From: Acidimicrobiales bacterium
Lineage (GTDB): Bacteria > Actinomycetota > Acidimicrobiia > Acidimicrobiales > Aldehydirespiratoraceae
Reading direction: 5' to 3'
DNA: 39,864 bases
Assembly (NCBI GenBank): GCA_022425325.1
Contig: JAKMFW010000006.1
Location: forward strand, 1-39,864
The position numbers and the translations under genes were made by a program. Numbering within the stretch: the stretch's first letter is position 1; every line of letters starts with the position of its first letter. The notes beneath the pieces are model-generated. The model ran no database searches. It was not told where the DNA came from and saw only the letters and a program-made list of their open reading frames with translations. Below are positions 1 through 39,864 of this stretch, piece after piece.

Positions 1-1005
1 GGCCCATGATCGTGTGCTCCGTGCCCGGAGCGATGTAGACCGGCAGGTCGACGCCGGCGTCCTCGGTGAGCTCCTCATTGAGATCGAGCACGGCTTTCAC
101 TGACGAATCCTCCAACCCAGCAAGGCCTGAAAAAACGCCTGTGTGCCGTCGTAGGCGTGATCGAAGCGGGCCCGGCGGATCTCGGGAAACTCGAGGGCTG
201 CGTACCGATACAGATGTGGGATACCCATTTCAGCTGCGGCGAACCCCTCGGTGGTTGACCAGTCAGGGACCGCGCCTTCGGTGCCCCACAGCCCGCCGAT
301 GTAACCGTTGATGAGCGTGGTGCTCGGGTAGCCACCCGAGGCGTCGGCCAGGCCGAGGATTTCGGCGTCGGGCAGGGCGTCGGCGAGCAGCCCGGCGAAG
401 AGCGGCGTGGGGATTCCGCCGGCGCTGGAGCCGGTGACGAGGATCTGGTCTGCCGCGCCGTAGTTGTCGACGACCTCGTCGAAGCCCTGGAGGCCGTTGA
501 GGTAGCCGGTGTGGTTGATGACGATGCCGTCGCCGTAGTCGTGGCCGGCGTTGGTGCCGAGGTGGCCATCGCCGGTGCAGTACGGCATGAAGATCATGGT
601 CCAGTCGCAGACAGGGTTCTCCGGGTTGTCGAGATTGAAGACGCCGTTGGCTGCCGCGTTCGGGTTGTCGTCGGCTCGGATGCTGTAGGTCGGGGATCCG
701 TTCGGGTCGCAGGTTTCGGCGGAGAAACAGGCGCCACCACCGTCGAAGAACAGCATCACCTTGCTCGGATCGCCCTCGCGGACCCAGTAGCTGTAGTCGG
801 AGCCGTCCGAGCAGACGCAGTCGTCGCCGGCGAGGACCTGTCGCCATGCGAGCGGGGGTTCGGTGGTCGTCGTCGAGGTTGTACTTGTCGTCGTGGCGGG
901 TGCCTCGGTGGTGGTCGTTGCCTCCGCCGTTATCTCGTCGTCACCGCCACCGCACGCAGCGGCGACGAGTGCGAGCGCAGTGATCGTCATCAGGATCTTG
1001 TGCAT
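1..1005 (-). CDS. Pectinacetylesterase-family secreted lipoprotein, frameshifted and cut by window edge
   Basis: Predicted secreted serine esterase of the pectinacetylesterase/NOTUM family. The ATG at 1005 follows a purine-rich GAGGGGG Shine-Dalgarno. Residues 1-18 form a signal peptide ending in AAAC (probable lipoprotein cysteine 18), then a Thr/Ser/Pro-rich linker to about residue 50. FFDGGGACF (about 86-94) resembles the oxyanion-hole segment, and GSSAGG (192-197) carries the nucleophile Ser194. The frame stops at 97, but the -1 frame continues to the window edge with a typical family C-terminus including GTEHTIM, which supplies the expected catalytic His. One extra T in the T6 run (minus strand, 130-135) would restore a single frame reading AFFSGLAGLEDSS. 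This is therefore either a one-base deletion or a sequencing indel. The natural substrate is unknown. Confidence 0.75.
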
Positions 1006-1156
1006 GAGTCCCCCTCGTTCGGAGCGAGACGCTGCTCCGCTGTTGTGGTGGGTTCCGCAATCTCGCCGCCGGACCGGCCTGCGGTTCTGTTTTCGAGCAG
1101 GGCGGCGAAGGTTCGGCGTTGACCTGACGGTTAGCTGTCGTCAGCGAACGAGTCCC

Positions 1157-1186
1157 TTGCGCTCCATGCGAGCGCACATGTATGAC
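1157..1186 (+). promoter_or_regulatory. Candidate promoter for the small gene at 1212
   Basis: TTGCGC (1157-1162) and TATGAC (1181-1186) are separated by 18 bases, and an AAAGGGGAG ribosome-binding site (about 1196-1204) follows, 7 bases before the ATG at 1212. Seen by eye only. The rest of the 206-base divergent gap (1006-1211) shows nothing else I can name. Confidence 0.35.
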
Positions 1187-1211
1187 TGGAAGCCCAAAGG
1201 GGAGTGTCAAA

Positions 1212-1523
1212 ATGACCTACACAAGCATTTCTACAAATCGGCCCGGAGCCCGTTTTCAGGAAGCCAAGACCCAAGCAGAGGTCGAAGCGCTGATGGTCGA
1301 GGTGTGGTCCGTCGTTACGGCGAATGGGGGCGAGAGCGTCGTTGCCGGCGCTGATCTTGCTCGAGGCGTGAACGTCTCACTTACGACGTACCCGGACGCC
1401 GCCTCGGCTGCAAAGAGCATCGTCGAACTCACGGCAAAGCAGCTCATTGAGTTTGAGTCCTCGGGCCAGTTCATGGCTCTTGACGAGTGGCTTCCCGTTG
1501 CCGGTTCGGCGATGGAAGGCTAG
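1212..1523 (+). CDS. Hypothetical protein, 103 aa
   Basis: A short protein I cannot place in a family. The start at 1212 is chosen over the upstream in-frame ATG at 1182 because AAAGGGGAG lies 7 bases before it. It begins MTYTSISTNRPGARF and has no signal peptide, membrane segment or cysteines. Alternating helix-like stretches (EVEALMVEVWSVV, AASAAKSIVELTAKQLIEF) and strand-like stretches (VNVSLTTY) suggest a small alpha/beta domain, possibly of the dimeric ferredoxin-like type; that is a guess. It stands alone, divergent from the esterase and convergent with the selenoprotein gene. Confidence 0.6.
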   Translation: MTYTSISTNRPGARFQEAKTQAEVEALMVEVWSVVTANGGESVVAGADLARGVNVSLTTYPDAASAAKSIVELTAKQLIEFESSGQFMALDEWLPVAGSAMEG

Positions 1524-1732
1524 CGAAAGCCAAAGCGGCGCTTCGGCGCACCATCAAGCCAGACTCGGCCTGATCACGAGAGCCATGGCACGCTCGACCG
1601 AGCGCGTGTTTGGCGCGTCCCATTGTCGAGCAGGTGAGCTCCCTTGATGGCATGACGACGGAGGGCTTCCGTGACGCCACAAGCAATTGCGGCGCCTGTG
1701 CCGGCATATGGGAAGAAGGTTTTGGCGAGGCC

Positions 1733-1788
1733 GAGAACGGCATCGGGACCCGCAGAACCCGGTCGATTTCTTGGAGAGAAACCGCCGA
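1733..1788. repeat. 56-bp dispersed repeat, copy A (hairpin-forming)
   Basis: Matches 5079-5134 at 51 of 56 positions without gaps. The right part is an imperfect palindrome: GGTCGATTTCT, a five-base loop, AGAAACCGCC. Within the palindrome the two copies differ only in the loop (TGGAG here, ACGAG in copy B). It lies in the 303-base gap 1524-1826, just beyond the stop codon of the minus-strand selenoprotein gene. I see no gene in the rest of that gap. Confidence 0.75.
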
Positions 1789-1826
1789 GCGTTGGGGCTG
1801 TGTGGTGTGCGAAAAGGTTTCGACGT

Positions 1827-2978
1827 TCAGTCGGCGGTCTGTCGTTCGATCAGCCGTTTCATGTGCGTGGCTGAATCCATGTCGACCACCTCGCCGACCA
1901 TCGCACGCGCACGGCTGAAGTTGGGTCGGGTACTCAACCCGGTCGGGATCTCGAGCCGAAGGGTTCGGGTCCGAGGGATGAAACACTGGGCGTTGTCGCA
2001 GGCCTGGTACCGGATCGTGACGTCGACCTCGATCGACTCCGCGCCATCGGCGATGGTCTTGCCGAGGACGCTGTCGGCCCACACGTTCATCGTGAAGTCG
2101 ACGGTGCCGTCCCAGACCTGGAGCGGTTGAGTGACGCCGGGGAGCTCGAATGGGTGCGTCGGTTCGCACTCGGCGGGGTCGTTGCGGAAGCCGTCGGGAC
2201 CGTCGATTGTGATCGAGGTGGCGACCATCCCGTCCGGGACGGGGTCGTCGTAGATGTGCAGCCCCTCGGGCATGGCGACCCGAAGAATCAGCCGCCGACG
2301 GGGGCCAGCACGAAGGACGCCAGCACCGCCCCGCACGAAGGCGGTCACCGCGATGCCGTCATCCTCGGATGCGGTCGTGAGTGGGTCGCCGGCCCCTGGC
2401 AATACCCGGCCGGCGTAGCTGTCGAGGATGGCCTCGACCCCGTCGCGGTGGGCGAAGTGTCGGTTGAAGAGTTTGTCGACGATTACGCCGTCCTCGTCGA
2501 GGAGGAAGAAGCCGGGGAACGGCACGCCATAGAACGGCACGTCGTCGGGTTGCACGATCGTGTTGAGGACCTCGTACTGCCGGATCACGGCCGAGTCGAC
2601 GTCGGAGAAGAGCGTGAACTCGACACCTGACGCCTCAACGTACGCTGCCAGCGCCTCGGCATCGTCGTAGCTGACGCCGTAGAGCTTGATGCCCTCAGCG
2701 GCCAGTTCCGGCAGGCTGTTGTGCAGCTCGACCAGCTGCGTAAGGCATGGCGGTCACCACACTGCTGATCGGTAGAACAAGAGCGCAGCTCGCGCCCCAT
2801 CACGATCGGCATGGAATGAGACCGTTTCGCCGAGATGGTTTGGGAGTTCGAAGTCGGGTGCAGGTTGCCCAATCGAGAGCCCCGGCTTGAACTCGCCGGT
2901 CGGGATCATCCGCTGGGTGCTGGTTACCGGCAAGGCCCCGGTGAAGCCATACGGGTCCGTGAACTCGTCTTCGGTCAT
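1827..2978 (-). CDS. Redoxin selenoprotein (Sec75, UPPC motif) with DsbD-N-like C-terminal domain
   Basis: One continuous 384-codon frame interrupted only by a TGA at 2756-2754, codon 75. Residues about 34-195 are an AhpC/TSA-type thioredoxin fold (IGQPAPDFELP, LLFYRSAVW, then the TGA, PPC, LTQLVELHNSLPELA, FFLLDEDGVIVDKLF). Relatives carry a CxxC at this place, so TGA stands for the first redox cysteine, giving U75-P-P-C78. A bacterial-type SECIS hairpin lies at 2723-2739. Residues about 210-350 resemble the DsbD N-terminal domain, with a second cysteine pair in YQACDNAQCF. There is no signal peptide, so cytosolic action is likely. The start is ATG 2978 with TACGGT 7 bases upstream (leaderless type). 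Role inferred: thiol or peroxide reductase passing electrons between the two redox centres. A nonsense-mutated pseudogene is the alternative. Confidence 0.8.
2723..2739 (-). promoter_or_regulatory. Bacterial SECIS-like element
   Basis: On the minus strand, 14 bases after the in-frame TGA, GCAGCT pairs perfectly with AGCTGC around the loop GGTCG. The loop starts 24 bases from the U of UGA. The Escherichia coli fdhF SECIS has the same layout, with a GGUCU loop whose essential G and U are bases 23 and 24; here the corresponding G and U are 25 and 26. The element lies inside the coding region, as expected for bacterial SECIS. Confidence 0.7.
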
Positions 2979-2985
2979 GGCCCAG

Positions 2986-2991
2986 ACCGTA
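2986..2991 (-). promoter_or_regulatory. -10-like box TACGGT of the selenoprotein gene
   Basis: TACGGT reads on the minus strand and ends 7 bases before ATG 2978. This fits a leaderless transcript starting at or near the A of ATG. No clear -35 box was seen. Confidence 0.5.
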
Positions 2992-3113
2992 CTTCGCCGA
3001 CTAAGTCCACAACTTCATCGCTTGTGTCTTGCGCTCAAAGCTTGCGAGTCTCTCCAGGAAGGTCAGCTCCGGTATTGCCAAGAACGGCGTGACGCACCCG
3101 CAGAGCCCAGATA

Positions 3114-3138
3114 GAGGCGAAGAAATCCATTTCGCCTC
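3114..3138. terminator. Candidate hairpin 3' of the collagen-like gene
   Basis: GAGGCGAA (3114-3121) and TTCGCCTC (3131-3138) form an 8-bp stem with a 9-base loop, 58 bases beyond the minus-strand stop at 3196. No good U-tract follows, so intrinsic termination is uncertain. The rest of the 217-base gap 2979-3195 holds no gene that I can see. Confidence 0.4.
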
Positions 3139-3179
3139 CGCCCGAGCAGAATCTGCAATCGGTCCCGCATGTCTGCTCA

Positions 3180-3220
3180 CACGGGTGCCGCATCATTAGC
3201 TGTCAGCGAGGGCACCCGTG
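3180..3220. repeat. 10-bp inverted repeat over the collagen-like gene's stop codon
   Basis: CACGGGTGCC (3180-3189) and GGCACCCGTG (3211-3220) are perfect complements around 21 bases that contain the TAA stop (3196-3198, minus strand). It may act as an mRNA 3'-end hairpin. Confidence 0.45.
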
Positions 3221-4938
3221 AGCACGACGGCCGTTTCGACGGCGTATGCGCTTTCGTTCGTCACCGTGAACGATCCTGCTGCTTCGGTGATTTCCAGCTG
3301 GTTCTTGTGCACGTCGATGACCGCGAGCTCGTCGACGTCGTACGCCCGATACAGCCACTTCACGGTGTGTGGGCCGGTAGTGATGGCTGCTCGAGGGCCG
3401 TAGCCCGGCGAGCGCAACGGCATGAACAACTGGTTGGATTCGACCGCGCCGGTTTCGCCGATGAGCCACGTCGACGACATGATCGAATCGTCTTCGCCGG
3501 CGATGATCATGAAAGTTCCGTCGTCGAACGCGGCCACGACGGGGTCTTCGTCGTACTCCTGGTCTGTGAGCGGATGCGGCCCGAACGTGTCACTGCCGTC
3601 AGGGTTGCTCTTGAAGTACACGTATGCGTCAGGGCCGCCAACTTCGATCACAAACACACAGTCGTCGTTGGCGTTGCAGGCAATGTTCGACTCGGAGATG
3701 TAGCTGCCGGCGACCTGTGTCGTTGACGTGACCGCAAAGTCCTCATCGAAGAAGGTGACGTGCTGGTTGGTGCGTGTCCCGTCGCTGGTCTCATGGAGGA
3801 CGACAACGCCACCTCCGGTCAGGGCGCGAAGGATGCACTTATCGTTCGTGATCTCGTTTTGCGTAGCGGTCTGTGTCGGGGTGGTGTTGTCGTAGAGATC
3901 AACGGTGCTGCTGGTTCCCAGCGCACCTCCGTCCCCGATCGGGATGATGTGCAGCTGCAAGAAACCCTGGCTCGGGCTCTGGAGGTCGGGGTCGTCTTCG
4001 AAGTTGTACACGCAGCTCACCAGCACGTCGTTTTGTGTGACGACGTTCGCTGTGTCGGAGTCACGCGAGTTCAGCCAGTGGTCTGTCAGCGTCCGTGTAG
4101 CCAGCGTCGCGCCGCTGTCATCAAATGCCACGATGTTGATGTCGCCGGCGGTGCCTTCGCGAGAGGAGGCGTAGACGAGCACATAGTTGCCGTCAGACAA
4201 CGCCACCACTTCGTGGTCTTCGTCTGTGCTCGTGACCTCTGTCGAGTCTTGAACGACATCAAAATCTCCGGATCGTGCACCGTCTTCATCAAGGCTCGCC
4301 ATAACGAACGAGTACACGTCGTCGGTGTCGTTGAACAACTTCGCAAAGACCGTGAAGCCGCTGTCCGTCTCCAGCAATGTGACACCGCTCCAATCCCAAT
4401 CGTCGTAGGGCGAGACGGGATCAAAGGCTGGCAGCACAACCACCGAACTCGCCGGATCTACCGCCTGATAAACGGACGAGAACTCATCAGCTTCGAAGGT
4501 CCTGCCGCCATAGTAGAACGTCACATCGCTGCGGTACGCAGCTAGCTCGTGGGTAACGGTCAGGGTTTCACCCGGGGCAAGCGTTTGGGTCTGGGTAACG
4601 ATTTGGTCACTCGCATCCGCACCGGCCGGTCCTACCGGACCAGCGGGTCCCGTCGGTCCTGCGGGTCCCGGCTCACCATCTGCACCGGCAGGTCCTGGCT
4701 CTCCCGCAGGCCCACGATCACCTGCGGGTCCTGGTTCTCCTGCCGGTCCCGGTTCGCCCTCTGCCCCAGCTGGTCCTGGTTCACCAGCTGCTGCCTGTTC
4801 ACCGAGCGTCACCTCGGGAGCATCTGAGTCGCACGAACGCACGAACGAACCCAACGCCAAGAGCACAGCCAACGACACACCTGCGGTCACCGCCGCGTCT
4901 TTTTTGGCAAACGTACTGATGCTCTTGATTGCGGTCAT
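3196..4938 (-). CDS. Membrane-anchored collagen-like surface protein
   Basis: 580 aa. A short basic N-terminus is followed by a hydrophobic segment (about residues 15-33) that should anchor the protein or act as an uncleaved signal. Residues 52-108 are 19 uninterrupted Gly-X-Y triplets rich in GEP and GPA, expected to form a collagen triple helix. The remaining 470 residues are acidic and strand-rich, with recurring units such as [14 protein letters not shown] and [15 protein letters not shown], like the repeat blades of secreted beta-propellers; the exact fold is unproven. The start at 4938 has GGGAAG a few bases upstream and a possible -10 at 4966-4971. Function inferred: extracellular stalk plus display or adhesion domain. 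It stands alone between the selenoprotein gene and tmRNA. Confidence 0.75.
4615..4785 (-). repeat. Collagen Gly-X-Y coding repeat
   Basis: 171 bases encode 19 consecutive Gly-X-Y triplets (residues 52-108), mainly [15 protein letters not shown] and GPV. The 9-base periodicity makes this prone to slippage, so repeat number may vary between strains. Confidence 0.85.
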
Positions 4939-4965
4939 TTGATCTTCCCGTTTGCCGACGTGCGC

Positions 4966-4971
4966 ACCGTA
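4966..4971 (-). promoter_or_regulatory. -10-like box TACGGT of the collagen-like gene
   Basis: TACGGT on the minus strand lies 27 bases before ATG 4938, with a GGGAAG ribosome-binding site between them. Unlike the leaderless genes around it, this transcript would carry a short leader. Confidence 0.35.
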
Positions 4972-5078
4972 CCCCAGCAGTTCGGAGCCTGTCGGTGGGA
5001 AGAGGTTTTGTTACGGAGCGGTGAGCGCTTCACGTCTGTTCATGGGCGGCGTCTCTCACGCTTGATGCGCCACGTAGC

Positions 5079-5134
5079 GAGAACAGCATCGGAACGCGCA
5101 GAACCCGGTCGATTTCTACGAGAGAAACCGCCGA
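5079..5134. repeat. 56-bp dispersed repeat, copy B (hairpin-forming)
   Basis: Same orientation as 1733-1788, with 51 of 56 bases identical. It begins 20 bases beyond the tmRNA 3' end. Read on the minus strand, GGCGGTTTCT pairs with AGAAATCGACC (one bulged A, one G-U) around loop CTCGT. It is followed on the transcript strand by CGGGTTCTG rather than a U-tract. Confidence 0.75.
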
Positions 5135-5154
5135 ATTCTACGAGTCCCCCAGAG

Positions 5155-5539
5155 TGGAGCTGGAGGGAATCGAACCCTCGTCCGTCAGGTGGTCACGTGA
5201 CGCGTTACGACCATTCCCGTGAGTCCCACTTACGGCTGTGGGTTCGCCGGGTCGATTGAGCAAGCTCAGCCGCCGAGTCTTTCCTCGAGGTCAGCGGTCT
5301 GTTCCCTGCGGTCAGTGGTCTCTCCCACCGTCCACCACTGCTTCTGGTGACAGGCTGCAGTGATCAGGCCCCGTGACGCATTGCTGCGCCACAATGACTC
5401 TCTGTTCCCTGATCAGATCAGGCAGCGAGAGTGAGATCGTCCGTATTGGCGTCTCTTTGGGTGCCCCGTTTTTGGAGTCTGAGCAACTCCGGTCGCACGC
5501 CGCCGCATCCTGGTCCCAACGTCGAAACCGATCAGCCCC
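5155..5539 (-). ncRNA. ssrA: Transfer-messenger RNA (tmRNA)
   Basis: 385 nt, part tRNA-Ala and part mRNA, for rescue of stalled ribosomes. The 5' end GGGGCTG (5539-5533) is followed by the hallmark GGTTTCGAC; the 3' end has the T-arm GGGTTCGATTCCC and acceptor strand CAGCTCC (5162-5156) with discriminator A at 5155. The acceptor halves pair over 7 bp with one G-U. CCA is not encoded. The tag frame at 5450-5418 starts at resume codon GCC and reads ANTDDLTLAA then TGA; with the tRNA-borne Ala the tag is 11 residues. The LAA ending is the usual ClpX signal. smpB lies 1.5 kb away. The ends are set by base pairing and should be within a base or two. Confidence 0.93.
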
Positions 5540-5662
5540 TGGTGTGCCGTTCTCTTGTCAAACAGCGCCGACGATTACTCGCCGTGTAGCCCATCGTAGC
5601 GGTCCAGTGTGACGGCTCAGCCCTGAGGCCCCATCGCCTCACGGTCCGTGGGGCTGGGGTGT

Positions 5663-5668
5663 TACCTT
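5663..5668 (+). promoter_or_regulatory. -10-like box TACCTT of the P450 gene
   Basis: Ends 6 bases before ATG 5675, supporting this start and a leaderless mRNA. No ribosome-binding site is present. The 135-base gap 5540-5674 must also hold the divergent tmRNA promoter, which I could not place with confidence. Confidence 0.5.
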
Positions 5669-5674
5669 CGGCCC

Positions 5675-6967
5675 ATGACAGATACGCCGGATCTGCACGA
5701 AAAAATGAGCCTTGCGACCTCGCCCGAAATTTGGGCCGAGGGAGGGCCGGTCGAGGACTGGACGACCGACTACGACATCCGCGACAAGGACTATGTCGAG
5801 AACCCGGTGCCGATCTGGGCCGAAATGCGCGAGAAGTGCCCGGTCGCACACACCGATCGCCTCGGTGGGTCATGGAACCCGACCCGCTTCGAAGATGTGC
5901 GTGAGATGGCCAAGATGACCGACGTTTTGTCGTCACGGCAGGTGCTGGTTATGCCGCCCCCGCCGGGTTCGGCCGAGATGTCTCGCTACGAGCAGATGAT
6001 CGCCGCGGCGCCGATCACGGCCGATCCTCCGATCCATACCTGGACTCGTCGAATGCTGCTGCCGGCGTTTGCGCCGAAAGCGGTGCTTCAGTACGAGCGT
6101 TACACAGAGGAACTGGCCCATTCCTTGATTGACGAGTTCATCGAATCTGGCCGTTGCGACGGTGCCGAGCAGTACGCCCAGCAGATCCCGCCGAGGGTGA
6201 TTGCTCACATGATCGGCGTCGATCCCGGCATGGCCGACCAGTTCGTGATCTGGGTCAACGGTGTGCTCGGCGCCGGGCTCAACGATCCGGAGCTGCGGCT
6301 GAAGACTCGCGAAGAGCTGCTCGGCTTCATCGGGGCTGAGGTGGCCAAACGGATGGAGGATCCACGGGAGGATCTCCTGACCGAGCTGTTGTTCATGGAG
6401 CTCGATCACCCCGATGCGAAGATCACGCCGGAGGTCGTCGTCGGCATCACCAACCTGTTGATCATCGCCGGCATCGACACCACGTGGAGTTCGATCGGGT
6501 CGTCGCTGTGGCACCTCGCCACCCACCCAGCGGACCGTGAACGTCTCGCTGCCGAGCCGGAAATCCTGCCGATCGCTGTCGAAGAGTTCCTGCGTTTCTA
6601 CGCGCCGGTGACGATGGCTCGCGTGGCAGAGCACGACGTAGAGTTCAACGAGGACGTCCACATTGAGCGGGGCGACAAGATCTTGATGAACTTCCCGGCG
6701 GCATGTCACGACCCCGAACACTTCGAGGATCCCGACACCTTCATCATCGACCGGGCCCGCAATCGTCATGTGGCGTTCGGTTCGGGCATTCACCGATGCG
6801 CTGGTTCGAACCTGGCTCGGCTCGAGATGACCACTGCGCTTCGGGTTTGGATGGAGCGCATCCCGGAGTTCTCGCTGCGAGAAGGTGAGCCGATGGAGTG
6901 GGCCGGCGGTCAGGTTCGCGGGCCGCGGGTCATGCCCTTCGAGTTCCCCGCAGGCACCAAGCGCTGA
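5675..6967 (+). CDS. Cytochrome P450
   Basis: 430 aa, the usual size of a soluble bacterial P450 monooxygenase, which needs separate ferredoxin and reductase partners not present in this window. Landmarks: I-helix oxygen-binding motif AGIDTT, K-helix ExxR in EEFLR, and heme-binding FGSGIHRCAG with ligand Cys375. The start at 5675 is favoured by the TACCTT box 6 bases upstream; an alternative ATG at 5705 would lose 10 residues. It sits between the divergent ssrA and the convergent smpB, with no metabolic neighbours, so the substrate cannot be guessed. The fold resembles actinobacterial CYPs acting on terpenes, steroids or fatty acids. Confidence 0.93.
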   Translation: MTDTPDLHEKMSLATSPEIWAEGGPVEDWTTDYDIRDKDYVENPVPIWAEMREKCPVAHTDRLGGSWNPTRFEDVREMAKMTDVLSSRQVLVMPPPPGSAEMSRYEQMIAAAPITADPPIHTWTRRMLLPAFAPKAVLQYERYTEELAHSLIDEFIESGRCDGAEQYAQQIPPRVIAHMIGVDPGMADQFVIWVNGVLGAGLNDPELRLKTREELLGFIGAEVAKRMEDPREDLLTELLFMELDHPDAKITPEVVVGITNLLIIAGIDTTWSSIGSSLWHLATHPADRERLAAEPEILPIAVEEFLRFYAPVTMARVAEHDVEFNEDVHIERGDKILMNFPAACHDPEHFEDPDTFIIDRARNRHVAFGSGIHRCAGSNLARLEMTTALRVWMERIPEFSLREGEPMEWAGGQVRGPRVMPFEFPAGTKR

Positions 6968-7010
6968 ATCGAACTTCGCTGCGCGTCGTCAAACGGGGCC
7001 GTGACGGCGG

Positions 7011-7526
7011 CTAGCTGTACTTTGCGAGGCGATCGGCGCGGTTGGCGCGTGACATCGCCTTGCGGGCGTCGAGGTCGGCGTCGCGCTTGGCGATGTCTTG
7101 GCGGCGATCGTGCTGCTTCTTGCCGCGGGCGAGGCCCATCGAGATCTTGGCTCGTCCGTCCTTGAAGTAGAGGGCAAGTGGAATGATGGCAAGACCCTCT
7201 CGGTCGACTCGGCTGGACCAGTTTTCGAGCTGGTGGCGGTGGGCGAGCAGCTTGCGGCGTCGGTCGTTGTCGTGGGCAAAGGCCGTGCCCGAGTGGGAGT
7301 AGGCCGAGATGTTGAGGCCGACGAGCCACAACTCCCGCTGGAAGAACACGGCGTAGGCGTCCTGCAGCTGCACCTTGCTTTCCCGCAGCGATTTCACCTC
7401 GCTGCCTTTGAGCATGATGCCGAACTCGATTTCGTCGAGGATGTCGAAGTCGCGGCGCGCGACACGGTTGGTGGCGACGGCGGTCGCCCCTGCCGGGATG
7501 TCACGCTTCTTTTGCGACTTAGCCAT
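7011..7526 (-). CDS. smpB: SsrA-binding protein SmpB
   Basis: 171 aa. Binds the tRNA-like domain of tmRNA and brings it to ribosomes stalled without a stop codon. Family signatures run in order: ATNRVARRDFDILDEIEFGIMLKGSEVKSLR, then FAHDNDRRRKLLAHRHQ and the basic C-terminal tail KISMGLARGKKQHDRRQDIAKR, which occupies the mRNA channel. The start is ATG 7526, supported by TACCGT ending 6 bases upstream; an open frame further upstream has no family match. It converges on the P450 gene with a 43-base gap. Its partner tmRNA is on the same strand 1.5 kb away, beyond the oppositely oriented P450 gene. Confidence 0.96.
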   Translation of the reverse strand: MAKSQKKRDIPAGATAVATNRVARRDFDILDEIEFGIMLKGSEVKSLRESKVQLQDAYAVFFQRELWLVGLNISAYSHSGTAFAHDNDRRRKLLAHRHQLENWSSRVDREGLAIIPLALYFKDGRAKISMGLARGKKQHDRRQDIAKRDADLDARKAMSRANRADRLAKYS

Positions 7527-7532
7527 GCGATC

Positions 7533-7538
7533 ACGGTA
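7533..7538 (-). promoter_or_regulatory. -10-like box TACCGT of smpB
   Basis: Ends 6 bases before ATG 7526 on the minus strand; this spacing recurs across the window and fixes the smpB start. It lies in the 25-base gap after the upstream SRPBCC gene, so smpB has its own promoter. Confidence 0.5.
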
Positions 7539-7551
7539 CCGGCACGGGCTG

Positions 7552-8070
7552 TCAGCGAGCGGTGCGTTTCTGCAGTTCGAGGAGCTGTTTACGCACCATG
7601 ATTCCATCGCCGGGACCAAGCCCGAAGCGCTCGACGACCCGGCCTCCGGGAAAGCGGAGCCGTGCCCGCACCCGGCTGACAAGACGGGTCCCCTCACCGT
7701 CGGGTCGCAGGTCGAACGCAAGCGTGAAGTCGAGCAGGTTGCGTTGGATGGCAAGCACGAATGCTTCTCCGGGACGAGCGATCGCCGCGGTGAACGCGAT
7801 CGGGCCACCAGGGACCGGTTCGCCTTCGATCACTTGCCACGCAGGGACGATCTCGGCGGCGCTCTTGCGGCCAAGGTTGTCGAGCCAGTCGTAGCTGTAC
7901 CAGCCGGCCTTTCCGAATCCCATCTGGGCAAGCCACGGGTACACCTCGGCAGGGCGCGCATCGCAGTCGATGGCGCGCGTGGCCACGAGTGTTGCGTCGG
8001 GGATCAACTCGTCTCCGACGACGGGTTCCGTGATCTCTGCCTGGGTGGCGCCCCACGTCTCGAACAACAT
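7552..8070 (-). CDS. SRPBCC/START-like protein of unknown function
   Basis: 172 aa. Segments such as ATRAIDCDARPAEVYPWLAQMGFGKAGWYSYDWLDNLGRKSA and a C-terminal long helix are characteristic of SRPBCC-type polyketide-cyclase-like proteins common in actinobacteria, which bind hydrophobic ligands in a helix-grip cavity. No signal peptide, membrane segment or catalytic motif is visible. It starts at ATG 8070 with a TACCGT box 6 bases upstream, divergent from the JAMM gene. It lies 25 bases upstream of smpB on the same strand, but both have their own -10 box, so co-function is doubtful. Confidence 0.7.
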   Translation of the reverse strand: MLFETWGATQAEITEPVVGDELIPDATLVATRAIDCDARPAEVYPWLAQMGFGKAGWYSYDWLDNLGRKSAAEIVPAWQVIEGEPVPGGPIAFTAAIARPGEAFVLAIQRNLLDFTLAFDLRPDGEGTRLVSRVRARLRFPGGRVVERFGLGPGDGIMVRKQLLELQKRTAR

Positions 8071-8076
8071 GAGCCG

Positions 8077-8082
8077 ACGGTA
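8077..8082 (-). promoter_or_regulatory. -10-like box TACCGT of the SRPBCC gene
   Basis: Ends 6 bases before ATG 8070 on the minus strand. It lies 10 bases from the divergent plus-strand box at 8093, so the two promoters must overlap within a 34-base gap. Confidence 0.5.
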
Positions 8083-8092
8083 CCTGTGGCGG

Positions 8093-8098
8093 TAGCGT
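8093..8098 (+). promoter_or_regulatory. -10-like box TAGCGT of the JAMM gene
   Basis: Ends 6 bases before GTG 8105 and supports that GTG as the start of a leaderless message. Confidence 0.5.
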
Positions 8099-8104
8099 CG
8101 CTTC

Positions 8105-8497
8105 GTGTCGGAGATCCCCGAAACCGTGCGGGCCGAGATGCTCGCTCATGCGAAGGCGTGTTTGCCGAATGAGGCGTGCGGCTATCTCGTCGGCGACTCT
8201 CCGGCCGGGCGAATTCAACGCTTTGTGCCAATCACGAACGCCGCTCGGTCGCCCACTCGGTTCGTGTTCGAGCCGCATGAACAGCTCGCCGCCGAGCAGG
8301 CGATCGATGCTGCAGGGGAGCAGGTGATCGGTATTGCCCACTCGCACCCGAATGGTGAACCCGCGCCATCGGCCGTCGATATCGACGATGCACGCCGCTT
8401 TGACCCGTTCGGGATGCTCCTCCACGTCGTGATCGCCCTGACGACCGGCGAGATCCGCTCCCACCGGATCATCAACGGTGAGGTCGCCTCCGTCTAG
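8105..8497 (+). CDS. JAMM/Mov34 (M67) zinc metallopeptidase
   Basis: 130 aa, a single JAB/MPN domain. The JAMM motif is complete: Glu in PNEACGYLVG and the zinc site HSHPNGEPAPSAVDID (HxH, Ser, Asp). In actinobacteria the best-known relative is Mec, which removes cysteine from the ubiquitin-like sulfur carrier CysO; its usual partners cysO and cysM are not here, so substrate assignment stays open. The start is GTG with a -10 box 6 bases upstream. The stop TAG (8495-8497) overlaps the convergent stop of the TadG-like gene at a shared CTAG. Confidence 0.85.
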   Translation: MSEIPETVRAEMLAHAKACLPNEACGYLVGDSPAGRIQRFVPITNAARSPTRFVFEPHEQLAAEQAIDAAGEQVIGIAHSHPNGEPAPSAVDIDDARRFDPFGMLLHVVIALTTGEIRSHRIINGEVASV

Positions 8498-8919
8498 CCA
8501 AGGATCGATACCGACCGCGTCCGGGTGATTGTTGTGGAGTCGAGGTCGCCGGGAAGGGCCGGCGCCATGATGAAGTCGACCTTGAGTCGGAGTGTCACAC
8601 GCAGCTGGGGGATTGCGTCGCTGGTACCCACGACAACCACGTCGATGATCTCGGCGTCAGGAAGAGGCCCGCCAGCGATCGACTCGGCGACGATGAATCG
8701 GGCCCGAGAAAGATCGAAACGGAGTTCGCCTCCCGACCGAAGTTCGGTGAGGTCGAGGGCTCCGAGAGCATCGTTCGCAGCGGACGACGCCACCACCTCC
8801 AGCTCACGGGCGCGGACCTGACTCAGGCTGACATCGATCACGATTGCGCCAAGAATCATCATGATGAGAAAGCCGGCAGGAAACAGCATGATCACCGAAC
8901 CGCGATCGGACCTCAACAC
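8494..8919 (-). CDS. TadE/TadG-like pilus assembly protein, last gene of Tad operon
   Basis: 141 aa. The N-terminus DRGSVIMLFPAGFLIMMILGAIVIDVSLSQ is the typical TadE/TadG helix that anchors minor pseudopilin-like proteins, followed by a soluble alpha/beta region. The start is GTG 8919 (TTG 8916 is possible), overlapping the stop of the upstream TadE-like gene by 7 bases. As the distal gene of the operon it is probably translated by coupling. Role inferred from family: minor component of the Flp pilus base or fibre. Confidence 0.7.
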   Translation of the reverse strand: MLRSDRGSVIMLFPAGFLIMMILGAIVIDVSLSQVRARELEVVASSAANDALGALDLTELRSGGELRFDLSRARFIVAESIAGGPLPDAEIIDVVVVGTSDAIPQLRVTLRLKVDFIMAPALPGDLDSTTITRTRSVSILG

Positions 8920-9371
8920 GTCGCCGCCCCCGGAAGTCCGTCCCGAAAGGGATCGATGAGCTCGGTGTAGCTCGACTGAACCGTCGTCACGTGACCGAAG
9001 CCGCCGATGAATGGGATCGACAACGCCGGAATGTCGTATGTGACATCGATCGAGACCCGACCGCAGCGTGTGAAGCCGTCGGGGAGCTCCGGGATACCGA
9101 CGCTGGCTCGATCACCGTGTCGCCCGAAGGCTCGTAGTGTTTCGTTCGCTCGACGCTGGGCGTTGGCGAATCCAGCGTCAGCATCGGGGGCTTCGACAAA
9201 GGCTCGAGCGGCCTCCCGAGAGGCCGAGGTGACGGCGAGCTTGGCATCGACAACACCCCACACATTCACCAGGAAGAGCGTGAGCGAAACGAAGACGAGG
9301 AACCCGAGCGGCAGGACTTCGATCCCGCCGACCTGCCCACATTCGCCGCTGCAGCGTTGCCTCGACCTCAC
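8913..9371 (-). CDS. TadE-like minor pilin
   Basis: 152 aa. A hydrophobic helix (about residues 18-40, VLPLGFLVFVSLTLFLVNVWGVVDAK) is followed by SASREAARAFVEA, the conserved TadE sequence, then a soluble domain with one Cys in FTRCGRVSIDV and a C-terminal Cys. GTG 9371 overlaps the preceding stop by four bases (GTGA), indicating translational coupling. Confidence 0.75.
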   Translation of the reverse strand: MRSRQRCSGECGQVGGIEVLPLGFLVFVSLTLFLVNVWGVVDAKLAVTSASREAARAFVEAPDADAGFANAQRRANETLRAFGRHGDRASVGIPELPDGFTRCGRVSIDVTYDIPALSIPFIGGFGHVTTVQSSYTELIDPFRDGLPGAATC

Positions 9372-9799
9372 TCGACGAATGCCTCGACCCGCACAACAAT
9401 CGTCCGTTCAAGGCGTCCCAAACCAAGGAGGCCCGACATGCGCTCGGGGAGGATGGTGGGGTGCCTGGCGGAGATCCTGATGGTCACGGCATCGGGATCG
9501 CTGCACGTCCACTCGAGCGTGGCGTGACCCCCGTCCCCATAGTCGCCGAGCGTCTCGACGAAGCGGTTGTTCGCCGCCTCCACGGACGCACAGCGATCGT
9601 CGGACGCACGGTGCCCGGCAACGCTCCGGGCCGCGGTATGGGCCGCAGACGTCACCATGGTGTTGGCGTACAGGTTGAACAGGATTTGGACGGCCACCAG
9701 CAAGAGCAGCAGGAACACGAGGAATCCTGCGCTCGTTCCGACCATCCCGGCACCGCGCTCGCGGAGGGAATCAGGGTGACATCGGGCGCGTCGTCTCAT
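9368..9799 (-). CDS. TadE-like minor pilin
   Basis: 143 aa from ATG 9799; an upstream TTG at 9814 would overlap the Flp gene and is less likely. RERGAGMVGTSAGFLVFLLLLLVAVQILFNLYA is the anchoring helix, followed by TSAAHTAARSVAG as in TadE proteins. It lies 4 bases after the pilin-like gene. With the next two genes it makes three tandem TadE/G-type proteins, common in actinobacterial Tad loci. Confidence 0.75.
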   Translation of the reverse strand: MRRRARCHPDSLRERGAGMVGTSAGFLVFLLLLLVAVQILFNLYANTMVTSAAHTAARSVAGHRASDDRCASVEAANNRFVETLGDYGDGGHATLEWTCSDPDAVTIRISARHPTILPERMSGLLGLGRLERTIVVRVEAFVE

Positions 9800-9803
9800 G
9801 GGT

Positions 9804-10028
9804 TCAGCGGCCAATCATGTTGACTTCACCTTCGATATTCGACTCGGCATCGCTCCAGATCTCGTCGAACGCAACCCACATCGCTGCGCCGATAAAGGCA
9901 GTGATCAGGACGGCGATTGCCGTGCTGATCACGCCTTCGCCGCGGTCGTCGAACCTCCGGCCCGTGCGGTTGTTCATCCAGGTCGCCATCATCTGGATCT
10001 CGATCCAGGTTTGGGTTGTGCTGCTCAT
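9804..10028 (-). CDS. Flp-type pilin candidate
   Basis: 74 aa, small and dominated by one hydrophobic helix (GVISTAIAVLITAFIGAAMWVAF) after a charged leader ending DDRGEG, followed by an acidic tail. Size, position right after TadC and the helix suggest the major Flp pilin, though the leader is longer than usual and the GE cleavage site is inferred. The ATG follows a strong AGGAAAGAGGA ribosome-binding site, unlike the overlap-coupled neighbours, as expected for a highly made structural subunit. No prepilin peptidase gene lies in the window. Confidence 0.7.
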   Translation of the reverse strand: MSSTTQTWIEIQMMATWMNNRTGRRFDDRGEGVISTAIAVLITAFIGAAMWVAFDEIWSDAESNIEGEVNMIGR

Positions 10029-10055
10029 GTTGGTTCCTCTTTCCTGAGTTCCGTG

Positions 10056-10958
10056 TCAATCGCTGAAGAGCGTCAGCGCATCAACGAAGGGGACGCCCAT
10101 CAACAACACGCCCGGAACGAGGGCGGCGACAGTGACGGGGATCCAGACCTGTTGATTGCGTTTCTCGATTGCTTCGATGAGTTCCCGCTGGGCCTCGCGC
10201 CGAATCGAGCGAGCCTCCTCGGTGATGAGCCGCCCGAGGTCAGCGGCTTCGCGGTTGAGAGCCAACACCGCAACAAGCCGCGTCAGTTCTTCGACGTCGG
10301 CCAGGTCGCTCCACTCTCGGAGCGCATCGGCCTCGCTGAGTCCTTGCCGTATGCGTTGGATGACCCGCCCAAGATCTGCTGAACAGGCACCATTTCCGCG
10401 GGCTGCGACTCGTTGCAGCGCCGCCCCAAGCGACCACCCACTCGACGTCAACATCCCGAGCTGCTCGGCGATGACCGGAAGCTCAAGAAAGATTCGCCGT
10501 TGCCACGCCGCCGACGCCGCTGCGAGCTGCTGCTCCAACACCAAGAAGGTCAGGATCGGTGCGCCGAGAACGGCAAGAACGGCAAGGAGGGTTGGTGTGT
10601 CGAGCGCGACTGACAGAAGCGCGCTGGCGACCAGCATGGCGGCGGCCCACGACAACTGCCGGGCTCGAAACGTTGAGACGTCGAGCGGGGAGTGAATCCG
10701 GCGAAGGCGCGTGCCTGCCTCCTCGCGAACCCCGAAAGCCGTCGCCACTGCTTCGCCAACGGCTTGCGCGAACGGTGCAACAACCTCCCGGAACGATGCC
10801 ACCGACAAGAGGCCGAGCCGAGGCACTTGCGGCGGGCCGGGTGCATACGGCGCAAGACGGTCGGTCAGTGACACCCGCCGGAACCAACGAAACTCCGATA
10901 GCAAGAGGGTCAGCCCTGCAAAGGCAGCCAGCGAGAGGAGGACGGCTGGTCGACTCAT
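10056..10958 (-). CDS. tadC: Tad pilus inner-membrane platform protein TadC
   Basis: 300 aa, type II secretion F-domain protein. An N-terminal membrane helix (MSRPAVLLSLAAFAGLTLLLSEF), a second hydrophobic pair (AAAMLVASALLSV, LLAVLAVLGAPILTFLVLEQQ), the cytoplasmic F domain with ELPVIAEQLGMLTSSGWSLGAALQRVAARG, and a C-terminal membrane helix. The ATG at 10958 overlaps the TadB stop as ATGA. An in-frame extension upstream runs antisense-like through tadB and is not real. With TadB it forms the platform driven by TadA. Confidence 0.85.
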   Translation of the reverse strand: MSRPAVLLSLAAFAGLTLLLSEFRWFRRVSLTDRLAPYAPGPPQVPRLGLLSVASFREVVAPFAQAVGEAVATAFGVREEAGTRLRRIHSPLDVSTFRARQLSWAAAMLVASALLSVALDTPTLLAVLAVLGAPILTFLVLEQQLAAASAAWQRRIFLELPVIAEQLGMLTSSGWSLGAALQRVAARGNGACSADLGRVIQRIRQGLSEADALREWSDLADVEELTRLVAVLALNREAADLGRLITEEARSIRREAQRELIEAIEKRNQQVWIPVTVAALVPGVLLMGVPFVDALTLFSD

Positions 10959-11842
10959 TCGACAAACACGCGCTGCTGCTCCGGCAGCCTCATGACGAGG
11001 CCGGCCCAACTCCAACAGCCGATGATGAGTGTCAGCGCGACCAGAACGACGGCTTGGCCGGTGGACGACTGGTAGGCGGTCCGCCCGTTGCCGATGCTCA
11101 TTCCTGCGAGCGCCATCCCGGCGGGAACGGCCAGCACGAAGAGCCGAGCGAAGCGGGCGCCGGCCTGCCGGGATCGGGCGTCCTTCCGGCCCTGTGTGTC
11201 TTGGCGACGGTCCTCGGCGAGGGATTCCAGCCGACGGTCCAGATCGGCGCCTCCGAGTTCGTGCGCGATGAGTAGCGTCTCGGATGTCATGTCGGCGCTG
11301 GGGTCGGCAAGATGATGTTTGAGGGCAGTCACCGTTCGCGTGAAATCGGTGGTCAGCAGCCATTCGTGGTGAGCAGCCTCGAACGCGGAGCGAAGCTCTT
11401 CCGGGCCTCGGCGACCGACATCGAAGAGCGCGTTTGGGATCGAACGCCCCATCGACGAGGTCTGCATACGGATTTCCTCGATCATTCGGGGCCAGGCCTC
11501 CTGGGCCCGTTGCCTGCGTTCTTTTCGACGGACTCGGTAGGACGCAACCGGGAAGGATGCGACGAACCCGCCCAGAACGATCGCAGGGAAGGGCCCGCCG
11601 AACGTGGCGAAGCCGACGAGAGAGCCGAGGACGAAGAGCGAGATGACGACGGCGATGAACTCGCTGCGAACGATGTCCTCGAGTCCGGCTTGCCGAAGCC
11701 ACGCATCGATGTCGAATCGCGCAGCGGCTGGTCGGTGCTCGACGAGGGGCCCGAGCCCGAGTCCGCGCCAGCCGAAGGCGACGGCGGTGTAGAGCCAGTG
11801 AACGCCAAGCGCTGCAGCGGCCGTGACCAACAGCGCAATCAC
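10955..11842 (-). CDS. tadB: Tad pilus inner-membrane platform protein TadB
   Basis: 295 aa. Membrane helices at the N-terminus, around residues 65-100 and near the C-terminus flank a type II secretion F domain (PRMIEEIRMQTSSMGRSIPNALFDVGRRGPEELRSAFEAAHHEW, LIAHELGGADLDRRLESLAEDRR). The start is GTG 11842, overlapping the tadA stop as GTGA. TadB and TadC order and overlap are the standard Tad arrangement. Confidence 0.85.
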   Translation of the reverse strand: MIALLVTAAAALGVHWLYTAVAFGWRGLGLGPLVEHRPAAARFDIDAWLRQAGLEDIVRSEFIAVVISLFVLGSLVGFATFGGPFPAIVLGGFVASFPVASYRVRRKERRQRAQEAWPRMIEEIRMQTSSMGRSIPNALFDVGRRGPEELRSAFEAAHHEWLLTTDFTRTVTALKHHLADPSADMTSETLLIAHELGGADLDRRLESLAEDRRQDTQGRKDARSRQAGARFARLFVLAVPAGMALAGMSIGNGRTAYQSSTGQAVVLVALTLIIGCWSWAGLVMRLPEQQRVFVE

Positions 11843-13134
11843 GAGTCCACTCCGACATCGAGCGTTGCCCGCAGGTCGAGGCCGTTGTCGCTGAAGGCCT
11901 GCCCAATACGCGCCGGGAGGTCACCGGTCCATGTGAGCGATTCTGCATGCGGCCCCCGCGCGAAGACGGCAGTTGCGGCGAAGTTCGTGCTGTCGGTGCC
12001 GGCGGAGGAATCCTCGACACACATGATCGAGCTAACGAGGGGGCCATCTGGGGTGCGGACACAATGGACAACGACGTCGATCGCTTCGCTCACCAAGTTG
12101 TTCAGTGCCGACATCGGCAACTCGTTCGAGGTGTCGGACAACTGGCAGATGAAACGGAGGCGGGTGAGCGCCTGTCGCGCTGAACCGGCATGGATCGTGG
12201 TGAAGCCCTTCACTCCCGACGAGAGCGTCAGCAGCAGCGGGAGCGCCTCGCGGTCGCGAACCTCGCCGACGATGGCGATGTCGGGGGCCATCCGGAGGAA
12301 GCCAGCCACCAGGCGCCGCAGGTCGACCGCGGGACGGTCGGCTCGCGCTGCGCGAGTTTGCATGCTGGCGACGTTCGGCAGCGCAATATCGGCCTCAAAG
12401 ACTTCCTCTGCCACCACGACACGCAGCGACGGATCGAGTTCAGCGGCACAGCAGTTGAGCATGGTCGTCTTCCCAGCGCCGGGTTCGCCAGCGAACACGA
12501 TGGTCTGACGAGCCTTGACACACGAACGGAGGAAGGCAGCGGCCGGCGCCGTGAGCATTCCCCGGTCGACGAGTTCGTCGAGGTTCCTGAAGGCCACACC
12601 GGTGAACTTTCGGATGTTGACCATGACGTGACCGCCATGAGCAATATCGCCATGAACGATATGGAGACGGGCACCATCGTCGAGCTGAGCGTCTTGAAGC
12701 CCCTCACTCGGATCGAGCTTGCGGTGCGCGGTGGAGGCTTCGTCGAGGATCTTCGTGAGCGTTCGGATGACGTGCTCGTCGTCGTGGAAGACCTCGTCGT
12801 GGTAACCCGACGGCCCTCGGTGTCGCTTGACGAAGATGGCGTCGGGGGCGTTGATCATGATCTCCCAGACGTCGTCGTCGATGAGGAGCGGCCCGAGTGG
12901 CCCGTAGCCGGTGAGATTCCGCATTGCCCGTTCGCTGACGAGGTCAGCGTCGGGCAAGTGGTACGGCCGGAGGCCTCGGTGGAACTCGTCGTTCCAGCGG
13001 GCGATCTCATCGTCGACGAGGGTGGAGAGCGCCCGTTGCGTGGCGATTGAGTCGAGGTCGAGCGCTTCGTCCTTCGCCCGACGTTGGACGGCCTTCTCGA
13101 TCTCGGCGAGGGGTGTCGGCGCGGGATCGTTCAT
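11839..13134 (-). CDS. tadA: Tad pilus assembly ATPase TadA/CpaF
   Basis: 431 aa, the secretion ATPase that powers Flp pilus assembly. Walker A GEPGAGKT (216-223), an acidic pair in VVVAEEVFEAD, Walker B in DIAIVGEVRDREALPLLLTLSSGVKG and the His-box TTIHAGSARQAL are all intact. The N-terminal part (YGPLGPLLIDDDVWEIMINAPDAIFVKR) is the CpaF signature. Both ends overlap neighbours by four bases (ATGA with tadZ, GTGA with tadB). Confidence 0.93.
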   Translation of the reverse strand: MNDPAPTPLAEIEKAVQRRAKDEALDLDSIATQRALSTLVDDEIARWNDEFHRGLRPYHLPDADLVSERAMRNLTGYGPLGPLLIDDDVWEIMINAPDAIFVKRHRGPSGYHDEVFHDDEHVIRTLTKILDEASTAHRKLDPSEGLQDAQLDDGARLHIVHGDIAHGGHVMVNIRKFTGVAFRNLDELVDRGMLTAPAAAFLRSCVKARQTIVFAGEPGAGKTTMLNCCAAELDPSLRVVVAEEVFEADIALPNVASMQTRAARADRPAVDLRRLVAGFLRMAPDIAIVGEVRDREALPLLLTLSSGVKGFTTIHAGSARQALTRLRFICQLSDTSNELPMSALNNLVSEAIDVVVHCVRTPDGPLVSSIMCVEDSSAGTDSTNFAATAVFARGPHAESLTWTGDLPARIGQAFSDNGLDLRATLDVGVDS

Positions 13135-14438
13135 GCAACGTCTTCTTCGTCGGTCCAGAAACCAAGGGAGCCTGGAATGACGGAGACCGGTGCCCGAGTC
13201 GTGAAGTTCATGGGCCGCGCGCCGTGCTCGTCGAGGAGCGCCATGACCGAACCGTGAATCGTCTCCCCAATCACGGCCGGGAGTCGCACACCGTCGCGAA
13301 TCGAATCGTCGAGTTCCCGACGTTCAGGAAGATGGATCGGCGGACGGACTCCGTCGAGCTCGTCCAGCTGGCCGAGCAGGCTCGCGAGCGCCGAGTTCAC
13401 CTGGGCTTGCTTGCGGATGGAGCGCGGTGATCGGTTCACGACTGGGACAAGGCGATTGAGGGGGATCCCGAACGCGTGCAGTTGGCGGAAATCTCGGCAG
13501 AGCGAGTGAACGCCCTTGGTCGTTGCCGTGCCGACGACGATCACGATGTCTGCGGCGTTCAGCGTGGTGCGAGCGATGAGGTTCCGTTCTTCCACGTCGA
13601 GTGAGCCGCTTTCCGACTCGCCCTCGATGTCGACATCGACATCGACCACCACATGGCGGTACGAACGCCTGAGTCCGTCGATCGACACGTCGAGTGCACG
13701 GGGACGAATCGCAGTCCAGTCGCGCTGTCGGCGAAGACCGAGCAGAACGTGATAGCCCCGAACGGAGGCGTCGAACACCATTGAGCGGATCTCATCGGAG
13801 CTGAGTCGAACGCTTCGGTGAGCTTCGACGAGTTCTTGCAAGCCCGGGACGACCGCTTGCGCGTCGTGCAGCATGGCGAGTTCGCCATTGCGGGCGAAGT
13901 CTGCGAGGACGACCATTCCGGCGTTGGATGCGTCGTTGGCCAACGACTGAGCGAGACCCATCGCGACCGTAGAGGTGCCGGTGCCACCGCTCCCGGTCAC
14001 GGCAACGAGATGCCCTCGCCAGGTGGTGTCAGTCGTTGCATCGGCGTCGATTTCAACGGTGGCCGCAACGCGACTGATTGGTGGGGCGCACTCGTTCAGA
14101 ACCGCCATGAGATCAGCTCGCTCAAACGAACTTGGGAGCAAACGGTCGACGCCGAGATCGTTCCAGTCGCGAGGGCTCGTCGGGCCGATGACGACGACGG
14201 CCGCCCCGGTAGCCCGTGTCGTGTCGATCAGATCGCGGTCGAGGCCGGTGGCGTCGCCGCCGACAAGCAGCGCAGAGTAGGGCCGACCCGTGGCGAGACG
14301 TACGCGGACTTCTTCGACCGAGACGCATTTGACGAAGTCGATCGGAACGGCAGCGGCGGTTGACCACCGGGCGAGTTCGCTGAACCAACCGGCCCGCGGG
14401 CTGGCAAGGCCGAGGACGACCCAGCGATCGTTGTTCAT
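13131..14438 (-). CDS. TadZ/CpaE-like pilus localisation protein with degenerate P-loop
   Basis: 435 aa. A receiver-like N-terminal domain (about 1-120) precedes a MinD/ParA-like domain, the TadZ/CpaE architecture that positions the pilus at the pole. The deviant Walker A region reads GSGGTGTS (149-156): both lysines expected in KGGxGK(S/T) are absent. ATP hydrolysis is therefore doubtful although the fold appears kept (VVLADFARNGELAMLHD, ADIVIVVGTATTKGVHSL). The start at 14438 overlaps the cpaB-like stop as ATGA. Confidence 0.8.
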   Translation of the reverse strand: MNNDRWVVLGLASPRAGWFSELARWSTAAAVPIDFVKCVSVEEVRVRLATGRPYSALLVGGDATGLDRDLIDTTRATGAAVVVIGPTSPRDWNDLGVDRLLPSSFERADLMAVLNECAPPISRVAATVEIDADATTDTTWRGHLVAVTGSGGTGTSTVAMGLAQSLANDASNAGMVVLADFARNGELAMLHDAQAVVPGLQELVEAHRSVRLSSDEIRSMVFDASVRGYHVLLGLRRQRDWTAIRPRALDVSIDGLRRSYRHVVVDVDVDIEGESESGSLDVEERNLIARTTLNAADIVIVVGTATTKGVHSLCRDFRQLHAFGIPLNRLVPVVNRSPRSIRKQAQVNSALASLLGQLDELDGVRPPIHLPERRELDDSIRDGVRLPAVIGETIHGSVMALLDEHGARPMNFTTRAPVSVIPGSLGFWTDEEDVA

Positions 14439-15145
14439 CGGACCACCTCCACCCCGGCGTTGGTGCGTTCGGGGAACGTGTCGCCGAGCGCGCGCGTCGA
14501 GCGAACAATGGTGATGTCGGCGGTTTGGGTCATGTGGACGATGTCCATCACGGTCTCGGGTGCGTCGATCGCGAGCGTGAGGGTGCCTCGACCCGAGGAG
14601 CCGATCTGATCAGGCTGTCGGTCGATCTCGAGCAAAATGGCGTCCTCCACCGTGAGGTGGGTGAGGCCGTCGGTCGTTGCGAGCACCGTGACGCGGTCGC
14701 CGGGGATGAGCGAAGTGGGTGTGCGTTCAAGCGGAACGCCGAAGGTCACCTCGTGCATGGTCTCGTCGATCGCTGCCGCTGCGTTGGCGGGGATCACGTC
14801 GGCGATGTCGATCAGTTCGCCGGCCCGGAAGGTTCGAAGCACGGTTGCGCCGTCAAGTCCGTTCGTGCTGTTCAGCGAGCGATCAGCGAGTTCGTCGCTC
14901 AATGTCATTGCCTCGAATTGAACGTCTGTCGTCGAGAGTCGTTCACCGATTTCGATGGCGCGGGTGGTGACGAGGTAGCGGGTTGTCGGTCCGTTCTCGC
15001 CCCCGGAGGCCACGGCGAACGCGCCGAGTGCGGCCGCGGTGATGAGGAACGCACCGACAAGCGCCCGCCCCGATGGAAGGGATCCTCGCGGCGTGATGCG
15101 GCGCGTGGAGCGTTGCGGAGATGCATCTGCCGGCGGCTTCGTCAT
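14435..15145 (-). CDS. cpaB: CpaB/RcpC-like SAF-domain pilus protein
   Basis: 236 aa. A basic cytoplasmic start, one membrane helix (ALVGAFLITAAALGAFAVASG) and a SAF domain (YLVTTRAIEIGERLSTTDVQFEAM, VLRTFRAGELIDIADVI) followed by an RcpC-type region (PGDRVTVLATTDG). It is the first gene of the Tad operon, with GGAG 9 bases before the ATG. In diderms this protein works with the secretin; in this monoderm-type locus it probably contacts the wall or the pilus. Confidence 0.82.
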   Translation of the reverse strand: MTKPPADASPQRSTRRITPRGSLPSGRALVGAFLITAAALGAFAVASGGENGPTTRYLVTTRAIEIGERLSTTDVQFEAMTLSDELADRSLNSTNGLDGATVLRTFRAGELIDIADVIPANAAAAIDETMHEVTFGVPLERTPTSLIPGDRVTVLATTDGLTHLTVEDAILLEIDRQPDQIGSSGRGTLTLAIDAPETVMDIVHMTQTADITIVRSTRALGDTFPERTNAGVEVVR

Positions 15146-15244
15146 TGGGTTGTCTCCATCTTGGGTCGAGCGTCCATGCGTTCAGGGGCGCAAATTCACA
15201 CGGAGAGCGGTCGTGCAGCCACGCCGCGTCGTGAATCACCAAAA

Positions 15245-15259
15245 GTAACTGAACGTTAC
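15245..15259. promoter_or_regulatory. Operator candidate GTAAC-N5-GTTAC
   Basis: A perfect 5-bp inverted repeat around TGAAC in the 138-base gap between the divergent cpaB-like and HTH genes. It sits where the -35 of the plus-strand promoter would lie (the -10 box is at 15270). This is a good place for a regulator to control both transcripts. Confidence 0.4.
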
Positions 15260-15269
15260 GAAAGGGAGC

Positions 15270-15275
15270 TAGAGT
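15270..15275 (+). promoter_or_regulatory. -10-like box TAGAGT of the HTH gene
   Basis: Ends 8 bases before ATG 15284. GGGAG at 15264 is too far upstream to be an ideal ribosome-binding site, so a leaderless start is favoured. Confidence 0.4.
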
Positions 15276-15283
15276 CCATTGTC

Positions 15284-15511
15284 ATGTCTGACGAAATCAC
15301 GTGGCTTTCGACTGCGGTAGCTGCGGACCGGCTCGGAATCACGCCCCGCACGCTCTACCGGTTCATTGATGAGGGGCACTTGGCGGCCTACAAGTTCGGC
15401 CGGGTGATCCGCCTCAAGCAGCTCGACGTTGACGCCTACATCGAGTCGTGCCGCGTCGAGCCCGGCTCAATGAGTCACCTCTATCCCGAAACCGCCGGCA
15501 GCGGGGAGTGA
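15284..15511 (+). CDS. Excisionase-type (MerR-like) helix-turn-helix DNA-binding protein
   Basis: 75 aa, almost entirely one winged HTH domain: WLSTAVAADRLGITPRTLYRFIDEGHLAAYKFGRVIRLKQLDVDAYIESC. This is the excisionase/BldC-like pattern of small actinobacterial regulators. No integrase or phage gene is nearby, so a chromosomal regulatory role is more likely than excision. It is divergent from the Tad operon and shares a promoter region containing an inverted repeat; control of the operon and of itself is an inference from position. Confidence 0.85.
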   Translation: MSDEITWLSTAVAADRLGITPRTLYRFIDEGHLAAYKFGRVIRLKQLDVDAYIESCRVEPGSMSHLYPETAGSGE

Positions 15512-15613
15512 CTGCGAGCCATCGGAGGCGCAGCTCAGAGCGCAGGTTTACTCGATGCCCGAGACCGTGCGGCTGGGTTGCCAGCATCGCAGTTGGTCAG
15601 ACGCCGAGGCAGG

Positions 15614-16780
15614 TCAGCTCAGCCTGAACCGCTCGACCAGTTCCGTGTTGAGTTCGACACCGAGCCCCGGCGTCGTCGGTGCGGCGATCCACCCGTCGGC
15701 GATCTTCGGCATCGCCGGACTCACGAGTTCTCGCCGCAGGATCGAGGTGACCGGTTCGAGAGTGCGGAATTCGATGAGCGGCACCTGCATGCTCGCCACC
15801 TGCATGTGAATGTTGGCGAAGTCAGAGATCGCCGACGCATAGCTGTGAGGCATCAGCATCGCCCCGGCGAGCTCACACATCTCTGAAATGCGTGTGACTT
15901 CGGTGAAACCGCCGGCTCGACTTACGCCGCAGTGCAACAGCGGCACCTTTGCCGTCTCCAACCACTCGCGGGCCTCATATCGGCCCGTTGCAAACTCGGC
16001 GGCGCCGATCAGCAACGGCGAACGAGCTGCGAGTTGGCGATAGCCCTCAATGTCGTCGTGGCGCAGCGGTGCCTCGGCAAAGAAGATGCGGTGCTCGTCG
16101 AGTCGGTTGAGGACCCACAGCGCTTCTTGCCAGTGGGTCCACCGGTACCCCGGATCAATGCCGAGGGTGATGTCGTCACCTACGAGTTCACGCATCGCAC
16201 CGAGCAGATCGACAACCTGACGGTCGGGCATTTCCGTGAAGCCAACGAAGGGCACCTTCATGGCCGTGAAGCCCTGACCGCGAGCGATCTCGACCATGTC
16301 CGACATCATCGCCATGATCTCGGCGGTGGGCTTGCCTCGCGTGTCGCCTGGGTAGACCGTCACACACGGGCGGGCTCCCTGCTGACGGGCACCGCCGAGG
16401 AGTTGCCAGATCGGCTTGCCCAATTGCTTGCCAGCGAGGTCGTGCAGGGCGATGTCGACCGCCGACATCGCGTTGATCATCAGGCCGCGGCGGCCGTGAT
16501 AGAAGCTCGAGTGGTAGATCGTGTCGTAGATCGCCCGGGCCTCAATCGGGTCTTTGCCGATCACGTGCTCGCGGATGCCGTTGGCCCAGAAGTGCTCGGT
16601 GGGGAACTCGAGCAACGCCTTCAGCACACTCGGCGCGCACGAGCACTCGCCGATACCAGTGCGACCGTCCTCGTCGGTGACGATCACCAAGAGCATGTCC
16701 TCGGTGTCGGTGTCGGTGAAGGCATTGCCTTCCGCCGGCACCGAAACGACGATCGCTTCGAGATCAACCACGGCACCCAT
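15614..16780 (-). CDS. Enolase-superfamily (mandelate racemase/muconate lactonizing-like) enzyme
   Basis: 388 aa with an N-terminal capping domain and a C-terminal barrel. Probable metal ligands and catalytic residues appear in order: Lys in AMKVPF, Asp in GIDPGYRW, Glu in FAEAPL, Glu in GAAEF and His in MPHSY. These proteins abstract a proton alpha to a carboxylate, and the Lys and His pattern is mandelate-racemase-like, typical of sugar-acid dehydratases and racemases. The DAN-type metal motif is replaced by DPG, so the precise activity is open. The start is supported by a TACGGT box 8 bases upstream. No sugar catabolism genes adjoin it. Confidence 0.88.
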   Translation of the reverse strand: MGAVVDLEAIVVSVPAEGNAFTDTDTEDMLLVIVTDEDGRTGIGECSCAPSVLKALLEFPTEHFWANGIREHVIGKDPIEARAIYDTIYHSSFYHGRRGLMINAMSAVDIALHDLAGKQLGKPIWQLLGGARQQGARPCVTVYPGDTRGKPTAEIMAMMSDMVEIARGQGFTAMKVPFVGFTEMPDRQVVDLLGAMRELVGDDITLGIDPGYRWTHWQEALWVLNRLDEHRIFFAEAPLRHDDIEGYRQLAARSPLLIGAAEFATGRYEAREWLETAKVPLLHCGVSRAGGFTEVTRISEMCELAGAMLMPHSYASAISDFANIHMQVASMQVPLIEFRTLEPVTSILRRELVSPAMPKIADGWIAAPTTPGLGVELNTELVERFRLS

Positions 16781-16788
16781 GGCCGCCG

Positions 16789-16794
16789 ACCGTA
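16789..16794 (-). promoter_or_regulatory. -10-like box TACGGT of the enolase-superfamily gene
   Basis: Ends 8 bases before ATG 16780 on the minus strand; same sequence as the box of the selenoprotein gene. The rest of the 106-base divergent gap must hold the sulfotransferase promoter (TACGTG, ending 7 bases before 16887, is a weak candidate). Confidence 0.45.
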
Positions 16795-16886
16795 GCAGCG
16801 GCTGGACGAGCGTCCAGCCCCCGTCATGCCGGCCCCGTCAGCAGCGGTGTCGCAAGTTTTGGCCGTAATGACGTACGTGTGCTGCC

Positions 16887-18155
16887 ATGGCTCCTGTGAA
16901 TGAGCAGCCTCGGGAGACCGCAACCGAACTCGCCCACCCCGACTGGGTGCGACGACTCAATCTTTTCGGCGACACCGTCGGTGATCCCAGCCACCTGATC
17001 TCACTAGATGCCGACGAACTGCTCGCCGTTGCCCAGCAGTCGACCGGCCTCACCGACTTGTCGAGCGACGATGACTGGGAAACCGGCTACCGACAGTTGG
17101 TCGAACACCTTGACGCACGCGCCGGGCTCACCGTCCTCGGACGCCTCTCGGCCAGAGCCGAGATCATCCGAAACCTCCAGACCCGCCTCCGTCTCGCCGA
17201 CTACTGGCGAGCACATCCGGACGTCTTCGATGAAGAGATCGTCGAACCGGTGTTCATCGTCGGACCACCGAGAACCGGCACGTCGATCCTGCTCGAGTTG
17301 CTCGCCCGTGATCCGGGGCTCCGTCCCATCGTCGCCCACGAAGCACATTTCCCGCTCGGCCCACTCCCCGGCGTGGACCGGGTTGCCGCAGAGGTTTCCG
17401 AGCCGGAACAAGAGTTCTGGGCCGACATCCACCCCGACTTCCAGGCGATGCACGAACTGCGTTCCGACCTCCCGTGCGAATGCGTTCATTTCGTCCAGCC
17501 CGAATTCCGGTCGTGGCACTGGTCGATGATGTTCGATCTCAACGACGTGCCCGGGCGCACCACCCCCGAAGCGAACCAGGCGATCTACCGCTTCCACCGG
17601 CAGTTCCTGCAGACCCTGCAGCACTGCGACGGGCACCGGTCACGCTTCCTGCTCAAAACGCCCGCGCATCTCGGCTTTCTCCCGGAACTCTTCGAGACGT
17701 ACCCCGATGCCCGCGTCATCTTCACGCATCGAGATCCACTCAAATTCATCGGATCGTCCGCCAACCTCACCGGCGTCCTGCACTGGATGCGATCCGACGA
17801 CGTCGACCTGTCGATTCGGGGCCCGATCATGGCGGCGGTCTACGAGATCCTGCTCGGCGGCGCCATGCAACAACGCATCGCCGGCGCAGTCCCGGCCGAG
17901 CAGATCACCGACGTCCACTTCCGAACGCTCATGGCCGACCCGGTCGCCACGATCGAACAGGCCTATGCCGCGCTCGGCGTGCCCTTCGACGAGTCGATGC
18001 GTTCGTCGATTCCGGCGTATCTCGAGTCCAAGCCCAAGGGAAAGTTCGGCATCCATCGCTATGACCCCGCTCGCCTCGGCCTCGACGAGTCGAGCCTGCG
18101 AGCACAGTTTTCCGACTACATCGAGCACTATGACGTCGAACTGGAGCACACATGA
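16887..18155 (+). CDS. PAPS-dependent sulfotransferase family protein
   Basis: 422 aa. Transfers sulfate from PAPS to a hydroxyl or amine acceptor. The 5'-phosphosulfate loop is VGPPRTGTS (125-133) and the 3'-phosphate-binding region is FTHRDPLKFIGSSANL. The long N-terminal helical region (1-115) and WRAHPDVFDEEIVEPVFIVG are typical of the Sulfotransfer_3 group abundant in Acidimicrobiia and mycobacteria. Its stop overlaps the next start (ATGA), so it is coupled to the DUF1214 gene. Substrate unknown; lipid or steroid-like acceptors are plausible only by analogy. Confidence 0.88.
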   Translation: MAPVNEQPRETATELAHPDWVRRLNLFGDTVGDPSHLISLDADELLAVAQQSTGLTDLSSDDDWETGYRQLVEHLDARAGLTVLGRLSARAEIIRNLQTRLRLADYWRAHPDVFDEEIVEPVFIVGPPRTGTSILLELLARDPGLRPIVAHEAHFPLGPLPGVDRVAAEVSEPEQEFWADIHPDFQAMHELRSDLPCECVHFVQPEFRSWHWSMMFDLNDVPGRTTPEANQAIYRFHRQFLQTLQHCDGHRSRFLLKTPAHLGFLPELFETYPDARVIFTHRDPLKFIGSSANLTGVLHWMRSDDVDLSIRGPIMAAVYEILLGGAMQQRIAGAVPAEQITDVHFRTLMADPVATIEQAYAALGVPFDESMRSSIPAYLESKPKGKFGIHRYDPARLGLDESSLRAQFSDYIEHYDVELEHT

Positions 18156-19273
18156 GTGATCGACCCGCCGCAGCGGCCGTCTTCGACGACCTGATCACTG
18201 CGCTTACCGAGATCAGGGACGGCTACGTGCTCGATGAGCAGCGCTGGACCGACCCGACCGAAATCGCCGAAGCCTTCCGTTACGTCGGCCAGGTGCTCTC
18301 GGCCTCATCAGAGCTGTTCTGGGAAGGCGACCCCGACCATCCACGCTTCGCGTCCATCGTCTCGCCCGCCCGCAAACTGCAGGGCGACAATCCGGATGCG
18401 ATCTACCACTTCGCCCGAATCCGCGGCGACCGCACCTACCGCGTGCGCGGCCGGATCCGCGAGCAGTGCTACGCCTCGTTCACTGTCCACGGGCAGGCCG
18501 CGGACGGCGGGATGGCCGGCCCGCTTCTCGGTGACCGAAACGATCGCGATTTCACCATCGCCGACGACGGCACGTACGAGATCATCTTCAGCGCAACACC
18601 CCACGACGGCGACTGGGTCGAGCTGCATCCCGACGCGCATTCGATCGTCGTCCGCACGTACTACGAACTGTCGACATCGGCGCAGAACGACGCCTCGATC
18701 CATGTCGACCTCGATATTCGGGCCGACGATCAAGCGCCGCCACCACCGCTCGACGACGCGACGATCGCCGCCCGCATGGCGGAAGGAGTCGCCTTCCTTC
18801 GGCAAGCCACGCTGGGGCAGGGCGTGCCGTCGGATGAACCGTCGCCCGTGCCGTTCGTCTCCAACACCCCCAACGACGTCGCCACACCGTTCAGCTTCCG
18901 TGATTCCGGCCTGCCGGTGCCGGGGGCGGCCGACATCTTCTATTCGATGGGCCGCTGGGACCTCCAAGACGACGAAGCGCTGGTCATGACCGGCACGCTG
19001 CCTGCGGGGCCGTTCGCCAACGTGATGCTCTGGAACGTCCACATGCAGACCCTCGACTACCGAAATCTGCCAACGGCGCTCAACAAGGCCCAGATCGAGT
19101 ACGAACCAGATGGTTCCTACCGGATCATCATCAGCCACCAGGATCCGGGGCTGCCGAACTGGCTCTGCACCGACGGGCATCAGCGAGGTTCGATCTTCTG
19201 GCGCTTTCTTCTGCCCGAGACCGACCCTCCGAAGCCCGAGTGCACGGTCGTGCGCCTGTCCGAGTTGGGCTGA
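18152..19273 (+). CDS. DUF1214-domain protein
   Basis: 373 aa, soluble, no signal peptide. The C-terminal half has the DUF1214 pattern (SMGRWDLQDDEALVMTGTLPAGPFANVMLWNVHMQTLDYRN, LNKAQIEYEPDGSYRIIISHQDPGLPNWLCTDGHQRGSIFWRFLLP). The biochemical role of this family is not established. The ATG overlaps the sulfotransferase stop by four bases, a strong hint that both act on the same compound. In actinobacteria DUF1214 genes often lie among sulfotransferase and lipid/steroid genes. The 148 bases that follow (19274-19421) hold no gene. Confidence 0.8.
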   Translation: MSDRPAAAAVFDDLITALTEIRDGYVLDEQRWTDPTEIAEAFRYVGQVLSASSELFWEGDPDHPRFASIVSPARKLQGDNPDAIYHFARIRGDRTYRVRGRIREQCYASFTVHGQAADGGMAGPLLGDRNDRDFTIADDGTYEIIFSATPHDGDWVELHPDAHSIVVRTYYELSTSAQNDASIHVDLDIRADDQAPPPPLDDATIAARMAEGVAFLRQATLGQGVPSDEPSPVPFVSNTPNDVATPFSFRDSGLPVPGAADIFYSMGRWDLQDDEALVMTGTLPAGPFANVMLWNVHMQTLDYRNLPTALNKAQIEYEPDGSYRIIISHQDPGLPNWLCTDGHQRGSIFWRFLLPETDPPKPECTVVRLSELG

Positions 19274-19421
19274 GAAGCGCTTTTCTTGAGCCGGTCGGCC
19301 TGCGATCGGGTTACAGCAGGCCGCCCTGACGAGCGCTGTTCTGGTTACGCGAGAAGCGCAACCCTGAGTCGCATTTCGCCCGTTTCCCTCAACGCACCGG
19401 TGCCACCGCCGATAGGCACCC

Positions 19422-20480
19422 ATGAGATTTTTTGCAGTGAAGCGTGGCGTTGTTCGCGTCGGTGTTGCTTTGGCGGTGACTGCGAGCGGCGTTGCGATTG
19501 CGTCGGCTGCGCCTCGATTTGGAGTTGAGTCACGGCTGCTGCCCGTCGAGATCGCGACGGCAGTGACCGAACCGGAGAGCGGAGCATCGACGACTCCTCC
19601 GGATCTGGCCGCGTCGTTTGTTTCGATTCCGCACGTCGACGGAGAAGCAGCACTCCTTGCTGCGCTGAAGACGCCGGATTCGGTCGTACCTGATGTTGTT
19701 GGCGTGCCTGAAGCAGCCAGCGTCAGTTCGACGCAGCCGGTCGAGACGCCTGTCGTTGTTGTTCCCGCCCCGGCGGTTGCTGAACCCGAACCTGGACCGG
19801 AACCCGAACCCGAACCTGAACCGGAGCCCGCGCCGATTGTTTCGCCGACGTACTTGTCGACGTTGGTCGCCACGATCGTTCCCGACGTGACCTTGTTGGC
19901 GCCGGTGACTGAGCCGGGCGGCACCGAGCTTGTTGCGTATGACCCGACGACGGCGTGGGGGATCACGAACCCGACCTATTTCGGAAGTTCGTTGAAGCTT
20001 CGGGTGGTGCAGCGCTCTGATGATGGCGAGTGGCTGCGGGTGCAGTTGCCGGTTCGTCCGAACCGCATGACCGGCTGGATCCCGGCGTCGCAGGCGACGT
20101 TGTCGTCGACGTCGATGTCGGTCCGGGTGGACCTCACGACGAAAACGATGCATGTGTGGGACGGGTCAACGTTGGTGCTCGAAACCCAGACGACGATCGG
20201 TGCGCCGGGAACCCCGACCCCGCTCGGCACGTTCTTCGTCAATGACCATGTTGCTGGAAGCGGATCGTATGGCCCACACATTCTGAGCTTGTCGGCGTAC
20301 TCCGAAATGCTTGAGACGTTCAACGGCGGTGTACCTGTCATCGCAATCCACGGAACGAACCGCCCCGACCTCATCGACGGCGCGCATTCGAACGGATGCG
20401 TTCGCGTCACCAATGACATCGTCACCCAACTCAAGGCCATGTTGCCGGCGGGAACGCCGGTGCAGATCGTCCGGATCTGA
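19422..20480 (+). CDS. Exported L,D-transpeptidase (YkuD domain)
   Basis: 352 aa. A signal peptide (basic start then VGVALAVTASGVAIASA) leads to a Pro/Glu-rich spacer of PE repeats (about 120-140) that could span the wall, an SH3-like segment (LRVVQRSDDGEWLRVQLPV, TGWIPASQ) and a C-terminal YkuD domain. The catalytic motif is complete: IAIHGTN and HSNGCVRV with nucleophile Cys. It forms 3-3 peptidoglycan cross-links or attaches proteins. A GTG at 19437 is an alternative start that keeps the signal peptide. It is followed by the membrane Lon-like peptidase on the same strand. Confidence 0.92.
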   Translation: MRFFAVKRGVVRVGVALAVTASGVAIASAAPRFGVESRLLPVEIATAVTEPESGASTTPPDLAASFVSIPHVDGEAALLAALKTPDSVVPDVVGVPEAASVSSTQPVETPVVVVPAPAVAEPEPGPEPEPEPEPEPAPIVSPTYLSTLVATIVPDVTLLAPVTEPGGTELVAYDPTTAWGITNPTYFGSSLKLRVVQRSDDGEWLRVQLPVRPNRMTGWIPASQATLSSTSMSVRVDLTTKTMHVWDGSTLVLETQTTIGAPGTPTPLGTFFVNDHVAGSGSYGPHILSLSAYSEMLETFNGGVPVIAIHGTNRPDLIDGAHSNGCVRVTNDIVTQLKAMLPAGTPVQIVRI

Positions 20481-20678
20481 CAGCCGCTGTTGCACGAAAT
20501 CGTCATGATGCGCCACAGCACCACGCGGCTCCTAAAGCTCGAACGAAACCGACCATCGACTCTTTCCCGCCCAAGGCCAGCTGGCGGTCACAGACAGTTG
20601 AAATCGCCTTCTGCGGCTGTTCTGAGCGGCACCCGACCGGCCACAGCCGGCCGAATCAAACCAGTAATCGCGCCGAAG

Positions 20679-20698
20679 GCGAGCGCCCGGGCGCTCGC
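20679..20698. repeat. 20-bp perfect palindrome
   Basis: GCGAGCGCCCGGGCGCTCGC equals its own reverse complement. It lies 199 bases after the L,D-transpeptidase stop, just before a second hairpin and the preferred start of the S16 peptidase. It could be a dyad operator or an RNA hairpin. Its presence argues that 20481-20720 is non-coding. Confidence 0.6.
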
Positions 20699-20704
20699 GT
20701 GCCA

Positions 20705-20719
20705 GACCGCGAAGCGGTC
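20705..20719 (+). promoter_or_regulatory. Hairpin directly before the S16 peptidase start
   Basis: GACCGC, loop GAA, GCGGTC: a perfect 6-bp stem ending one base before ATG 20721. If present in the mRNA it would mask the start region, so translation may be regulated or the true start may lie elsewhere. Confidence 0.35.
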
Positions 20720-20720
20720 C

Positions 20721-21839
20721 ATGGCAACGACTGCGTCAGTCAGGCGGCAGACGGCAGGTTCAACTTTCGGATACGGCCAACTCGGCGCAGTCGCGGTAGC
20801 GGCGGGGGAGGGAACAGAGCGAGATGAGTCGGCTGCCCTCCGCCGGCAGCGACCGCAGTTCATTGTTCGAAGCCTGGTCGGGCTCGCCGTGGTGATCCCG
20901 ATAGTGATCACACTCTCTGTGCTCCTGCTTCCGTCAGGGTTTGGCCGTTCGGAGCCGGGCCCTCTTTACAGCCTTTCTGGGCAAGTGTCTGGCTCGCTTG
21001 CCGTTGAAGGAGCACAACGTGGCGCCGGATCGTTCTCCTTCACTACCGTTCGCACAACGGAGCTGTCAGGAGCCGAATACCTCTGGGCGAAGCTCCGCAG
21101 CGACGACATTGTCCGGCTGATTCCGAACACCGGCACAGATCTTCTCGCAATGGCAAGGGCGAGTGAGGAAGCCAGCGTTGCAGCGACCCAGCACCTCAGG
21201 CGCGAAACCTCCCCGAAGAGCGGAGCGGCCTTTGCAGCCGAGCCCGAACAGTCGCCAGGAATCGAAGCCGGAAGCGTGCCCAGAAACGTGATCGATGGCG
21301 TTGGTGACATCGTCGACCCCTCCGGTCAAGCGTTTACCAACGAGCGAGGTACGAGCGCGAGCGCATCCGATGTTCAACCGTTGCTGCTTGCCGAAGACGG
21401 ACGCGTCGGAAAGTCCGCAACTCTCGACGACGAAGGACCGCTTGGCGCCCAGATCAGCAATTCCCTGCCCGGTGCAGGGGAAACACCGCGCTTTGATGTC
21501 CCGACATTTGGCGTTGGCGGCTGGTCCGCCGGACTGCTGATGGCCCTGGCGTTCCTTGATGCCGCATCGCCAGGCGATCTCACTGCCGGGCTTGATATCG
21601 CTGGCACAGGGACGATGAACGCCAATGGCAATGTTGGGGGCATCGTCGGCACCACGTTGAAGCTTCAAGCCGCAGAGGACGCCGACACCGACGTGTTTTT
21701 TATTCCTGCTACGAACCTTGATGATTTGGGCGATGAAGGGACAACGGTCCTCGTAGTTTCAGTAGAGACCCTGGGTGACGCTGTGGACTGGCTGTGTCAG
21801 GCGGGCGCTACCGACGACATCTGCGCCGACGGCCGCTGA
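20721..21839 (+). CDS. Membrane-anchored Lon-type (S16) peptidase-domain protein without ATPase
   Basis: 372 aa from ATG 20721; the frame is open back to an ATG at 20505, but that stretch has atypical Arg-rich sequence and two hairpins. One membrane helix (about 51-72) is followed by SFSFTTVRTTELSG, as in YlbL-like proteins, a long poorly conserved middle, and a C-terminal S16 domain. Catalytic Ser269 lies in GWSAGLLMALAF and Lys314 in GGIVGTTLKLQAA, 45 residues apart as in Lon. No AAA module is present, and no clear PDZ domain, which YlbL proteins normally have. The active site is probably extracytoplasmic. Possible role: processing or quality control of exported proteins. Confidence 0.75.
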   Translation: MATTASVRRQTAGSTFGYGQLGAVAVAAGEGTERDESAALRRQRPQFIVRSLVGLAVVIPIVITLSVLLLPSGFGRSEPGPLYSLSGQVSGSLAVEGAQRGAGSFSFTTVRTTELSGAEYLWAKLRSDDIVRLIPNTGTDLLAMARASEEASVAATQHLRRETSPKSGAAFAAEPEQSPGIEAGSVPRNVIDGVGDIVDPSGQAFTNERGTSASASDVQPLLLAEDGRVGKSATLDDEGPLGAQISNSLPGAGETPRFDVPTFGVGGWSAGLLMALAFLDAASPGDLTAGLDIAGTGTMNANGNVGGIVGTTLKLQAAEDADTDVFFIPATNLDDLGDEGTTVLVVSVETLGDAVDWLCQAGATDDICADGR

Positions 21840-22022
21840 TCGCACGCTGAGCCTGCGAAGAACTCAGACAACAGAAAATGCAATGGCGCAAGGACAGTCG
21901 CTTTGTCGCTTCTCTGCGCACGGTTTCTCGGTTGGGTGAGCGGCGAGCTTGTTTGGATCATCATCCCCGACGAGAGACCGCTTGTGGCACACTCTGAACC
22001 TTGAGATTCCGGTGTTTTTCAG

Positions 22023-22094
22023 AGCGGGTGAGGAGAATCGAACTCCCATCATCAGCTTGGAAGGCTGAGGTTCTAGCCGTTGAACTACACCCGC
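22023..22094 (-). tRNA. tRNA-Gly (anticodon UCC)
   Basis: 72 nt on the minus strand. Acceptor GCGGGTG pairs with CACCCGC with discriminator U; the anticodon loop CTTCCAA gives UCC (22061-22059); the T-arm contains GTTCGATTC. CCA is not encoded, as for the tmRNA. A TACCCT box 10 bases upstream (22110-22105) is the likely -10. The preceding 183 bases (21840-22022) hold nothing I can name. Confidence 0.95.
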
Positions 22095-22104
22095 GAGTGA
22101 GGTC

Positions 22105-22110
22105 AGGGTA
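22105..22110 (-). promoter_or_regulatory. -10 box TACCCT of tRNA-Gly
   Basis: TACCCT on the minus strand, 10 bases before the mature 5' end. It matches the TANNNT form seen at protein-coding genes here. The remainder of 22095-22288 shows no gene. Confidence 0.4.
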
Positions 22111-22288
22111 GCGGCGTCGCCGTCATGGTGTCGCGTCGGGTTGTCTGCATGTCGCTCGTCGCCCTCGAGGCCCGGCCGATCTCGTTCCCGGGTCTGCGAT
22201 GAACATTGAGTGAGAGCGGAACGAAACCGCTTTGCGTCGCCGGTGTTCTCGGTGGTCGGCGTCGGACCGGAGCGTCATCCCATCCCGT

Positions 22289-22294
22289 TAGGCT
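22289..22294 (+). promoter_or_regulatory. -10-like box TAGGCT of tig
   Basis: Ends 8 bases before ATG 22303, giving a leaderless or near-leaderless tig-clpP-clpX transcript. The same hexamer and spacing occur before the dGTPase-like gene. Confidence 0.5.
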
Positions 22295-22302
22295 TCGACC
22301 CG

Positions 22303-23655
22303 ATGAAGAGCACTGTGGAGACCCTCGACGACAACCGGGTGAAGCTCTCGGTTGAAGTCGACGAAGAAACATTCGACGTCGCCGTCGACGCTGCGTTCAA
22401 GCGCATTGCGAAAGAGGTCCGCATGCCGGGCTTCCGTCCCGGCAAGGCGCCCCGTCGCCTGCTCGAGGCGCAGTTCGGTAGCGCAGTCGGCCGCGAAGAG
22501 GCCCTGCGCGAGGCGATGCCCGAGTACTACGCCCAGGCCGTGATTGAGCACGACGTCGACGTCGTCGCTCCACCGGAGATCGAAATCACCGGCGGCCAGG
22601 AGGACGGCCCCGTGCAGTTCGACGCCGTCGTCGAGATCCGGCCCTCCGTCAGCGCTGCCGGCTACGACGGTCTGCGGGTCGAGATCCCGAACCCCGTCGC
22701 CAGCGACGAAGAGATCGACGAGCAGATCGACAACCTGCGCCGCAACTTCGCCGAACTGTCCGCGGTCGAGCGGGCTGCCGCTGACGAAGATCACGTCACG
22801 ATCGATATCGAGGCAACCCACGGCGACGAACCCGTCCCCGGTCTCACCACCACGGACTACGACTACCTCCTCGGTTCGGGCGCCGTCGTGCCCGAGATCG
22901 ACGAGAACCTCCGGGGCGCCTCCGCCGGCGACGAGATCGAGTTCTCGGCCGACCACCCGGATCCCGAAGAAGAAGAGCCGCTGCAGTTCTCGATCACCGT
23001 CAAGGAGGTCAAGGAAGCCGTCCTTCCCGACCTCGACGACGAGTTCGCCAAGGCCAACTCCGAGTTCGAGACGGTCGAGGACCTTCGCGCCGACATGGCC
23101 GACCGCATGAACACGATGCGGATCCAGCAGGCCAACATGGCGGTGCAGCAAAACACCGCCGAGGCGCTCGCTGCGCTGGTCACCGACGAGATCCCGGAGT
23201 CAATGATCGAAAACGAGATCAACGCTCGCATTCAGGATCTCGTCCAGCGCCTGCAGCAGCAGGGGATGGACGTCGGTGCGTACCTCGACGCGGTCGGCCA
23301 GACCGCCGAGACGTTGGCTGCGGAATTCCGTGAGCCTGCTGAGCAGGCCGTCAAAGTCGATCTCGCGCTTCGTTCGGTCGCTGATCTCCAGGGTCTGGTG
23401 CCCGACGACGACCGCATCGATGAAGTCATTGCCGAGATGGCTGGCCCGAGCGGTCAGGACCCTGACGAGCTCAAGGCTCGTCTCGCCGAGGTCGGTCAGA
23501 TCTCCGCGCTTCGTGCCGATCTCGCCAAGCAGGCCGCTATGGAATGGCTCACCGACAATGTCGAACTCGTCGACGAGGATGGTGAGGCCATCGATCGTGA
23601 GGCTCTGGAATTCCCCGCCCGCGGTGCCGAAGAGGACTCAGAAGAGGAAGAGTGA
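22303..23655 (+). CDS. tig: Trigger factor, ribosome-associated chaperone and prolyl isomerase
   Basis: 450 aa. The N-terminal ribosome-binding domain carries [15 protein letters not shown]; the PPIase domain follows (about 150-240, [45 protein letters not shown]), then the helical C-terminal chaperone arms and an acidic tail (EEDSEEEE). The start at 22303 is chosen for the TAGGCT box and because the upstream frame has no family similarity. First gene of tig-clpP-clpX, coupling nascent-chain folding with proteolysis. Confidence 0.96.
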
Positions 23656-23660
23656 CAGGT

Positions 23661-24299
23661 ATGGACATCAACCCCCGCAACTATCTCGTCCCCACCGTCG
23701 TCGAGCAGACCAACCGTGGTGAGCGCGGCTACGATCTCTACTCGAAGCTGCTGAAGGAGAACATCATCTTCATCGGTACGCCGATCGATGATCAGATCGC
23801 CAACCTGATCTGCGCCCAGCTGCTGCACCTCGAGTCGGAGAACCCCGACAAGGACATCAACCTCTACATCAACAGCCCGGGCGGCGACATCAACGCCCTG
23901 TTCGCGATCTACGACACGATGTCCTACATCAAGCCCGACATCACGACGATCTGCTTCGGCCAGGCCGCGTCTGCCGCCGCAGTCCTGCTTGCCTCCGGCG
24001 CCACGGGCAAGCGTCTGGCACTCCCGCACGCTCGCATCCTGATCCACCAGCCGTACGCCGGCGCACAGGGTCAGGCATCCGACATTGAGCTCATTGCCGC
24101 TGAGATCCAGCGAATGAAATCCAGCCTCGAAGAGGTGCTGGCCCACCACACCGGCCAGACCGTTGAGAAGATCTCCGCCGACACCGATCGTGACTTCGTC
24201 ATGACCGCGCACGAGGCAAAGGAGTACGGGATCATCGATGAGGTCATCGAAACGCGTAATGTGGTGGACAACAGCGGGCCGATCACGGCCATCAGCTGA
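23661..24299 (+). CDS. clpP: ATP-dependent Clp protease proteolytic subunit
   Basis: 212 aa, the tetradecameric serine peptidase chamber. Catalytic Ser in [14 protein letters not shown], His in [17 protein letters not shown] and Asp in [21 protein letters not shown]. The ATG at 23661 has GAGGAAG 10 bases upstream; a GTG at 23652 overlapping the tig stop is possible but too close to that site. Only one clpP is seen here, whereas many actinobacteria carry clpP1-clpP2 in tandem; a second copy would have to lie elsewhere. Confidence 0.96.
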
Positions 24300-24318
24300 A
24301 GTCTGAGGGGGCGACTGC

Positions 24319-25575
24319 GTGGCCAAGTTCGGTGAGGGTGGAGAACTCCTGAAGTGCTCGTTTTGCGGGAAGTCGCAAAAGCAGGTCAAGAAGTTGATCG
24401 CCGGCCCCGGCGTCTACATCTGCGACGAGTGCATTGATCTCTGCAACGAGATCATCGAAGAAGAACTGGCCGACACCTCCGACGTTTCGCTCGGTGAGCT
24501 GCCATCGCCCCGCGAGATCTACGCCTTCCTGAACGACTACATCGTCGGCCAGGATCAGGCGAAGCGGATCCTGTCCGTTGCGGTCTACAACCACTACAAG
24601 CGCGTTGAGCTGGGGAACAGCCTCGATGGCGAGGTCGAGCTGTCGAAGTCCAACATCTTGTTGATCGGCCCCACGGGCTGCGGCAAGACCCTGATGGCCC
24701 AGACCCTCGCCCGCATGCTCAACGTGCCGTTTGCGATCGCCGACGCCACCGCCCTCACCGAGGCCGGCTATGTCGGCGAAGATGTCGAGAACATCCTGCT
24801 GAAGCTGATCCAGGCCGCCGACTACGACGTCAAGAAGGCGGAGACCGGCATCATCTATATCGACGAGATCGACAAGGTCGCCCGCAAGAGCGAAAACCCG
24901 TCGATCACGCGTGACGTGTCGGGCGAAGGCGTGCAGCAGGCCCTGCTCAAGATCCTCGAGGGCACCTCGGCTGCCGTGCCGCCCCAGGGCGGACGCAAGC
25001 ACCCGCATCAGGAGTTCCTGCAGATCGACACCACCAACGTGCTGTTCATCTGTGGTGGCGCTTTCGCGGGGATCGAGAAGATCGTGGAGAACCGAATCGG
25101 TGCCAAGGGTGTCGGTTTCGGTGCCGACATCCGTCGTCCGGAAGACAAGGATCTCGGGGCGATCTTCAGCGACGTCAAGCCCGAGGATCTCGCCAAATTC
25201 GGCCTGATCCCCGAGTTCATCGGCCGCATGCCGGTCGTCGGCGCAGTCAACCACCTCGAACCTGATGCGCTCGTCGAGATTCTCACCGAGCCGCGCAACG
25301 CTCTCGTGAAGCAGTACCGCAAGATCTTCGAGTTCGAGAACGTCGACCTCGAGTTCACCCCCGACGCGCTCGACGCGATCGCCGAAGAGGCGATCAAGCG
25401 CAACACCGGCGCCCGTGGTCTGCGGTCGATCCTCGAGGAAACCCTCCTGGAGACGATGTACGACATCCCTGGCCGCGACGACGTCGCCAAGGTTGTCGTC
25501 ACCCGCGAGTGTGTGGTCGACGACGACGTCGCTCCCGAGGTCGTCACGCTCGGCGCCGACCGCCGCGCCAGCTAG
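24319..25575 (+). CDS. clpX: ATP-dependent Clp protease unfoldase subunit
   Basis: 418 aa, the hexameric AAA+ partner of ClpP that recognises ssrA-tagged proteins. The zinc-binding domain has Cys13, Cys16, Cys35 and Cys38; Walker A is GPTGCGKT, Walker [10 protein letters not shown], and the pore loop lies in GYVGEDVE. The C-terminal small domain includes [14 protein letters not shown]. Start is GTG 24319 behind GAGGGGG. It follows clpP by 19 bases. Confidence 0.97.
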
Positions 25576-25581
25576 CACCCC

Positions 25582-26880
25582 GTGGAGTTCGACGAGGCGC
25601 TCGCTCGGCTCGATGCGCTGATCAACTACGAGACCGTTCCGCGGGCCGGCGCCATCGACGGCCTCACGCTCGAGCCCATGCAGGAACTGATGAGCCTGCT
25701 CGGCGACCCGCAGCAGGCCTATCCGGTGATCCACATCACCGGCACCAACGGCAAAGGCTCGACCACCCGCCTGATGGAGTCGCTCCTCCAGGCGATGGGG
25801 CTTCGGGTCGGCACCTACACCAGCCCCCACCTCGAATCGGTTGTCGAACGCATCCGGCTCGGCGGCGATCCGATCAGTGCCGACGCGTTCGGTGAGGCCA
25901 TTGGCACCGTCCTCACGGCGATCGAGGCGAGCGGCCGTGAACCCATGACCTGGTTCGAGACCGTCACCGCTGCCGCGCTGCTGGAATTCGCCAACGAGGC
26001 GGTCGACGTTGCGATCGTCGAGGTCGGCATGCTCGGCCGCTACGACGCCACCAATGTCGTGTCCGCACAGGTGGCTGTCGTCACCAACATCGGGCTCGAC
26101 CACACCTCGGGAGCAGGGGAGTGGCGTCGAGCAATTGCCTCCGAAAAGGCGGGCATCATCGAGCCGTCGTCCACCCTGGTGCTCGGCGAACTCGATGCGT
26201 CACTGCAACCGATCTTCCTCGCCGAGGGGCCCGCACGAGCCGTCGTCCGCGGTGAGGCATTCGACCTCACCGACGATCGCCTTGCTGTCGGCGGCCGCCT
26301 GCTCGGCGTGCGCACGCCGCGGGGCCTCTACGACGAGGTGTTCTTGTCGTTGCATGGAGCCCACCAGGCCGAGAATGCCTCGTTGGCGCTCACGGCCGTC
26401 GAGGAATTCTTCGATTCGCCGCTGCCCGACGATGTGGTCGAGGAGGCCTTCGGCACGACCGTCGTCCCCGGCCGTCTGGAGGTCGTGCACCGCGGCCCTA
26501 CGGTCGTGGTCGACACTGCACACAACGTGCCGGGGGCTGCGGCGCTTGCCGAGTCGATTGCCGACGACTTCGGTCAGGGCGGCCGTCGCTACCTCGTCCT
26601 CGGGATGCAAGACGGGCGAGTGCCTGTCGACGTCGCACGCGCGCTGCAGGTGGCGAACTACCAGCTGGTTGCGGCATGCACGGCGCCCACCGCTCGCGGC
26701 CTGGACGCAGAGACGCTCGCTGATGCGGTGCGGGAGGCCGGTGGTCAGGCCGACGCCGTCTTCGACGTTGAGTCGGCGTTCGATCACGTCTACAACCAGG
26801 CCGAGGACGACGATCTGATCGTCGTCGCCGGTTCGAATCCGGTCGTCGGCATCGTGCGTGCTCTTGCCGAAGATCTCTAG
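25582..26880 (+). CDS. folC: Dihydrofolate synthase/folylpolyglutamate synthase
   Basis: 432 aa, Mur-ligase family. Adds glutamate to dihydropteroate and folates. ATP loop ITGTNGKGSTTRL, YTSPHL, VEVGMLGRYDATNVV and NIGLDHT in order; the C-terminal ligase motif is VVDTAHNVPGAAAL where DGAHN is usual. Start is GTG 25582, six bases after the clpX stop, so probably co-transcribed. In many bacteria valS separates clpX from folC; it is absent here. Confidence 0.95.
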   Translation: MEFDEALARLDALINYETVPRAGAIDGLTLEPMQELMSLLGDPQQAYPVIHITGTNGKGSTTRLMESLLQAMGLRVGTYTSPHLESVVERIRLGGDPISADAFGEAIGTVLTAIEASGREPMTWFETVTAAALLEFANEAVDVAIVEVGMLGRYDATNVVSAQVAVVTNIGLDHTSGAGEWRRAIASEKAGIIEPSSTLVLGELDASLQPIFLAEGPARAVVRGEAFDLTDDRLAVGGRLLGVRTPRGLYDEVFLSLHGAHQAENASLALTAVEEFFDSPLPDDVVEEAFGTTVVPGRLEVVHRGPTVVVDTAHNVPGAAALAESIADDFGQGGRRYLVLGMQDGRVPVDVARALQVANYQLVAACTAPTARGLDAETLADAVREAGGQADAVFDVESAFDHVYNQAEDDDLIVVAGSNPVVGIVRALAEDL

Positions 26881-26932
26881 GCCTGTCGTCGGGCACTGGC
26901 CGATCGAACGTCGAGCCGCGTCAGCTCACCGA

Positions 26933-26938
26933 TAGCCT
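26933..26938 (+). promoter_or_regulatory. -10-like box TAGCCT of ndk
   Basis: Ends 7 bases before ATG 26946, suggesting ndk has its own leaderless transcript separate from folC. Confidence 0.5.
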
Positions 26939-26945
26939 CGCAGCC

Positions 26946-27356
26946 ATGAATCGCACGTTCATCATCTGCAAGCCCGACGCCGTCGAACGAGGCCTCGTCG
27001 GCCAGATCCTCAGCCGTTTCGAGACCAAGGGATTCTCGATCGTTGCCGCCGAGCTTCGCACGCTCGACGCCGACACGCTCGCTCGTCACTACGAGGAGCA
27101 TGTCGGCAAGGGCTTCTACGACGACCTGGTCGCCTTCATGAGCCGTGGTCCGGCCCTCGTCGCCGTCATCGAGGGCCCGGAGGGCACCTGGGAGACCGTT
27201 CGCGAGATGATGGGCGCCACCAACCCCATGAAGTCCGCTCCCGGCACGATCCGCGGCGATTTCGGCACCGAGTTCACCGAAAATCTGATCCACGGTTCCG
27301 ACTCCGCCGAGTCGGCCGCCCGCGAGATCGGCATCTTCTTCCCGGAACTGGGCTGA
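26946..27356 (+). CDS. ndk: Nucleoside diphosphate kinase
   Basis: 136 aa, standard length. Balances NTP and dNTP pools by ping-pong phosphotransfer. N-terminal RTFIICKPDAVERGLVGQI, then VAVIEGPEGTWETVREMMGATNP, and the active-site His in LIHGSDSAESAAREIGIFF. It sits between folC and mreB, as often in actinobacteria. Confidence 0.97.
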   Translation: MNRTFIICKPDAVERGLVGQILSRFETKGFSIVAAELRTLDADTLARHYEEHVGKGFYDDLVAFMSRGPALVAVIEGPEGTWETVREMMGATNPMKSAPGTIRGDFGTEFTENLIHGSDSAESAAREIGIFFPELG

Positions 27357-27363
27357 CCTCGGT

Positions 27364-27383
27364 TGGGATCGGGCGAGATCCCA
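27364..27383 (+). terminator. Hairpin after ndk
   Basis: TGGGATC, loop GGGCGA, GATCCCA: a perfect 7-bp stem 8 bases after the ndk stop. There is no U-tract, so it may be a transcript-end stabiliser or weak terminator. The rest of 27384-27561 holds the mreB promoter region. Confidence 0.5.
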
Positions 27384-27453
27384 CCGGGAGGGCGCGCCCA
27401 CCGCGCGAGAGACCTCACGGTCCGTAGTCGTATGGACACGGCCCGTCGGACTG

Positions 27454-27484
27454 TTGCAGTTTGGTGACCTTTCCGGCGTAGACT
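27454..27484 (+). promoter_or_regulatory. Candidate mreB operon promoter
   Basis: TTGCAG (27454-27459) and TAGACT (27479-27484), spacing 19. This leaves a leader of about 70 bases with a GAGG ribosome-binding site (27551-27554) 7 bases before ATG 27562, which fixes the mreB start. Confidence 0.35.
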
Positions 27485-27561
27485 TCCTTCCCACGTGGTG
27501 GAAACCGGCGGCATCCGCTGCCGCACACCCGCTCCCGCTCCCCTCGATTCGAGGCACTCTC

Positions 27562-28611
27562 ATGGTTGCAGACTCCCTGCTTTCGAGCTTTGGCGCCGTC
27601 ATCGGACGGGACATGGCCGTCGACCTCGGCACCGCGAACACGCTCGTGTACGTGCGTGGTGAAGGCATCGTTCTCGACGAACCGTCGGTGGTCGCCATCA
27701 ACACCAACGACGGGCGGCCGCTTGCGGTCGGCCTCGAAGCCAAGCGGATGATCGGCCGCACACCCTCGAACATCCAGGCGATCCGCCCCCTGAAGGACGG
27801 CGTGATCGCCGACTTCGAGATCTGCGAGAAGATGCTCCGCTACTTCATCCAGAAGGTGCATCAGCGCAAGTGGGCCAAGCCCCGTATGGTCATCGCCGTT
27901 CCGTCGGGCATCACCGGCGTCGAGCAGCGAGCGGTGCAAGAGGCCGCCGAGTTCGCCGGCGCCCGCAAGCCCGCCTACATCATCGAAGAGCCGATGGCGG
28001 CAGCGATCGGCGCTGGTCTCCCGGTGCAGCACCCGACCGGCAACATGATCGTCGACATCGGCGGTGGCACCACCGAAGTCGCCGTGATCTCACTCGGTGG
28101 CGTGGTCGCCAGCCAATCGGCGCGAGTCGGTGGCGATGAACTCGACGATGCGATCATGCAGTACATCAAGAAGGAGTTCAGCCTGGCGCTCGGCGAGCGG
28201 ACGGCTGAGGAGATCAAGATGCAGCTCGGTACGGCGTGGCCGCTCGAGCGTGAGATCCGGGCCGAAGTCCGCGGCCGCGACCTTGTCAGCGGTCTGCCTC
28301 GCACGATCGTCGTCTCAACCAACGACATCCGCGAGGCGCTCGAAGAGCCCGTCGCTGCGATTTGTGATGCCGTGAAGTCGACCCTCGACAAGACCCCGCC
28401 CGAACTCGCCGCCGACATCATGGACAGTGGCATCACGCTCGCCGGTGGCGGTGCGCTGCTCAAGGGCATCGACGAACGTCTCCACGACGAAACCGGCATG
28501 CCCATCCGCATCGCCTCGGATCCGCTCTTCGCGGTTGCGACCGGTTCGGGCCAGGTGCTGGAAGAGTTCGAAGCGTTGCGCGGTGTGGTCCTGAGCTCGG
28601 GCGAGCTCTAG
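27562..28611 (+). CDS. mreB: Rod shape-determining actin homologue MreB
   Basis: 349 aa. Membrane-associated filament that guides lateral wall synthesis. Phosphate-1 loop DMAVDLGTANTLVYV, phosphate-2 NMIVDIGGGTTEVAVISLGG and the adenosine motif SGITLAGGGALLKG are intact. The start is ATG 27562 by ribosome-binding site and family length; an upstream in-frame extension has no similarity. First gene of a five-gene elongasome operon. Confidence 0.97.
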   Translation: MVADSLLSSFGAVIGRDMAVDLGTANTLVYVRGEGIVLDEPSVVAINTNDGRPLAVGLEAKRMIGRTPSNIQAIRPLKDGVIADFEICEKMLRYFIQKVHQRKWAKPRMVIAVPSGITGVEQRAVQEAAEFAGARKPAYIIEEPMAAAIGAGLPVQHPTGNMIVDIGGGTTEVAVISLGGVVASQSARVGGDELDDAIMQYIKKEFSLALGERTAEEIKMQLGTAWPLEREIRAEVRGRDLVSGLPRTIVVSTNDIREALEEPVAAICDAVKSTLDKTPPELAADIMDSGITLAGGGALLKGIDERLHDETGMPIRIASDPLFAVATGSGQVLEEFEALRGVVLSSGEL

Positions 28612-28621
28612 TCGTCGCACC

Positions 28622-29554
28622 ATGGCGCTGACCCAGCGCTCCATCGGGAAATCCCGACACCGCATGATCTTGCTGGTGTTGACGGCGATCACCCTGCTCT
28701 CGCTTGATCTCAGCAGCTTCGGCCCGCTCGGAACAGCGCAGCGGCTTGTTCGCGACCTTCTGCACCCGATCACCGAGGTGGCGGGCGCAATCGTCTCGCC
28801 GTTCTCTGATGCCTGGAACGCCGTCTTCGACTACGACGACCTCGAGGCGCAGAACCGGCTGCTCACCGAGCGAATTCAACAACTCGAGGGCAACGAACTG
28901 GCGGTCGAGGCCGAGCGAGCCGAGTTCGAACGGCTGCGTGCCGCCACAGGCGTCGACGTTCGCCCCGACCTCGCCCGGGTGACGGCGACCGTGGTTCGAG
29001 GCGGGGTCGGCAACTTCGACGACGACGTCATCACGATCGACAGAGGGAGTCAGGACGGCGTGCGCGCTGGCATGGCCGTCGTCACGAATGCAGGGCTCGT
29101 CGGCCGGGTCGAGCGCGTCGACGCAACCACCTCGGCCGTGCTGCTGCTCACCGACACCGATCTGATCGTCGGTGTGCGACTCGCCGACACCGACGAGGTC
29201 GGACTCGGCCACGTCGACCCCGACGATGTCTCGATCTTCATCGTCGATACCGGCTTGGAGTGGCCCGAGGACGGCAACGAGTCGCTGCTGCCGGCGCTCG
29301 ACACCGTTGTGGTCACCGCGGCGACCAGTCGCTACCCGGCAGAGATTCCGCTCGGCCGTATTGTCGAAATCCTGCCTGGCGACGAGGACATGCTCACCAT
29401 GCACGTCCGCGTCGCTCTCGCCAACGACATCACCGACCTCGGCTTCGTCTCGGTGTTGCTCGCCGAAGGGGTCGACCAAGTGCCGCTCGACGAGCCCGTC
29501 CCGAGCACGTCGATCCCGCTCACCACCACGACCTCCGCTGGGGAGGGATCGTGA
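28622..29554 (+). CDS. mreC: Rod shape-determining protein MreC
   Basis: 310 aa. An N-terminal basic stretch and membrane helix (RMILLVLTAITLLSLDL), a coiled coil (LEAQNRLLTERIQQLEGNELAVEAERAEFERLRAATG), then two beta-barrel domains facing outward (ITIDRGSQDGVRAGMAVVTNAGLVGRV), and a Thr-rich C-terminal tail. It links MreB to PBP2 and RodA. It lies 10 bases after mreB and overlaps mreD by four bases (GTGA). Confidence 0.95.
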   Translation: MALTQRSIGKSRHRMILLVLTAITLLSLDLSSFGPLGTAQRLVRDLLHPITEVAGAIVSPFSDAWNAVFDYDDLEAQNRLLTERIQQLEGNELAVEAERAEFERLRAATGVDVRPDLARVTATVVRGGVGNFDDDVITIDRGSQDGVRAGMAVVTNAGLVGRVERVDATTSAVLLLTDTDLIVGVRLADTDEVGLGHVDPDDVSIFIVDTGLEWPEDGNESLLPALDTVVVTAATSRYPAEIPLGRIVEILPGDEDMLTMHVRVALANDITDLGFVSVLLAEGVDQVPLDEPVPSTSIPLTTTTSAGEGS

Positions 29555-30045
29555 ACACCCCGGTCCGGCTGGGCATCGTCTTCGTCGGGGCGCTCGTCAT
29601 CCAACTGACGGTCTTCGTCGATGTGCGAATCTTTGGCGTCGCGCCGGAACTGCTCGCCCTCGTCGCCGTGGTCGCAGCGTTCTTCGTGGGCCCCGAGCGG
29701 GGCCCGGTCATCGCCTTCGTCGCCGGCCTGCTGTGGGACGTCTACCTGCCGACTCCGCTCGGCGTCTCGGCGGTCATCTTCGCCGTGGTCGCCTATGTCG
29801 TCGCCACGCTCAATGAGGGGCTGTTCCACGACACCCGGGCCCAGCTCGTCGGTGTGGTCGCCGTCGGCAGTGCCGCCAGCGTGATCGGCTATGCCCTGCT
29901 CGGCGCGATTGTGGGGGAGGGAGGCCTGATCTCCGCCGATCTCATCGTGATCGCCCTCGTCGTCGGCGCATTCAATGCCGTGCTCGCGCCGATCGCCGCG
30001 CCGATCATGGCGTGGGCGCTCGCTGCGGAGGTCGATCGTCGATGA
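29551..30045 (+). CDS. mreD: Rod shape-determining membrane protein MreD
   Basis: 164 aa with five or six hydrophobic helices and the MreD signature ELLALVAVVAAFFVGPERGPVIAFVAGLLWDVYLPTPLG. The start is GTG 29551 overlapping the mreC stop; a much longer frame upstream is a shadow of mreC. The end overlaps the mrdA start as ATGA. Confidence 0.92.
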   Translation: MNTPVRLGIVFVGALVIQLTVFVDVRIFGVAPELLALVAVVAAFFVGPERGPVIAFVAGLLWDVYLPTPLGVSAVIFAVVAYVVATLNEGLFHDTRAQLVGVVAVGSAASVIGYALLGAIVGEGGLISADLIVIALVVGAFNAVLAPIAAPIMAWALAAEVDRR

Positions 30046-32159
30046 CCGACGGCGCCCTCCGAATGCGGGTCTTCGCCTTCATCGCGCTCGTGTTGTTCGT
30101 CGGGCTCGTCGCCCGCCTGTGGTATCTGCAGGGACTCGAGGCTCAGCGCGAGGAACTCCAGCAGCGGGCCCAGACCAATGTGCTCGAAGAGGTCTACGAG
30201 GAGGCACCGCGGGGTCGCATTCTCGACCGCAACGGCCGGGTCATCGTCGACAACAAGGTCGTCGAGGTGGTCACGATCGATCGCGGGATCGTCGACGACC
30301 TCGACCCCGTCGAGCGCGATGCGATGTTCCTGCGCCTCGCAATCGCCATCAGTCGCTCGGGTCGGCTCACCAAGGTCGATGACATCGTCGACCAATACGG
30401 CGACCGTTCCTACGGTCCGTTCGAGCGAGTGCCCGTCGCGGTCGACGTCAACCCCGAGCTGCTCGTGTTCCTCGGCGAACGCCAAGATCAGTTTCCCGGC
30501 GTCAACGTCGTGCAACGCACCGTGCGGAGCTATCCCTACGGCACGACGGCTGCGCATCTACTCGGCTATGTCGGTCCGATCACCCGAACCGAGTGGGAGG
30601 CTCGCAACCAGCTGATCGATCCGGACGACCCTGCCGCGAAGACGTACCAGCTCAACCACGAGATCGGGAAGACCGGCGTCGAACTCATCTTCGAAGATGC
30701 ATTGCGCGGCGTGCCCGGCACTCGCTTCATTGAGGTCGACGCCAGCCGCAAGGTCGTGCGCGAATACGACTACGTGCCGCCGGTCCCCGGAAACGACGTC
30801 TGGCTGTCGATCGATCTCGATCTGCAAGCGCTCGCCGAACAGGAACTTGCGACCGGCCTCGCCGCCGCCCGATCGCGTACCCCGCAGGACGGGGCTCCGC
30901 CCAATGTCGCAGCAGCGGGCAGCGTCGTCGCCATCGACCCCCGAAACGGGGATTTGTTGGCGATGGCGTCGTTCCCGACCTACGAACCTGCGGATTTCGT
31001 CAACGGCATCACCGCTACCCAATTCGGCGAGCTCACGTCGGAGGACAACTTCTCGCCGATCCTCAACCGGGCGATCCAGGGTACGTATGCGCCGGGTTCG
31101 ACGTTCAAGCTGGTCACTGCGCTCGCTGCGCTACAGGAGGGGGTGCTGGGTGACGAGGGTCTTCGCCGGCCGACCGACCTCTATCTCGACACGGGCTCCT
31201 ACACGTACTCGAACTGCTTCCAGGAATCGAGTACCTGTCTGTTCAGCAGCCCCTACACCGGCGGGGGCCGTCAGGTCGACCTCCCGGCTGCGCTGCGGGT
31301 CTCGAGCGACACCTACTTCTACGAGATCGCCGGCGAGGGTTTCTGGACTCGCTCGAGCGAGCCCGACGACGACGGTCTTCGTCCCGACGAGGGAATCCAG
31401 CTGTGGGCCCGGGCGCTCGGTTTCGGCAGCGATTCGGGATTGCAGATCCCGTACGAGCGTTCCGGGGGCGTCCCCGATCGCGACTATTACGACCGCCAGT
31501 TCGATGCCGGTGTGTTTGCTGTCGACGGGAGCCAGTGGTTCGCCGGTGCCACCATCAACCTTTCGATCGGTCAGGGTGAGTTGCTGGTCACGCCGCTGCA
31601 GTTGGCGAACGCCTATGCGACCTTTGGCAACGGCGGTGCGCTTCACCAGCCGAATGTTGCGGTGCGGGTCACCGATCCCGACGGGGAGATGGTGCGTGAG
31701 TTCGGGCCCCGTGTGCTGCGCGACCTGGAGATCCCCGAGGAGTTCCAGGCGCCGATCGAGGAAGGCCTGCTTGGTGCCACGATGGACACCGGAGGTACCG
31801 CGGCCCGCGTCTTCGGGCAGGCCGACTTCAACGTGTGGAACTGGCCGGTCGCCGGCAAGACCGGCACCGCCGAGGTCGACTTGAAGGCGGATACGTCGTT
31901 GTTCGCTGCCTACGGCCCTGTCTACCGTCCGGGGTCGGCGGTCGGGCTCGACACGGTGCCTGAGGTGGCGCTCTCGGTGGTGATGGAGGAGTCCGGATTC
32001 GGCAGCGCGTCAGCGGCGCCCGTCGCTGCGGCGATCTTCGAACACCTCGCCACGGATACCGTGCCCGTCGCCCGATCACTCAACGAGACGGCCCGCTACG
32101 CCCTCGGCCTGATCGACGACGATGGCCAGACGACGACCAGCGCAGGGGCGAACGGATGA
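30042..32159 (+). CDS. mrdA: Penicillin-binding protein 2, elongasome transpeptidase
   Basis: 705 aa. A membrane anchor near residues 10-28, a PBP dimerisation domain (RGRILDRNGRVIVDNKVV) and a transpeptidase domain with the active-site serine in APGSTFKL, the SxN-equivalent in VSSDTYFYE and KTGTAEV. It cross-links peptidoglycan made by RodA. Both ends overlap neighbours as ATGA, so PBP2 and RodA output is coupled. Confidence 0.96.
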   Translation: MTDGALRMRVFAFIALVLFVGLVARLWYLQGLEAQREELQQRAQTNVLEEVYEEAPRGRILDRNGRVIVDNKVVEVVTIDRGIVDDLDPVERDAMFLRLAIAISRSGRLTKVDDIVDQYGDRSYGPFERVPVAVDVNPELLVFLGERQDQFPGVNVVQRTVRSYPYGTTAAHLLGYVGPITRTEWEARNQLIDPDDPAAKTYQLNHEIGKTGVELIFEDALRGVPGTRFIEVDASRKVVREYDYVPPVPGNDVWLSIDLDLQALAEQELATGLAAARSRTPQDGAPPNVAAAGSVVAIDPRNGDLLAMASFPTYEPADFVNGITATQFGELTSEDNFSPILNRAIQGTYAPGSTFKLVTALAALQEGVLGDEGLRRPTDLYLDTGSYTYSNCFQESSTCLFSSPYTGGGRQVDLPAALRVSSDTYFYEIAGEGFWTRSSEPDDDGLRPDEGIQLWARALGFGSDSGLQIPYERSGGVPDRDYYDRQFDAGVFAVDGSQWFAGATINLSIGQGELLVTPLQLANAYATFGNGGALHQPNVAVRVTDPDGEMVREFGPRVLRDLEIPEEFQAPIEEGLLGATMDTGGTAARVFGQADFNVWNWPVAGKTGTAEVDLKADTSLFAAYGPVYRPGSAVGLDTVPEVALSVVMEESGFGSASAAPVAAAIFEHLATDTVPVARSLNETARYALGLIDDDGQTTTSAGANG

Positions 32160-33325
32160 CCACGTTCCCGGCTGCCGGCGGTCGTTTCCGCGAAGAGCGC
32201 GACCCGTGGTGGTTCGTCGTCGACCCGCTCCTGATCCTGTCGGTCATGGCGATCACGGCGATGGGTGCACTGCTGGTCTACTCAGCCACCCGGGGTCCCG
32301 CCACCGAACTCGATCCGGCCGATACATCGTTTCTCACCCGGCAGGTCCTCTTCGCCGTTGTCGGCGCCGGCTTCGGTCTCTTCGCTGCGCTGATCAATAT
32401 CGAACGTATCCGGAGCCTCGTGAGTGTTGCCTACATCGCCACGCTGGGCCTGCTCTTCGGCGTCGTGCTCTTCGGTGCCAACATCAACGGCACTCAGGCC
32501 TGGTATCGAGCCGGTGGCTTCACGTTCCAGCCGTCGGAACCCGGCAAACTCGTGCTCATCGTCGCGCTCGCCACTGTGTTCTCCGGCGACCGCGTCGGCT
32601 TCCAGCGCATGGCGGCCGGCCTGCTCTTGGCCAGCGTACCGATCGGCCTCATCTTGTTGCAGCCTGATCTCGGCACCGTGCTCGTCTACATCGTCATCAC
32701 CGCCGTGATGATCACGATGAGCAATATCTCGATGCGGCTGATCTTGCTCCTCGTGCTCGCTGCGATCACGGCGATCACGATGATCTTCACCTCCGACGTG
32801 CTCAAGGACTACCAGAAGGACCGGTTGACGGTCTTCGTGCTCGACGACGAGGCCGTCGCCGAACTGGGCGCCGATGCCGTGCGCGTGGCCTACAACGCCG
32901 AACAATCCCAGATCGCCATCGGCAACGGCGGGCTGACAGGCACCGGCTTGTTCCAGGGCACACAGACCAGTTCGAACCTCGTACCTGAACAGCAGACCGA
33001 CTTCATCTTCTCGGTGGCGGGGGAGGAGCTCGGTTTCCGTGGCGCAGCCATCCTGCTCGTGCTGTTCGCCGTGGTCGTCCTGCGGATCTGGCGGGTCGCG
33101 GTCCGGGCCTCCGACGAGTTCGACCGTCTCCTCGCGGTGGGTGTGATGTCGATGTTTGTGTTCCAGGTCTTCCAGTCCGCCGGCATGACGATGGGGATGA
33201 TGCCGGTCACGGGTATTCCGATGCCGTTCGTGTCGTACGGCGGATCGTCGATGCTCACCTCGATGATCGCAATCGGCCTGATTCTGGGCGTCTACCGCCG
33301 CCGCTTCGACTACGTCCGAGCCTGA
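32156..33325 (+). CDS. rodA: SEDS peptidoglycan glycosyltransferase RodA
   Basis: 389 aa with about ten membrane helices. SEDS hallmarks: AWYRAGGFTFQPSEPGKL, LLQPDLGTVLVY, VPEQQTDFIFSVAGEELGF and PVTGIPMPFVSYGGSSML. It polymerises glycan strands in the elongasome with PBP2. Last gene of the mreBCD-mrdA-rodA operon; a hairpin follows. Confidence 0.96.
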   Translation: MTTFPAAGGRFREERDPWWFVVDPLLILSVMAITAMGALLVYSATRGPATELDPADTSFLTRQVLFAVVGAGFGLFAALINIERIRSLVSVAYIATLGLLFGVVLFGANINGTQAWYRAGGFTFQPSEPGKLVLIVALATVFSGDRVGFQRMAAGLLLASVPIGLILLQPDLGTVLVYIVITAVMITMSNISMRLILLLVLAAITAITMIFTSDVLKDYQKDRLTVFVLDDEAVAELGADAVRVAYNAEQSQIAIGNGGLTGTGLFQGTQTSSNLVPEQQTDFIFSVAGEELGFRGAAILLVLFAVVVLRIWRVAVRASDEFDRLLAVGVMSMFVFQVFQSAGMTMGMMPVTGIPMPFVSYGGSSMLTSMIAIGLILGVYRRRFDYVRA

Positions 33326-33338
33326 GCGGGAATCCGGA

Positions 33339-33354
33339 GCGCACCGGAGTGCGC
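33339..33354 (+). terminator. Hairpin after rodA
   Basis: GCGCAC, loop CGGA, GTGCGC, 13 bases after the rodA stop. There is no U-tract; a termination role is inferred from its position at the operon end. The rest of the 133-base gap holds the next promoter. Confidence 0.4.
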
Positions 33355-33446
33355 CTCACGGGACATGCGGCCATAGGCGGCGCCGAGAGGCGATGACCGC
33401 CTCCGGGCCCCGGCTGTGGATTCACCGGGCGGTCGGAGCGCGCCGG

Positions 33447-33452
33447 TAGCCT
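33447..33452 (+). promoter_or_regulatory. -10-like box TAGCCT of the radical SAM gene
   Basis: Ends 6 bases before ATG 33459, same hexamer as ndk. Confidence 0.5.
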
Positions 33453-33458
33453 GTCACG

Positions 33459-35435
33459 ATGCCATCCGGCGCCCCGTCCACCGATCTCTGGCCCCGCCTT
33501 GAGCCGCTCCTGCCCCAGGTGCAAAAGCCGGCGCGCTACATCGGGTGTGAAGACGGCATGCAGACCCCCGAACACGGGCCTGACAAGACCTCCTGGCTGT
33601 TCACCTACCCGGACACCTACGAAATCGGGCTGCCCAACGCCGGACTCCAGATCCTCTACGAGATCATCAACGAACGCCCGGATGCCGCTGCCGAGCGCTC
33701 CTACGCCCCCTGGGTCGACATGGAAGAGCTCTTGCGCCGTGAGGGGCTGCCGTTGTTCTCGGTCGACACCCACAAACCGGCCGGCGAGTTCGACATCATC
33801 GCCTTCAACCTCTCGGCCGAGTTGACCTACACGAACCTCGTCAACTGCATCGATCTCGCCGGTGTGCCGATCCACTCGGCTCGACGTTCGGATGCCGATC
33901 CACTCATCGCGGTCGGCGGTCACTGCACCTACAACCCCGAACCGATCGCCGACTTCGTCGACCTGGTCGTGCTGGGCGACGGCGAAGAAGCCATCGGCGA
34001 CATCACTGACCTCGTCGGCGAGTGGAAGCGCAACGGCAAGAACGCCGGCACCCGCGAAGGTCTGCTCCGGGAGCTCTCGAAGATCGAGGGCGTCTATGTC
34101 CCGTCGATGTACGAGGTCGAGTACGACGGCGAGTTCCTCGCCGCTGTCACTCCCCGGTACCCCGACGTGCCCGAGAAGGTCGAGAAGCGCACCGTCGCCG
34201 ACCTCGCCGATTGGCCGTACCCCAAGCAGCAGCTCGTCCCCATGACCGAGGTCGTCCACGATCGCCTCGCCGTCGAAGTTTTCCGTGGCTGCACGCGCGG
34301 GTGTCGCTTCTGCCAGGCGGGCATGATCACCCGTCCCGTGCGTGAGCGCCCCGCCGAGCAGGTCAGCCGCATGATCTCGGAGGGCCTCCAGCGCACCGGA
34401 TACGACGAAGTATCGCTCACCTCGCTTTCCACCGCTGACTTCTCCGGGATCGAGAAGGTCGTCGCCGACACCGTGTCCGATCAAGGCGTGGGCCAAGTGT
34501 CGGTGGCGCTGCCGTCGCTGCGAGTCGACGCCTTCACCGTCGGTATCGCTGCCGAACTCCAGCGGGCCCGTCGAACCGGCCTCACCTTCGCCCCCGAAGC
34601 TGGCTCCTGGCGCATGCGTCAGGTCATCAACAAGCTCATCCGTGAAGAAGACCTCTACGGCGCCGTCGAATCGGCCTACAGCCAGGGCTGGCGTCGCATG
34701 AAGCTGTACTTCCTCACGGGTCTCCCCACCGAGACCGACGACGACACCCTCGGCATCGCCGAGCTCGGTCGCAACTGTGTCGAGCTGGGGAAGAAGTACA
34801 ACTCCTCTGCCTCGGTCACCGTCTCGGTCGGTGGCTTCGTTCCGAAGCCGCAGACCCCGTTCCAGTGGTTCGGGCAGAACACCGAGGAAGAGCTTCGCCG
34901 CAAGGTGGAGCTGCTCAAGAACGACCTGCGCGGCACCAAGGGTGTGCAGCTCAAGTGGCACGACACCCGGGCATCGCTCGCCGAAGGCATCACCAGCCGT
35001 GGCGACCGACGACTCGGTGCCGTGATCGAATACGTGTGGCGCCACGGCGGCACATTCCAGGAGTGGTCCGAACACTTCTCCATCGACCTCTGGCTCGAGG
35101 CGCTTGCCGCCAACGGTCTTGATGTCGAGTGGTACGTGTATCGGCACCGCACCGAAGACGAGTTGCTCCCCTGGGATCACCTCTCAGCCGGTCTCCACAA
35201 GGATTTCCTGTGGCAGGACTGGCGTGATGCGCTCGAGGAACTCGGCCTCGAGGACTGCCGGTGGACACCGTGCTACGACTGCGGCGCGTGCACCGGCTAC
35301 GGGATCGAACACGTGGTGGCATCAGCCACGCCGCCTGCGGGCGGAAGCCAGGGAACAGGCGTCGACCTGTCCGCTGGTGGAGCGGTTCCCGTCACGCTGC
35401 AGACCAGCAAGCCGATCGGAGTCGGTGGCTCGTGA
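33459..35435 (+). CDS. B12-binding-domain radical SAM protein (TIGR03960 type)
   Basis: 658 aa. N-terminal cobalamin-binding-like region (FTYPDTYEIGLPNAGLQILYEIINERPDAAAERSYAPW), then a radical SAM core with the cluster motif CTRGCRFCQAG. C-terminal cysteines in CRWTPCYDCGACTGYG may hold a further metal site. The family is conserved in actinobacteria, firmicutes and cyanobacteria, and is almost always next to a DUF2344 gene as here (GTGA overlap). The pair and its place before RNase E/G and rplU suggest a tRNA or rRNA modification role, which is not established. Confidence 0.92.
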   Translation: MPSGAPSTDLWPRLEPLLPQVQKPARYIGCEDGMQTPEHGPDKTSWLFTYPDTYEIGLPNAGLQILYEIINERPDAAAERSYAPWVDMEELLRREGLPLFSVDTHKPAGEFDIIAFNLSAELTYTNLVNCIDLAGVPIHSARRSDADPLIAVGGHCTYNPEPIADFVDLVVLGDGEEAIGDITDLVGEWKRNGKNAGTREGLLRELSKIEGVYVPSMYEVEYDGEFLAAVTPRYPDVPEKVEKRTVADLADWPYPKQQLVPMTEVVHDRLAVEVFRGCTRGCRFCQAGMITRPVRERPAEQVSRMISEGLQRTGYDEVSLTSLSTADFSGIEKVVADTVSDQGVGQVSVALPSLRVDAFTVGIAAELQRARRTGLTFAPEAGSWRMRQVINKLIREEDLYGAVESAYSQGWRRMKLYFLTGLPTETDDDTLGIAELGRNCVELGKKYNSSASVTVSVGGFVPKPQTPFQWFGQNTEEELRRKVELLKNDLRGTKGVQLKWHDTRASLAEGITSRGDRRLGAVIEYVWRHGGTFQEWSEHFSIDLWLEALAANGLDVEWYVYRHRTEDELLPWDHLSAGLHKDFLWQDWRDALEELGLEDCRWTPCYDCGACTGYGIEHVVASATPPAGGSQGTGVDLSAGGAVPVTLQTSKPIGVGGS

Positions 35436-36160
35436 GGTTGCGAATCGCGTTCAGCAAGCACGGCAAGATCCGGTTCACGTCGCATCGCGATGTGGCTCGG
35501 ATTTGGGAACGTGCGCTGCGCCGGACCAAACTCCCTGTCGCCTACAGCGAGGGGTTTACGCCTCGTCCGAAGCTCTCGTTCGGCCTCGCGCTCTCCACCG
35601 GCCATGAGTCCGAGGGGGAGTACCTCGATGTCGATCTCGATCCCGAACAGGGAGCAGATCTCGATCTCGCAGGGCTCACCACCCACCTCAGTGCTCAGCT
35701 GCCGGTGGGTATGACCGCAACCGGAGTGGTCGTTATCGACCGCCGGATGCCGTCGCTGCAGCAGGCAGTCACCTCGTGTACCTGGCAGATCGACGTCCGC
35801 GACGTTGATGAGTCCACGGCGCAAGCCGCGATCGATGCGGCCCTTGCGGCGGACGAACTCATGATCACGCGCGAACGCAAGGGCAAGGAAGTCACCGACG
35901 ACATCCGCCCCCTCGTGTTCGGTTTGGCCGTCGATCAGCCGATCGAAAACGGAGTGCGGCTGATCGCTGAACTCGGCACCCAACCCCGTGCGGTTCGGGT
36001 CACCGAGCTCCTGTCAGCCCTCGACCCGCCGCTCGCCGAGCCCTTGCTCAACGAGCCACGAGTCCTCCGGGTTCACCAATGGATTACCACCGACGACGGC
36101 GAGCGCTACGACCCAATGAGTGTCGCCGCAGCCGCGTCCGCACCGGTGGGGGTCGCATGA
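35432..36160 (+). CDS. DUF2344 (TIGR03936-type) protein
   Basis: 242 aa from GTG 35432, which overlaps the radical SAM stop by four bases. The N-terminus RLRIAFSKHGKIRFTSHRDVARIWERALRRTKLPVAYSEGFTPRPKLSFGLALSTG is the family signature. In some genomes this domain is fused to the radical SAM partner, so the two very likely act together. Molecular function is unknown. Confidence 0.88.
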   Translation: MRLRIAFSKHGKIRFTSHRDVARIWERALRRTKLPVAYSEGFTPRPKLSFGLALSTGHESEGEYLDVDLDPEQGADLDLAGLTTHLSAQLPVGMTATGVVVIDRRMPSLQQAVTSCTWQIDVRDVDESTAQAAIDAALAADELMITRERKGKEVTDDIRPLVFGLAVDQPIENGVRLIAELGTQPRAVRVTELLSALDPPLAEPLLNEPRVLRVHQWITTDDGERYDPMSVAAAASAPVGVA

Positions 36161-36196
36161 TCTCCGCCGCTGCGTCTACGACGAAAGACGAAACTT

Positions 36197-37942
<1,746 letters not shown>

Positions 37943-37997
37943 TGCCAGCCCAGGGAATTCGGCCCGCTCCTCGGGCCGGATTTCCACACCGACCCGC

Positions 37998-38003
37998 TAA
38001 CCT
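37998..38003 (+). promoter_or_regulatory. -10-like box TAACCT of rplU
   Basis: Ends 9 bases before ATG 38013 and partly overlaps a GAGG (38004 region), so the mRNA may have a very short leader. Confidence 0.4.
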
Positions 38004-38012
38004 GAGGCACCT

Positions 38013-38321
38013 ATGTACGCAGTAGTCAAGACCGGCGGCAAGCAGTACCGCGTGGAAGAGGGCCAGACCCTCGAGGTCGACCGGGCTGGCGAGCCTGGCG
38101 CCGAGTTGACCCTTCCCGCCGTGCTCGTCGTTGACGGCGACACCGTGCTCGCGACCCCGGATCAGTTGTCCGGCGCGTCCGTCACTGCTCGCATCGTCGA
38201 CGATGCCAAGGGCCCGAAGATCAACGGGTTCGTTTACAAGAACAAGTCGAACAACCGGAAGCGTTGGGGCCATCGCGCAGCGTTGAGCACCATCGAGATC
38301 ACCGGCATCACGAAGGGCTGA
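38013..38321 (+). CDS. rplU: 50S ribosomal protein L21
   Basis: 102 aa, standard length. MYAVVKTGGKQYRVEEGQTLEVDR at the start and VYKNKSNNRKRWGHRAALSTIEITGI at the end are diagnostic. It is followed by rpmA after 6 bases. Confidence 0.98.
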   Translation: MYAVVKTGGKQYRVEEGQTLEVDRAGEPGAELTLPAVLVVDGDTVLATPDQLSGASVTARIVDDAKGPKINGFVYKNKSNNRKRWGHRAALSTIEITGITKG

Positions 38322-38327
38322 TCAACC

Positions 38328-38579
38328 ATGTCGAAGACCAAGGGTGGCGGCTCCACCAAGAACGGGCGTGACTCCAACGCCCAGCGCCTCGGCGTCAAGG
38401 TCTACGACGGCACCGTCGTGACCGCCGGCTCGATCATCGTCCGTCAGCGTGGCACCAAGTTCCACCCGGGTGAGAACGTCGGTATCGGCGGCGACGACAC
38501 GTTGTTCGCCAAGGCCGACGGTGTGGTCAAGTTCGGTTCCCGTAAGGGACGCAAGCTGGTCGACGTCCTGCCCAACTGA
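38328..38579 (+). CDS. rpmA: 50S ribosomal protein L27
   Basis: 83 aa. [28 protein letters not shown] and [26 protein letters not shown] are diagnostic. The N-terminus begins near the mature form, with no cleavable leader as in some firmicutes. A strong intrinsic terminator follows 21 bases later. Confidence 0.98.
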
Positions 38580-38600
38580 GCAGGGTCGATCCCGGCACCA

Positions 38601-38635
38601 CGCCTTCGCTTCGGCGAAGGCGTTTGTCGTTTTCG
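38601..38635 (+). terminator. Intrinsic terminator of rplU-rpmA
   Basis: CGCCTTCGC (38601-38609), UUCG tetraloop, GCGAAGGCG (38614-38622), then TTTGTCGTTTT. A perfect 9-bp stem with a stable loop and U-rich tail, between convergent genes. It is the clearest terminator in the window. Confidence 0.88.
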
Positions 38636-38663
38636 GAGGCCGAGCCGGGTGCTGTCGGCGCGC

Positions 38664-39794
38664 CTAGCCCGGAGCGTCGATACCGCGGGGGAGGGCCTCC
38701 ACATCGAAACCCAACCAGTCCTGGGCACAGTTGATCGCATAGCGATCGGTCATGCCGGCGACCCATCGCACCGCCGCATGCCGCACGCCTGCCTCGCTGT
38801 CGTCGGTGAGCAGCCTTGCTGGCAGACGGTTCGGATCGGCACTCAGGTGTTCGACCAGTGCTTGGAGCACGGTGACGACCCGATGGGCCTGATCGCGGGA
38901 CTCGTCTCGGAGGTAGATGTTCTCGTAGTTGAACGCCCGGAACGCCGAGAGCGCCGACGCTCCCTCGGGGGTCATGCCGATCAACCCGGTGCGCTCGGCT
39001 GCCTCGATCATCGATCCGATGAAACCCGCCAGCTGTGTGCGACGAGACGTGCCGCAGAACGACCGGACCTCCTCGGGAAGGTCGTTCGCTCGCACGACGC
39101 CGGCCGTCACTGCGTCCTCGAAGTCGTGGCAGACGTAGGCGATGCGGTCGGCCCACGACACGACCTCACCCTCGGGGGTCTGCGGTGCCGGACGTGACCA
39201 CGAGTGGTTTCGGATGCCGTCGAGGGTTTGGGAGCAGAGGTTGAGTGGTTTCAGGGTGACATCAGCACCCCAGACCGCATGGTTGAACCCGCCCTCGACA
39301 TACGGGGCGAGCGCATCCTCGGAGGCGTGGCCCCCGGGCCCGTGACCACAGTCGTGTCCGAGTGCGATCGCTTCAGTGAGCGGCACGTTCAACCCGAGCG
39401 CCCAACTGACCGATCGGGCGACCTGGGTGACCTCGAGCGCATGCGTCAGTCGAGTGCGTTGGTGATCGTCGGGAAACACGAAGACCTGGGTTTTGCCGGC
39501 GAGCCGTCGAAATGATGCGGCGTGCAGAATCCGGTCGCGATCGCGCTCAAAGCAGGTGCGGGTCTGGTCGGGCGCTTCTTCCGTGAGTCGGTCGCCGGCG
39601 CCCTGTGAGCGGGTCGCCCCCGGCCGCAGTGTTGCCTCTTCGATCACCTCTCGGGCTTCCCGCTCCATTGCCTTGCCCGGCGCAACCGACGCATGAGAAT
39701 CGCGGTGAGCACGCTCGATTCCCTGTTCGGCGTGTCCCTTCATGGTCGTGCCCCACGCTGCTTCGACCTCTGTGAGATCCCGCTCGGACTGCAT
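38664..39794 (-). CDS. dgt: dGTPase-like HD-domain triphosphohydrolase
   Basis: 376 aa. Hydrolyses dNTPs (classically dGTP) to the nucleoside and triphosphate. HD motif: RDRILHAASFRRLAGKTQVF, TRLTHALEVTQVARS, LGHDCGHGPGGHASEDAL and SWADRIAYVCHD supply the metal-binding His and Asp residues. The start is ATG 39794, backed by TAGGCT 8 bases upstream; the open frame extends 15 codons further without similarity. GHGPGGH differs from the common GHPPFGH. It converges on rpmA. Confidence 0.9.
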   Translation of the reverse strand: MQSERDLTEVEAAWGTTMKGHAEQGIERAHRDSHASVAPGKAMEREAREVIEEATLRPGATRSQGAGDRLTEEAPDQTRTCFERDRDRILHAASFRRLAGKTQVFVFPDDHQRTRLTHALEVTQVARSVSWALGLNVPLTEAIALGHDCGHGPGGHASEDALAPYVEGGFNHAVWGADVTLKPLNLCSQTLDGIRNHSWSRPAPQTPEGEVVSWADRIAYVCHDFEDAVTAGVVRANDLPEEVRSFCGTSRRTQLAGFIGSMIEAAERTGLIGMTPEGASALSAFRAFNYENIYLRDESRDQAHRVVTVLQALVEHLSADPNRLPARLLTDDSEAGVRHAAVRWVAGMTDRYAINCAQDWLGFDVEALPRGIDAPG

Positions 39795-39802
39795 GAGCGC
39801 CG

Positions 39803-39808
39803 AGCCTA
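39803..39808 (-). promoter_or_regulatory. -10-like box TAGGCT of the dGTPase-like gene
   Basis: Ends 8 bases before ATG 39794 on the minus strand; same hexamer and spacing as tig. Confidence 0.5.
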
Positions 39809-39857
39809 GGCGGCCTCCCGCATGCGGCGAATGACCCATGTCGCATCGGGCAGCCCG

Positions 39858-39863
39858 TAGCCT
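39858..39863 (+). promoter_or_regulatory. Possible -10-like box TAGCCT at window end
   Basis: Same hexamer as ndk and the radical SAM gene. By the spacing seen here, a plus-strand start codon would be expected just beyond the window, about 39870-39873. Confidence 0.3.
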
Positions 39864-39864
39864 T

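Follow-up and report, generated by a model that had tools for sequence, protein, structure and literature searches.

A probable Acidimicrobiales selenoprotein in which a UxxC redoxin domain is joined to a DsbD-alpha-like domain

One frame near the start of the window (the whole stretch of DNA analysed, 39,864 nucleotides from an Acidimicrobiales bacterium) raises a plain question: does the TGA that interrupts it stand for selenocysteine (Sec, U), or does it mark a gene that has been broken? The frame runs on the minus strand from position 2978 to 1827 and comprises 384 codons, of which 74 are sense codons from the ATG, one is the TGA at 2756-2754, 308 are sense codons beyond it, and the last is a stop. 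The TGA sits in the context RSAVW-TGA-PPC; with U in its place, the active site becomes RSAVW-U-PPC, giving the protein a UxxC motif, U75-P-P-C78. The initial annotation, which proposed a new selenoprotein of the redoxin type, had the coordinates and codon counts right and gave no strand. Its prediction that standard annotation would fragment the gene is borne out, as an open reading frame listing under translation table 11 breaks it into pieces of 74 and 253 amino acids. The features on which the question turns are as follows, the counts referring to the window and the best 80 of 139 relatives.

1827..2978, minus strand: predicted selenoprotein gene, 383 residues with Sec at 75; ATG 2978-2976; stop TGA 1829-1827
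2754..2756, minus strand: predicted Sec75 codon, in-frame TGA (W-U-P-P-C); TGA in 64 and Cys in 17 of 81 homologues
2745..2747, minus strand: Cys78, putative partner of Sec75; kept in 81 of 81 homologues

Other genes of the window encode a pectinacetylesterase-family protein with a hydrophobic, Cys-containing start (97-1005, minus strand; PF03283), a protein with a collagen-type Gly-X-Y repeat near its N-terminus (3196-4938, minus strand; PF01391), and a cytochrome P450 (5648-6967, plus strand; PF00067).

If this were an ordinary Cys redoxin gene into which a nonsense mutation or a sequencing error had brought the TGA, the split in the table-11 listing would be that of a pseudogene, and one close relative does offer a precedent: in genome G074 (JAAEMS010000064.1; L022 and L050 are this one locus), the frame of the copy is disrupted and a further TGA falls at an Arg column, so that the gene appears to have decayed or been misassembled. 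The wider set of relatives argues strongly the other way. Seven of 100 related genomes carry the gene (E <= 1e-20), all with the TGA. A phylum sample of 396 genomes (E limit, 1e-12) added one full-length carrier, G253, again with the TGA, the other matches being partial and confined to query residues 11-228. A class sample of 395 genomes (E limit, 1e-30) gave 13 matches in 12 genomes, including the window and G253; the active site could be read in 12 of these matches, each with the TGA and, after it, a hairpin of the same type, while the 13th (L137) starts past the site. The phylum and class searches scored four candidates per genome, and a Cys codon was seen in no full-length relative from the 100 related, 396 phylum, or 395 class genomes, contrary to the possibility, raised initially, that all close relatives have an intact Cys. 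Alignment A1, used to scan named genomes, yielded 139 confirmed relatives, of which the best 80 were retained; together with the window these 81 homologues have 64 U, 17 C, and no other residue at the redox column, and Cys forms are possibly undercounted because only the best 80 of 139 were retained. A named strain, Candidatus Litorirhabdus singularis IMCC14734, is among the carriers of a relative (L053). The 64 U rows are partly redundant (L072 and L073 come from one assembly, L052 and L094 from another, and some loci repeat carriers among the related genomes) and hold 58 distinct 45-mers. The selenoprotein gene copies L072 and L073 (PBMG01, isolate SP219) lie on separate contigs of a single assembly and encode identical proteins.

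The sequence on both sides of the TGA is family-like and without decay, as initially proposed: the PF00578 match spans the TGA, a PF11412 match lies downstream, and the frame remains open with its residues kept. Because both flanks match one family and the TGA occupies the same codon in relatives from 95% down to about 30% identity, it reflects neither chance nor decay. Given this conservation in independent genomes, pseudogene and sequencing error are rejected as highly improbable. A changed genetic code, in which the lineage would read TGA as another amino acid without selenium, agrees with a frame that is open once the in-frame TGA is counted as a residue but is rejected as less probable still, since TGA is in use as an ordinary stop: it terminates this same gene (1829-1827), the next stop is likewise TGA in 47 of 80 homologous frames (from the window and the best 80 of 139 relatives; a few of the 47, e.g., in L050, may be internal), the non-TGA rows at the column are all Cys, the genome has Sec machinery, and a SECIS-like hairpin follows the codon.

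The U/C alternation suggested as a check on the Sec reading is thus found across the 81 homologues but not among close relatives, as the Cys forms constitute a separate clade, composed of Acidobacteriota only in the tree of the window and the best 80 of 139 relatives. When the columns at and near the site are left out, the resulting tree (quick, unrooted, and with long-branch warnings) requires one U/C change. By record labels, with the proviso that MAG contigs can be misplaced, the U forms belong mainly to Actinomycetota and Pseudomonadota, with 3 from Acidobacteriota, 2 from Myxococcota, and single representatives from Binatota, Poribacteria, Latescibacterota, Chloroflexota, and one archaeal MAG. 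No relative was found in the viral contigs scanned, and plasmids gave partial matches in 43 records, none of them reaching 80% query coverage.

Immediately beyond the TGA lies a candidate bacterial SECIS (bSECIS) element, laid out as TGA, a 15-nt spacer, a 5-bp stem (6 bp with the flanking pair), and a 5-nt loop.

2723..2739, minus strand: candidate bSECIS hairpin GCAGCU-GGUCG-AGCUGC; 6 bp, 5-nt loop, 20 nt from UGA to loop, -8.9 kcal/mol for the 17-mer

In the available text of PMC13188914, the bSECIS model has a loop of 3-9 nt with G in the first two loop positions, a stem of 4-16 bp, a distance of 16-37 nt from the UGA, and an MFE of <= -7.5 kcal/mol; the window hairpin, with its GGUCG loop, lies within these ranges at the values listed. 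Among the window and the best 80 of 139 relatives, the five inner pairs form in 64/64 U genes versus 4/17 Cys genes, an xGU loop occurs in 64/64 versus 4/17, and the two occur together in 64/64 versus 1/17. The outer pair in the same 64 U genes is GC in 34, CG in 26, and unpaired in 4 (30, 23, and 4, respectively, in 57 distinct rows). In a DNA alignment of those 57 distinct rows, 98.8% of cells were paired versus 90.5% in shuffles (0 of 500 as high) and 2.9-40.1% in slid versions, and double (compensatory) changes were seen in 3 of the 6 hairpin pairs. RNAalifold recovered the hairpin unprompted and no other structure. The signal is evident in comparative analysis and in short windows but not in a single 60-nt fold, for which the minimum-energy structure differs from the hairpin and is not unusually stable (z 0.30); a test of the outer pair on independent pairs, of which there were only 4, was not significant, and a search of positions 1500-3300 against Rfam returned no match up to E 5. 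Since the hairpin overlaps the codons of a conserved QLVEL, protein constraint could explain some of its conservation. Full pairing by chance in QLVEL-encoding genes is expected in 22% of cases under the family's own codon usage; this comparison and the covariation test meet the objection only in part, with relatedness not fully corrected in either. One Cys homologue from Acidobacteriia (L123, 5133-5180) still has the whole SECIS-like hairpin, in a genome where selA was not found; the hairpin is perhaps the relic of a former Sec gene.

Sec machinery, the lack of which would have spoken against the Sec reading, is complete in the host genome (2.6 Mb, 95% complete), as a search for the four genes named at the outset revealed: tRNA-Sec (64 bits, above the Rfam cut-off, and also labelled SeC by ARAGORN), selB (288 bits), selA (371 bits, adjoining selB on the same contig), and selD (364 bits), whose own translation has an in-frame TGA at HGAG-U-GCK. 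Downstream of the selD TGA (L017, G000 C101), a putative hairpin, GGCGCA-GGUCG-UGCGCC, can be read by eye at 32 nt from TGA to loop; its loop, GGUCG, is the same as that in the window gene. Among the 100 related genomes, selA was found in 79, including 7/7 carriers of the gene (in G039 as a fragment below the cut-off only), and none of the 21 genomes without selA is a carrier. Among the genomes of the wider set of homologues, 50 were searched, covering 17/17 Cys loci and 33/63 U loci of the best 80 of 139 relatives: selA was present in 25/33 U-locus genomes (one a sub-cut-off fragment) versus 1/17 Cys-locus genomes (Fisher p 2e-6, relatedness ignored). The 8/33 U-locus genomes in which selA was not found may be incomplete assemblies.

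What kind of protein would this reading produce? The term "redoxin" used initially holds for the first half of the protein; the second half is a DsbD-alpha-like domain.

2478..2873, minus strand: AhpC/TSA (redoxin, thioredoxin-fold) domain, residues 36-167; PF00578, E 1.4e-27, 96.5 bits against a cut-off of 26
1953..2300, minus strand: predicted DsbD-alpha-like (DsbD_N) domain, residues 227-342; PF11412; its model matches ScsB and DsbD N-terminal domains
1998..2000, minus strand: Cys327, first of a CX4C pair; aligns with a Cys of E. coli DsbD-alpha
1983..1985, minus strand: Cys332, second of the CX4C pair; same counts as Cys327; placed by profile alignment with E. coli DsbD-alpha

An AlphaFold2 model of the whole protein, built with 48 sequences, had a pLDDT of 92.6 and a pTM of 0.90. 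Its N-terminal half matches peroxiredoxins (3hjp, Z 18.4, 2.2 A over 154 residues; AhpE; Bcp); in the Foldseek ranking, ResA comes shortly after them. Redoxin-domain matches filled the whole-model search, and the C-terminal domain was compared via a separate model (pLDDT 94.6), for which the best matches were ScsB and DsbD N-terminal domains (E 1e-5 to 1e-4, 10-17% identity), with 1vrs and 1z5y, both disulfide-linked complexes, among them. Gamma-adaptin ear domains match that model at nearly equal E-values, so the fold match is weak on its own. PF11412 scores 27.3 bits with the domain alone, passing the cut-off of 25, and 24.4 bits, just below it, in the whole protein; 47 of 48 family members match it at E <= 0.01 (best E, 7.7e-13). 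phmmer with the single C-terminal domain found no DsbD, and a profile of the domain reached DsbD at E 0.25-0.35 only, with the Cys pairs aligned. Both Cys327 and Cys332 are kept in 60/64 U rows (3 gaps, 1 other residue) and 16/17 Cys rows (1 gap) among the window and the best 80 of 139 relatives. Taken together, Pfam, fold comparison, and the aligned Cys pair firmly indicate a domain of the DsbD-alpha type. Neither a DsbD transmembrane domain nor a second thioredoxin-like domain after DsbD_N was matched in the window protein. With the codon and the domains considered jointly, we regard it as very probable that the in-frame TGA is read as Sec and that the protein has this two-domain anatomy.

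The claim of novelty made at the outset stands in part. AhpC/TSA selenoproteins with UxxC are already catalogued: the available text of PMC13188914 lists a Prx-like thiol:disulfide oxidoreductase (PF00578, UxxC/UxxU; representative WP_010940744.1) as well as a Redoxin family protein (PF08534, UxxC), and that of PMC2398784 lists Prx-like 1 from the GOS survey, with 225 Sec sequences and several fusions, none named there as DsbD. Like the Prx-like PF00578 proteins and Prx-like 1, the window protein has an AhpC/TSA domain with Sec first in UxxC, and by domain and motif it falls in the Prx-like thiol:disulfide oxidoreductase group. No report of a DsbD_N fusion selenoprotein was found in the open literature, as far as the available main texts go (PMC13188914, PMC9312934, PMC2398784, PMC1088965, and PMC1794560 among them), nor any of a DsbD-alpha fusion in searches that also took in the accessible parts of PMC12013277 and PMC5029168; open-licence papers yielded no selenoprotein literature on Acidimicrobi-. 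A parallel in layout is Unknown_3, likewise a Sec-containing Prx-like domain fused to a Cys-bearing domain; by description Unknown_3 has three conserved Cys including a CxxC, whereas the window family has two, in CX4C, and a DsbD_N match. The PxxxTxxU motif of Sec-peroxiredoxin, as described in the available text of PMC13188914, is absent: the residue three before Sec is Ala in 59 and Val in 5 of 64 U rows (the window and the best 80 of 139 relatives). Against NCBIfam, the window protein stays below the cut-off of every model. As for two likewise redox selenoprotein-related families, the SelL-related model NF040769 gives 28.2 bits against a cut-off of 120, and the 20 families to which at least one of 48 members has a match at E <= 0.001 do not include hypothetical protein GOS_C (NF045500). 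With DsbD alpha and ScsB N-terminal domains the C-terminal half shares its fold and its Cys pair; unlike in E. coli DsbD, there is one residue fewer between the two Cys, and unlike in DsbD and ScsB, the domain is fused to a redoxin, is apparently cytosolic, and comes with no transmembrane part.

The apparent location of the protein differs between U and Cys forms. Among the window and the best 80 of 139 relatives, a hydrophobic 12-residue stretch ahead of the redoxin domain occurs in 0/64 U forms versus 13/17 Cys forms, as counted by a simple hydropathy rule with start codons picked by script; in the remaining four Cys forms, the start is unclear (three) or lost at a contig end (one). As a hydrophobic N-terminus is absent from the U forms and present in most Cys forms, Sec forms appear cytosolic and Cys forms exported, and we infer a cytosolic location for the window selenoprotein. 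The host genome has one DsbD_TM-type match (43 bits), on another contig. Gene neighbourhoods were compared at 77 loci (L046, L048, L073, and L094 excluded as repeats), and none of the shared neighbours names a partner. Recurrent clusters are mostly confined to one Acidimicrobiia group (the largest in 18/77 loci), with a few scattered members elsewhere, and for that reason no partner is proposed from the neighbourhood. We tentatively suggest, at somewhat less than even confidence, that these proteins represent a widespread clade of cytosolic two-module selenoenzymes with a DsbD-alpha-type reductant that was brought into the cytosol and joined in cis to the Sec redoxin, a clade for which the best 80 of 139 relatives include no Cys member, the exported Acidobacteriota branch using Cys instead.

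How might such an enzyme work? Judging from the conservation and covariation of the downstream hairpin, SelB with Sec-tRNA would read UGA75 as Sec under its guidance. Sec75 in the AhpC/TSA domain would be the attacking residue, reducing a peroxide or a disulfide, and would then form a selenenylsulfide with Cys78; these roles of attacker and partner follow from the motif. In the periplasm, where modules of this type are known, DsbD-alpha reduces partners of the thioredoxin fold in trans by handing electrons on to them, CcmG being one example. By analogy, the DsbD-alpha-like domain could use Cys327/Cys332 to reduce the Se-S bond within the same chain, and a general cytosolic reductant such as thioredoxin might recharge the CX4C pair. 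This in-chain relay from Cys327/Cys332 to the Sec75-Cys78 bond is a possibility that we rate slightly below an even chance.

Two other views of its function bear on the substrate and on the second domain. The enzyme may be chiefly a thiol-disulfide reductase rather than a peroxidase, a matter of substrate that is compatible with the mechanism just outlined and that we consider evenly balanced: the UxxC motif, W-U-P-P-C, is of the thioredoxin type, the window protein has sub-cut-off matches to ResA and DsbE models, and PMC13188914, in its available text, files PF00578/UxxC proteins as Prx-like thiol:disulfide oxidoreductases, whereas the top-ranked solved folds are those of the peroxiredoxins, ResA being close behind. 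Alternatively, Sec may be correctly assigned and the DsbD-alpha-like domain may be a docking or dimerisation module, with thioredoxin or a small thiol reducing the Se-S bond directly. Sec forms without a hydrophobic N-terminus would not have the usual membrane partner of DsbD-alpha available, and the silence of the neighbourhood on any partner agrees with such a role; yet docking would not need the CX4C cysteines, which are retained in nearly all U and Cys rows, and we consider this arrangement rather unlikely.

Reading the TGA as Sec explains a gene that standard ORF calling cuts in two. Members of its family occur in Actinomycetota (Acidimicrobiia), Pseudomonadota, Acidobacteriota, and others; because such calling splits the gene, part of the selenoproteome of its carriers has probably been missed. 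The compensated hairpin common to distant phyla constitutes a clean SECIS data set, and the idea of a selenoenzyme with a built-in reductant can be put to the test in this fusion. With the exported Acidobacteriota branch using Cys, selenium use appears to go together with cellular location, and this split of Sec and Cys along apparent location is relevant to the reasons for retaining or losing Sec.
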